A stretch of DNA of 41,342 bases from IMG/VR virus record IMGVR_UViG_3300025585_000076, positions 1 through 41,342 of that record; one strand, 5' to 3'. Shown piece after piece: positions 1 through 41,342 of the stretch. The notes under the pieces were generated by a model, which saw only the letters and a list, made by a program, of their open reading frames with translations, did not search any database and had not been told where the DNA came from. The translations under genes and the position numbers were made by a program. Within the stretch, counting starts at the first letter, position 1. Each line of letters starts with the position of its first letter. This DNA comes from a virus.

Positions 1-89
1 CATGCCATGATTGTAGTAGCCACGCCTGCCGCAGCGGTGGCGATGGTCGGAGCGTAGGTGGTCAGGTCGATTTCCATTGTTTTGCTCAT
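1..89 (-). CDS. Membrane/coiled-coil protein, N-terminal fragment (second copy of the gene at 39591-39974)
   Basis: This is the first 29 codons of the same protein that is complete at 39591-39974, cut by the window edge. The start ATG at 89 overlaps the stop of the 67-aa gene (ATGA). The visible part holds the hydrophobic N-terminal segment (APTIATAAAGVATTIMAW). It is identical in sequence to the other copy, as expected if it is an assembly overlap and not a true second gene. Confidence 0.7.
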   Translation of the reverse strand, partial: MSKTMEIDLTTYAPTIATAAAGVATTIMA

Positions 90-289
90 GGTAATTCTAC
101 TTGTTCAGGCACGTAGTCCACTAACTCCAGCTTGCAGACCCATTCGAGGCCCTTAGTCTCGCAGCCTGTTACCTCCTGTTCGGATATGGCCCATCCGTCC
201 TGAGTCTTGAACGGGGCAAAATAGCAGTCGGGTTGCCATTCGCGGCCAGTCAGTTCTGTTGCCTGTTCGTCTGTGATGTGTGCAATCAT
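86..289 (-). CDS. 67-aa protein paired with the receptor-binding tip, allele A
   Basis: A 67-aa protein of unknown family. Compared with the version at 39971-40174, the C-terminal half (from VTGCETKGLEWVCKLELV onward) is identical. The N-terminal half differs at many positions (for example ATELTGREW versus RSELVGKLW) together with the adjacent tail tip. It starts one base before the fibre stop codon and ends with an ATGA overlap onto the next gene. Co-variation with the tip suggests a tail-fibre chaperone or a partner that contacts the tip; this is inference. No catalytic motif, signal peptide or membrane segment is visible. Confidence 0.75.
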   Translation of the reverse strand: MIAHITDEQATELTGREWQPDCYFAPFKTQDGWAISEQEVTGCETKGLEWVCKLELVDYVPEQVELP

Positions 290-290
290 G

Positions 291-2567
291 TCAGTACACG
301 TTTAATCCAAGCGCGGTCATTTGTGCGTTAACCGTCTGCTCAAGTTGTAGCACCGATATTGCCGATATTGGCGCGGAATATATGGCAAAGAATGGGTAAT
401 TTCTGTTTGTTGGAGCACTGACCGCGCCCGCACTCAGCTTGATGTTGCCTGATGCGGGGGCCGATGATGCGGTCGTTGCATAGCCCCACCTTTCACCGTT
501 AGGCCCTTTGTGGTATACCATAAGTGCATTGGCACCGAAACGCCATGCGGCCCAAAAACCTCGAACATCAGTAGGCGGTGTCATGGAGTGCGCGGTGCTT
601 GTGTTGTTGATGTCGTATGCTGTTATGTTTCCAGCTGCCGCCCATTTAACGGCAAATTGAGTTCGCGGGCTGATAGCTCCGAAAACATCCGCGCCACTAC
701 CTCCGTCTGTTCGGTTGTATAGGGCAAACATTAGGCTATTCTGTGGGTATGCGTTGTTATTCAGCCCCGTGTCACCATCCGAATTAACTCCGTTTGCCGT
801 CACACCTGATGAGCTGAACGTCCACCCACCGTTAAATGTCATGCTGTTGCCTGAGTTGGCAAGGTTCCATTTTGCGTTGGTGCTTGATGCGCCCCTGAAT
901 GGATATATGGCCGATGCCGTCAATCCGACCTCAATAGACCGATAGGCCAGCAACCGTACTACCGTTATTTCTGTTGCGGTCAGCGTTGGGATATTAGCAA
1001 GGTATGCCGCGACCGCTGCCGTGTCCTGCACCGTGACCTGAATAGTCGCGCCTACGGTTGTCACCCCATCAGTAGCAGTTACCATGATGGTCTGAGTCGA
1101 ATAGCCACGCGCGGTGATGGCTAATGCGTTGCCTACCTGAGTGGTGCGGGCATACCCACCTATGCTGTCCGATGGGTAGCTGAATGTGTAGGACGTTGGC
1201 GTTAGTCCTGTTGCCGTTGCCGTAATGGTGAATGACCCACCGTATGCGGGTGTCGCTGATGAGGTGGCTAGTGATAGCGTGTAGGTAGCTGGGCACGCGG
1301 GTACTATCCATTCGTTTCCCACGTTTGACCCGACCTGAACGCCCCCCTGCTTTACAACGATATTCCACGTTTGCGTTGGGTTATTCCACGACCCTATCTG
1401 AGTGCCATTGACTTTAACATACTTATTCGCGGTATCCTCGGCCTCGATATTTCCTACGTTCGTTCCGTTGATATTCATGTGGGCGTTACCGATGACCCAT
1501 TGACCCGAAACGAGACTGCCTACGGGGCTTGATGGTGTGGCATCTGTTACTACTTGAATGTTCTCTGTGCCGCCACTTGGCACGGTTCCGTATGAGTCTC
1601 CGTTTATTGTGATGGTGCCATCTGCGCATGGGTCTGATGTCACCTCCCATGTGTCAACACCGTCCCATGACCCTGCCTCGCTGCCGTCTAATGTTACTTT
1701 TACGGAAAATGTCGATCCACTTGCAGGGGTGCCTACTTCGGTGCCGTTTATCTCCACGGTCACGGGGTCGCATGGCGGTATTACGCACTCGGCCTCAAGT
1801 AGTGCATCCTGCGCCTCTGGTGTCAGGCAGTCAAACACATCGGCCACAACATCTTCAGGGGCAACCTCGGCCAGTTGTTCGCATAGCGTTGATGGTGTGT
1901 CGCATAGTGCCGCCTCCAAACAAGTGACCTGTTCATCGGTCAGACGGTCAATTACGGTCGGCTTGCAGAAGTCGAAGGTATGCAGAATATCGGGGTCGAT
2001 GCCGTCACACTCATTTGCGAAACAGGCTATATCAGCGGTCACGGTAACATCAACGTTCAACGCACCATAGACTAACTCATAATGCGGCTCAAGTGTCTGA
2101 GTGCCCTCGGTTTCCTCAGACCAAACCTTTTGCGGGTCGCCATCGGCTGCTGTTACCAATACTTTCACCGATGCCGCCCCGATCTGTGCCATTAGCGGGC
2201 CATTGTCAGCGGTCAGATTCTTTGTAACGGTGTCGGCTATCCTTTGAAATGAATAGGCATCATCGGCACTCAGTTTCGACCTCCTTACCGCGAATACGAA
2301 ACGCAACGGGAACGAACGCTCGGCACGTTTGCGTGGTGAGTACTGATTTGCGACCGCTGACGTTGTGACCTCTGAACGCAACCGCCAATACCCCATGCCG
2401 TCAGCGTTATCGAAGTCAACCGCCTGCCATTGCCCCTGTGACACATAGGCTGCGGGTTGAGCGATGCCCTCAGTATCTTTTTTGATCTCACAAAGGCAGT
2501 TCAGCGACTCCCAATAGTTCAGGAGCGATAGTTGCAAATTCAGGTAATTGATAATGACTTGCAACAT
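291..2567 (-). CDS. Tail/receptor-binding protein with Ig-like module and variable C-terminal tip, allele A
   Basis: A 758-aa protein. I place the start at the ATG at 2567, directly after the stop of the MuF-like gene (2570); the open frame continues upstream only as overlap with that gene. After an N-terminal attachment region, residues about 250-430 carry repeated beta modules marked by NGT/NGD-x-x-G motifs (INGTEVG, INGDSYG, INGTNVG, VNGTQIG). An Ig/PKD-like domain follows (YTLSLATSSATPAY to GATIQVTV). The last ~230 residues are rich in Gly, Asn, Thr and aromatics and look like a lectin-like (LamG-type) binding tip. The distal part is the segment that differs between the two alleles. The role as host-recognition protein is inferred from architecture, position and variability. 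Confidence 0.75.
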   Translation of the reverse strand: MLQVIINYLNLQLSLLNYWESLNCLCEIKKDTEGIAQPAAYVSQGQWQAVDFDNADGMGYWRLRSEVTTSAVANQYSPRKRAERSFPLRFVFAVRRSKLSADDAYSFQRIADTVTKNLTADNGPLMAQIGAASVKVLVTAADGDPQKVWSEETEGTQTLEPHYELVYGALNVDVTVTADIACFANECDGIDPDILHTFDFCKPTVIDRLTDEQVTCLEAALCDTPSTLCEQLAEVAPEDVVADVFDCLTPEAQDALLEAECVIPPCDPVTVEINGTEVGTPASGSTFSVKVTLDGSEAGSWDGVDTWEVTSDPCADGTITINGDSYGTVPSGGTENIQVVTDATPSSPVGSLVSGQWVIGNAHMNINGTNVGNIEAEDTANKYVKVNGTQIGSWNNPTQTWNIVVKQGGVQVGSNVGNEWIVPACPATYTLSLATSSATPAYGGSFTITATATGLTPTSYTFSYPSDSIGGYARTTQVGNALAITARGYSTQTIMVTATDGVTTVGATIQVTVQDTAAVAAYLANIPTLTATEITVVRLLAYRSIEVGLTASAIYPFRGASSTNAKWNLANSGNSMTFNGGWTFSSSGVTANGVNSDGDTGLNNNAYPQNSLMFALYNRTDGGSGADVFGAISPRTQFAVKWAAAGNITAYDINNTSTAHSMTPPTDVRGFWAAWRFGANALMVYHKGPNGERWGYATTASSAPASGNIKLSAGAVSAPTNRNYPFFAIYSAPISAISVLQLEQTVNAQMTALGLNVY

Positions 2568-2569
2568 GG

Positions 2570-3439
2570 TTATGCTGATTTGATTCTTTGACGGTCGGCC
2601 AAAGGTACAATTGACTCCGAAACAGGTAATAGCGCGTGTTGGCAGTTGTAGCCGCCACGAGTCACGAAAATGGTCTGTGGTGTGGTGCCCGCCATCTTGC
2701 CCGCCCAGTCCTGCGCGGCCCATGATTCAACCTCCGAACGATGGAAAAATTTACCCAATCGTGCCTTGCAAAATGGGCGTGTAGTGTCGATCAGGCCGCC
2801 TGTGTACAGATACCAACTCAGGCCCAATTGATCGGCCACCGCGTTTGTGACGGCACTATCCGCAAGGGCGAACGTATCGGATACTATCTGACGGGTCGCG
2901 GATAGCAGACGGCCATCTACCGTCTCATCTCCAATCGTCAACAGCCGAACGGTGTCGATCAGACCTTGCCGACTTGATCCACCCGATACCGCATTAGCTA
3001 AAGCAGTGCGCATGGGAACAGACAACCGCTCATCGGTCATATTGAGCAATGACTCAACCGTGAGCCGTTTGCGCTGTCTCAATATGTCCTGGGCGATTTT
3101 CGGAACGGTCAATTTTCCCGTGGTCGCATCAAAGTAGGCATAGGTCAAAGCGGCCTGCGCGTCCATCTCTTTGAGCAGTTCGGATAGTGCACTTTCATAT
3201 TCTGTGCCCGTCAGCACTTCGCGCATGGCATCGGTCAACGCCTCAACCTTTAACAGATTCGCATTAGTTACCGCTACATTACCGCCAACGTAGTCAAGCT
3301 GATCGAGCAGGCGAAGTATCTTGTTGAGGCTTTTCTTTTCGATTTGCCCCATCTTAGTAAAGAAATTTGCAGGAACAGATTCGAGACGCTCAAGTTTGTC
3401 GTCCACGATTGCCTGAACCGCTGCCGAGAACTCAGCCAT
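2570..3439 (-). CDS. MuF-like minor head / head morphogenesis protein
   Basis: A 289-aa protein overlapping the portal gene by 8 nt. The C-terminus has the layout of the SPP1 gp7/Mu gpF minor head family: DTTRPFC at 218-224, an aromatic-basic stretch (GKFFHR), then RGGYNCQHALLPVS at 261-274. This matches the D-x-R-x-x-C ... G-x-x-C/H-x-x-x-P-V pattern of that fold. The first 200 residues are helical. Portal followed by MuF protein is the classic order in tailed phages. The family usually sits inside the procapsid near the portal and may be ejected with DNA; that role is family knowledge, not visible here. Confidence 0.8.
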   Translation of the reverse strand: MAEFSAAVQAIVDDKLERLESVPANFFTKMGQIEKKSLNKILRLLDQLDYVGGNVAVTNANLLKVEALTDAMREVLTGTEYESALSELLKEMDAQAALTYAYFDATTGKLTVPKIAQDILRQRKRLTVESLLNMTDERLSVPMRTALANAVSGGSSRQGLIDTVRLLTIGDETVDGRLLSATRQIVSDTFALADSAVTNAVADQLGLSWYLYTGGLIDTTRPFCKARLGKFFHRSEVESWAAQDWAGKMAGTTPQTIFVTRGGYNCQHALLPVSESIVPLADRQRIKSA

Positions 3440-5249
3440 TTAATATCCGATTGATAGCATCCTCTCGGCTTGTGATCGCGGGTGCCTTTTCCTTTGCCGC
3501 TGCGACCAGTTCGGCCACTTGTTCGGTCAGGTCTTTGGTCAGGTATGTAGGATCGGCCGCGATCAGTTCGTTAATGATCTGAACGGCACTATCATGCAAA
3601 ACGACCTCCCAATTCTGTACGATACCCTGTGCCTTGCGTTGGGTAATTGCCTCGCTTGAAAGGGTCAGTAGTCGGTCGGCTGACACTATTACATTGAACA
3701 CCGCGGCACCTTCGCTATCGGCATAGTAGCGATTGTTGATGTATTGATAGATCAGCGCGTGTTGAACAACGTCAGGCGCACCCGCTTCACGGGCAGCTTG
3801 AATGTCGGCCAACATATCGCCATCGGTACGGAAGTCAAACGTGCGCGGCCTTTGAAGTTCAACCGTAACATCCTCATCGCGAATGTCTGCCATAGTGACG
3901 AGCATCCATTCGTACAGGTCGAATATCTGATCCGACTCTGGCCGGATGAAGGCATACATGGCCTTGAGATCGATAGCGTCACCCGTTGCCGTCCTGTTCT
4001 CGCTTCCCTTGACCTCGGTGCCTGACGTGTGAATGTGTAGGATAGACCTTGCCAGTTCGGTGTACTTGTCAATCAGTTCCTGAACGAACTTGCCCGCATC
4101 GGTTGAAGGTGTGATGTATTCAACTGGCTTGGCGAATGAGGTGTCTCCATCGCTGTTGCCCTCTTTCGGCTTGAGTAGATATGTGCCCATCGGGCTAACA
4201 CGCATCTTCATGCCTGACCCGTTACACGCCTTGCAGACATGGAAACCGTGGCCGTCCTCGTTGGAAATTCGGCCACCGTTGCACATCCTGCCATCAGGTT
4301 CTGCGAAGTCGCACACATCGCCCACCATGACTCTGAATGGAAACATACAATTTGCAACGGAGCATTGCAGGTAGTTGGCGTTGGTCAGGACGTTGTCGAG
4401 GGGGTCAACAGCGTAGTAAAATTTCGAGGTGTAGTATATTCGATTGTCGGCTAACAGCGTAGGCACCCCCTTCAATTTCTGAGCGGGCACATATCCGAGG
4501 TCGTGCATCACAACGGGGTAAACGATAAAAGTGTGATCGTTGAATTTTCCCGTCTGCTCAACCTTCCATATCGCATCTTCGGTATAGACCATGAACACGC
4601 GACCAACGCGTGTCGGGCGATTATAGTAGTATACTGAACTGCGCTCGTGACTCTCAAACATCGCAAAGTGCCGATCCCATGCGACCACCTTGTCACATGA
4701 ATAATAGACAGGTTGCGGCTTATACAACTCACGGTCTTCGGTTATTTCCCGACCGTCAACCTCAACCTTTTTGAGCGGTGGTATATCAATAGCGATTACC
4801 CCATTCGGGTCTTTCGATTTCATGGTCAACAGGATGTCTTTAACGAATGACTCAAGCGACCTGTGATATTCGATACCAGTTTCAACGAACTTCGGGAATT
4901 CGGTTTCCGTTGTGAGCCTGAGTGTCCAGTTTCCATCGGCCATTGACCGACCGACCACTTGCATATAATCGGCAAATACAGGGTGAGTGACGTTCTTGTA
5001 GTTCGCCTTGATATACTCAGCCTCCTCGTTCGTCTCGTTCGGGGCGCGTTTGGCGAACAGATCAGCGGGGTAACGGTCAACCTCCGCATGGTTCGCTATG
5101 CGGTCACGTTGGCGAACAGCGGCCCGATACCCATCGTAATAGTCAGGCACGGACTTGAACACGCCCCTACCATCCTCTATAACGTAGGCATCTTTTGACG
5201 CGGCCAAAACTTCGGCCAGCACCTCGCGGATTCTCAGCTCATCGATCAT
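3432..5249 (-). CDS. Portal protein
   Basis: A 605-aa protein of portal size, placed between the head connector genes and the MuF-like gene, which it overlaps by 8 nt. It has a mixed alpha/beta body, a long helical region (about 410-480: VQELIDKYTELARSI) and a C-terminal helical, acidic and Ala-rich tail. Residues about 305-345 hold a Cys cluster (CSVANC, GDVC, GRMC, HVCKACNGSG) that looks like a zinc knuckle inserted in the portal fold. The portal is the dodecameric DNA channel and motor docking site. The call rests on size, gene order and the MuF neighbour; no other gene in the head block could fill the role. Confidence 0.75.
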   Translation of the reverse strand: MIDELRIREVLAEVLAASKDAYVIEDGRGVFKSVPDYYDGYRAAVRQRDRIANHAEVDRYPADLFAKRAPNETNEEAEYIKANYKNVTHPVFADYMQVVGRSMADGNWTLRLTTETEFPKFVETGIEYHRSLESFVKDILLTMKSKDPNGVIAIDIPPLKKVEVDGREITEDRELYKPQPVYYSCDKVVAWDRHFAMFESHERSSVYYYNRPTRVGRVFMVYTEDAIWKVEQTGKFNDHTFIVYPVVMHDLGYVPAQKLKGVPTLLADNRIYYTSKFYYAVDPLDNVLTNANYLQCSVANCMFPFRVMVGDVCDFAEPDGRMCNGGRISNEDGHGFHVCKACNGSGMKMRVSPMGTYLLKPKEGNSDGDTSFAKPVEYITPSTDAGKFVQELIDKYTELARSILHIHTSGTEVKGSENRTATGDAIDLKAMYAFIRPESDQIFDLYEWMLVTMADIRDEDVTVELQRPRTFDFRTDGDMLADIQAAREAGAPDVVQHALIYQYINNRYYADSEGAAVFNVIVSADRLLTLSSEAITQRKAQGIVQNWEVVLHDSAVQIINELIAADPTYLTKDLTEQVAELVAAAKEKAPAITSREDAINRILNG

Positions 5250-5286
5250 CTCCTTGGTCGTCTTGGTCTTGCGCAGTTACACATGG

Positions 5287-5868
5287 TCAGGCGGATATTA
5301 GGCGTTTCATTTCGTAGGCAAAAACCTTGTCGAACGTCTCCCGTTCCTGTTTCGTGAAGTCGGTGAATCGTCCGTTACGTTTTCGCAGGTAGCGTAATTT
5401 CTTGACATTTTCAGCCCGATCCAAACGCTCAACGTAGTGATTAGCGTTGATGCGGATAGGTGCCGCATTTGCGGGGTAGGTGTCCGAGCTTGGCGACAGG
5501 TTCTGATTTGCGAAGTCAGATTGAAGATTGTTCGTCATTCGGCTGTTGACCACGTTCGGGTCGAAGCCTTGAGCCTTTTTCAGGGCGTAGTATGACTTGA
5601 AATAGGTAGTCTTTATGGCCTTTCCAGTCTTACCCTTATGACTGCCAGCCCGCCTAAGTTGGTCGTCCGATGCGTATATCGGCCTCCATTTGTTGTATTC
5701 AGGCTTGATCTTAGTCATAGTGCGGTCAATGCCCTTGTGAAATATCCTGAGTATGCGCATAGCATGAACCGTCTGAGCCGCAATCTTTAGGGGTAAGTTC
5801 TCCCGTTCGATAGCTTCAACCTTCGACATGATCTTAGCTGCAAATGCCTGTGGTGTCAGTTGAGCCAT
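5287..5868 (-). CDS. Probable head-tail connector / tail completion protein
   Basis: A 193-aa basic protein between the portal and a capsid-proximal structural gene. It has a helical N-terminus (about 1-50), a central segment with many Lys/Arg and Tyr (IKPEYNKWRPIYASDD, YFKSYYALKKAQGF), and an aromatic-ended helix near the C-terminus (RFTDFTKQERETFDKVFAYEM). In gene order it occupies the slot of HK97-gp10-like tail completion or neck proteins. I see no diagnostic motif, so the call rests on position and length. Confidence 0.5.
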   Translation of the reverse strand: MAQLTPQAFAAKIMSKVEAIERENLPLKIAAQTVHAMRILRIFHKGIDRTMTKIKPEYNKWRPIYASDDQLRRAGSHKGKTGKAIKTTYFKSYYALKKAQGFDPNVVNSRMTNNLQSDFANQNLSPSSDTYPANAAPIRINANHYVERLDRAENVKKLRYLRKRNGRFTDFTKQERETFDKVFAYEMKRLISA

Positions 5869-5951
5869 ATCTCGAATTTTGTTGCAATTCCAGAAACGAC
5901 ATGAAGGCAGACCTCCATTGCACCTACCCTATGCCTGAATGTTTCTGTCAT
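5856..5951 (-). CDS. Possible 31-aa micro-protein between two structural genes
   Basis: A 31-codon frame fills the 80-base gap between the genes at 5948 and 5868. Its ATG (5951-5949) overlaps the stop of the upstream gene as ATGA, the coupling used across this genome. Its TGA (5858-5856) overlaps the start of the next gene by 13 nt. The peptide starts MTETFRHRVG and ends FEIWLN, with no recognisable motif. It could instead be only a translational bridge that carries ribosomes to the next start. Low confidence as a functional protein. Confidence 0.35.
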   Translation of the reverse strand: MTETFRHRVGAMEVCLHVVSGIATKFEIWLN

Positions 5952-6955
5952 GGCAATGTTGTAACGTATTTGGCAGTCCTTCGGCACACGAAACACACGC
6001 CATCGTCAGGTGGCATGATGTTCTTTAACTGAATGGACAGGTGCCGTTCGTAGTCCTCATGCGCCTTGCTCATCCGCCTTTCGAGACTATCGCGGTCGAT
6101 GTTTGTCTTTGAGTTGAGCCGTTCAGATTTCGCCATCTCATAAGCGAAGTGCAGGATCTCCTCCGCTGTGCGATACAATATCGGCAACTTTAGCGCGTTC
6201 CTGTGAGCGCATAGCCAACTATCCTCATCGCAGCGAAGATTGTAGATAACGCTTACCCCTGCCGTATGTGAAAGGCCCGCGATGTTCGCGAGTATGCCCG
6301 CGCCTGTCGATGGGTAGCTGATCGCTCGGCCTGCGATATATGAGCCTACGCGATACGCGCCACCTGTGCAGCTTTGGCAATCGTTCGCATCACTCAGCGA
6401 GGTCAAGTAACTGCCGACCGCGTTCGCGTTGTAAACGATTCCGAGGCGCATCTTACGTTTGACCGCCTTGTACGCCTTATCAACGTAGGTAGTCACGGGC
6501 TGACCCGCGATTGATGCCACCGTGAACGTATCTAGTACCTGCCCAGTCATGGTATCAACTATTGACATGGTGACGTTACCCGTGGTCTGCAAGTACGTTT
6601 CAACCGATGATATGTAAATTTCAAAGTAAGATGCCGCGTTCAGGACTTCCAATTCAACACCCGCCATCTTTCCAGTTATCGCTGGAACAGATGTCTGAGT
6701 CTCGTTCATGAAACCGATCCGCCTATTCTCTACAATGGTCGCGGGTATGAATGAGTGGCGGTATGACGCCACCGCCTCAGTCACCACGTTCTGAATAGCG
6801 AAGTCTAATTTTTCCTCAATGAACTCATTGACGGTCGCGTAGTCCTTGGTAATGAACTGCTCAATCTCGGACGCGCGTACCACGTTGTCCAAAAGCAGTC
6901 CATCGGGTGCTTCGCAGCCTCCTTTCCATCCTATCAATCCGTCAAAACAGCCCAT
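5948..6955 (-). CDS. Head-proximal structural protein of unknown fold
   Basis: A 335-aa protein directly downstream of the capsid terminator. It starts MGCFDGLIGWKGGCEAPDG, a Cys/Gly-rich N-terminus that I recognise as common in structural proteins of Bacteroidota phages. Other marks are a beta-rich middle (90-230), a CQSCTGGAY motif near 195, a C-terminal helical segment (about 270-310) and a final CFVCRR pair. Position between capsid and portal suggests a head-tail adaptor or capsid-associated protein. No enzyme motif is seen. Confidence 0.6.
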   Translation of the reverse strand: MGCFDGLIGWKGGCEAPDGLLLDNVVRASEIEQFITKDYATVNEFIEEKLDFAIQNVVTEAVASYRHSFIPATIVENRRIGFMNETQTSVPAITGKMAGVELEVLNAASYFEIYISSVETYLQTTGNVTMSIVDTMTGQVLDTFTVASIAGQPVTTYVDKAYKAVKRKMRLGIVYNANAVGSYLTSLSDANDCQSCTGGAYRVGSYIAGRAISYPSTGAGILANIAGLSHTAGVSVIYNLRCDEDSWLCAHRNALKLPILYRTAEEILHFAYEMAKSERLNSKTNIDRDSLERRMSKAHEDYERHLSIQLKNIMPPDDGVCFVCRRTAKYVTTLP

Positions 6956-6980
6956 CGTTCAATTCTGTTTTTAGTGTAAG

Positions 6981-7012
6981 AAAAGGGGCGGGCGGCAATT
7001 GCTACCCGCCCC
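6981..7012 (-). terminator. Rho-independent terminator after the major capsid gene
   Basis: On the minus strand an 8-bp perfect GC stem (GGGGCGGG at 7012-7005 with CCCGCCCC at 6992-6985) encloses a 12-nt loop and is followed by TTTTCTT. It lies about 10 nt after the capsid stop codon. With the promoter at 8206 it makes the capsid gene a separate, strongly expressed transcript. Confidence 0.85.
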
Positions 7013-7022
7013 TGTTCAATGA

Positions 7023-8081
7023 TCAGGCGTTGTTCACCTTCATAACGGCAACACCGTTGACCCCTTCGAGGTGGTCGCCAGTCTGATACATATCAGCGGG
7101 CAACGATACCACCTTAGTGATCGCGAACAGCACAACGTGGATATTGCCGCAGTCGTACTTCACGGTCAGGTCATAAGGCAGGCCAGTCCAAGGGCTGCGG
7201 ATGATACCGTGCGACTCGGTCGGCACTTGGGTAGCGAACAGGCCATCCCAACGGTTGTAAGTCAGAACCTGCGCCGCACCGTTGGCAAGTACGAACGAGT
7301 AGGCATCGCCACCGAGGGCGGTCACTACATCAGGGTCGTACATGGACACTGATCCGAAGCGGGACTGAATGTCGCCAACGTTCAGACCTGTTGCGGTGCA
7401 ACATCCAGAGCGGTTCAATTCAACGTAACCGTTCCAAAGCATCCCACCGATAACGGCATAGTTCCCGAAGTTGGAAACCTTCGCGGCCTGATCGAGCGAG
7501 TACGGGCTTTGAACCATCGGGCTGTATGAACCAGATGACACAACGGTACGCAATTCAAGCTGATCCGATCCGTTCACCGTAGCGAATGGAACACTTGCGG
7601 CACGGGTTGACCAGTTGCCGACAAGGGCCTCAAGTTGCGTGGCGTTTTTCACGTTCACGTCAACATCGAGTGCGGCCACCATCATCATGATCTGCTCGTT
7701 GAAGAAGTCGGCATTGTCTTCGCACATCCTCGCAAGCGAGTCGGTGCTGAACAATTGCTCCTGCTTCAAAGAGCTTGTCTCATCGATGGTGTAGGTCTCC
7801 GAAGTGTTGCCGCGTTCGGTCGTGGCTGTACAGGTCAGACTTGCATCAGCGGTTGACGAACCTTTCAAGATTCGCGGCTGATAGGTCAGCTCAACGGTCT
7901 TGATCTTTCCGCGCCCTGGATTGACCAACTGAGCGATGCCGTTCCTGTTGACAGGCGACATGAGGTATTCGGTCAGCGCGATGGGTTCGGTCGTGAACTT
8001 CGCGGGGTTGGCGTTAAATACTTGGGTCAGCTTGCTTTGAAGATTTGGGCAAGCGACCAGACTTTCAGGTGTGTAAGACAT
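7023..8081 (-). CDS. Major capsid protein
   Basis: A 352-aa protein directly after the coiled-coil scaffold gene, with its own promoter, structured leader and terminator, as expected for the most abundant virion protein. The N-terminal arm is followed by a beta-rich body with few charged clusters. Two adjacent Cys (GCC, near 225) are unusual for a capsid protein. The C-terminal region (VVLFAITKVVSLPADMYQ) resembles HK97-fold capsid ends. The fold is inferred from length, order and expression signals, not from a signature motif. Confidence 0.8.
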   Translation of the reverse strand: MSYTPESLVACPNLQSKLTQVFNANPAKFTTEPIALTEYLMSPVNRNGIAQLVNPGRGKIKTVELTYQPRILKGSSTADASLTCTATTERGNTSETYTIDETSSLKQEQLFSTDSLARMCEDNADFFNEQIMMMVAALDVDVNVKNATQLEALVGNWSTRAASVPFATVNGSDQLELRTVVSSGSYSPMVQSPYSLDQAAKVSNFGNYAVIGGMLWNGYVELNRSGCCTATGLNVGDIQSRFGSVSMYDPDVVTALGGDAYSFVLANGAAQVLTYNRWDGLFATQVPTESHGIIRSPWTGLPYDLTVKYDCGNIHVVLFAITKVVSLPADMYQTGDHLEGVNGVAVMKVNNA

Positions 8082-8090
8082 GGTTAATGA

Positions 8091-8191
8091 GTGTAAGCGT
8101 TCATTATCCGCCTCTGACGGCTGCGGATTTAAGGCCGTGAACGCACACTCTTAACAGCCTGTGCAAGCTGTGAACGATGTTACCTCATCGT
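8091..8191 (-). promoter_or_regulatory. Structured 5' leader of the capsid mRNA
   Basis: The ~120-nt leader can fold into three consecutive hairpins: ACGATG/CATCGT (8174-8179 with 8186-8191), ACAGC/GCTGT (8154-8158 with 8167-8171), and a long nested one. In the nested hairpin 8138-8148 pairs with 8091-8103 and the inner GCGGAT/ATCCGC pairs 8123-8128 with 8106-8111. The last stem ends about 10 nt before the capsid ATG. A role in mRNA stability or autogenous control is inference. Confidence 0.55.
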
Positions 8192-8205
8192 GAAGGGTAG
8201 CGCGG

Positions 8206-8213
8206 CAAAGATA
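8206..8213 (-). promoter_or_regulatory. Capsid promoter, -7 element
   Basis: The minus strand reads TATCTTTG, a perfect Bacteroidota TAnnTTTG box, with TTTG 17 nt upstream as a -33 element inside the end of the scaffold gene. It sits just after the scaffold stop codon, so the capsid gene can be transcribed apart from the upstream operon. Confidence 0.75.
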
Positions 8214-8218
8214 TGAAA

Positions 8219-9037
8219 TTATCCGCCCGCCAAAGGGTGCGCCCTGCGAACGCCTGACGGTGTAAATTCATTCTGTTTCTGTGGCACGGGTGGTGGCGTT
8301 GGTTGTTTCGGGTCAACAACCTTCAATAGTTTTTCAGCTTGCAGTTCAGCCTTCAGAACCTGATCGGGTGTCAGATATGCCCCATGCTTTGACGGATCAG
8401 CGATTCTGGCCTTTGTCGCGGCATCGGCAATGTAAGCCTCTCCCTTATCGTCAAGGTCAATGATAAACTTTTCAGCAACAAGCGACTCAAACCCCTTGCG
8501 CATCAAAGGCGTTGCGGTGTCGCTGAAAGGTAGCGACTTCATCAGGGTGTCGCGGTAGTTGTTCAGCTTGAACGTCTTTTGAAACGTGACAAACTCGGTT
8601 TCCTTTGCGGTCAACTTCTCAGCGAGGTCGGCCTTTGCTTTCGCCTCGGCATCAGCCCTCAGTTGCGCTTGGGTCAACTTCGCCTCAATATCTTTTAGTG
8701 CGTCCGATGGGGCCGTTACCTTTTTCTCCAGTTCAGCGATCTTCTCATTGAACGTGGCCGATTTCTTATCCAAAAGGATAGCAATCAACTCATGCACGGG
8801 CTTGTCGGCCTCTGTTGCATCGAACTCGATCGCGTGGTCTTTTGCCTTGCGCTTGATCGCTTTCGCGTGTTCGGCCACCACCTTGCCAGTGATCGCCTTG
8901 TTGATCTCGGCATCCTCAATCGCCTTTTCCCTTTGTAGGTACTTGGCATCAAAAGCGGCCTTAACCGCGTCAAGTGTCGTGTCCTCTTTGGCCTCAATGC
9001 CTAAGTAGGCCAGTAGGTCTTTTGCTTCAATCGTCAT
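8219..9037 (-). CDS. Capsid scaffold protein
   Basis: A 272-aa, strongly charged, Ala/Lys/Glu-rich protein immediately before the major capsid gene. Residues about 93-156 form a long coiled coil (AELEKKV ... KADLAEKLTAKETEFV). A Pro-rich linker (PTPPPVP) near 250 leads to a short basic C-terminus (GVRRAHPLAGG), the part that contacts the capsid in known scaffolds. Scaffolds guide procapsid assembly and then leave. No protease domain or catalytic Ser/His motif is seen, so any maturation protease would be from elsewhere. The start overlaps the preceding stop (ATGA), which implies coupling. Confidence 0.75.
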   Translation of the reverse strand: MTIEAKDLLAYLGIEAKEDTTLDAVKAAFDAKYLQREKAIEDAEINKAITGKVVAEHAKAIKRKAKDHAIEFDATEADKPVHELIAILLDKKSATFNEKIAELEKKVTAPSDALKDIEAKLTQAQLRADAEAKAKADLAEKLTAKETEFVTFQKTFKLNNYRDTLMKSLPFSDTATPLMRKGFESLVAEKFIIDLDDKGEAYIADAATKARIADPSKHGAYLTPDQVLKAELQAEKLLKVVDPKQPTPPPVPQKQNEFTPSGVRRAHPLAGG

Positions 9038-9357
9038 TTCTTGGTGTATTTGCGTTTTGGTTTAACTTGATTGGTCGCTTGGGCTTGTGCGGCCTCAGTT
9101 CGTTCGGGTTTGGGAGTTGGTGCGGGCGTAGTCTCTTGCTCATGTGCGAGGTGTGACAGATAGGAATAGCGGGCCTTTAACAGCCTCAATTGTTCGGGTG
9201 TGACCTTTTGCAGAAGGTTTTCATCGTCAATGAAAAACGGGGCTACTGCCGTGGCCCACCTTGCCTCTTGGCCTAAAAGCCATGAAAAGGCCCGAAGGTT
9301 CTTTTTCTTGCCGTCCTGAGATACGGTTCTGATTGGTTTACCTATTTGTTGATCCAT
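9034..9357 (-). CDS. Small hypothetical protein upstream of the scaffold
   Basis: A 107-aa protein: an N-terminal helical region (KNLRAFSWLLGQEARWATAV), a middle helix (TPEQLRLLKARYSYLSHLAHEQE), then a disordered Pro/Ala/Lys tail ending KPKRKYTKK. The stop overlaps the scaffold start (ATGA) and its start overlaps the end of the glycosyltransferase gene by 16 nt. Function unknown; the coupling suggests a role in head assembly. The basic tail could bind nucleic acid. Confidence 0.6.
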   Translation of the reverse strand: MDQQIGKPIRTVSQDGKKKNLRAFSWLLGQEARWATAVAPFFIDDENLLQKVTPEQLRLLKARYSYLSHLAHEQETTPAPTPKPERTEAAQAQATNQVKPKRKYTKK

Positions 9358-10190
9358 TTGTCGGACATGATGAAGTTGTATTTGTAAATGTGCGACCTGC
9401 CCCGATCCTTCATGATTTCTCTCATGTGGCGATCGTAGAACTCAAGGTAGTTCAGGCGGGTCAGCGTTCGCCCTTTGCCGTTGCCGTAGATTGACATTAG
9501 GTAATAGTCGGCTTTCATCTCAGTAAGCGGAACCGACTTATTTCCTAAGAACGTTGGGCGGTTGTAGGCGGGTGTCGGATCAATGGCAAGTTGCATCAGC
9601 GCACCGCCTAACGGCAACTCATCAGGCACGGCCTTACCCCATTTGATAACGAGGTCGGACGGTTTCACCTTCGGAAACAGCTTGATCGCTTTGGTGAATA
9701 TGGCCGATGTCGATTTCGACCCATCCGAATACCAGTAATCGGTATGCGGGGCCAAGTAATTACCCTCACCGAATAGCTGTGCGATGGTTTCCTTCTTGGC
9801 CCAAACTGAGCCGATCGCCTCAATGCCCACCTCAAACGGCTTGTGTGCCTGTTCCCAAAGTGGCCTGAGTGACTTCAACGCCACATTGTCAACGTCAAGG
9901 AACATATAAGGTTGACGGTCGAAGTACGTGACGGCATACGAATCAACGTGCATCTTCGCTATTGAAGGACTGAACTGACCGCGATCCATCGTGTGCTGCG
10001 GGTTGATCCTTACCACCTGGGTGAAAACATCAGTCTCGCGCAGATACTTGACCCCATCGTCCGTTATCAATAAAATGTTGGCGGTCGGGTCGTAATGAAG
10101 TATTGAAGCGGCAAGGTTGTACGCGGCAAAGTGATAGCCCCGCTTACCGATCGCTAAAAGTGCGATGTTCATCGCCACAAATGTAGTCAT
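9342..10190 (-). CDS. Glycosyltransferase (GT-A fold, DxD motif)
   Basis: A 282-aa protein. The N-terminus (IALLAIGKRGYHFAAYNLAASI) is the nucleotide-sugar binding start of a GT-A glycosyltransferase, and FLDVDN at 97-102 is the metal-binding DxD motif. This layout resembles GT8-like enzymes; donor and acceptor cannot be read. The ATG at 10190 overlaps the upstream stop (ATGA). A second ATG at 10172 lies 5 nt after a TACATTTG promoter box, so a shorter, leaderless product starting MNIALLAIG is also possible. It belongs to the glycan island between the tail and head genes. Confidence 0.75.
   Translation of the reverse strand: MTTFVAMNIALLAIGKRGYHFAAYNLAASILHYDPTANILLITDDGVKYLRETDVFTQVVRINPQHTMDRGQFSPSIAKMHVDSYAVTYFDRQPYMFLDVDNVALKSLRPLWEQAHKPFEVGIEAIGSVWAKKETIAQLFGEGNYLAPHTDYWYSDGSKSTSAIFTKAIKLFPKVKPSDLVIKWGKAVPDELPLGGALMQLAIDPTPAYNRPTFLGNKSVPLTEMKADYYLMSIYGNGKGRTLTRLNYLEFYDRHMREIMKDRGRSHIYKYNFIMSDKWINK
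10178..10185 (-). promoter_or_regulatory. Possible internal promoter of the DxD glycosyltransferase
   Basis: The minus strand reads TACATTTG, a perfect TAnnTTTG box, 5 nt before an in-frame ATG at 10172. The same geometry is seen at 13409, 22288 and 25535. It lies inside the first codons of the longer reading, so it may also be chance. Confidence 0.4.
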
Positions 10191-10834
10191 TTTAATGCAT
10201 CCTCGCGGTGGCTATGAACGTGCCCGATGGTTGAAGTCATGCCTACGTGTTCACATAATGAAGGCTTGTGCATCAGTTGCTTCAACCCCATCCTGTGACA
10301 GGCTTCTGGTATAGCGTGGTCAATCTGCTGATTCTTGCCATAGGTGGCATGGTGCGATAATATAAACGGGTGGTAGATCAACCGTTCGGCAACAGCCCGT
10401 GAAAACACGTAACAGCCGCCCCATGACTTGCCCCAACCGCCTTTTATTTCGTACCAACCTTGAGTACCTAATCTGAGTCTGTGCGACATTGCGGCCATGC
10501 CTGCGGGCGTGTACATCGCAGCGTATCCGATGCCCTTTGCACTTGCAGCCTCACAAGCCGATTGAACCGCTCCATCCATCAGCCGCATATCGTCAGGAAT
10601 GATCCCGACAAACGGAGTCGAGGTGTTCATAAACAGATCCTTTAGCACTCTGTAATAATGCCGAAAGCAACCGACCTGTTGGCCTAAGTTGATGATCTCG
10701 TCCTCATGCTCAAATGGGAACTCATGGCCGTCAGGGTATATCCTGAATTTCGCACCCGACCATGTAAATGCCGTTGTGTGAATTACCTCATCTTGGCGCG
10801 GCACCCATGTGACGCCTATTGTGCAGTCGGCCAT
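10187..10834 (-). CDS. Glycosyltransferase-like protein
   Basis: A 215-aa protein with PDDMRL at 80-85 in place of a DxD metal site. The C-terminal part (SWGGCYVFSRAVAERL, then KPSLCEHVGMTSTIG) matches the acceptor side of GT-A enzymes, where a Pro-Ser-Leu-x-x-His-x-Gly string near the end is typical. It lacks a long N-terminal region, so it is shorter than most families. It overlaps the small protein upstream by 19 nt and the next glycosyltransferase by ATGA. The substrate is unknown; neighbours suggest glycan building on a virion or host surface polymer. Confidence 0.65.
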   Translation of the reverse strand: MADCTIGVTWVPRQDEVIHTTAFTWSGAKFRIYPDGHEFPFEHEDEIINLGQQVGCFRHYYRVLKDLFMNTSTPFVGIIPDDMRLMDGAVQSACEAASAKGIGYAAMYTPAGMAAMSHRLRLGTQGWYEIKGGWGKSWGGCYVFSRAVAERLIYHPFILSHHATYGKNQQIDHAIPEACHRMGLKQLMHKPSLCEHVGMTSTIGHVHSHREDALK

Positions 10835-11079
10835 ACTTGCTCAATCTTTTCGTGCAACGCCAGTGGCAACACGTCAATGAAGAACTTTTCGCTACCCAAA
10901 TACCATATCGATGCGCACACCGCGCCATTTTCCATAGCTGGAATGATGGCTTTTGGTGGCGCATAAAAGCGGGCCGTTCTTAATTGCATGTCGGCAAACA
11001 AAAGCTCATCCTTCGCCTCTTGCGGCAATGACATTTGTTCGTCCGTGTAAAAGAACGCTGGAATGTCTAAGTATTTCAT
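10816..11079 (-). CDS. Hypothetical protein of the glycan island
   Basis: An 87-aa protein (begins MKYLDIPAFFYTDEQM) between the methyltransferase, with which it shares an ATGA overlap, and a glycosyltransferase, which it overlaps by 19 nt. It is rich in aromatic and hydrophobic residues without a clear membrane span. I do not recognise a family. Tight coupling on both sides suggests it works with the glycan enzymes. Confidence 0.6.
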   Translation of the reverse strand: MKYLDIPAFFYTDEQMSLPQEAKDELLFADMQLRTARFYAPPKAIIPAMENGAVCASIWYLGSEKFFIDVLPLALHEKIEQVWPTAQ

Positions 11080-11699
11080 TTCGCTACTATAAATAACCGT
11101 TCAGATCGGCCTTTGTGTGAGTATGCTCCGAACTGACCCATGCTTTCTATTTTGAAACCGTTTGAGTCGAACAGCGCATGAAGTGTGAACGGTGTGAAAT
11201 GCTGCACAACGGTCGGGTCTGCCTTATGGGTATCAATGCCGATGTCATCTAAAAACTCCTGATTCGGTGTTATGACCACAATTCGACCGCCCGCCTCCAT
11301 GAAATTTTCTTTGAGCGACTTCAATAGTGGCCCTTGCATCGATGCTAAAAGGTGGGCCAGCGAGTGCATGAAATAGACCGTATGCACTTTGAAATATAGC
11401 TGAGTCCGAAACTTGAACGGATCGCCCTCATAGTAGTCATGGTGAATGTCATAGCCGTAACATGTCGCGCCTGAATTGGATTCAATGTAGCGCATCGCGT
11501 GACCTGTGCCACATCCATAGTCAAGTATGCGGTCGCCATGTTGCACTACCAATAGTTGAATCAGAAAGTCAAGCTCTGCCTGATATTTATCGGTCGCGTT
11601 GAACGCCCGAAGTTTCTCTCTGTATTGATCTCTTGTTATTCCATGAGCGCGGCCAGTCGTTTCCCTTGTGCCAAATAACCGTGAGAGTATTCCGCCCAT
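11076..11699 (-). CDS. Class I SAM-dependent methyltransferase
   Basis: A 207-aa protein with the SAM-binding motif I RILDYGCGTG at 57-66, followed by the acidic strand-2 position in YGYDIHHDYY. The C-terminal GNGF-like turn (DSNGFKIESMGQFG) is common in small-molecule methyltransferases of sugar gene clusters. It overlaps the end of the GT2-GT4 gene by 64 nt; no other ATG lies in the overlap. Among glycosyltransferases the likely job is O-methylation of a sugar, or capping of a glycan; this is inference from context. Confidence 0.75.
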   Translation of the reverse strand: MGGILSRLFGTRETTGRAHGITRDQYREKLRAFNATDKYQAELDFLIQLLVVQHGDRILDYGCGTGHAMRYIESNSGATCYGYDIHHDYYEGDPFKFRTQLYFKVHTVYFMHSLAHLLASMQGPLLKSLKENFMEAGGRIVVITPNQEFLDDIGIDTHKADPTVVQHFTPFTLHALFDSNGFKIESMGQFGAYSHKGRSERLFIVAK

Positions 11700-13246
11700 T
11701 CGATATGATCTCGCTGAAGCTTCTTGAACTGCGCCAAAGGTAAGGCCCGCAACCGTTCGACCTCCGATAAAAGTTCATCCTCAGTTCGCACAAGTATCAG
11801 CGGGGTTTTGCCGTATGCCTTTTCGTAGATTTCGCGGTGCAGATTCATTGTCACTACAACCTTACCCATCGCAGCGGCCTCGACTGCCGTTGTGCCGAAT
11901 GACCCGTATGGCATACCGTTATTCTTTGGAGCGAACAGCTCAACATAGATGTCACAGCCGCTCAACCGTTTCAACGATTCCTGATAAGGCAACAATGTGG
12001 TATCAATCTCAACTGATTCGCCCAGAACCCGCCTAATCGTTTCTGTTCCTTTGACGGTCGGATTAGATGGGTAGTGGGCAACCTTATACGGCTTCGATGG
12101 TTCGCCTTTAGCGAATTTTCGCAGCGCATCAGTATCAACCGTAATACTAAAGAAAGTCTCGTTTTTCGCCCCGTGACCCGCGAACTCAGTTAGCGCAATG
12201 ATCGACCGTTCGACAATTGGATTCATCTTTCTCAGGTACGCCTTTGCGTTTACCCGATACTCCGTGCCCGCGTAGTACATGAAGATCCGCTTTCGTTTTA
12301 GATAAGGCGCGATCAGATCATAAGCGCGGGTATTGAAAAACAACTGCACCACATCGGCCTTTCGTGCGGCATCGGCAACGGCTGACAGCTTGACTACATC
12401 GGCCTGTTGCGGGTATACGTATGGGTGCGGTGACAGCTTTAGGCACGTTGCATCGATGCCCGCTGCCATGAGTGCCCGCGCGTTCTCGTATGCGTAATTG
12501 GCGTGATCCTCTATGCAGAAATTCAGCACTTTGATTCGGCCCAGTCCGTGCGTGTTCAGCATTCGCTTGCGGTCTGCTGTGGCCTGTGCCTGTTGTTCTG
12601 GAGACTTGGTGCGCTTGACGTGCATATCAGCTGATCCCTGACGATACCCCCACGTTGCCAACGGGTTATGAGCGAACACGCTTGGCCCGTACTTTTCCCG
12701 AACACGTAGCCACAGATCCCAATAAGCGTAGTTGTTGAACTCAGTGCGAAACGGCATGAAATCATACAATATCGAGCTATGGATGAGTGAGCAATCAGGT
12801 ATGATGTTCGTGGTGTTGTGCGCGTTCGGATCGTATGGTCTGAATCGCTGACGGCTTTTGATGCCTCCCGTCTCACTCACATAGTTGAAGTCTGAATAGA
12901 CCACCTTCGCCTGTTTTGCCGCCCTGATCTCACTTTCAACCTTGTTCGGATACACGTAATCGTTGCCACTTGCAAAACACCACCATTCGCCCTTTACGTG
13001 CGGCATGGCGTTGTTCAGTTGTATAAATGATCCGAGCGGTGAATGACCAGGGTGTTTTTCCCGTGGCATGGTCACGATCTCAACAGATGGGAAGTCAGAA
13101 ACGATGAGCGGTATGTTCGCGTCACCATCGACCGTACTAACAATCACTTGAATGTCGCCCCTGTTCTGAGCAAGCCACGCGGCCAGTTCCCGTCTCAGGT
13201 TGGCCCAATTTTCGCCTATGGTGTTAATCGTTACAGATGCGGTCAA
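11636..13246 (-). CDS. Two-domain glycosyltransferase (GT2-like + GT4-like fusion)
   Basis: A 536-aa protein with two transferase domains. Residues 1-235 are a GT2/GT-A domain (VTINTIGENWANLRRELAAWL start, SGND at 93-96 as the metal-site segment, then DLWLRVREKYG). Residues about 238-536 are a GT-B/GT4 domain: a first Rossmann half starting RIKVLNFCIEDHANYAYENA and a donor-site string GSFGTTAVEAAAMGKVVV around 445-462. A fusion can add two sugars in sequence. It is the first large gene of the glycan island and overlaps the 61-aa gene by 23 nt. Confidence 0.75.
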   Translation of the reverse strand: MTASVTINTIGENWANLRRELAAWLAQNRGDIQVIVSTVDGDANIPLIVSDFPSVEIVTMPREKHPGHSPLGSFIQLNNAMPHVKGEWWCFASGNDYVYPNKVESEIRAAKQAKVVYSDFNYVSETGGIKSRQRFRPYDPNAHNTTNIIPDCSLIHSSILYDFMPFRTEFNNYAYWDLWLRVREKYGPSVFAHNPLATWGYRQGSADMHVKRTKSPEQQAQATADRKRMLNTHGLGRIKVLNFCIEDHANYAYENARALMAAGIDATCLKLSPHPYVYPQQADVVKLSAVADAARKADVVQLFFNTRAYDLIAPYLKRKRIFMYYAGTEYRVNAKAYLRKMNPIVERSIIALTEFAGHGAKNETFFSITVDTDALRKFAKGEPSKPYKVAHYPSNPTVKGTETIRRVLGESVEIDTTLLPYQESLKRLSGCDIYVELFAPKNNGMPYGSFGTTAVEAAAMGKVVVTMNLHREIYEKAYGKTPLILVRTEDELLSEVERLRALPLAQFKKLQRDHIEWAEYSHGYLAQGKRLAALME

Positions 13247-13409
13247 TTTCCTGCGATGTTTGTTTGTCTATTCTGTTCAGCCGTTGAATTGACTTGGCCT
13301 CTTTGACCTGTTCTGAGGCCCGTTTGCAGCAGTCGATCAATCGCTGATCGGCCTGTGCAATTTGGCGCAAGGTCGCGTAGAATTGGCGTTTTCGTTCGTC
13401 TAATGTCAT
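13224..13409 (-). CDS. Small charged helical protein with leaderless-type start
   Basis: A 61-aa, highly charged, probably all-helical protein (begins MTLDERKRQFYATLRQIAQ). I choose the ATG at 13409 because it lies 4 nt after a perfect TATATTTG box; the longer open frame upstream is the promoter and terminator read as protein. It overlaps the GT2-GT4 gene by 23 nt and so may serve mainly as translational entry to the glycan operon. No known family recognised. Confidence 0.65.
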   Translation of the reverse strand: MTLDERKRQFYATLRQIAQADQRLIDCCKRASEQVKEAKSIQRLNRIDKQTSQEIDRICND

Positions 13410-13410
13410 G

Positions 13411-13426
13411 TGCCAAATATAAGGCA
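13411..13426 (-). promoter_or_regulatory. Promoter of the glycan island with dyad operator
   Basis: The minus strand reads TGCC-TTATATTT-GGCA, a perfect 4-8-4 inverted repeat in which TATATTTG (13421-13414) is the -7 box; TTCG lies 19 nt upstream as a -33 element. The ATG is 4 nt further on. The same dyad recurs at 27641, 27885, 34740, 38024 and 39029. Confidence 0.7.
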
Positions 13427-13454
13427 AAAGAAAAGGCGACCGAAGCCGCCCTTT
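13426..13454 (-). terminator. Rho-independent terminator after the major tail gene
   Basis: On the minus strand a 10-bp stem (with two G-T pairs) closes on a TTCG tetraloop (13444-13441) and runs into TTTTCTTTT. It lies just downstream of the major tail stop codon (13478). The T tract leads directly into the next promoter. Confidence 0.85.
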
Positions 13455-13477
13455 CAAAAACATCCGAGACAAACCGA

Positions 13478-14029
13478 TCAGTTGAACACTCCAGCGGGTG
13501 TTGCGATCATCTGAACGTCACTCTTTGACTTCCACTTGCCAACGTAGGCATAATGGACAGCGGCTGAGTCATCGGGCGGGAAGATCTTACCTCCGCTCAT
13601 CAGCAACCCCTTTGACGGGTTGATGTACGCGGATAGGCCGTCACCGTTCACGAGGTTAACGATTGCGGCCCCGATGAGTGACCCAGTTGCGGCATTGATA
13701 GACTCATAGGCCGCATCAGAGTCAATGTTCACGTTCGCGTCTACCCAGTTGAGGGTGCGGGCGTAAGTGATGACTCGCGGATCTTGCCCGCCAACGTATG
13801 CCTGACCCTCCTGTGGTGACGGATTGGGGATGTCGATCATGACGTTGGAAAACAGAAACGCGGTGCCAGCGGCAATCTGAGCGGCTATGGCTGTGCCGTC
13901 TTCGGGGTCAGCGGGTTCTTGCCCGCACGGAAAAATGACAATCTGATCCTGACCCCCTGGCACAAGCTCACCGCAAGCGGTTAGGGCCTGTTCCTCAATG
14001 GAGGCGCATTGATATGAAGTACACGACAT
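13478..14029 (-). CDS. Probable major tail (tube) protein
   Basis: A 183-aa beta-rich protein with its own promoter (14100-14107) and a strong terminator (13426-13454), the same isolated high-expression setup as the capsid gene. Marks are a Cys-rich start (MSCTSYQCASIEEQALTACG) and RTLNWVDANVNIDSDAAYESI in the middle, a pattern I associate with tail tube subunits of Bacteroidota siphophages. It lies in the tail block, and tube proteins are the second most abundant virion protein. No motif proves the role. Confidence 0.65.
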   Translation of the reverse strand: MSCTSYQCASIEEQALTACGELVPGGQDQIVIFPCGQEPADPEDGTAIAAQIAAGTAFLFSNVMIDIPNPSPQEGQAYVGGQDPRVITYARTLNWVDANVNIDSDAAYESINAATGSLIGAAIVNLVNGDGLSAYINPSKGLLMSGGKIFPPDDSAAVHYAYVGKWKSKSDVQMIATPAGVFN

Positions 14030-14099
14030 GGCTATTATGGATTTAGGCCATGATTAGGATCCTCTCTCACCCGTCCTAAATAGGTGTGTTGCTACGGGG

Positions 14100-14107
14100 C
14101 AAATATA
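14100..14107 (-). promoter_or_regulatory. Major tail gene promoter, -7 element
   Basis: The minus strand reads TATATTTG, with TTG 22 nt upstream, in the end of the lipoprotein gene. A ~65-nt leader with short palindromes (CCTATTTAGG, AGGATCCT) follows before the ATG at 14029. Confidence 0.7.
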
Positions 14108-14110
14108 TAA

Positions 14111-14308
14111 TCACTTTTGGTAGTATCGGCAATCGTACCCCGATGCCGTGAGTTGCTCGTCCAATGCATCCATTTGCAGGTCAGGGTAGATCAACTGATC
14201 CTCGCAGACCTCGTTAATGTGGCCCGTCTGCGTGTGTTCGCATTTAAGGCACTTGATCGATGTATCGCATGAGGCGAACAGGGCGATTAGGGCTATGGCG
14301 TATCTCAT
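14111..14308 (-). CDS. Small predicted lipoprotein
   Basis: A 65-aa protein with an N-terminal signal (MRYAIALIALFASC) whose LFASC fits a lipobox, so Cys14 would be lipidated. The mature part has a KCLKCEH pair, further Cys residues and a C-terminal acidic segment. It sits inside the tail operon (ATGA with the upstream gene). Phage lipoproteins of this size can block superinfection or act in lysis; which applies cannot be seen. Confidence 0.65.
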   Translation of the reverse strand: MRYAIALIALFASCDTSIKCLKCEHTQTGHINEVCEDQLIYPDLQMDALDEQLTASGYDCRYYQK

Positions 14309-14847
14309 TCCTCGATGTATGTGACCGTCAGCGTAACAGGCGAATCTCCAGCAGTAGGGTCGCCCGAATCAACATAGGCTTCAATGTCAGCGTCTGCAAT
14401 CAGTTGCGTATCTGTGGTGCCAAGTGTGAGCGATATTGCGCCCATGACCTTGCGCGACACGGTGCCGTACAGCATGGAATTGGCTGACCATTGAAACTGA
14501 TGGTAAGTGGCCCCGACCGTTCTAATGCGAAGTATCCCGTTGGTCGCGTAGGCCGTTGTCTGATAGTCCATTTCAGCTGATACCGAAAGTATCCTAATAC
14601 AAGTGCCTGACGCGGGCGTTATTCCGAACGCTATCGGTGTGGTGTTGCCACTAAGTATCTGTGCCGATGTGAGTGTCAGCGTTGCCGTTTTGACACAAAG
14701 GCACCCCGCATCATCTTGCAGTGTACTGATCGGCAACAGGCCCGTATAAGGTAGCCCGTTGCTGTCGGTTGTGTTGACGAGTATTCCCGTATTATCGCGA
14801 ACGTCAGCGGTTGTGACGATCGGCAGATTTCCAATGTTGATGCTCAT
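14305..14847 (-). CDS. Beta-rich tail-associated structural protein
   Basis: A 180-aa protein poor in Lys and rich in Thr, Ser, Gly and Ile. It is almost entirely predicted strand (SAQILSGNTTPIAFGITPAS, ILRIRTVGATYHQFQW, SPVTLTVTYIEE). Its start overlaps the stop of the large tail protein (TAATG) and its stop overlaps the lipoprotein start (ATGA). It is likely a virion surface or tail-tip component; I recognise no named family. Confidence 0.55.
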   Translation of the reverse strand: MSINIGNLPIVTTADVRDNTGILVNTTDSNGLPYTGLLPISTLQDDAGCLCVKTATLTLTSAQILSGNTTPIAFGITPASGTCIRILSVSAEMDYQTTAYATNGILRIRTVGATYHQFQWSANSMLYGTVSRKVMGAISLTLGTTDTQLIADADIEAYVDSGDPTAGDSPVTLTVTYIEE

Positions 14848-16517
14848 TATCCATCTAGTGTTATGACCTGCCCTTCATCGGAAGTACTCAGATCGGGGTA
14901 AGGGCGTGTGCCGCCTGTGATCACGTTTCCGTTCGGTTTGATAGTGACATTCAATGCCGACCCGTCAACACCGCATCCCCTCACAACATCGTCAATTCGC
15001 CTGTTGCGGGTGTTTTCTGTTTTTAGCGACACAGGCAATGCGACCCCGCTCATGTCGTCCGTTTCATCGCGGCTCATGGTCGGGTACTCATCGGCCTCAA
15101 CGAAGTATTCCACACCGTCAATAAAAATGTGGTCAGCAATGACCGCCAAACGAATGAAGTCATGGACAAAGTCGGGCGCACCGAATCGCAACTCTGACAC
15201 CTTGCGCGATCGGCCATAGTAGGTCATGGCGCGGCCTGCGCTGTCAATATATTTGTTGCGCTCACTCGCATAGTTCGACCTGAGTAGCGATGCCTGCATC
15301 CTGATTGAAGGTGCCCATCCTGTGCCAACGAACCCCATGCTGAAAGCGTTTGAGTCGTTGCATATCGTTATCTGCTTAGTCTCGCAGCAATCGGCCATGT
15401 AGTGTATAGGCTGCGATGTGTAAGAGGCGGTCTTTGTGGTGGCCAGAATACTCACGGTGTTGATCGCGACAGAACCACCAACAGTCACGCTTTGAATCTG
15501 AAATGAGAGAGTGCCGCTCACGGTAGGGGTCATTGTCACGGTGTGCGCTCCGTTCGTGTTGAACCATGCGCTTGAGGTCGATCCGAACTGAACTCGCACT
15601 TGTGCATTTGTGCAATCACGCAGGGTGAACGTAATCTCGTATTCAGTGCCCACGCACAACACCCGCGTTGATAGCGTGGCGTTGTTGGTGTTCGGTGCGG
15701 TGGCACTTGTGTAGATGATCTCGCCATTATAGACCATCGCTGACGAGCCAACGCTTGCCCACATCCCGACCCCTTGGCCCATACCGAACTCGTAACAGGC
15801 AGACCCGACCGACCCTGTGTAAAGGTCTAACGCAAGAACCCCATTCTGTGAGCAGTCGCATGGTGAATAGACGGCAATGGTATAGCAGTCATTCGGCAAC
15901 TCAGCGGCCTCCCAATCAAATGAAAAGGTGACCCACCCGTTGAAGATGTTGTATGGTATGTCGTCAGCGACCACCGCCCCCGATGAGTCAAGCACCTCCG
16001 TCTCGAATGCGGTATTGTATGCGACTATACTGATGTTGCCGAATGATGCGTCTGATTGTGTTGATGCATATAATCTCAGATATTCAACGCTTTCCGCCAC
16101 TATCCAATAAGTGAACGTGCCACTTGCCGTTGCGGTGAAATACTGCGCCCACGTACCTAAGTAGATCGCGGCTGATCCCTGAGTCTGATTGACGGTGACG
16201 GTCAGCGAGAATAGAACGCCATCGGATATGAGTAACCCTTGTTCTACTGATCCCAAAAGAGTGCCTGGGGTGTGCGATACGCGACCAAGCGATGCCTCAA
16301 AGAACCATGAAGATGTTGGCGTTACCGTCCATCCCTCGCTGTATGCGCCATTAAATGCCCCATTCCAGATAAGTTCTGGCGACCCCGCGCAATCAGTAAC
16401 CGCAAATTGGAACTGCGTTATATCCCCATTCTGCGCCAGTTGCACGAACGGCCCCTCATCGATGTTGCAATCAACCTCGCGGTCGAATCCTAACGGTTGA
16501 TCGGGTACGGGGGTCAT
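14847..16517 (-). CDS. Tail tip/baseplate protein with carbohydrate-binding-like modules
   Basis: A 556-aa protein. Two jelly-roll-like modules are visible: residues about 48-185 (starts LIWNGAFNGAYSEGWTV, a CBM4/9-like opening) and about 235-360 (FGMGQGVGMWASVGSSAMVY ...). A Cys-rich link (CDCSQNG, DCCETKQ) and a C-terminal attachment domain follow (380-556). Such modules bind polysaccharide at the cell surface. It sits after the tail hub gene, 9 nt away, and is a good second candidate for host contact beside the terminal fibre. Confidence 0.6.
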   Translation of the reverse strand: MTPVPDQPLGFDREVDCNIDEGPFVQLAQNGDITQFQFAVTDCAGSPELIWNGAFNGAYSEGWTVTPTSSWFFEASLGRVSHTPGTLLGSVEQGLLISDGVLFSLTVTVNQTQGSAAIYLGTWAQYFTATASGTFTYWIVAESVEYLRLYASTQSDASFGNISIVAYNTAFETEVLDSSGAVVADDIPYNIFNGWVTFSFDWEAAELPNDCYTIAVYSPCDCSQNGVLALDLYTGSVGSACYEFGMGQGVGMWASVGSSAMVYNGEIIYTSATAPNTNNATLSTRVLCVGTEYEITFTLRDCTNAQVRVQFGSTSSAWFNTNGAHTVTMTPTVSGTLSFQIQSVTVGGSVAINTVSILATTKTASYTSQPIHYMADCCETKQITICNDSNAFSMGFVGTGWAPSIRMQASLLRSNYASERNKYIDSAGRAMTYYGRSRKVSELRFGAPDFVHDFIRLAVIADHIFIDGVEYFVEADEYPTMSRDETDDMSGVALPVSLKTENTRNRRIDDVVRGCGVDGSALNVTIKPNGNVITGGTRPYPDLSTSDEGQVITLDG

Positions 16518-16526
16518 GCTGCGAAA

Positions 16527-18497
16527 TTAAGCGTTTTGCGACCTTCTTGATCCCATTGTAAATGTGCCTTGTTCGGTGGTCATTCCGCGTACAACGTCAA
16601 TCGCCCTGCTGTTCACCGCGCCGTCAACATATCCGAGCCTGAACAGGTCGAACGGCCTTGATTTCATCGCGCACCATGCAGCGTCTGATATTGGCTTCTG
16701 AAACGTGTATCGATCGAGCATATTATCAGCGGTGTTCTGAGTTGAGTATGTGGCCCCGTATTGAACAATCTCAACCGTGCCCGTATATAACAACAGCTCA
16801 GAAAACGATGTGTACTCAACGAGGATAAACATGATGTCGCCAGCTTCCATGTAAAAAGCCGCGCTGCCCTCGACGTTACCGATGAATGATATAAATGTAC
16901 CATCATTTATCCCCCAGTCAGGGGGCGGCCCCCACGGAGGCGATGTGGCATTATGAATCACAACGGGCGGGTATGTTTCCTCGTAGTAGGTGCCGTTAAA
17001 CCTTCCGACTCTCACGGTTGTCTGAAAGTACCCCGCATCAGTAGTGTTGATCTGAAAGAACGTGTTGATTGTGTAGTAGTCGTTTGCGGGTGCCGTGAAA
17101 TAGCCCGCGTTATACTGAACGGGTATCGTGCTACCAATAATAGCGAAGTCGATTGTTCCGACCTGATAATCTCCGCCCGTGTCAAAGTTCGGGGGGCTGT
17201 AATCGTTCTGACACGCAAGCGTATCAATGGGGTTAACTGACGATTGTGCGACCTGAGTAGCCCCGTAATGTGATGCCCTGACAAGTTGAAGTAATCCCTG
17301 ATTCAACTGATACACCGTGAAAGGAATATACCCGTTCCAATTCACAAGCGTCTGACTATTGGCGAACGATGCATTGTAGTAAATCTGCAAGGGCAACAGC
17401 GGAACAGGTGTTATCACGGTCACGTTAGACGTGTCCATATCAATCAACATTACATTCTCATCCGTATCGTCACTATCAAGCCCACCACTTGCGGTCGGCA
17501 TCGCTGCCATGATAGCATTCGTATCAAACACAAGTGTCGAAGTCACGAGGTCTAATTCGTTGTCTATGTTACATTGACCCGTGAGGTGGTATTGCTCATT
17601 CCTGTGGCCGTAATACGCTACACGGCCTAAGTATAGATCTTTTGAGTTGTAGGCGTGTGACCCCAATCGCACGGACGAATAGAACTGCGATCGGTCAAGT
17701 TCAGACATAAGCTCATCTATCGCATCTACTGATTGAATAGTGCCAGATGTGGCCCAATATGTGCGCGGTTCAATCCTGACGGTTGTGCCCTCAATAGCTA
17801 ATCCTACATTGAACAGCTTGCGGCAATCGTTGTAGAGGTCTTGAAATGAAATGATTGGGTCGGGTCTTGCGTAATCGGTATCATAAGCTGGGCCAAGCCT
17901 AACCTCTGCCCCCATCATCAGAACAGCATACTTCTGTGGCGCATATACGCCCGATGCGTAGCTGAAGTAGTCCGAGGCAAATGATAGTGTTCCGTCAGAT
18001 ACAAAGGCAATGATGTATGCGAACGCATCGAACAACCGCCATCCTAACCTATCTGTCGCGTCCGTGCTGCCAATCGGGTCTATAAGTGTGCAAGTGCGCC
18101 TGAGTGTATAGGCCGAAATGTCCACAAGGTTCTTTGATAGCCCCGCGCCTAACGTGACCTTGATCGACTTGTTATTATCAATTAGCTGAATGAATGGGCT
18201 TGTCACAAATTGAAACTCAGCCGTGCGCTTTGATAGGTTCCATTTTATGTCGTTGATGTAGATCAGCGCGTCAATGTTACCGCATGTCGATGTGATAATA
18301 GCAGACACCGTATCGCACACCGATTGATTGTAAGCGTCTCTCAGGTAGTTGTATGTGCCACCATTTGCAATTACATTCCCGTCAATTTCATAAATGAATG
18401 ACGAAAGCTCCGCAGACCAGTATATCCGCTCACTGATCGTGTCTAAGCCGTCAAGTTCTGACGACCTGTCAATGCCATTGATAATCACATTAGGCAT
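16527..18497 (-). CDS. Tail hub / baseplate protein downstream of the tape measure
   Basis: A 656-aa protein overlapping the tape-measure gene by 8 nt. The order tape measure then large tail-tip protein is standard in siphophages. The first ~270 residues contain DLYNDCRKLFNVGLAIEG and VRIEPRTYW, a segment that in other tail hubs forms the conserved barrel region. The middle (about 430-580) is rich in aromatic and Pro residues and looks like an inserted surface domain. No protease or lysozyme motif is seen. Confidence 0.65.
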   Translation of the reverse strand: MPNVIINGIDRSSELDGLDTISERIYWSAELSSFIYEIDGNVIANGGTYNYLRDAYNQSVCDTVSAIITSTCGNIDALIYINDIKWNLSKRTAEFQFVTSPFIQLIDNNKSIKVTLGAGLSKNLVDISAYTLRRTCTLIDPIGSTDATDRLGWRLFDAFAYIIAFVSDGTLSFASDYFSYASGVYAPQKYAVLMMGAEVRLGPAYDTDYARPDPIISFQDLYNDCRKLFNVGLAIEGTTVRIEPRTYWATSGTIQSVDAIDELMSELDRSQFYSSVRLGSHAYNSKDLYLGRVAYYGHRNEQYHLTGQCNIDNELDLVTSTLVFDTNAIMAAMPTASGGLDSDDTDENVMLIDMDTSNVTVITPVPLLPLQIYYNASFANSQTLVNWNGYIPFTVYQLNQGLLQLVRASHYGATQVAQSSVNPIDTLACQNDYSPPNFDTGGDYQVGTIDFAIIGSTIPVQYNAGYFTAPANDYYTINTFFQINTTDAGYFQTTVRVGRFNGTYYEETYPPVVIHNATSPPWGPPPDWGINDGTFISFIGNVEGSAAFYMEAGDIMFILVEYTSFSELLLYTGTVEIVQYGATYSTQNTADNMLDRYTFQKPISDAAWCAMKSRPFDLFRLGYVDGAVNSRAIDVVRGMTTEQGTFTMGSRRSQNA

Positions 18498-20850
18498 GAT
18501 AGCCGCCCCGTCTTAGTCCGCCATTCCCACGCCTTACCTCATGCAGCAGCTCGCGAAGTACCCGCGTCTCGCTTTCGCGGTGGCGGTCGATCGCGCTCAG
18601 TAGATTCATGTCGTTAAGTGTTGCTGTGAGGTTGTTCAGTGCCACCGACTCAGCAAGGCCATCCCATCCGCGCATATTGTCAGCGTTGATGTCTTCAAGT
18701 AGCCCCGCATACTTCGATGCGGCCTTTGCGTTGACGATAAACTCACCGCCCTCGGCTTCAAGTTTTACACCGCCTTCGGTGTGCTTTTTACCCTCAATCC
18801 ATCCGCCTTTTCCGAACGATGGGAGCGGGGTTGCTTCAATGGTGGCGATCTCGATTCCTCCAAGTACGCCAGCGGCTGCGGCCATGATAGCCCCTACAAT
18901 GAAATTCGGCGCGGTCGCTAACGCATTGACAACTGCCATAGCCGTATTTACAACGGTCTGAAATATCGCTATTTCCTTGTTCCGCTTTGCCTGTTCCCGT
19001 GCGATGCGCCTACGCTTCTTGTCTGCCTCCTCCTCCGTTATTACGCCCTCTTTTACGAGGCGTTCGATGTCGGCATACCGTTGCTCAGTTATCGCGGCCT
19101 CATACGCGTTCATTCGGGCCACAATATCCATTGATGCACTCGCGTATGCGTTCAGGATGTCTAATGCCTCGTTTCGGCTTGTCTCAAGGTAATCGAGGTA
19201 ATCCTGTTCGGCTTTGATACGGGCTTCAAGGTCGCTTGCAGCTTGTTCAGCTATGCCACTTGTGATCCCGACATATCCTTTTGACGGGTCTATTTTGTCT
19301 CCTTCTTGGATACGCTTAATGGTAGCCTCAAGTTCCTCAACATCTTTCTTGGCCTGATCGAACACACTTGATCCGATGGGTGCCGCGTTCCGTTGCGCCC
19401 GTGCCTGTGCAAGTGACTCGTTGAGCGTGTTCAGGCTGTTGTTGATTCCAGCCCCATCAACGGCAAATTGTCGCAGACCCTCAATGCCACGGGCTGTAAT
19501 CTCAGTAACGTCAGCAAGTCGCTCTTTCAGTTCCTTTAGGGCCTTTGCCGAATTATCAGCGGCCTCTTTTTGTTTACCAAGTAGCGCGTCTAACTCAGCC
19601 TGCAACGGTATCAGCTCCTGCGTTATGGACTTGACGCGTTCGACCGATGTGGCCTGATCCGATTGTTCCTCTTTAAGTGCCTTAATTGCCTCAGTCAAAA
19701 AGAACACGTTGCGGATTTCCTCTTTTATAGCTTCTGAACGTGCGGCCAAAGCTGCGGCCTGCTCGGGTGTCAGCGCATCATCGTACCCCGATGCTGCGGC
19801 CCTTTTGCGTTTCTCGATATACTCATCGTATGCGTTTTGAAGCGTCTCAAGTTCGCTGATCCTTTTAACTAAAGAACTCGGAGCCTCCTGACCACGGGCC
19901 TCAATCTGCTCCTGTTTAATTAGCGCGTCTGTCAAATCCTGAACGGCCTTATTTCTCGCGGCTATCGCAGCAGGAATTGATTTGTCATTGAAGGCGGCAT
20001 TGATTTTATCAAGGGCTTCGATCATATCATCAGATGGGCGAGCCATGATCTGCCCCAATTTCACAGCAAGGTCATCGGCACCACTTGCCGCTGATATTAG
20101 AAGGTCTCCAATGTTGATAAGCGCAGCACCGCCCGCCACCTTCATATTATCAAACTCGGCTGTTATCTGAGCAAGTCGCACGGCAGTTGTCTCGGCATCC
20201 GCTCCCATCTTCTGAAGTTCCTCAGTAGCAATGTCGCCAACTATCTTGGCAACATCCCCTACCTCAGCGGCTTCAACCGATATACCATTGAAACGTTTGC
20301 GCAACTCAATCGCACTGATCCCCAAGTTATCGAGAATCAAAGGCGACTTGCGACCTATACCAACAACAATCGACTCAACAAGGTAGTCAACTGACTCGCC
20401 CGTTTCCGCTGCCCTACGCCTCGCAAACTCCAAAAGCGTCCCCATTTGCTCAAGGGGTATTTTGAAGTTAGACGCGCGAACGGATGCGGTCATAAGGTTA
20501 AGGTCTGACACCGTGCCTTTGGTGGCCTTTCGCAGTCCGTCCAACAATTCAGGTGAACCGATCCGCTTGAATGCCCGCTCAACTCCCTCAGTCTTTGCGG
20601 CCAATGTGACCATCTCTTTTCCGAGGTCAATCGCTCGATCAATCGTGAACGCTGCGGCCATCGTTGTGCCAAGTGCCTTGAACTGATTCGATACGTTCTG
20701 CGACATCTTCGCGAACGCATCCTCAGAACCTTTGGCCGATTTCTTGGACGCGGCCTCGAGCGCATTTACCTGCGCGGCCAACTTGCGCATCTCCGCAACG
20801 GCTGCATCGGTCTTGACGATGTACTGGGCTACTATCGCATCATCGGCCAT
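18490..20850 (-). CDS. Tail tape measure protein
   Basis: A 786-aa protein with long Ala/Lys/Glu-rich coiled coils from the start (VAEMRKLAAQVNALEAASKK) and a hydrophobic segment at about 630-680 (VVNTAMAVVNALATAPNFIV and IMAAAAGVLGGIEIATIEA). A conserved tape-measure-like C-terminal motif follows (GGVKLEAEGGEFIVNAKAA). It lies directly after the frameshifted chaperone genes. At about 0.15 nm per residue this length predicts a tail near 120 nm, a general rule that was not measured here. Confidence 0.9.
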   Translation of the reverse strand: MADDAIVAQYIVKTDAAVAEMRKLAAQVNALEAASKKSAKGSEDAFAKMSQNVSNQFKALGTTMAAAFTIDRAIDLGKEMVTLAAKTEGVERAFKRIGSPELLDGLRKATKGTVSDLNLMTASVRASNFKIPLEQMGTLLEFARRRAAETGESVDYLVESIVVGIGRKSPLILDNLGISAIELRKRFNGISVEAAEVGDVAKIVGDIATEELQKMGADAETTAVRLAQITAEFDNMKVAGGAALINIGDLLISAASGADDLAVKLGQIMARPSDDMIEALDKINAAFNDKSIPAAIAARNKAVQDLTDALIKQEQIEARGQEAPSSLVKRISELETLQNAYDEYIEKRKRAAASGYDDALTPEQAAALAARSEAIKEEIRNVFFLTEAIKALKEEQSDQATSVERVKSITQELIPLQAELDALLGKQKEAADNSAKALKELKERLADVTEITARGIEGLRQFAVDGAGINNSLNTLNESLAQARAQRNAAPIGSSVFDQAKKDVEELEATIKRIQEGDKIDPSKGYVGITSGIAEQAASDLEARIKAEQDYLDYLETSRNEALDILNAYASASMDIVARMNAYEAAITEQRYADIERLVKEGVITEEEADKKRRRIAREQAKRNKEIAIFQTVVNTAMAVVNALATAPNFIVGAIMAAAAGVLGGIEIATIEATPLPSFGKGGWIEGKKHTEGGVKLEAEGGEFIVNAKAASKYAGLLEDINADNMRGWDGLAESVALNNLTATLNDMNLLSAIDRHRESETRVLRELLHEVRRGNGGLRRGGYHA

Positions 20851-21660
20851 GCTTACCTACGCGCGGCCTGTTCGGTGTGCTTTGTGCCTTTTCCCGCGCC
20901 TTGCGTTGGTCTGCAAATATAAGTATCTCATTCAACAGGTTGGCGGCTGACTTTGACCACATCCTATCTGCTGCCTCATCGCTGCCCGCTATGGCCCGAA
21001 CCAACTTTCTGAGGTTGGCGGATTCCTCTGTTATGTCGCGCTTGACAGCTTCGAGAGAATATGATCTCTTTCTTTTTTTCGGAGGTGCTTTACTTCCTCG
21101 AAGCGTTCCAACAGCATTGCCCAGTGATCTTCGGAAATTTTGAACGTTCTTGATAGCCGCTTCACCTCTGTCAGCTGAAAAAAAAAGCGGTCGCCACGTT
21201 CGATGCAACCTTTCAAATAGTCAATCTTGTCCTGATGGATAACGCGGTCGAACTGATCTGGTCGCTCATCCTCTCGCACCAACGTCAGTGCCACGCAGTT
21301 AATGACCACATCCATCGGGATGATCTCCTTGCGCGTATCGAACAAGCGAGACAGAATAGCCCCCGCGCTCACCATGTCTCCATGCGCAAGGGCCTTGTTC
21401 ACATCCGCGCGCGTTTCCTCGATAAGTTCATCGCTGATCATGGCAGATAAGAACGAGGCCGATTGAACACTCGCATCCATTCGGCACAACGGTAACGCCA
21501 TGCCTGCGGGGTATTCGTACCACTTGCGGTTAAGATGGTCAACGAACGCTAATGATAGGTCGGTGAAATCTGCGGGTCTGACCCAACGCTGACGAACGTA
21601 CTCGTCCTGCCACTCTGTCGGGGCAAGGCGTTTGATTAGCCAAAAAGCGAGACGTTTCAA
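20840..21660 (-). CDS. Tail assembly chaperone GT, product of -1 frameshift
   Basis: The upstream frame (21660-21031) and a second frame (to 20840) overlap and are offset by -1. The slippery run A AAA AAA at 21079-21073 lies exactly where both are open: zero frame CGA AAA AAA GAA, -1 frame CCG AAA AAA AGA. Slipping there joins about 196 residues of the first protein to 77 residues of the second (starting RKRSYSLEAVKRDI, ending RPRVGKHGR). This is the lambda G/GT arrangement, and the next gene is the tape measure, as in lambda. The -1 part overlaps the tape-measure start by 11 nt. Confidence 0.75.
20914..20921 (-). promoter_or_regulatory. Possible tape-measure promoter, -7 element
   Basis: The minus strand reads TATATTTG about 64 nt before the tape-measure ATG, inside the -1 part of the chaperone region. 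No clear -33 partner was picked out, so it may be weak or chance. Confidence 0.45.
21031..21660 (-). CDS. Tail assembly chaperone G
   Basis: A 209-aa protein. I set the start at the TTG 21660-21658, which overlaps the stop of the membrane protein upstream (TTGA) and gives a product starting (M)KRLAFWLIKRLAPTEW; an ATG at 21714 is possible but lies inside the upstream gene. It is helical, with the string HLNRKWYEYPAGMALPL and an Arg/Glu-rich middle. In lambda-type phages the short form G and the frameshifted GT coat the tape measure during tail assembly. Position just before the tape measure and the slippery site support this. Confidence 0.7.
   Translation of the reverse strand: MKRLAFWLIKRLAPTEWQDEYVRQRWVRPADFTDLSLAFVDHLNRKWYEYPAGMALPLCRMDASVQSASFLSAMISDELIEETRADVNKALAHGDMVSAGAILSRLFDTRKEIIPMDVVINCVALTLVREDERPDQFDRVIHQDKIDYLKGCIERGDRFFFQLTEVKRLSRTFKISEDHWAMLLERFEEVKHLRKKERDHILSKLSSAT
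21073..21079 (-). other. Slippery heptamer for -1 ribosomal frameshifting
   Basis: Seven adenines on the minus strand read A AAA AAA in the chaperone frame (X XXY YYZ form) and are followed by G. The zero-frame stop is 14 codons further on, and the -1 frame is open for 77 codons. The downstream stretch is AT-rich and I did not identify a clear stimulatory stem. Confidence 0.7.
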
Positions 21661-21953
21661 ATGCGTGAAATTACGTAGTTGATAGCCGCAACAGCGAAGA
21701 TTGACGGCACCCATGCACCAAAGTGAAGCATCGGGTCGATTGGCAAAAGGTTGCCCCAAATGAAGTAGAAAATGCTACCCCATATTGAGGCCATGCAGAC
21801 AGGACAAAAGATTATCGGCTTGGCCCATTTCGGCTCTCTCAGGACGATGAACCATGTGTCCAAATCCTTCCCAGTGTAGGTGTAAAGCAGGTTGTCAACA
21901 GCGGTATGCAGTCCATACACACTGAAAGACGTTAACGCGATCAGTTCAATCAT
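21657..21953 (-). CDS. Small membrane protein with CPVC motif
   Basis: A 98-aa protein with the start at ATG 21953, chosen for its ATGA overlap with the upstream stop. Hydrophobic segments lie at about 2-14, 46-68 and 78-96, and CPVC at 50-53 lies at the edge of the middle one. It sits between a virion-type protein and the tail chaperone, an odd place for a membrane protein. Possible roles include membrane entry or exclusion; nothing is diagnostic. Confidence 0.6.
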   Translation of the reverse strand: MIELIALTSFSVYGLHTAVDNLLYTYTGKDLDTWFIVLREPKWAKPIIFCPVCMASIWGSIFYFIWGNLLPIDPMLHFGAWVPSIFAVAAINYVISRI

Positions 21954-22288
21954 GCGGTTGTAAGCACGTATAGATCGGGGCCGTAGTTCTCGTTGAATCG
22001 GGTGAAATGAGCGGAAACGCATGAAACAGGATCATCGGCACCCTCGACCATGAAGGTAATATCAGGCCAAACGCTGACCTCATACGTTGCCCCCTCTTGG
22101 CGGTTGACCCAATCAATGACGATTGCACCATCTACCTCGGACGTTACGACCTCGGTATCAACACGACCGTTGGCGGTGTTCAGTATCCGCACCACGTAGC
22201 TTGTGTTCGGGTCGGCTGTTCCGACCTGAACCTGTGCCGAGCAATAGGGAATCTCAGCTACTGACGTGCAGGGTTGGCAGACGCTCAT
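21950..22288 (-). CDS. Beta-sandwich structural protein with leaderless-type start
   Basis: A 112-aa protein starting MSVCQPCTSVAEIPYC. The ATG at 22288 overlaps the terminase stop (ATGA) and lies 5 nt after a TATCTTTG box, so it can be read both from the terminase transcript and from its own leaderless one. The open frame further upstream is only the promoter read as protein. The body alternates strands (SYVVRILNTANGRVDTEVV), resembling small head-tail or decoration proteins. No named family recognised. Confidence 0.6.
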   Translation of the reverse strand: MSVCQPCTSVAEIPYCSAQVQVGTADPNTSYVVRILNTANGRVDTEVVTSEVDGAIVIDWVNRQEGATYEVSVWPDITFMVEGADDPVSCVSAHFTRFNENYGPDLYVLTTA

Positions 22289-23646
22289 GGTCGCAAAGAT
22301 AAGGCACCGCGAGATTTCTGATGGTATGCGATCCATTTTTGAACGGACGCATGATTGATGAGATACCGTTGTGCATCCATGAAGTCGGCCCGCTGCGCAA
22401 TGTCTGAGCGTTTTGCTTTGATAATACCGCCCGTCTCATCGGCTTTCACAAGTCGGTTGTCTCGGATCGTGCCGGTGCATTTCGGGTCAACGCGGTAATC
22501 GGGGTGATGGTATAGGGTATAATTCAGGTCATTGCGGCTGTTGACGTGTCGCGGGTTCGGTGATGTTTGCACCTGTCTCGATTGTATGCCCAATTCCCTC
22601 TGCATCTGCCCGAAGTGACTTGTGCCGTCTTTAACCCCCAGGTTTCGCGCGTTGCCGTTGTAGTCGCCTGTCAGCGTTGCGTTCCACAAGTGCGGGCCGT
22701 ATTTCAACCTGATGCGGTCAACAGCCTTAAAGATGTCGCCCCCTTCTACCTCCTCCTCATCGAATATGTGAACATGATAGCCCGCGCCATCCTGCCACAC
22801 ATGGGCGAAGATGAAAGCGAACGGTTCGATGTTGAAGTCCATGCTGATAATGATAGGCAGTTGCGGCACGAACTCGCAGGGGCGGACGTGTTTCTTTTCG
22901 TTCCAATGTGTTGCGAATCGATTCTCGTTCGTTCGCTGTGCTGACCAGTCGCCGTATAAAAGGCGCGAACGGTCGTAATCGTCAAGGTGTTCGAGTGTCT
23001 TAGTGTAGCTTTCACGCAGAACCTCATCGGGGTTGTCCGCGATGGTGAACAGAACGCGGCCCCTGTGTTCGGGTAGGTCAATGAACTTGCCCTCAATATC
23101 CATCACATAACGGAACTTGACCCACGTATCGGACGGGTTTCCCGTGAGCAGTAGTTCAGGGGTTATGCCATGCTCTGAGTGTCCGAGGCGCAGTCGGCTG
23201 ATAATGATCTCAGCGGCCCTTTGGTCAACCTCTGGAGACTCATCGATAAAAGCATCTGTATATTCAGTTGATCCGAACCGATTATAATCAGGGTCAGACG
23301 GCTGATAGCTCATGTGCCTGAAATGCTGCTCAGACCCGTTGTTAAAGTAGACGATATGCTCCTGTGCGTTGTAGCGATAATGGGCATCGCTTTCGTACCC
23401 CATGCTTTTGAGCAAAGCAAAGTATGTCTTCATCGTGCTATCACGTAGCGCGGTGTAATCGCGCCTACCGATGAAGCCCCTTGTGTTTGCGTAGGTGGTG
23501 CGCCTGTAAATCTGTCTCAGGCATCCGAGCCATGACTTGCCGCCACCCGCACCGCCACCCGCAAAGACCTCAATAACCTCTGGCCGATCAAGTATCCGCC
23601 ACGCCTCGGCCTGTTTCGCGCTTAATCTTATTCGGGCACCGCTCAT
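22285..23646 (-). CDS. terL: Terminase large subunit
   Basis: A 453-aa packaging motor protein. The ATPase domain has a Walker A-type loop GGGAGGGKS at 30-38, Walker B AFIDE at 132-136 and the coupling motif LLLTGNP at 165-171. The nuclease domain has ISMDFN with Asp270, GDYNG with Asp328, and a late acidic/Asp segment. It cuts concatemeric DNA and pumps it through the portal. It couples to the small subunit upstream and to the next gene by ATGA overlaps. Confidence 0.95.
   Translation of the reverse strand: MSGARIRLSAKQAEAWRILDRPEVIEVFAGGGAGGGKSWLGCLRQIYRRTTYANTRGFIGRRDYTALRDSTMKTYFALLKSMGYESDAHYRYNAQEHIVYFNNGSEQHFRHMSYQPSDPDYNRFGSTEYTDAFIDESPEVDQRAAEIIISRLRLGHSEHGITPELLLTGNPSDTWVKFRYVMDIEGKFIDLPEHRGRVLFTIADNPDEVLRESYTKTLEHLDDYDRSRLLYGDWSAQRTNENRFATHWNEKKHVRPCEFVPQLPIIISMDFNIEPFAFIFAHVWQDGAGYHVHIFDEEEVEGGDIFKAVDRIRLKYGPHLWNATLTGDYNGNARNLGVKDGTSHFGQMQRELGIQSRQVQTSPNPRHVNSRNDLNYTLYHHPDYRVDPKCTGTIRDNRLVKADETGGIIKAKRSDIAQRADFMDAQRYLINHASVQKWIAYHQKSRGALSLRP
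22294..22301 (-). promoter_or_regulatory. Promoter of the 22288 gene, -7 element
   Basis: The minus strand reads TATCTTTG followed by CGACC and the ATG, so transcription would start at or next to the start codon. It lies in the last codons of terL and could drive the tail chaperone region. Confidence 0.55.
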
Positions 23647-23960
23647 TCATTGGGTATCTCAATCACGGGGCTGGGAAATTCTGTTAGCGTCACATTACTA
23701 TCAACCTGTTGCTTCGGTTTGCCATAGCCCCTGTCAAGCAAAATCTCAGCGGCGCGAAGGTTGCCCTGTGCCGCCATCTGCCGCAGCTTCTTGAGTATCG
23801 CTTCGGCTGCTGTGATGCCGTCCTTTTCCTCGCCCAATACGTCCGCCATCAGCTTATCCAACTGAGGCAGTTTCTTAGGCCGTCCGTTCGGGTTGCCTGA
23901 TTCGCCTTTCTCCAAACGATGAAGGGTTCCACCGTTCCGTCCTTTAATTGGTGTTGGCAC
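23643..23960 (-). CDS. Terminase small subunit-like protein (DUF5681-type)
   Basis: A 105-aa protein with a GTG start (23960). Residues 17-30 read EKGESGNPNGRPKK, the DUF5681-type motif seen in small proteins upstream of phage large terminases. A helical middle follows (LKKLRQMAAQGNLRAAEILL), then a short tail. ATGA overlap with terL and the preceding promoter support the small-subunit role, which is to recognise the packaging site. Family membership is from recognition of the motif. Confidence 0.7.
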   Translation of the reverse strand: MPTPIKGRNGGTLHRLEKGESGNPNGRPKKLPQLDKLMADVLGEEKDGITAAEAILKKLRQMAAQGNLRAAEILLDRGYGKPKQQVDSNVTLTEFPSPVIEIPNE

Positions 23961-23967
23961 GTTGTTC

Positions 23968-25002
23968 CTACTTTGTTTTAGAAAGCCATTGCAAATATAC
24001 CTGATGTGCTATCTGAGCGGTCATTACGGGCGGCACACTCATACCGATTAGATACTTCGGTTCGATGGCTTTGAAGTTGTAATCGAAGGGGAAGGTGCCG
24101 CTCTGACAGAACTCGGTTTTTGTCATCCATCTCGGTTCGTTTTTGAGAATGAACTTACCGCCTGACGTTATGGTCGGTATAACCTCGTTTTCGCTCAACA
24201 GATAGTCGGTGAATCCATTTGCTTTGCCCCGAACATCCGCTAATGTTCGGTCAGATTGCTTTTGCTTTTTCCAAAGATCAAACTGAACTTCGGTTAGGTC
24301 ATTTGTTAATTTTTGTTCCTGATATTCCATAAACGGTATCGCCTCCTCATTGAAGTTCAGCACCAACCTCGGCAACTTCAAATCCTTTCGTTGGCAAATG
24401 AAAAAAACCCGCTCACGTTTCTGCGGTACCCCCATACTTGCCGCGTTCAATAGGAATAACTGAACGGTATACCCCGCAACCTCAAATTCGGCTTTGATCC
24501 GTTTCACATATGCTTTAGCATTGCCTTGCAGCATACCCTTAACGTTCTCAGCAATGACTACCTTCGGCTGTAAACGCTTTGCAAGTTCGATATAATCAAA
24601 GAATAGATCATCGAGTCGTTGCTTTGCCTGACCCTCTCGGAACACCTTTTCTTTTCCCCAGTCTTTTTCCCTATTGCCCGCCATACTGAATGATGAGCAA
24701 GGGGGCGAACCGTCTAAAAGATCAAGGTGAAAAAGCTCAGACGGTAACTCAGTGCGCTTGACAAATTCCCGAATATCCTCAACAAAAAGGTGCTTCGGCT
24801 TGTGATTTGCGCGGTACACATCGGCTACTTGCGGATCAATCTCAACCCCGCCTAAGTGGTCGAACCCCGCCAACTTGTAGCCCATAGTTGAACCGCCACC
24901 ACAAATGAAAGTGCCGAACACCTTTGAGCCGTGGTAATCAATTCCCTTTGCAGGGTATCCATCGGCAAGAGTCCACCTATAATGGAACTTGTGTCCGCTC
25001 AT
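23968..25002 (-). CDS. DNA (cytosine-5) methyltransferase
   Basis: A 344-aa protein with the C5-methyltransferase motifs in order: motif I variant FICGGGSTMGYKLAGF at 32-47, catalytic GSPPCSSFS at 98-106 (Cys102), ENV at 152-154, and QKRER at 194-198. A target recognition region (about 215-300) and a closing motif region follow. It would methylate cytosine in phage DNA, probably to evade host restriction; the site cannot be read. No cognate restriction gene is next to it. It shares an ATGA overlap with the ParB-like gene, so the two are made together. Confidence 0.9.
   Translation of the reverse strand: MSGHKFHYRWTLADGYPAKGIDYHGSKVFGTFICGGGSTMGYKLAGFDHLGGVEIDPQVADVYRANHKPKHLFVEDIREFVKRTELPSELFHLDLLDGSPPCSSFSMAGNREKDWGKEKVFREGQAKQRLDDLFFDYIELAKRLQPKVVIAENVKGMLQGNAKAYVKRIKAEFEVAGYTVQLFLLNAASMGVPQKRERVFFICQRKDLKLPRLVLNFNEEAIPFMEYQEQKLTNDLTEVQFDLWKKQKQSDRTLADVRGKANGFTDYLLSENEVIPTITSGGKFILKNEPRWMTKTEFCQSGTFPFDYNFKAIEPKYLIGMSVPPVMTAQIAHQVYLQWLSKTK
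23992..23999 (-). promoter_or_regulatory. Terminase operon promoter, -7 element
   Basis: The minus strand reads TATATTTG in the last codons of the methyltransferase gene. The GTG start of the small terminase gene lies about 32 nt downstream. Confidence 0.6.
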
Positions 25003-25535
25003 AAGTTCAGCAACTGATATACCGCCTGTTCAGGTGTTGCGGCTACTTTAGATAGTGCCTCTTTTACTTTCCAATAGTCGTCCTCTGAGTAATTCAGTTT
25101 AATGACCATTTCACCGTCAAGCCCATCAACATCAACCTCCTGATTTTTGTCGCTGAAGTCGTCCGCATTCGGCACATCAACCCCCCACTCGCTCAACTGC
25201 GCGGCATCCCATTCGTTTGCCAACTGGTCAAAGTCCCACTCACCAAATGAAGCATTGTCTTTGATGGTGAACTCAAGACGTTTCTCTTCTGTCCAGTCGT
25301 CAGCCAACACTACCCACGAATCAGGCACATCTTTCATGCCCAGTTCCTGAATAGCACGAAGGCGCATATTTCCGCCCAATGGGTACAACTTGCCGTCAAT
25401 ATCGGTAACGCATACCATCGGCCTCTTTTCCATCATTTCAGGAAACGAGCGCAACGATTCGACCAGTTTCTTGAACTTGTCGTCCCGAATGATACGCGGG
25501 TTACGCGGGTTTTGTTTGAGCTTTGATAGCTTCAT
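24999..25535 (-). CDS. ParB-like nuclease-fold protein
   Basis: A 178-aa protein. The start ATG at 25535 is 6 nt after a TAAATTTG box, so the mRNA is probably leaderless. The N-terminal half is the ParB/sulfiredoxin fold, with GGNMRLRA at 54-61 as the conserved nucleotide-binding helix. The C-terminal part is acidic. ParB-fold proteins next to DNA methyltransferases are frequent in phages and are thought to guide or assist DNA modification. ATGA overlap with the cytosine methyltransferase fits that pairing. Confidence 0.8.
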   Translation of the reverse strand: MKLSKLKQNPRNPRIIRDDKFKKLVESLRSFPEMMEKRPMVCVTDIDGKLYPLGGNMRLRAIQELGMKDVPDSWVVLADDWTEEKRLEFTIKDNASFGEWDFDQLANEWDAAQLSEWGVDVPNADDFSDKNQEVDVDGLDGEMVIKLNYSEDDYWKVKEALSKVAATPEQAVYQLLNL

Positions 25536-25541
25536 GTGCCG

Positions 25542-25549
25542 CAAATTTA
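25542..25549 (-). promoter_or_regulatory. Promoter of the ParB-like/C5 methyltransferase operon
   Basis: The minus strand reads TAAATTTG, whose first bases are also the TAA stop of a 28-aa frame. The ATG of the ParB-like gene follows after 6 nt, which predicts a leaderless transcript. Confidence 0.7.
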
Positions 25550-25633
25550 CGCCAAAAGTGCTAAAACAACGAGTGCGCACATGAGGCACACGAACACTAT
25601 CTGAATGATGCTATCGTCTTCGCGGTCGGTCAT
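25547..25633 (-). CDS. 28-aa single-span membrane micro-protein
   Basis: A 28-codon frame starting at ATG 25633, 3 nt after the stop of the zinc protein. The peptide is a short acidic start (MTDREDDS) followed by one hydrophobic span (IIQIVFVCLMCALVVLALLA). The stop codon is shared with the -7 box of the next promoter. Charge then membrane span is the pattern of real phage micro-proteins such as small holins or inhibitors. No homology can be judged by eye. Confidence 0.5.
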   Translation of the reverse strand: MTDREDDSIIQIVFVCLMCALVVLALLA

Positions 25634-25636
25634 TGG

Positions 25637-25876
25637 TCAATACCTAATTTCTGATTTTTCACCGAAAAGCCATTTGACCATACAAATCGCACTGCACCAA
25701 TGGTGCCCCTTGAACGCATTGGTGTAATTTATCCCTTTGGTTGGTGTCTTGTTTTCTATGCCTAAGTATCCTCCACTTTCGGCATCTATTGAAACCCACC
25801 CGTCAGGTGTTGATTCAACGTCTGTGGTGTTTTCGGTTGTACCGCACCTGTCGCATTTAACTTGATGTATTCTCAT
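25637..25876 (-). CDS. Small zinc-binding protein
   Basis: A 79-aa protein with a CDRCG knuckle at 9-13 and a second pair CSAIC near 61-65, enough for one zinc site, ending in a hydrophobic-basic helix (MVKWLFGEK). Its start overlaps the stop of the 33-aa gene (ATGA). It lies in a run of very small genes between the replication and modification genes. Function not recognised; nucleic-acid or protein binding is the usual role of such ribbons. Confidence 0.65.
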   Translation of the reverse strand: MRIHQVKCDRCGTTENTTDVESTPDGWVSIDAESGGYLGIENKTPTKGINYTNAFKGHHWCSAICMVKWLFGEKSEIRY

Positions 25877-25974
25877 CCCTCAATCATTTGTTGTAACATT
25901 TCGATTGCCTCTTGCTCGGCCTGTTCGCGCAGGTCGTCAATGAGTTGCTGTTCCTGTTCGTGTTCAGTTGGCAT
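25873..25974 (-). CDS. 33-aa acidic micro-protein
   Basis: A 33-codon frame with ATG at 25974 and a stop overlapping the zinc protein start (ATGA). The peptide is a single highly charged Gln/Glu-rich helix (MPTEHEQEQQLIDDLREQA). It fills a gap that otherwise has no gene, and its start lies 2 nt after the stop of the upstream gene. It is likely translated because it carries the coupling. Confidence 0.55.
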   Translation of the reverse strand: MPTEHEQEQQLIDDLREQAEQEAIEMLQQMIEG

Positions 25975-25976
25975 GG

Positions 25977-26132
25977 TCAGTCGGTTTCTTCGTTCGGTGC
26001 GTAGGTGAAATTGAATTTTCCGTTTCGCCTGTATCCGCGCTTCACGACCTTTGCAGCGCGTCTCATTCGCACAGACAAGGCTACTCGTTTTGCCCTCTCA
26101 ATCTGCGCGTCTGTTCGGTATGGTCGTCTCAT
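25977..26132 (-). CDS. 51-aa basic protein
   Basis: A 51-aa protein, start at ATG 26132, one base after the stop of the upstream gene; the longer open frame is overlap. It is very rich in Arg and Lys (MRRPYRTDAQIERAKRVALS, then RMRRAAKVVKRGYRRNGKF), so nucleic-acid binding is likely. Function unknown. Confidence 0.6.
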   Translation of the reverse strand: MRRPYRTDAQIERAKRVALSVRMRRAAKVVKRGYRRNGKFNFTYAPNEETD

Positions 26133-26133
26133 T

Positions 26134-26331
26134 TCAATCGCGGCTTTCAAGAAACTCAATCTCACGCTTTCTTTCCATCATGGCATTGTATGTCAACTCC
26201 AACTTAACGGAGCCGAGTATTTTTCCCGCTGTGTTCGCGAGTTCCTTCCCTTGCTTCAGCGGCATTGTGCCGTCCCTCAGCTTTTCGTAGTTCTCAAGTA
26301 GATCAGCCCTGAGTTGCCTGATGTTTTGCAT
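26134..26331 (-). CDS. 65-aa helical phage protein
   Basis: A 65-aa all-helical protein (MQNIRQLRADLLENYEKLRD, then KELANTAGKILGSVKLELTY). I recognise this layout as a small protein that recurs in Bacteroidota phages near replication genes, with no assigned function. It overlaps the zinc protein by 29 nt. Confidence 0.6.
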   Translation of the reverse strand: MQNIRQLRADLLENYEKLRDGTMPLKQGKELANTAGKILGSVKLELTYNAMMERKREIEFLESRD

Positions 26332-26767
26332 GACGTTTGATTGTTAGTATTGCCTGTTTCAGTTGAACGACCTCTGGGTGATCTTTAAGCTGTTGCCTTG
26401 TCCATCCGTGCGTGTTTATCAAAAGTCTGGCAACGTACCACGAATCTATTTCGTTCCGCTTGCGATCCGCGCGTTTTCTTGTTTTTTCGAGACAGCGGGC
26501 GCGTGAACATGGCTTGCACCGATGGGCATTAGTTAGCAACACCGAGCCACACGCGCATTGCCTCGGATCCTTCTCTTTTTTTTGCGCTGCCTTTGGCCTT
26601 GGCGTGTTGTGCCCGTGGGCCATTCGCCATTTGATGAGTTCTGTGTTTGCACACGACTTACACTTATGCCTTCTGCCGCCACTGCTTTTCTTGTTTTTCG
26701 CAAAGTCTCCGACTGGCTTTTCAATCATGCACGTTCGGCACGCTCTATGAATTTCCTGTGCGCTCAT
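26303..26767 (-). CDS. Zinc-ribbon protein related to the HNH N-terminal module
   Basis: A 154-aa protein. The N-terminal segment CRTCMIEKPVGDFAKNKKSS ... HKCKSC (10-39) is the CxxC-x-n-CxxC module that precedes the nuclease domain in many phage HNH proteins. A second Cys set follows (CACG ... HRCKPCSR, about 71-86). No HNH His-Asn-His core is seen; the rest is basic and helical. It may be a nuclease remnant or a zinc DNA-binding protein. Its start overlaps the DnaA-like stop (ATGA). Confidence 0.65.
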   Translation of the reverse strand: MSAQEIHRACRTCMIEKPVGDFAKNKKSSGGRRHKCKSCANTELIKWRMAHGHNTPRPKAAQKKEKDPRQCACGSVLLTNAHRCKPCSRARCLEKTRKRADRKRNEIDSWYVARLLINTHGWTRQQLKDHPEVVQLKQAILTIKRHAKHQATQG

Positions 26768-27123
26768 TGCTCAACGATTGAGGCGTAAATGTCGTACATC
26801 AAAGTGACCGTGCGATTGTCAACGTCAATCAGGTCGCTGATCTGTTGCCTGCTATGGGTCACGGTCGAATGGTCGCGGTTGAATAGTTCGCCAATGTAGG
26901 ACGTGCTGACCACATCAAAACGATAGATGAGTGTCATGGCTATCTGTCGCGCTATTACGATGGGCCGTTTTCTTGACTTCGACTGCATCTGTTCGAGACT
27001 GATTCCCGTGTGTGCGGTCACCGAATCTACCACGTTCCACGTCCTTACGCTCATTCCATCGGCTATCTGTTGAGATACGCCTCTGCGCTTGTATTCCCGT
27101 GCGATGCTGCGAGTATGTTTCAT
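26764..27123 (-). CDS. DnaA domain IV-like DNA-binding protein
   Basis: A 119-aa protein matching only the C-terminal DNA-binding domain of the replication initiator DnaA. RKRPIVIARQIAMTLIYRF (51-69) is the first helix pair, and IGELFNRDHSTVTHSRQQI (77-95) contains the DnaA signature RDHSTVTH. The AAA+ and helicase-loading domains are absent. It could mark the phage origin, compete with host DnaA or regulate transcription. It is translated after a 35-aa membrane peptide (ATGA). Confidence 0.85.
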   Translation of the reverse strand: MKHTRSIAREYKRRGVSQQIADGMSVRTWNVVDSVTAHTGISLEQMQSKSRKRPIVIARQIAMTLIYRFDVVSTSYIGELFNRDHSTVTHSRQQISDLIDVDNRTVTLMYDIYASIVEQ

Positions 27124-27227
27124 TTGTCAAATGTTGCGTAAATGAGTGACATAGTTATGATTGCCGCGACCATGATAACAGCGTGTCCGACAATGATGCA
27201 GGCGGTGTAGTATGCGCGTTGGATCAT
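27120..27227 (-). CDS. 35-aa membrane micro-protein
   Basis: A 35-codon frame from ATG 27227 to TGA 27120 with ATGA overlaps at both ends. This is strong evidence that it is a real coupled gene. The peptide (MIQRAYYTACIIVGHAVIMV ...) is one hydrophobic span with a short polar tail ending YATFDK. Function unknown. Confidence 0.65.
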   Translation of the reverse strand: MIQRAYYTACIIVGHAVIMVAAIITMSLIYATFDK

Positions 27228-27604
27228 TTCGTGCGCGGCTTCGGTTTCCTATCCCCATTGATCGCCCAGTCATCGTACCGCTGCAACTGCCCGTAAGCGT
27301 TGCGGACGTATGCTTTCGTCAGTATTTCAGTGAGGTGGGCGTTCGTGTCAGCGAGTGCCTTATTCGTCACGTCAAGTCCAGTTATCAGATCGGTAGCGTG
27401 TTTGAGTACTTCTTTGTGCCCGTCTCTGATATTAATCAGTTCAGCCGACTTGTCCTCAAAGAACTTGGCCGCCTTTTCCGCGCGTTCGGCCTCATCCTTT
27501 TCAAGCTGCCACAAGTATGAAAGAATTGCACATCCGATTGAGACGAGCGCACCGTAAGCGATTAAAGCGTAAACGGTGGCGGGGTGGGTCAGGAAGTCGG
27601 TCAT
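27224..27604 (-). CDS. Membrane-anchored coiled-coil protein
   Basis: A 126-aa protein; I start at ATG 27604 because the longer frame runs into the promoter. One membrane span at about 10-32 (TVYALIAYGALVSIGCAILS) is followed by a long coiled coil to about 105 (DEAERAEKAAKFFEDKSAEL) and a basic tail. The shape recalls an inner-membrane spanin or a membrane tether, but it lies in the early gene block far from the endolysin. The role is not clear. Confidence 0.6.
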   Translation of the reverse strand: MTDFLTHPATVYALIAYGALVSIGCAILSYLWQLEKDEAERAEKAAKFFEDKSAELINIRDGHKEVLKHATDLITGLDVTNKALADTNAHLTEILTKAYVRNAYGQLQRYDDWAINGDRKPKPRTK

Positions 27605-27640
27605 TGTTCTTGTCGTTTGGATTCGGGGGCAAAGGAAATG

Positions 27641-27689
27641 CGCCAAACATGAGGCGAAATTAAAACGGCATTAAGATTCGATTAAAATG
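27641..27689 (-). promoter_or_regulatory. Promoter/operator element, copy 1 of a ~49-bp repeat
   Basis: The minus strand starts CATTTTAATC and ends ATGTTTGGCG, and contains the dyad CGCC-TCATGTTT-GGCG (27656-27641). It matches 38024-38072 at roughly four of five positions. It lies between the HTH gene and the coiled-coil gene and overlaps the HTH stop codon. Confidence 0.6.
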
Positions 27690-27862
27690 TGATGCGCCTT
27701 AATTGTAGCAATCACCTTGGCGTGATGGTGCGGCTTCAGTTTCTCTTGGCTACCATCGGCAATTCGCCTAAGTACGTGCGGGCTGACTCCGCTTGCAAGT
27801 GCCAAGCCGCGAACTGAAACGAACGGGCAGTCCATAAGGATCTTTATCTGGTCAATGGTCAT
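27671..27862 (-). CDS. Small HTH protein, candidate operator-binding regulator
   Basis: A 63-aa protein with a helix-turn-helix at about 17-38 (VRGLALASGVSPHVLRRIAD), similar in layout to Cro/CI-type repressors. It is flanked by the dyad CGCC-N8-GGCG on both sides (27885-27900 upstream, 27641-27656 downstream), which fits autoregulation. It overlaps the preceding gene by 11 nt. That it binds this dyad is inference. Confidence 0.6.
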   Translation of the reverse strand: MTIDQIKILMDCPFVSVRGLALASGVSPHVLRRIADGSQEKLKPHHHAKVIATIKAHHILIES

Positions 27863-28157
27863 TGGTTGTGGTGTTGATTTCGTGCGCCAAATGTAAGGCG
27901 GTCTGGGCTTGTTTCACAACATCGTGCGGCATCCACCAACGCTCGTCCGTATTTACGTCTAAAACGTGGTGTCGGTGTTCTTTGATTGTCACCAACTCAG
28001 GCACCCCATCGTCAGACCACCTGTACTCCATTCGCTCAGTCTCGGTTCCGAACACTCTGAACGTGCGGCCTTTGGTGGTGAAAGGCGCGAGGCTGATCTC
28101 AAGGTGCTTTAGGTGGTCAGGCGTTGGCGGTATCGATTGCCTCTTTGAACTCATCAA
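27852..28157 (-). CDS. Hypothetical early protein
   Basis: A 101-aa protein overlapping the nuclease gene by 41 nt and the HTH gene by 11 nt. It starts MMSSKRQSIPPTPDHLKHLE, so 28157 or 28154 may be the true start. The middle has a beta hairpin (FRVFGTETERMEYRWSDDG) and a HRHHVLDV string that could bind metal. No family recognised. Confidence 0.55.
   Translation of the reverse strand: MMSSKRQSIPPTPDHLKHLEISLAPFTTKGRTFRVFGTETERMEYRWSDDGVPELVTIKEHRHHVLDVNTDERWWMPHDVVKQAQTALHLAHEINTTTNDH
27885..27900 (-). promoter_or_regulatory. Promoter with dyad operator upstream of the HTH gene
   Basis: The minus strand reads CGCC-TTACATTT-GGCG; TACATTTG (27895-27888) is a perfect -7 box and TTG lies 21 nt upstream. 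The HTH start is 25 nt downstream, and the site lies within the preceding gene. Confidence 0.6.
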
Positions 28158-28449
28158 ATGAGCGGATTAGTTTATACTCGCACCCCAATGATTCTACCAC
28201 AGCTTGCCACCGTGTCTGCGCTTCGGCCTGTCTCCCTATGGCCGTTTTGAACTCGATGCACAACGGGGGCTTATTCGTTCGCAGGTAGATCATGTCGCTT
28301 ACACCCGCGACCATTCCCATCGCTTTCAGTCGCGCCCCGTCTATCTTGTTGCGTGGGGTGTTGTGAACCATGAATAATCGGCCCCGCTCGTTCTGGTGCG
28401 TATTCCAGTGCCACATAAAGCACTCGGCTTGTAATTTGTCTTCGCTCAT
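28117..28449 (-). CDS. VRR-NUC domain nuclease
   Basis: A 110-aa stand-alone VRR-NUC protein with the start at ATG 28449, which overlaps the helicase stop (ATGA). Catalytic-core pieces of the PD-(D/E)XK-like fold are visible: an early Glu in KLQAEC, the GVSD turn at 49-52, IEFK at 65-68 and a Gln in TRWQ at 82. Phages pair such nucleases with SF2 helicases, as here, for structure-specific cutting during recombination or replication. Confidence 0.85.
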   Translation of the reverse strand: MSEDKLQAECFMWHWNTHQNERGRLFMVHNTPRNKIDGARLKAMGMVAGVSDMIYLRTNKPPLCIEFKTAIGRQAEAQTRWQAVVESLGCEYKLIRSFDEFKEAIDTANA

Positions 28450-29882
28450 TTCAGTGTGTAATCTGTGTATGTGCAGTCGCTCATTTCCTGTTCCTGACGA
28501 TATACCCACCCGCGTGAGTATTTGAAGATTTCACCGTAACGCCTTATCCCTTCGCGACCGTGCGATCGCGCAACACGCCAACAAAATGACGGCTTGTAAC
28601 GCTTGCTCAGTTGAACCCGCGCAAGTTCTTCAATCGTCAGGCTGCTGATCTTTCGGCCTATCAGGTCATCGGGTGTCTTTGGCCCGACCTCTACCATTTG
28701 TCCTTGCTCAAGTTCCTTCGAGTCAAACGGAAACACATGACCGCAGTACCTGCACGTCCTTGCTGATGCAAATACGATTGATTGACATTCAGGGCACTCT
28801 TTTACTGGTGCTGCGCGTTCGGCCTTTTTGCGCGGTGGCGCGATTGTCCATCTCCTTGTCTCTGCCCAAAGGCCGTGCTGATCGTGATTCATTCCGAAGT
28901 CAAGGACGGTGAACTCTGATTTAATCCCATCGATCACCCTTGAACCTCGACCGCAGCATTGAAGCCAAAGGGGGAGGCTCTTAGTTGCGCGGTTCATGAC
29001 TACGCACTCAATCGTTGGCTCATCGTAACCCGTTGTCAGGATCCCGCAGTTGTTCAGCACCTGAAATGCCCCTTGCCTGAACGCGGATAGTATCATATCG
29101 CGTTCGGCCTTTGGCGTGTTTGATGTCACACATTCCGAACTGATGCCCGCCTTTCTAAAAGCCTGAGTCATGTTTTCGGTGTGGGCAATGTTGACGTTGA
29201 ACACAATCGTCTTCATGTTGGCCGCGCGCTTTTGCCAGTTCTCAATTACCCCATCGAAAAGGCTTTGTTTGTTGTAGTGGGCAAAAAGGCTGTCATCTGT
29301 GTACTCACCTGCCTTAGTTTCCAAATCGCTCAGGTCTTGCACCATTTGAAATGGTCGGCACGTTGCGAGGTATCCTGAGTCCACAAGCTCAGGTATGTCA
29401 ATGTTAGCCACGATGTTCGTATAGTATCGGTGAAAGTGCTTTCCTATTGGAGTAGCCGTTGCACCTATTACCCGTGCCTCACGCCAATGCTCAATGATTG
29501 GGTTGAAATTTGCCTTGTGTGCCTCATCAATGATAATCAGGTCGGGCGCGTATCCTTCCATCTTGGCCATGCGCCTCTTGACCGTTTCGACCATGCCAAC
29601 GCTTATCAATGCGCGGTGGTCGAAAGCCTTTCTACCCGCCTCGATGCGTTGCGGGTTTACACCTACACGGCCCAACGCACCGAACGTCTGACCGAATAGC
29701 TCAACCCGATCTGTCAGCACAAGGGTTTTTGTCCCGCGAATGGCGGCAAGTCGCACCATCTCGGAGAATACAACCGTCTTACCTGCCCCAGTTGGCAGAC
29801 ATAGCACTTGCCTTTTATGGGCCGAAAAGCCTGAACGCAGTTCAGCAATGGCCTCTGATTGGTATGGTCGAAGGTGGATCAT
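28446..29882 (-). CDS. SF2 DEAH-box helicase with zinc ribbon
   Basis: A 478-aa helicase: motif I PTGAGKT at 30-36, DEAH at 119-122, GATATP at 140-145, and an arginine-finger motif QCCGRGSR near 305. After the core comes a four-Cys ribbon (CPEC ... CRYCG, about 360-380) and a helical basic tail. It would unwind DNA during replication or recombination, coupled to the VRR nuclease downstream. The start lies at the edge of the iteron-like region, so that region may control it. Confidence 0.9.
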   Translation of the reverse strand: MIHLRPYQSEAIAELRSGFSAHKRQVLCLPTGAGKTVVFSEMVRLAAIRGTKTLVLTDRVELFGQTFGALGRVGVNPQRIEAGRKAFDHRALISVGMVETVKRRMAKMEGYAPDLIIIDEAHKANFNPIIEHWREARVIGATATPIGKHFHRYYTNIVANIDIPELVDSGYLATCRPFQMVQDLSDLETKAGEYTDDSLFAHYNKQSLFDGVIENWQKRAANMKTIVFNVNIAHTENMTQAFRKAGISSECVTSNTPKAERDMILSAFRQGAFQVLNNCGILTTGYDEPTIECVVMNRATKSLPLWLQCCGRGSRVIDGIKSEFTVLDFGMNHDQHGLWAETRRWTIAPPRKKAERAAPVKECPECQSIVFASARTCRYCGHVFPFDSKELEQGQMVEVGPKTPDDLIGRKISSLTIEELARVQLSKRYKPSFCWRVARSHGREGIRRYGEIFKYSRGWVYRQEQEMSDCTYTDYTLK

Positions 29883-30087
29883 GTGTAACCTCTGTGTAAC
29901 CTCTGAAATTTTTGACAGGTTACACCTTCAAACCCGCATAAACATTGGGGTTCTGCAATAGTGTAACCTTGTAACCTCTGAAAGTATATATATATGCACA
30001 AGGGTATATAGTGATTCGCATGATGTGTGATGTATAGGTTGTGGGGGTTAGTAGGAATGTTTGGGTAACACGGGTTACAAGTTACAC
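29883..30087. repeat. Iteron-like repeat region between two helicase genes
   Basis: A 205-nt noncoding region with at least eight copies of a GTAAC/GTTAC core. Direct copies of GTGTAACCTCTG lie at 29883 and 29894, a GTGTAACC at 29961, and TGTAACCTCTG at 29970. Inverted copies (GGTTACA type) lie at 29918 and 30073, with partial ones at 30065 and 30081. An AT-rich run (TATATATATAT type, about 29985-29995) lies in the middle. Repeats plus an AT-rich stretch between the primase-helicase and a helicase look like a replication origin or a multi-site operator. Confidence 0.65.
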
Positions 30088-32289
30088 TTAAAACGGCATA
30101 TCATCCTGAGTATCAGCATTGTTACCTGTAACCCCACTTTCACCGTTCAGCCTAATGACGTGATACCTTTTGCCAACTACGCCTCTGACTCTGGTTACTT
30201 GTGCCTTGCCAAATAGGTTGACAAGCTCAATCCCAAACCGCTTGAGTGCCATGATGCGCTGCTTTGTTCCTGACTCAATCGCGTCCTTAATGTCGGTTGA
30301 TGTAAGCCACTCAGCATACCCGCCACCTGATGAAGCGGGAACAAAGAACTTGCATATTAATTCGCGCTCATACGGGGTTGTTTCAAAGTCGGCACCGACC
30401 CCCTCAAGGTGGGCAAGTTCCTCACGGGTCAGGTTGAACGCTTCGCCTGCATCGTACAGCCTTACCGCCTCCATAAATAGCTCATCCTTATCAATGGCGT
30501 TGTAGGCTTCATGGTCAATGCTTATCACCCTGATGGGTAGTATTCGCGTGTTGCCTGTCGGGTCATTTAATACAGCCTCCTCGTTGCTCGTTCCGCATAG
30601 CACTGCTAATCGTTTGTAGTCCTCATTGTGCCGCCCGTATGGTGCTCGGAGTGAAAAGGTTGATTTTGATGTCAGCTCCTTCAGGCGTTTCTCATCCTGT
30701 TTTGATTTGCCGCCCATTTCGTCATCCATGACCCATAGCTTTTGGCACATGAGTATTTCATCATCCTTGCCCGCATCCAACTTAGATTCCGCGTAGTACT
30801 TGCGAAGTGCCGATGGAGGCAACCGCCTAAACCATTCTGTTTTGCCCGTGTTCTGCCCACCTAACAGGGTGAGAACTGACCTGACTGGGTGGCCGTCAAG
30901 TGCCGCTACCCATCCAATAACCCACCTCCTGATGAACATCTCATGGTTAGGCGTGTCTGTTTTGATCGTGTCCGCCAACGCCTTTATGTTGCCTGAAGTG
31001 TTTCTGTGCCTGTTCCGATCGATGTACTCTCGGATCGGGTTGAAGTCATTTGTGAAGTCAGAAAAGATTATCCTTTCGATCAGGTCAAACGTCACGTCCT
31101 TAGTGTCGAACACACCCCTGGCGCGTAGAAAAATAGTGTTCAGACGTTCCTTGCTGACCTCATTACCGACCTCCTCAAGTTTGCCCGTGATGCCGTTTCT
31201 CCTGATAGGGTGATTTGTTTTAAGAAACTCCATCAACCCCTCGATAAGGTTCTCAGGGTTGTTCGACACCCGCTTTAGGTCGATGTCATCGCGAGACATG
31301 ACCTCATCGACAATTCGTTCAGCCTGTTCCTTGCCGAACCCCTCAAGCTGCACAAGCTGTTCCGCTATGGCCTCAGGTGCGCGGCCCGCACGTTTGCCTA
31401 ATGCGGCAACCTGAACCGCCCTTTGTGACTGCTGATTTTTCGGGGCGTGTATCCCGTTCTGCTTGAGTAGATAATAAAGGGTGCCAACGGTAATCTTCGA
31501 CTTCGCCCCGACACGCAGACACTCGTTGTATTTCTTATCCGCCTGAGTGCTGATGTACTTCGGTGATGGCTGACATAGGGTGTGAAACATCGCGCGGCCT
31601 GACTCACCGAACCCATTAGCGATGGCGCACCCCATACGAAAGTAGGTCAGGTAATCAGGGGCAATGTCAATGCCTAAACGCTGAACCTCCGCGCACATTT
31701 CACCGACCACTGATTCAGGTAGCACCATTGCCAGCGCGGGAGGTGCTGATTTCGGCTCCGCTTTTACCTGTGCCTTTTTCGCTTTCTCATTGATGAACAG
31801 GTCAGGGTCAAACGAGACATAGCGCAGTGATGCGACACTCGATGGCGCGGGATCAATGACTATTCCGAACCGTTTGAAGTAGTAGTCCTGAATCCATCTA
31901 AACGATTCCTTGTGCTTATCGGGGTTGATCCGCACAAGCACAACGAGGCCGCGCCCACTTGCCGACCCGAATAGCGCGTATGTGTATGGATCATCATTCA
32001 GTTCGGTTCTATCCGTGTAACCGTCAATGTCAATTGAAAGGAAACCAGAATGTTCGAGTATCAGTTCCGCCTTGCGCTCTCTGAATGTGCCGCTTACGGT
32101 CACACTCGGAAGGTTACGCTTCATCCCATCGCGCACCTTCTTATCCTCAACCTTTCTTATTGCCTCAATTTGATCCTTCCATTTGCCAAATCGAACGGCA
32201 CTCAGGAAGTCGGCAATGGTAGTAGTCTCATCCGCGATGTGCGGTCTGTCTTTTTCGGGCAATCGCCTGAATAGGCTGATGTTTGACAT
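30088..32289 (-). CDS. Primase-helicase of the VirE/BT4734 type
   Basis: A 733-aa protein; the ATG at 32289 is preferred. The N-terminal third (SIDIDGYTDRTELNDDP, then GSASGRGLVVLVRINPDKHK) is the BT4734/VirE-N primase-like domain, followed by a PriCT-type helical part. The C-terminal half is a VapE/VirE ATPase: Walker A GGQNTGKTEW near 478-487, Walker B LWVMDDE near 518-524 and LCGTSNE as a sensor. It probably makes primers and unwinds DNA for the phage, which has no polymerase of its own and so would use the host replisome. A promoter at 32433 and a structured leader precede it. Confidence 0.85.
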   Translation of the reverse strand: MSNISLFRRLPEKDRPHIADETTTIADFLSAVRFGKWKDQIEAIRKVEDKKVRDGMKRNLPSVTVSGTFRERKAELILEHSGFLSIDIDGYTDRTELNDDPYTYALFGSASGRGLVVLVRINPDKHKESFRWIQDYYFKRFGIVIDPAPSSVASLRYVSFDPDLFINEKAKKAQVKAEPKSAPPALAMVLPESVVGEMCAEVQRLGIDIAPDYLTYFRMGCAIANGFGESGRAMFHTLCQPSPKYISTQADKKYNECLRVGAKSKITVGTLYYLLKQNGIHAPKNQQSQRAVQVAALGKRAGRAPEAIAEQLVQLEGFGKEQAERIVDEVMSRDDIDLKRVSNNPENLIEGLMEFLKTNHPIRRNGITGKLEEVGNEVSKERLNTIFLRARGVFDTKDVTFDLIERIIFSDFTNDFNPIREYIDRNRHRNTSGNIKALADTIKTDTPNHEMFIRRWVIGWVAALDGHPVRSVLTLLGGQNTGKTEWFRRLPPSALRKYYAESKLDAGKDDEILMCQKLWVMDDEMGGKSKQDEKRLKELTSKSTFSLRAPYGRHNEDYKRLAVLCGTSNEEAVLNDPTGNTRILPIRVISIDHEAYNAIDKDELFMEAVRLYDAGEAFNLTREELAHLEGVGADFETTPYERELICKFFVPASSGGGYAEWLTSTDIKDAIESGTKQRIMALKRFGIELVNLFGKAQVTRVRGVVGKRYHVIRLNGESGVTGNNADTQDDMPF

Positions 32290-32304
32290 TGGCAAGGTCG
32301 CGGA

Positions 32305-32377
32305 GGGGCGCGGTGACTAAGCGCGTAAACGGGAACGGCTCGATGAACGGCCCCCGTTGATTTTTACCCCTCCGTTA
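32305..32377 (-). promoter_or_regulatory. Structured leader of the primase-helicase mRNA
   Basis: On the minus strand CGGAGGGG (about 32377-32370) can pair with CCCCTCCG (about 32312-32305), enclosing two AACGGG-type arms that pair imperfectly. The stem ends about 15 nt before the ATG at 32289, so it could hide or expose the start. Seen by eye, not computed. Confidence 0.4.
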
Positions 32378-32432
32378 AATTGTTCCTTGTATTCATCGAG
32401 TTTGTTGCGGTCAGATCGTCAATCCGACCATG

Positions 32433-32440
32433 CAAATATA
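32433..32440 (-). promoter_or_regulatory. Replication operon promoter, -7 element
   Basis: The minus strand reads TATATTTG inside TGC-TTATATTT-GCA, a shorter form of the recurring dyad. A TTTT stretch lies about 20 nt upstream as a weak -33. A ~140-nt leader follows to the primase-helicase ATG. Confidence 0.65.
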
Positions 32441-32485
32441 AGCAGAATGGGCGGTTTTAGAAAAGCGTCAGTTGCGCTTTGAAGT

Positions 32486-33316
32486 TTACTTTATGTTAAG
32501 TCTCATTTGTTTGTATATACCTTTCTTTTCTGGATATTGCTGATCTTTTAATACCATGCTTGCGCCACACATTTCTTTGCATGTGCCACACTTTCCAATG
32601 TAAATAGATGGTCTGTGCATGCTTACTATTTGCTTCGCCCCAAGAAACTTTTTCACATCGGTTTTTATCAGGTTTGACTTTACGAATGGGTTGTTTTTTC
32701 CGACACGTAAAACCGTGTCAATAACACCATCATTTGCAAATAGTTGATTTTGAATTTCATTCATCCTTGCACCCTCATTAGTTTCAATGTTAAACCTACA
32801 TGAAACAACCCTCAAAAGTGATTTGCAGTAACGCTTTAGTACTTCATATTGCTCAACTGCGTTTATTCGCTGTCGCTCGCTATCTAATGCTGATGTGCTT
32901 GTGTTAATACATATATTGATTGTTTTGAAATAATCAAGGTGTTCTTGCGTTAGATTAGTCCAATGCTTTGTTACTACAACTATGTGCTTGTTGCACTTCT
33001 CAATCTGCCTTATAATTTTCACCGTATGTTCCCAATCTTCTGACGGATCGCCACTTGTTCCCATGCGCACAAAATCGAGTTTAGCGCGATTTATGCTGTT
33101 TACTATTTCGCGCCTGTGCTTTTCACTCTTAAAGTTGCGCTTGACGCTTTGGCTAAAGTCATACCCATATCGGGCCGCTGCGTTTGCCGCATAGCAGTCA
33201 TGGTAACAGCCGCCATCATATTCGGCCATGCCATACCTGCAACCGATAAGGGGGTCTAATGAATAGACCCCCCTTGAGTTCCTCGTAAAACTGATTATGT
33301 CTGAATAGGTCCTCAC
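32486..33316 (-). CDS. Radical-SAM-like protein (DUF5131-like layout)
   Basis: A 276-aa protein. Cys26, Cys37 and Cys41 (LIGC, then GGCYHDCYA) form a Cys cluster in the layout of phage DUF5131/radical-SAM proteins, whose members read GC ... GC-x-x-CYA; here the spacing is 10 and 3. Further marks are GTSGDPSEDW at 86-95 and VVVTKHW at 113-119, common in this fold, and a C-terminal CGTCKEMC (243-250) that could hold a second cluster. It overlaps the methyltransferase by ATGA. Its sequence is more AT-rich than the rest of the phage. It may act on a modified base or on DNA; this is inference. Confidence 0.65.
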   Translation of the reverse strand: MRTYSDIISFTRNSRGVYSLDPLIGCRYGMAEYDGGCYHDCYAANAAARYGYDFSQSVKRNFKSEKHRREIVNSINRAKLDFVRMGTSGDPSEDWEHTVKIIRQIEKCNKHIVVVTKHWTNLTQEHLDYFKTINICINTSTSALDSERQRINAVEQYEVLKRYCKSLLRVVSCRFNIETNEGARMNEIQNQLFANDGVIDTVLRVGKNNPFVKSNLIKTDVKKFLGAKQIVSMHRPSIYIGKCGTCKEMCGASMVLKDQQYPEKKGIYKQMRLNIK

Positions 33317-34701
33317 AACCTACCTATATTAACGTGTCTGTCCTTTATCTTCGACATATCGCCCTTATAGAAAATCAATATCTTCTGTTCACGCTTCGGG
33401 AACTTTCTGTAATGAAGCGTTCTTTTAGCATGCGCCAATCGTGTAAACTCACACTCAAGGTATACAATCTTGTTGTAGATATGTAGCCCTTGCTCTTTGA
33501 AAAATAGTTCATGTTCAGCTTCACACCCATAATAAGCCCCGTTCTTATCTCTGCTGTCTCCCGTCATTACAACGAAAAAGCAATTATCATTCAGGGCCTC
33601 AATAGCGTTCTTGTATCCCATGAAAAGCGTATCCCTGAACTCTTCATAAGTGGGTAATGAGTTAAGCTCACCTTTAGGCGGGTTGCCGTCATAATCGAGG
33701 TAATCTTCAACCTGATAGTATGGTGGGCAGGTGAACACTAAATCGTATTTCTGCTTAGGCTTAAACTTTGAGCTATCAGATTGCAGCCATTTCGTGTTAT
33801 AAAAGTCCTGACAGATAGCGTTGTTTGCATCACATTGATTCTGCCTGATCTCGCTTGACAGGTATTCGTACCCGCAATAACCAGTTACAAAGCCGAACTG
33901 AACGCCACCGCCAAACGGGTTATATACACGAACACCGTCCTTTGGCATGAAGAACCGAAGAATAACCTCACAGGCCACTGGGTCAAGAACAGATACGTTT
34001 CCATTAAATGACTTGCCCTTTTTATTGACTACTTGCCCGTCCTCTATTTCTTGAGTGGCAAGCACAACATTAGACATTCCATTATCACCCATCCAAGCAC
34101 CTTCACGGCTTGCAAATTTTGGGTTTTCAATGCCGTGGCGTTCCCCCGCATCTTCAATACGCTCGTTCCATTCGCGCTTCATTTTCAACCAGTCAGCGCG
34201 TGTTGATATCCACACATTTGTCATTGTGGCATGTGCAAGCCTTTTCATACGCACTTGCTCAAACGTACCGTAGACCACGTACGAATAACCGCTCATGTTC
34301 AGGTACTCTTTGAACCCGATTGAGAAAAATACCTTCGGGTTTTCGAGGTCATGCTTTTGGCTAACGGTCATTACCATTGGATAGCCGTACGTGTTTTGCT
34401 TAATGATCTCATTCACCATTTGCTTGTAAATGTCCTTGTCTTTTTTGTCCAATGACATTGCAGACTGCAATAGACAGAACTCCTTTGCATCGTGATTTAC
34501 CTCGAACGTAAAGAACCCTGCAAACTCATCATTGATCTTTAGAATGATCGCTGAATGTATCTGCATGTTTTTACGTGCCGCACGGTATGCCACCTTGTCT
34601 TCTATCGCCAGTTTAGCAACAGCGGTTTCGTACCCAGACCCTATGACTGATGGCACGTACTCAAATGATACCTTATCCTCAAAAAGTCGTTCCTGTCTCA
34701 T
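33313..34701 (-). CDS. DNA methyltransferase with N-terminal GNAT-like domain
   Basis: A 462-aa fusion. The C-terminal ~220 residues form an amino-methyltransferase (N6-A or N4-C type): NPFGGG at 261-266 is motif I of the DPFxGxG kind, and TCPPYY at 324-329 is the catalytic motif IV. Residues about 40-150 resemble a GNAT acyltransferase (IILKINDEFAGFFTFEV, then ending IGFKEYL), a fold that includes the Mu Mom DNA-modification enzyme. I choose ATG 34701; the longer frame would begin at a TTG inside the promoter. It is coupled to the radical-SAM gene. DNA modification is very likely; the exact product is unknown. Confidence 0.7.
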   Translation of the reverse strand: MRQERLFEDKVSFEYVPSVIGSGYETAVAKLAIEDKVAYRAARKNMQIHSAIILKINDEFAGFFTFEVNHDAKEFCLLQSAMSLDKKDKDIYKQMVNEIIKQNTYGYPMVMTVSQKHDLENPKVFFSIGFKEYLNMSGYSYVVYGTFEQVRMKRLAHATMTNVWISTRADWLKMKREWNERIEDAGERHGIENPKFASREGAWMGDNGMSNVVLATQEIEDGQVVNKKGKSFNGNVSVLDPVACEVILRFFMPKDGVRVYNPFGGGVQFGFVTGYCGYEYLSSEIRQNQCDANNAICQDFYNTKWLQSDSSKFKPKQKYDLVFTCPPYYQVEDYLDYDGNPPKGELNSLPTYEEFRDTLFMGYKNAIEALNDNCFFVVMTGDSRDKNGAYYGCEAEHELFFKEQGLHIYNKIVYLECEFTRLAHAKRTLHYRKFPKREQKILIFYKGDMSKIKDRHVNIGRL

Positions 34702-34728
34702 GTTGTTTTGGTTGTGTTGATGATGCCG

Positions 34729-34755
34729 CAAATTTAGACCGCCTCACATTAGGCG
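34729..34755 (-). promoter_or_regulatory. Promoter and dyad operator of the DNA modification pair
   Basis: The minus strand has a perfect dyad CGCC-TAATGTGA-GGCG (34755-34740), then GTC and the -7 box TAAATTTG (34736-34729). The ATG follows about 28 nt later after an A/C-rich leader. Here the dyad lies just upstream of the -7 box and not over it. Confidence 0.65.
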
Positions 34756-34769
34756 AAATGAATTTAAGA

Positions 34770-34934
34770 TTAAATGTTTGCCCGATATTTCCCGTTCTTT
34801 TCCACTACCACCCCTTCCGCGATGAGTGCGCGAAGTGACTTGACCTGAACGAGTCGGACGCGCTTTTTGATCTCCATGTAAGTGAGCGGGCCATCTTTTA
34901 GGGCGGCAAGGATCTCGGATTGTTTGGGGGTCAT
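34770..34934 (-). CDS. Winged-helix DNA-binding protein
   Basis: A 54-aa protein; ATG 34934 overlaps the YopX stop (ATGA), and the longer frame is overlap. It is a minimal winged helix: MTPKQSEILAALKDGPLTYM (helix and turn), a recognition helix around QVKSLRALIAEGV, and a wing VVEKNGKYRA. It lies directly upstream of the DNA modification pair and may control that promoter. Confidence 0.65.
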   Translation of the reverse strand: MTPKQSEILAALKDGPLTYMEIKKRVRLVQVKSLRALIAEGVVVEKNGKYRANI

Positions 34935-35293
34935 TGTTCGTGGATGTTGCCTGTTACGGTTGGTTGTGGTATGCCGCACAACGGCCATTCATTGTTGTCA
35001 TTCTTAACAAAGAAGCCGCATGAGTCATCGCGCCAAAACACGGTTGTAGTGCCGCCCATGTAGCTATTAATTATGTCCCCCTCGTAAATCTCCTTTCCGT
35101 TCTTATCGAGTAGCCCCGTGAACTGCATTATGTCAATGCAAACGTGATCCGCGTTCATCCAACACCCATTACCAGGCAAAAGGATAGAATTGCACGTGTA
35201 GTTGGGGTCTTCCATATCGGTATTACCAATTTGAACCTTGTAGTTCATCTCCTTTCGGACTTTGTCCCAAGCCCTAAACTTTATTGTTCTCAT
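34931..35293 (-). CDS. YopX family protein
   Basis: A 120-aa protein with the YopX hallmark: the N-terminus IKFRAWDKVRKEM and the string MQFTGLLDKNGKEIYEGDII at about 56-75. The family is widespread in phages of many hosts and has no agreed function. ATGA overlaps on both sides place it in the early operon. Confidence 0.85.
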   Translation of the reverse strand: MRTIKFRAWDKVRKEMNYKVQIGNTDMEDPNYTCNSILLPGNGCWMNADHVCIDIMQFTGLLDKNGKEIYEGDIINSYMGGTTTVFWRDDSCGFFVKNDNNEWPLCGIPQPTVTGNIHEQ

Positions 35294-35508
35294 TGTATCT
35301 CCAGTTCGCTTGTGATGTTATCAAGGCCAAACAGCACGTCAAACTCGCGGGTTACGTCTCTGTTGCCTATCTTGACGGTTGTGATTGATGCTGTTGAAGG
35401 ATCATCGCCACCCGCGTCAGTTGTGCCACGGTAGCGCGATATGACAGCGTGAACCTCTTTAGTGGTAGTCAGGCCGTCAGCTGATGAGATTTCGATGGTT
35501 AGGGTCAT
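35290..35508 (-). CDS. Small early protein of unknown function
   Basis: A 72-aa protein, beta-rich and acidic (MTLTIEISSADGLTTTKEVH, ending NITSELEIQ). It starts exactly 30 nt after the conserved promoter-like string also found before recT. No family recognised. Confidence 0.55.
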   Translation of the reverse strand: MTLTIEISSADGLTTTKEVHAVISRYRGTTDAGGDDPSTASITTVKIGNRDVTREFDVLFGLDNITSELEIQ

Positions 35509-35538
35509 GCTGCAAGTTTCGGGTGTTTCTTGTTTGTC

Positions 35539-35558
35539 GAAATGAAAATGGGGTTAAA
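35539..35558 (-). promoter_or_regulatory. Early promoter-like element, copy A
   Basis: The minus strand reads TTTAACCCCATTTTCATTTC, 30 nt before the ATG at 35508. The element before recT differs at one position and has the same 30-nt spacing. Confidence 0.55.
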
Positions 35559-35561
35559 TGT

Positions 35562-35723
35562 TCAAGCCTTTTGCGCCTTTATCACCTCAATCAGCTTTTG
35601 GTGCAATTCGTCTCGCTTGTCCTTATTATCAAATCGGGTGCAGTACTTTATCGCCTCTCCAATTTGGTAAGCGTAGGCTGTTGCTGGGTCAGCAAAAACA
35701 ATCTTTTGTTCCTTTGATTCCAT
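35562..35723 (-). CDS. 53-aa protein, DUF3310-like
   Basis: A 53-codon frame with ATG 35723 one base after the recT stop. The peptide (MESKEQKIVFADPATAYAYQ ... IGEAIKYCTRFDNKDKRDEL) resembles the short AIKY-x-x-R helix of DUF3310-type phage proteins. It fills an otherwise empty 216-nt gap. Family assignment is tentative. Confidence 0.6.
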   Translation of the reverse strand: MESKEQKIVFADPATAYAYQIGEAIKYCTRFDNKDKRDELHQKLIEVIKAQKA

Positions 35724-35724
35724 C

Positions 35725-36771
35725 TCATCCGTTGATTAAAAGTTGCTCATTCTCCTCGCTCACATTGTAGTGCTTTCTGATAGTCTCCATTGACGTGCCC
35801 GCTTTCACCTTCGCGGCAACGGCTGCCCATTTCTCATGATCTGGCGTGAGGTCGGGTAATTGCACCGTTGCCTCCTGCGCGATCTCTCGCACCATACGCG
35901 CATCGTCAACGGGCTGATTGTTCTGCAAGTACTCAATGGCCCGCGATGCCTCAATCGATGTGTAATCACAAGCCTCGCGTTCAATCTTGGCCTTTTCGTC
36001 CTCGCTGATGGTGGCCGTCCTGAGTAGCGTATCCACAAGGCCCCATTGAGAGTGAGTGCATGGGTAGTCGGTGCTGTCTATTTCGATGGCCTCCGCGACC
36101 CGCTCGGCCCCGCCTGACTTTGGTAGATACTTGAAGTGCCGCTTAATTACCGACTTGCGCCACATTTCGGCCTCGTCAGTAATCCATGTTGAACTCATGC
36201 CGCCCGTGTTGCCCTTTGCCTTTTGGTAGCTCTCCGACCGTTCACGTATGGCCTCAACATCTTCGCGGCTCATGATCTCAACCGACTTGCTGCCATCGGC
36301 AAGGATGGCAATGGAGTACACCGCCAACTTATCGCCCCTCGGCTTGCCTGTAAGGATGTACGGCTTGTGTTTCGTCACCTTGTCCGCTGATGCGAAGTCG
36401 AAGTCAAAGTCATCGCCCGCCCACACTATGCGGGCTTCAATTGATTTCACCGTTCCGCAGTCCGTTAGCAACTTAGCCAGGCCCTGATATGAAGGCTCAA
36501 GTGAACACTCAACACCGTTCAGCTTGCGGCTATACCGTGGCACCAAATAGGCCAGTTTGAGCGCAGGGTTAAGGCTCAATCCGATCTGAGCGACATTCAT
36601 AACGGCCATCTGAATCGATGCCGTCTGTGCCTTTGCCAAGTAGTCATTCTTGGCCAGTATCTGACAGGCGAATGATACCTCTCGCTGATAGGTCTGCTCA
36701 TCGGTCAGTTCGACAAATCGCGGGCGCAATGCCTCGAACGTCTTGGGTGTTATTGCTACTGATGTGGTCAT
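35725..36771 (-). CDS. recT: RecT-family single-strand annealing protein
   Basis: A 348-aa protein with the RecT core: an N-terminal helix, QMAVMNVAQIGLSLNPALKLAYLVPR (about 54-79), then SLEPSYQGLAKLLTDCG (about 90-106), and a later AEMWRKSVIKRHFKYLP segment. It anneals single strands in recombination and repair of phage DNA. No RecE/exonuclease partner is adjacent; the VRR nuclease and SF2 helicase further down are the other recombination genes. The start codon sits in a 15-bp sequence that is repeated 103 nt upstream. Confidence 0.9.
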   Translation of the reverse strand: MTTSVAITPKTFEALRPRFVELTDEQTYQREVSFACQILAKNDYLAKAQTASIQMAVMNVAQIGLSLNPALKLAYLVPRYSRKLNGVECSLEPSYQGLAKLLTDCGTVKSIEARIVWAGDDFDFDFASADKVTKHKPYILTGKPRGDKLAVYSIAILADGSKSVEIMSREDVEAIRERSESYQKAKGNTGGMSSTWITDEAEMWRKSVIKRHFKYLPKSGGAERVAEAIEIDSTDYPCTHSQWGLVDTLLRTATISEDEKAKIEREACDYTSIEASRAIEYLQNNQPVDDARMVREIAQEATVQLPDLTPDHEKWAAVAAKVKAGTSMETIRKHYNVSEENEQLLING

Positions 36772-36875
36772 TGTGTAAAGGTCTTGCCTGTGGCGTGTTG
36801 AGAAATGAAATTGGGGTTAAACCTTTGAGGAAAGTATATCTTTTTTAGTGCCGTCCAAGAACTGATGTGGTCATT
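36758..36875. repeat. 15-bp direct repeat flanking a promoter cassette before recT
   Basis: The sequence ACTGATGTGGTCATT occurs at 36758-36772 and at 36861-36875. The first copy contains the recT start codon; the second contains the stop codon of the ParB-fold gene. The segment between carries the early promoter-like element. An ancestral ATGA junction that was split by an insertion or partial duplication would give this picture. Confidence 0.65.
36809..36828 (-). promoter_or_regulatory. Early promoter-like element, copy B (recT)
   Basis: The minus strand reads TTTAACCCCAATTTCATTTC, about 30 nt before the recT ATG, matching copy A at 35539-35558 in 19 of 20 positions and in distance to the start codon. 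Upstream is an AT-rich run (AAAAAAGATATACTTT). Confidence 0.55.
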
Positions 36876-37668
36876 TGGCGATTGCTCTTATGAAAAGCTG
36901 TTTCACATCTTGATCGGACTTTAGTACGGACACATCGCGCCCCTCCTTGAAGTACACGTAAGCCTTCAATATCAACTCCTCAACGCTTGATTTTGGAAGT
37001 GGCGCAACTGCGCTCAAATTGCGTATCAGCCGATCGCGCAACAGGTGTATCACATTCATTTCAATGTTCCTTCCAGTACATACCTGATTAAAAAACTCTT
37101 CTATTGAACTTTGGTCAAACATTGCAAGAAAGCTACCGATGATGCTGGCCTGTATTTTGACCTGTGACTTGCGGGCCAAGTGGTCAGCAATTTTGTAGCA
37201 TCTATCAATCAGGTCTCGGTTAGCCTCGTAAAATTCAATCTGTTCTGAGGCGGTCGGTCGTGCCAAAGGAAATTTGCATGAGTGCGTTTTAAGCTTCAAG
37301 AGATTCCGTACAAGGGCCGCTTTTTTATTCGCGTCAATCTCCCCATCGATGTGCATGATGTTGCCGACAGTCCTTGCTGCTCCTGTATCTATTGTCTTAA
37401 TAGAAATGTGGTCAATGTCGGTCACGACCCACATCGCAATCGATACTCCCGACCTCAGAACGGCTGACAATCGATGTTGCCCGTCAATCAGGAAGCCGTT
37501 AGTGTCAAACTTTATGGTTTCCCCGTTGTCGCTTTGCCACCTTCCGCTACTCATGTCGTTGGCGTACATCATTACTATGTCCTTTTTGATGGGGCGGTTT
37601 CTTTCTACGTTCTTACTCAAGAACTCAGCGGCCAATGTTGGCGTTACGGTTACTCTGCAAATGTTCAT
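36871..37668 (-). CDS. ParB-fold DGQHR-type protein
   Basis: A 265-aa protein. DGQHRLSAVLRSG at 62-74 is the conserved box of DGQHR/ParB-superfamily proteins, preceded by a strand DTNGFLI. The rest is helical with a Lys/Arg-rich middle. Such proteins occur in phages and in DNA modification loci; ParB folds can act as nucleases or NTP switches. It may belong functionally with the modification genes, or with recT, which follows. Confidence 0.65.
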   Translation of the reverse strand: MNICRVTVTPTLAAEFLSKNVERNRPIKKDIVMMYANDMSSGRWQSDNGETIKFDTNGFLIDGQHRLSAVLRSGVSIAMWVVTDIDHISIKTIDTGAARTVGNIMHIDGEIDANKKAALVRNLLKLKTHSCKFPLARPTASEQIEFYEANRDLIDRCYKIADHLARKSQVKIQASIIGSFLAMFDQSSIEEFFNQVCTGRNIEMNVIHLLRDRLIRNLSAVAPLPKSSVEELILKAYVYFKEGRDVSVLKSDQDVKQLFIRAIAK

Positions 37669-37690
37669 GGCTTTGGTTGATGTTTGATTG

Positions 37691-37993
37691 TTACCCCTCC
37701 GATTCTGACCACCTTACCTCTATGACCCGTGTCGGCCCTTCGATGGTGACGAGATGGTTATCCGCTATCCGAACAGTCAAACGGTAATTGGGTGTGATCT
37801 CATCGGGACTGATCGCGGCCATACTCAACGCTCGGCATATTTCGCCTAATGCGGTGTCGGTTGTTGTGATCGTACGCAGACACCGTTCACCATTCGGCAC
37901 GTTGTAGCCCGCGTAGTGAATGATGCGCTCGGCAACGTCACGCCCTTCGGCTGTGGCGTATATGCCTGATCGGAGTTTGTCGGTGGTGGTCAT
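37691..37993 (-). CDS. Hypothetical early protein
   Basis: A 100-aa protein (begins MTTTDKLRSGIYATAEGRDV) with alternating helix and strand and no known motif. It is the first gene after the promoter region at 38013-38072 and lies 22 nt before the ParB-fold gene. Confidence 0.55.
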   Translation of the reverse strand: MTTTDKLRSGIYATAEGRDVAERIIHYAGYNVPNGERCLRTITTTDTALGEICRALSMAAISPDEITPNYRLTVRIADNHLVTIEGPTRVIEVRWSESEG

Positions 37994-38012
37994 CGCGTTT
38001 GTTTTGTGGGGT

Positions 38013-38072
38013 CAAATATCCCCCGCCAAACATTGGGCGACATTAAAACGGAATGAAAATGTGATTAAAATG
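38013..38072 (-). promoter_or_regulatory. Early promoter region with dyad, copy 2 of the ~49-bp repeat
   Basis: The minus strand runs CATTTTAATC ... CGTTTTAATGTCGCC and contains CGCC-CAATGTTT-GGCG (38039-38024). Another -7-like box GATATTTG lies at 38020-38013, about 20 nt before the ATG at 37993. The 49-nt part is closely similar to 27641-27689. Confidence 0.65.
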
Positions 38073-38078
38073 CAGGGG

Positions 38079-38312
38079 CTACTTGCCCTCCAATATGGTC
38101 AAGCGGTTCTCCAATACCTCAATCTGTTTAGCCTGGGTGAGGCACACGCCCTCCAATACTTTCACCCGTGCGCGAAGTGTTGACCTGTTCGCGATGGCCT
38201 CAGTAATCAATCGCAGCACCAATTCGGCACCGTTCCATATAAGTTGAAACGGTATCGGGTTGCCGTCTTGTAGGTTCTGCGCGGCTTTCTTATTTAACTC
38301 AGATTCGGTCAT
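38079..38312 (-). CDS. Small helical coiled-coil protein next to the endolysin
   Basis: A 77-aa protein: a polar N-terminus, an amphipathic middle (FQLIWNGAELVLRLITEAIA) and a leucine-repeat coiled coil (VKVLEGVCLTQAKQIEVLEN). Its start overlaps the endolysin stop (ATGA). No signal peptide. It could be a lysis regulator or a small assembly factor. Confidence 0.55.
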   Translation of the reverse strand: MTESELNKKAAQNLQDGNPIPFQLIWNGAELVLRLITEAIANRSTLRARVKVLEGVCLTQAKQIEVLENRLTILEGK

Positions 38313-38755
38313 GGCCTAACGATTACAATCTTGTTGACGTTGTTTGCGCCCGTGTCCTTAGAGTCGATATGGAGCCAGCCAAAGTATGGCCCTGTGCTGC
38401 GTGAGGTGTAGGCAATATCCTCAACCCGCCTGATACCCATCGCGTATGCCTCAACTGGGTTCGCCACGATCCATTCAAACACCGTGCGCGGGGTCGTGCC
38501 TTTGGTTAGGAATTTGAGGTCGAACGCGCAGCCCGATTTGTGCATTGAATACTTCGCGCCAGTTTTCGTGTCCATTCGTCTCAGTCCCGATTCCTTGTAC
38601 CCCATGCCGTTGATCCGAATGGGGCCGAACTTATCCCGAAGCGCGTCAATTGCCTTTAGCGCGATCGGATCGAGCATGGCCCAACATTCTGCCTCCGTGT
38701 AGTTCTCAAGGAACCAAGGATCGACAAGCTCGTCAATAGTGAAATGGGTGGTCAT
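38309..38755 (-). CDS. Endolysin, M15-type peptidase
   Basis: A 148-aa zinc peptidase of the VanY/M15 kind: SMHKSGCAFD at 70-79 (SxHxxGxAxD, metal ligands His72 and Asp79) and GWLHID at 126-131 (His129). Residues 1-60 are the helical start with the conserved FTIDELVDP. It would cut peptide cross-links of the cell wall. There is no secretion signal, so it depends on a holin; the gene for a membrane protein overlaps its start (ATGA). Confidence 0.9.
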   Translation of the reverse strand: MTTHFTIDELVDPWFLENYTEAECWAMLDPIALKAIDALRDKFGPIRINGMGYKESGLRRMDTKTGAKYSMHKSGCAFDLKFLTKGTTPRTVFEWIVANPVEAYAMGIRRVEDIAYTSRSTGPYFGWLHIDSKDTGANNVNKIVIVRP

Positions 38756-38988
38756 TGGTCATGATTTGATCTACGTTTCTTAGCAAGTGTTCTCGCGTAG
38801 TCTAAGCCATAGTAGTAGATTCGCGATGCCCACCATCCAAAAGTACCCCAAAACACCCAGTGAGGCATTTCAAATGACAGCAGCGTTTCAATGCCTATCA
38901 TGCATAGGTAATAGCTGAATATAAGCGTTGCTGTGACAATTGCCGCTGACCCGATTGATGCGAGGTTGTCAATCTGTTTGTCGGTCAT
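38752..38988 (-). CDS. Holin-like membrane protein
   Basis: A 78-aa protein; ATG 38988 is chosen, the longer frame running into the promoter. One span at about 12-37 (GSAAIVTATLIFSYYLCMIG), an aromatic hydrophobic stretch at 43-61 (HWVFWGTFGWWASRIYYYG) and a strongly basic tail (AKKRRSNHDQ) fit a two-span holin. ATGA coupling to the endolysin supports a role in lysis. Confidence 0.6.
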   Translation of the reverse strand: MTDKQIDNLASIGSAAIVTATLIFSYYLCMIGIETLLSFEMPHWVFWGTFGWWASRIYYYGLDYARTLAKKRRSNHDQ

Positions 38989-39028
38989 CCTATCAGTCTT
39001 ATCAGGGTTAAAAGGTCGGTGTATTGAC

Positions 39029-39044
39029 CGCCAAACATACGGCA
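39029..39044 (-). promoter_or_regulatory. Promoter with dyad before the lysis pair
   Basis: The minus strand reads TGCC-GTATGTTT-GGCG, and TATGTTTG (39039-39032) is a -7 box. The inner GCC/GGC pairs are intact, the outermost pair is not. The holin-like ATG is about 40 nt downstream. A CTTTTTAATCGGTC segment upstream resembles the two 49-bp elements. Confidence 0.6.
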
Positions 39045-39080
39045 CAAAACAGCGCGACCGATTAAAAAGAGATGAAACCT

Positions 39081-39287
39081 TCACCCTTGCCCGCCAACGT
39101 CCGATGGGCATAGTATGTCTGATAACTTAGTCGCACCTGTGCGCTTGCCGTCTATCGAGTAGACCACTATATTAAGTGGCCCAAGATATTTCAACAGCCT
39201 ATGCAGATATGACCGTTGCGCAAAGAACACCACGAGGCGAAACGCAGCGGTTGTTTTGACGGTGTATATTGTTGTTAGTTCAGCCAT
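39081..39287 (-). CDS. Hypothetical protein of the lysis region
   Basis: A 68-aa protein (begins MAELTTIYTVKTTAAFRLVV) with a strand-helix-strand look and a C-terminal Gly-rich end. It has one of the few Shine-Dalgarno-like leaders (AGGGGTGAG before ATG). No motif recognised. Confidence 0.5.
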   Translation of the reverse strand: MAELTTIYTVKTTAAFRLVVFFAQRSYLHRLLKYLGPLNIVVYSIDGKRTGATKLSDILCPSDVGGQG

Positions 39288-39297
39288 CTCACCCCTG

Positions 39298-39318
39298 CCC
39301 GCGCGACAATTTCGCGGG
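39298..39318. other. GC hairpin between the holin-like gene and the next gene
   Basis: CCCGCG (39298-39303) pairs with CGCGGG (39313-39318). On the plus strand it is followed by a T-rich run, on the minus strand it is not. So it is not a normal terminator for the minus-strand genes, but it could block antisense transcription or stabilise mRNA ends. Confidence 0.45.
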
Positions 39319-39343
39319 TTTGTTGTTCTTGCTGTGTACGCCC

Positions 39344-39589
39344 TTACGCCTGACCTTCGGGCGCGGCTTGTGCTGTGTTGCGTTGGTCTTTGTCACGGGA
39401 ACTTTTTGAACTGCCAAAGTAGTAATTGAGAACCGTTCCGAAAGCGGTCAAAAGTGCGCCTAATGCAATGTTCACAAGGTCGTGCGAGCTTTCGGGTATG
39501 GGCGTGTAGAACAACAGGAACACAAGCGCAAACGTGCCAGTTATGACGGCAAACGCCAACATACCCATAAACACGTTGCGGCCTTGCAT
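39344..39589 (-). CDS. Two-span holin-like protein
   Basis: An 81-aa protein starting MQGRNVFMGMLAFAVITGTF. Membrane spans lie at about 8-29 and 38-57, the second ending in LNYYFGSSKSSRDKD, a string typical of phage holins where the last span is followed by FGSS-x-x-S and charged residues. The start follows the upstream stop as TAATATG. It is the best holin candidate here, with a second one at 38752. Confidence 0.7.
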   Translation of the reverse strand: MQGRNVFMGMLAFAVITGTFALVFLLFYTPIPESSHDLVNIALGALLTAFGTVLNYYFGSSKSSRDKDQRNTAQAAPEGQA

Positions 39590-39590
39590 A

Positions 39591-39974
39591 TTACAGCAGA
39601 TCGAGATTGATCTTCGCGTCAACACCTTGCTGCTTGAACATCTGCTGCATAGCCTCGGCCATCCTCAGTTGGCGGTCTGTCAGCTTTTTCATTTGGGTAT
39701 CGTTTTCGGCTTTGTGCCGCGCGAACTCCTCGATAAGTTGTTGCCGTGCTTTCTCGCACTCTTCACCCTGTCGTGCCATGACCGTAAGCCGACCCTCTAA
39801 CCCCTCGGCAAGTTCACGCCATACTGTTATGGCCCTGTTGACGTTGTCCAACTCAGACCCCTTCGCCTGAGATTGCCCCTTACGCCATGCCATGATTGTA
39901 GTAGCCACGCCTGCCGCAGCGGTGGCGATGGTCGGAGCGTAGGTGGTCAGGTCGATTTCCATTGTTTTGCTCAT
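39591..39974 (-). CDS. Membrane-anchored coiled-coil protein near the lysis genes
   Basis: A 127-aa protein: a hydrophobic N-terminal segment at 12-30 and then a coiled coil over most of the rest (WRELAEGLEGRLTVMARQGE, KLTDRQLRMAEAMQQMFKQQ). This shape fits an inner-membrane spanin or a tail-linked membrane protein. ATG 39974 overlaps the stop of the 67-aa gene. Its first 29 codons recur at 1-89, the other end of the same circular map. Confidence 0.6.
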   Translation of the reverse strand: MSKTMEIDLTTYAPTIATAAAGVATTIMAWRKGQSQAKGSELDNVNRAITVWRELAEGLEGRLTVMARQGEECEKARQQLIEEFARHKAENDTQMKKLTDRQLRMAEAMQQMFKQQGVDAKINLDLL

Positions 39975-40174
39975 GGTAATTCTACTTGTTCAGGCACGTA
40001 GTCCACTAACTCAAGCTTGCAGACCCATTCAAGGCCCTTAGTCTCGCAGCCTGTCACCTCTTTTGATGAGATTGCCCATCCTTTATTGGCCGTGAAAGGT
40101 GCAAACAAGCTGTCGGGTTGCCATAGTTTCCCGACCAATTCGCTCCGCTGTTCGTCTGTGATGTGTGCGATCAT
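39971..40174 (-). CDS. 67-aa protein paired with the receptor-binding tip, allele B
   Basis: The allele of the 86-289 protein, same length. The N-terminal half differs (RSELVGKLWQPDSLFAPFTA against ATELTGREWQPDCYFAPFKT) and the last ~27 residues are identical. It is coupled to the fibre gene by a TAATG overlap. Confidence 0.75.
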   Translation of the reverse strand: MIAHITDEQRSELVGKLWQPDSLFAPFTANKGWAISSKEVTGCETKGLEWVCKLELVDYVPEQVELP

Positions 40175-41342
40175 TACACCTGACGGCTAAGTGATGTTTG
40201 AAACGTCTGCATTACCTCGCGAAAGTGCGTCTCCTCCTCCGCGTTCAGGCCGTCCGTTAGCCACGCTGCCGCATAGTTGCGGGCGGTTGTGAACCCGCCA
40301 CCGCTGAACTGGCCTAAGATGAAGTTAGTTGCTGCGGGTGCGCTACTTGTTGCTGCTGTTGTACGTTGCCCCTGCCCGTTCAAATTAAGCTCGGTAGCGG
40401 ACGAAAGCACCCGCGAGGCCATGAGTGTGCCCCGAACGTCAGCGGGTGCCGTTGTGGTGGCCGTTGATGCCCCGTTGTTCAGGTCAAAGTATGCGGTGCC
40501 TGAGATGTTGCCTGCAAGCCATGTGCGCGGTGTGACCGATCCTGACCACTCCACACCTCCAGTACCTGACGTTCGGTTATATACCCCCAATGTCAACGAG
40601 TTCTGACCCGTGACGTTATTCGCCAACTTGCTATCTGCCGAAGTGTTGACTCCGTTACCCGTGACTCCGTTTGCATCGTGAGTCCACCCGCCCGCGAACA
40701 CTAAGCGATATGCAGCGTCCAAGTCGCGCGGGTCTTTGAGGTTGTATTTGTGTGTAGTTGCTGTTCCGCCCACGAACGGATATAATGCCCTGACCTTTGA
40801 CCATAAGCCGTAGTCATCTAAGCGAAGGGCCAATGTGCGAACAGCTGATGTTATTGTCGCGTCAACGATGCCCGTGTTCGTTAGAAAGTCCGTCACCTGA
40901 GTCATTTGGGCTACCGTCACCTGAATGGTCGCGCCAACGGTGGTCACGCCATCGGTGGCAGTCACGATTACCGTCTGCACACCGTAGCCCTTTGCTGTGA
41001 TCGCTAACGCATTTCCCACCTGCGTAGTGCGCGAATAGTTGCCGTTGCTGTCGGCCATGTAGCCGAAGGTGTAGCTTGTGGGTGTGAATCCCGATGCGGT
41101 CGCGGTGATTGTATATGAGGCGTTGTAGGCGGGTGTGGCTGATGAGGTGGCGAGTGATAGTGTGTAGACCGTTGGGCACGCGGGTACTATCCATTCGTTT
41201 CCCACGTTTGACCCGACCTGAACGCCACCCTGCTTTACAACGATATTCCACGTTTGCGTTGGGTTATTCCACGACCCTATCTGAGTGCCATTGACTTTAA
41301 CATACTTATTCGCGGTATCCTCGGCCTCGATATTTCCTACGT
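40174..41342 (-). CDS. Tail/receptor-binding protein, allele B of the C-terminal part (partial)
   Basis: The open frame continues to the window edge without a stop and is therefore the C-terminal ~389 residues of a longer protein; the N-terminal part is at 1460-2567 if the map is circular. The NGTQIG module is shared with allele A. The Ig-like domain is similar (YTLSLATSSATPAY, then GATIQVTV) and the terminal tip is very different (LRLDDYGLWSKVRALYPFVG, ... QSLSRQV-type end). Both tips share a pattern FAGGW/FNGGW ... GVNTSAD/GVNSDGD ... NSL, so they share a fold but probably not a ligand. Confidence 0.75.
   Translation of the reverse strand, partial: VGNIEAEDTANKYVKVNGTQIGSWNNPTQTWNIVVKQGGVQVGSNVGNEWIVPACPTVYTLSLATSSATPAYNASYTITATASGFTPTSYTFGYMADSNGNYSRTTQVGNALAITAKGYGVQTVIVTATDGVTTVGATIQVTVAQMTQVTDFLTNTGIVDATITSAVRTLALRLDDYGLWSKVRALYPFVGGTATTHKYNLKDPRDLDAAYRLVFAGGWTHDANGVTGNGVNTSADSKLANNVTGQNSLTLGVYNRTSGTGGVEWSGSVTPRTWLAGNISGTAYFDLNNGASTATTTAPADVRGTLMASRVLSSATELNLNGQGQRTTAATSSAPAATNFILGQFSGGGFTTARNYAAAWLTDGLNAEEETHFREVMQTFQTSLSRQV

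Follow-up and report, generated by a model that had tools for sequence, protein, structure and literature searches.

The 41,342-base window analysed here, a complete IMG/VR caudovirus record, encodes on its minus strand two overlapping genes that are a real, strongly linked, and near-obligate pair across viral genomes. The first, MT (33313..34701; 462 aa from an ATG), joins a GNAT-fold domain to an amino-type DNA methyltransferase; the second, RS (32486..33316; 276 aa, GTG start), belongs to a family designated RS-A and is predicted to be a divergent radical-SAM protein. We favor, with some confidence, the interpretation that this cassette is a DNA-base hypermodification system in which all three domains (radical-SAM, GNAT, and methyltransferase) cooperate.

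Setting and conservation of the gene pair

By its gene content (portal, large terminase, tape measure, primase, helicase, and a RecT-like protein) the record is that of a tailed phage, with a terminase closest to those of Bacteroides and Flavobacterium phages (~29–33% identity). MT and RS sit amid same-strand replication and recombination genes, the RecT-like gene upstream and those for primase and helicase downstream. A C5-cytosine DNA methyltransferase (23971–25002, minus strand; PF00145, 4.5e-46; PHROG_116) is a second DNA modification gene of this phage.

An earlier, sequence-only reading of this DNA had described the two genes as overlapping by ATGA; the overlap is indeed 4 bases (33313..33316, minus strand), but reads GTGA. 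In most relatives with separate genes, it is 1 or 4 bases. The pair had also been described as more AT-rich than its surroundings, and indeed, at 42.3% GC, no other stretch of equal length in the record is as AT-rich: 694 others average 51.0% and none falls below 47.0%; in relatives, the median for the cassette is only ~3 points under that of the flanks. A promoter and a dyad proposed for the pair do not rise above chance: sigma-70-like sites number 4, vs. 6.8 in shuffled sequences, with none immediately upstream of MT, and the dyad (CGCCT-N6-AGGCG) is present with a folding z-score of just -0.76.

Relatives of MT are encoded at 92 IMG/VR loci, 80 of which (67–93% identical) were kept. In this MT-seeded set, an RS-A gene is beside or fused to MT in 72 cases, a protein of a second radical-SAM family (RS-B) is found instead in six, and two loci are cut by contig ends; there is, in other words, an adjacent radical-SAM gene at all 78 informative loci. 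A search seeded with RS-A found MT adjacent in 80 of 80. Pooling the searches, which biases the set because the partner is itself among the queries (the MT-seeded set is free of this bias), a radical-SAM partner was found for 146 of 151 distinct MT sequences: 98 have a separate RS-A gene (95 downstream of MT, three upstream), 32 are radical-SAM–GNAT–methyltransferase fusions, 16 have an RS-B protein with a CX3CX2C motif, and five have none. Four of these five are at contig ends, leaving a single true exception with full flanks (L088, from Riemerella); at one further locus, on a bacterial MAG contig (L082), the RS-B gene is truncated. MT may therefore act alone in some genomes. In the Riemerella columbipharyngis sequence, a Cas9-like protein (PDB 7enh, 1e-4; L088 1022–3691) is encoded two genes upstream of the GNAT-methyltransferase homolog, whose N-terminal part has a weak resemblance (0.011) to LPG_synthase_C.

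Sorted by flanking DNA, these cassettes form 56 unrelated groups, with assorted replication and recombination genes as neighbors but no third gene that accompanies the pair throughout. That the pair is kept across all these groups, and fused in 32 distinct sequences, bears out its earlier description as a unit. Distances among RS sequences follow those among MT sequences (r = 0.74, matched in none of 2000 permutations), with RS the less conserved of the two (mean identity 52% vs. 69%), and where RS-A is absent, RS-B occupies the same position. Most of the cassette sequences are metagenomic; no RS-A protein was found in 50,697 records of isolated, named phages.

Predicted domains of MT and RS

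The methyltransferase domain of MT (residues 236–462; 33316..33996, minus strand) has motif I as NPFGGG and motif IV as TCPPYY, and the strings YNPFGGG and CPPYY are invariant in 39 homologs. The C-terminal half of the protein matches the phage DNA methyltransferase families PHROG_12517 (6e-39) and PHROG_498 (4e-38), with a match to Pfam N6_N4_Mtase (2.6e-4) that falls under the cut-off. Amino-methyltransferases usually have D, N, or S in motif IV where MT has a cysteine. PADLOC matches (MTase_II, 3e-8; mad2, 1e-5) were read as generic methyltransferase similarity.

The N-terminal 145 residues (34267..34701, minus strand) match no family by profile among those searched, Pfam included. Their assignment comes from an AlphaFold2 model of MT (pLDDT 79.6, pTM 0.81), in which the strands and helices follow the GNAT order (E11-16 H25-35 H39-42 E50-56 E59-69 E74-82 H89-100 E109-114 H122-126 E131-136 E139-144), and from matches to GNAT proteins in BFVD, with TM scores to the target of up to 0.73. 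A chain of sequence matches agrees with this structure-based assignment: the GNAT profile of the MT family retrieves a tandem paralog at one locus at 8.8e-21, and that paralog matches the EctA acetyltransferase model TIGR02406 (3.8e-9) and carries the string KWKGNGLA. This second, tandem GNAT-methyltransferase (L019 5254–5871) has its GNAT loop intact and is cut by the contig end. In the MT of the window, the canonical CoA-pyrophosphate loop (R/QxxGxG/A after strand 4) is absent, the sequence there being CLLQSAMSLDKKDKDIY, and motif-like strings were found in just two of 39 N-terminal regions of the family. With the loop degenerate in the main MT family, use of acetyl-CoA is uncertain and CoA binding doubtful. 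The GNAT core residues are conserved nearly as strongly as the methyltransferase half.

For RS, the AlphaFold2 model (pLDDT 92.9, pTM 0.90) has a radical-SAM barrel fold, with Foldseek matches to the epimerase EpeE and to spore photoproduct lyase (SPL) at probabilities of 0.96–1.00 and E-values of ~1e-3 to 1e-2. Its cysteines are in two clusters, CX10CX3C and a C-terminal CX2CX3C, and all six are invariant in 35 homologs. The spacing of the first cluster is CX9-11CX3C in nearly all RS-A members, and 25 in one. The canonical CX3CX2C motif was not found in RS-A; none of 35 RS-A proteins matches PF04055, and no direct match to a radical-SAM family model was found. There is a weak match to DUF5131 (1e-3), and a weak link to the second family, RS-B, whose proteins are reached by the RS-A profile at 3.6e-5 (hhalign E 3.7e-4, probability 36%). 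Together, the fold, the invariant cysteines, and these two weak matches predict RS to be a divergent radical-SAM protein. The literature on DUF5131 and TcmP offered nothing of use. RS-A folds like SPL, but differs from the SPL, PA0069, and DUF5131 proteins in its CX10CX3C spacing, its lack of a repair context, and its tie to a GNAT-methyltransferase.

RS-B proteins are SPL/PA0069-like radical-SAM proteins with CX3CX2C: three of four members tested pass the Pfam Radical_SAM (PF04055) cut-off, and they match PA0069 (1e-20), and SPL models below cut-off. Genes of the RS-B type also occur in other phages without a GNAT-methyltransferase (loci L177–L241, e.g., L189 4974–6292), where they often adjoin and are sometimes overlapped by a small ParB-domain gene; some are next to the terminase. 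A ParB cluster member is nearby at 39 RS-B loci, and the two genes are possibly another radical-SAM DNA modification pair.

Several features inferred in the sequence-only reading thus have support from these models and homologs: an amino-methyltransferase joined to a GNAT-like domain, a radical-SAM-like partner with two cysteine clusters, and the GNAT fold of the N terminus, on which that reading had staked itself. A relationship to Mu Mom closer than shared membership in the GNAT superfamily is not supported: there is no match to PF25680 (Mu Mom itself scores 2.4e-75), and the hhalign probability is 0.2%.

The degenerate GNAT loop also speaks for an alternative in which MT would do no more than methylate DNA, its GNAT-fold domain binding DNA or protein with no catalytic role, while RS would do a different job, for instance photoproduct repair or anti-defence. 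The Riemerella locus with MT but no radical-SAM gene, and the MAG locus with a truncated RS-B, fit this as well. Set against it are the 32 fused proteins, the near-total linkage, the exchange of one radical-SAM family for another, and a GNAT core conserved almost as much as the methyltransferase half, and we consider it quite unlikely.

Relatives and known systems

The closest annotated relatives of the methyltransferase half are phage ParB-methyltransferases. In named phages this domain is mostly joined to ParB, and [TSG]CPPY is found in all 12 relatives compared. The halves are homologous and share this motif IV (PHROG_498/12517; Listeria B054 gp77 and Mycobacterium Vincenzo gp1, for example), but the N-terminal domain is ParB where MT has GNAT, and the partners, where present, are a SAM decarboxylase or a PLP enzyme rather than a radical-SAM protein. 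In Croceibacter phage P2559S and Pseudomonas phage ZRG1, the relative (a ParB-methyltransferase in ZRG1) is next to and overlapped by a SAM decarboxylase gene (L244 2024–3665, L245 1967–3812), an identity to which a PDB match (7e-16) can be added for one of the two; aminopropyl transfer to DNA is a candidate function for these methyltransferase and decarboxylase pairs. In Mycobacterium phage Vincenzo, a ParB-methyltransferase overlaps the gene for an ACC-deaminase-like PLP enzyme (5.5e-12; L249 1–2275); in Pam4 (L248 1012–3501) the methyltransferase is inside an 829-residue protein, PLP-dependent by annotation alone. The recurrence of this methyltransferase family next to genes for SAM- or amino-acid-processing enzymes suggests, at the level of gene context, the transfer of groups larger than methyl.

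These neighbors also raise the possibility of a modified cofactor: the partner, leaving the base itself alone, would convert SAM (or some other alkyl donor) into an altered form, whose new group the methyltransferase domain would then move onto DNA. There is a precedent in the phage CmoA/CmoX/CmoY system, where tRNA chemistry is repurposed to make 5-carboxymethylcytosine in DNA (PMC12783734), CmoX working with carboxy-SAM. As proposed for MT and RS, RNA-modification chemistry is reused there with a DNA methyltransferase-like enzyme; it differs in using carboxy-SAM and an ATP-dependent ligase, in having neither radical-SAM nor GNAT, and in the CmoX motif SPPC. For the present cassette, a remade cofactor seems unlikely: neither CmoA (TIGR00740) nor a SAM decarboxylase was found in this phage record, the radical-SAM half resembles enzymes that act on substrates (SPL, EpeE), and the GNAT domain is left with no role.

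A cooperating three-domain enzyme, the interpretation we prefer, has its nearest analog in Elp3, the catalytic subunit of Elongator, where radical-SAM and GNAT (KAT) domains are joined and an acetyl radical, made with SAM and acetyl-CoA, is added to a tRNA uridine (PMC9704764). The phage cassette has the same two kinds of domains; in Elp3 their order is radical-SAM then GNAT, as in the 32 fused phage proteins, although this phage encodes RS and MT as two distinct proteins. It differs in its additional methyltransferase domain, its degenerate GNAT loop, and its substrate, presumed to be DNA. Homology to Elp3 was rejected, since neither the window nor the fused proteins match TIGR01211 and no match to solved Elp3 structures was found; Elp3 is kept only as an analogy. 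Pressed further, it would make the target an RNA, such as tRNA, a reading to which the structural comparisons lend something: PDB Foldseek matches of MT are methyltransferases, and the best single one is the tRNA methyltransferase Trm11. We regard an RNA target as improbable, given that the sequence relatives of the methyltransferase half are phage ParB and DNA methyltransferases, that the cassettes sit amid replication and recombination genes, and that the Elp3 family is unmatched. DNA is the inferred substrate in what follows.

Mom of phage Mu places an acyl-type group on adenine (PMC7824862). It likewise has a GNAT fold in a phage protein, and MT probably also acts on DNA bases, but there is no profile similarity between the two, MT has no HYS or SFAD signature, and Mom is without a methyltransferase domain and, in Mu, without an annotated adjoining radical-SAM gene. 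A Mom-like gene overlaps a ParB-like gene in Microbacterium phage MenE (L162 2469–3728), followed by a tRNA-Gly gene.

The sequence-only reading had known of no described system with this pairing, and no description of a radical-SAM and GNAT-methyltransferase pair was found in the literature searched, of which most subscription journals and preprints were not a part, so an earlier prediction is possible. Hypermodification of DNA, also proposed there, stays the best reading, shorn of the Mom kinship, the separate promoter, and the dyad.

A possible mechanism

The linkage, the fusions, the intact motifs, the predicted folds, and the exchange of radical-SAM families support one enzyme system, which probably attaches a substituent bulkier than methyl to bases of the phage's own DNA, likely as a shield from host restriction. 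By analogy with Elp3, this could conceivably be a radical-SAM/GNAT/methyltransferase machine for coupling acyl-derived radicals to DNA bases, a modification and a route undescribed so far; we offer this chemistry only tentatively. Counting against the cooperating-cassette reading as a whole are the RS-A Foldseek E-values of only ~1e-3, the non-canonical cysteine spacing, the absence of a direct family match, the doubtful CoA binding of the GNAT domain, the lack of an Elp3 family match, and the two loci where MT has no intact partner.

The order of steps, the donor, the target base, and the product are all speculative, but the sequence might be as follows. The methyltransferase domain would bind DNA, flip an adenine or cytosine base out of the helix, and perhaps methylate its exocyclic amine. 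RS would cleave SAM at a [4Fe-4S] cluster bound by CX10CX3C. The hydrogen it would then abstract could come from an acyl donor in the GNAT domain, in parallel with Elp3, or from the N-methyl group just added. The carbon radical would couple, leaving an acyl-derived substituent, for example carboxymethyl or carbamoylmethyl, on the base.

In its fused form, the system is testable with one expressed protein. If the proposal is correct, phages would be decorating their DNA by way of radical-SAM chemistry coupled to GNAT and methyltransferase domains. DNA hypermodification would gain a new type of reaction, and Elp3 a counterpart that works on DNA; the system could also bear on the origin of acyl-type groups such as that of Mom.
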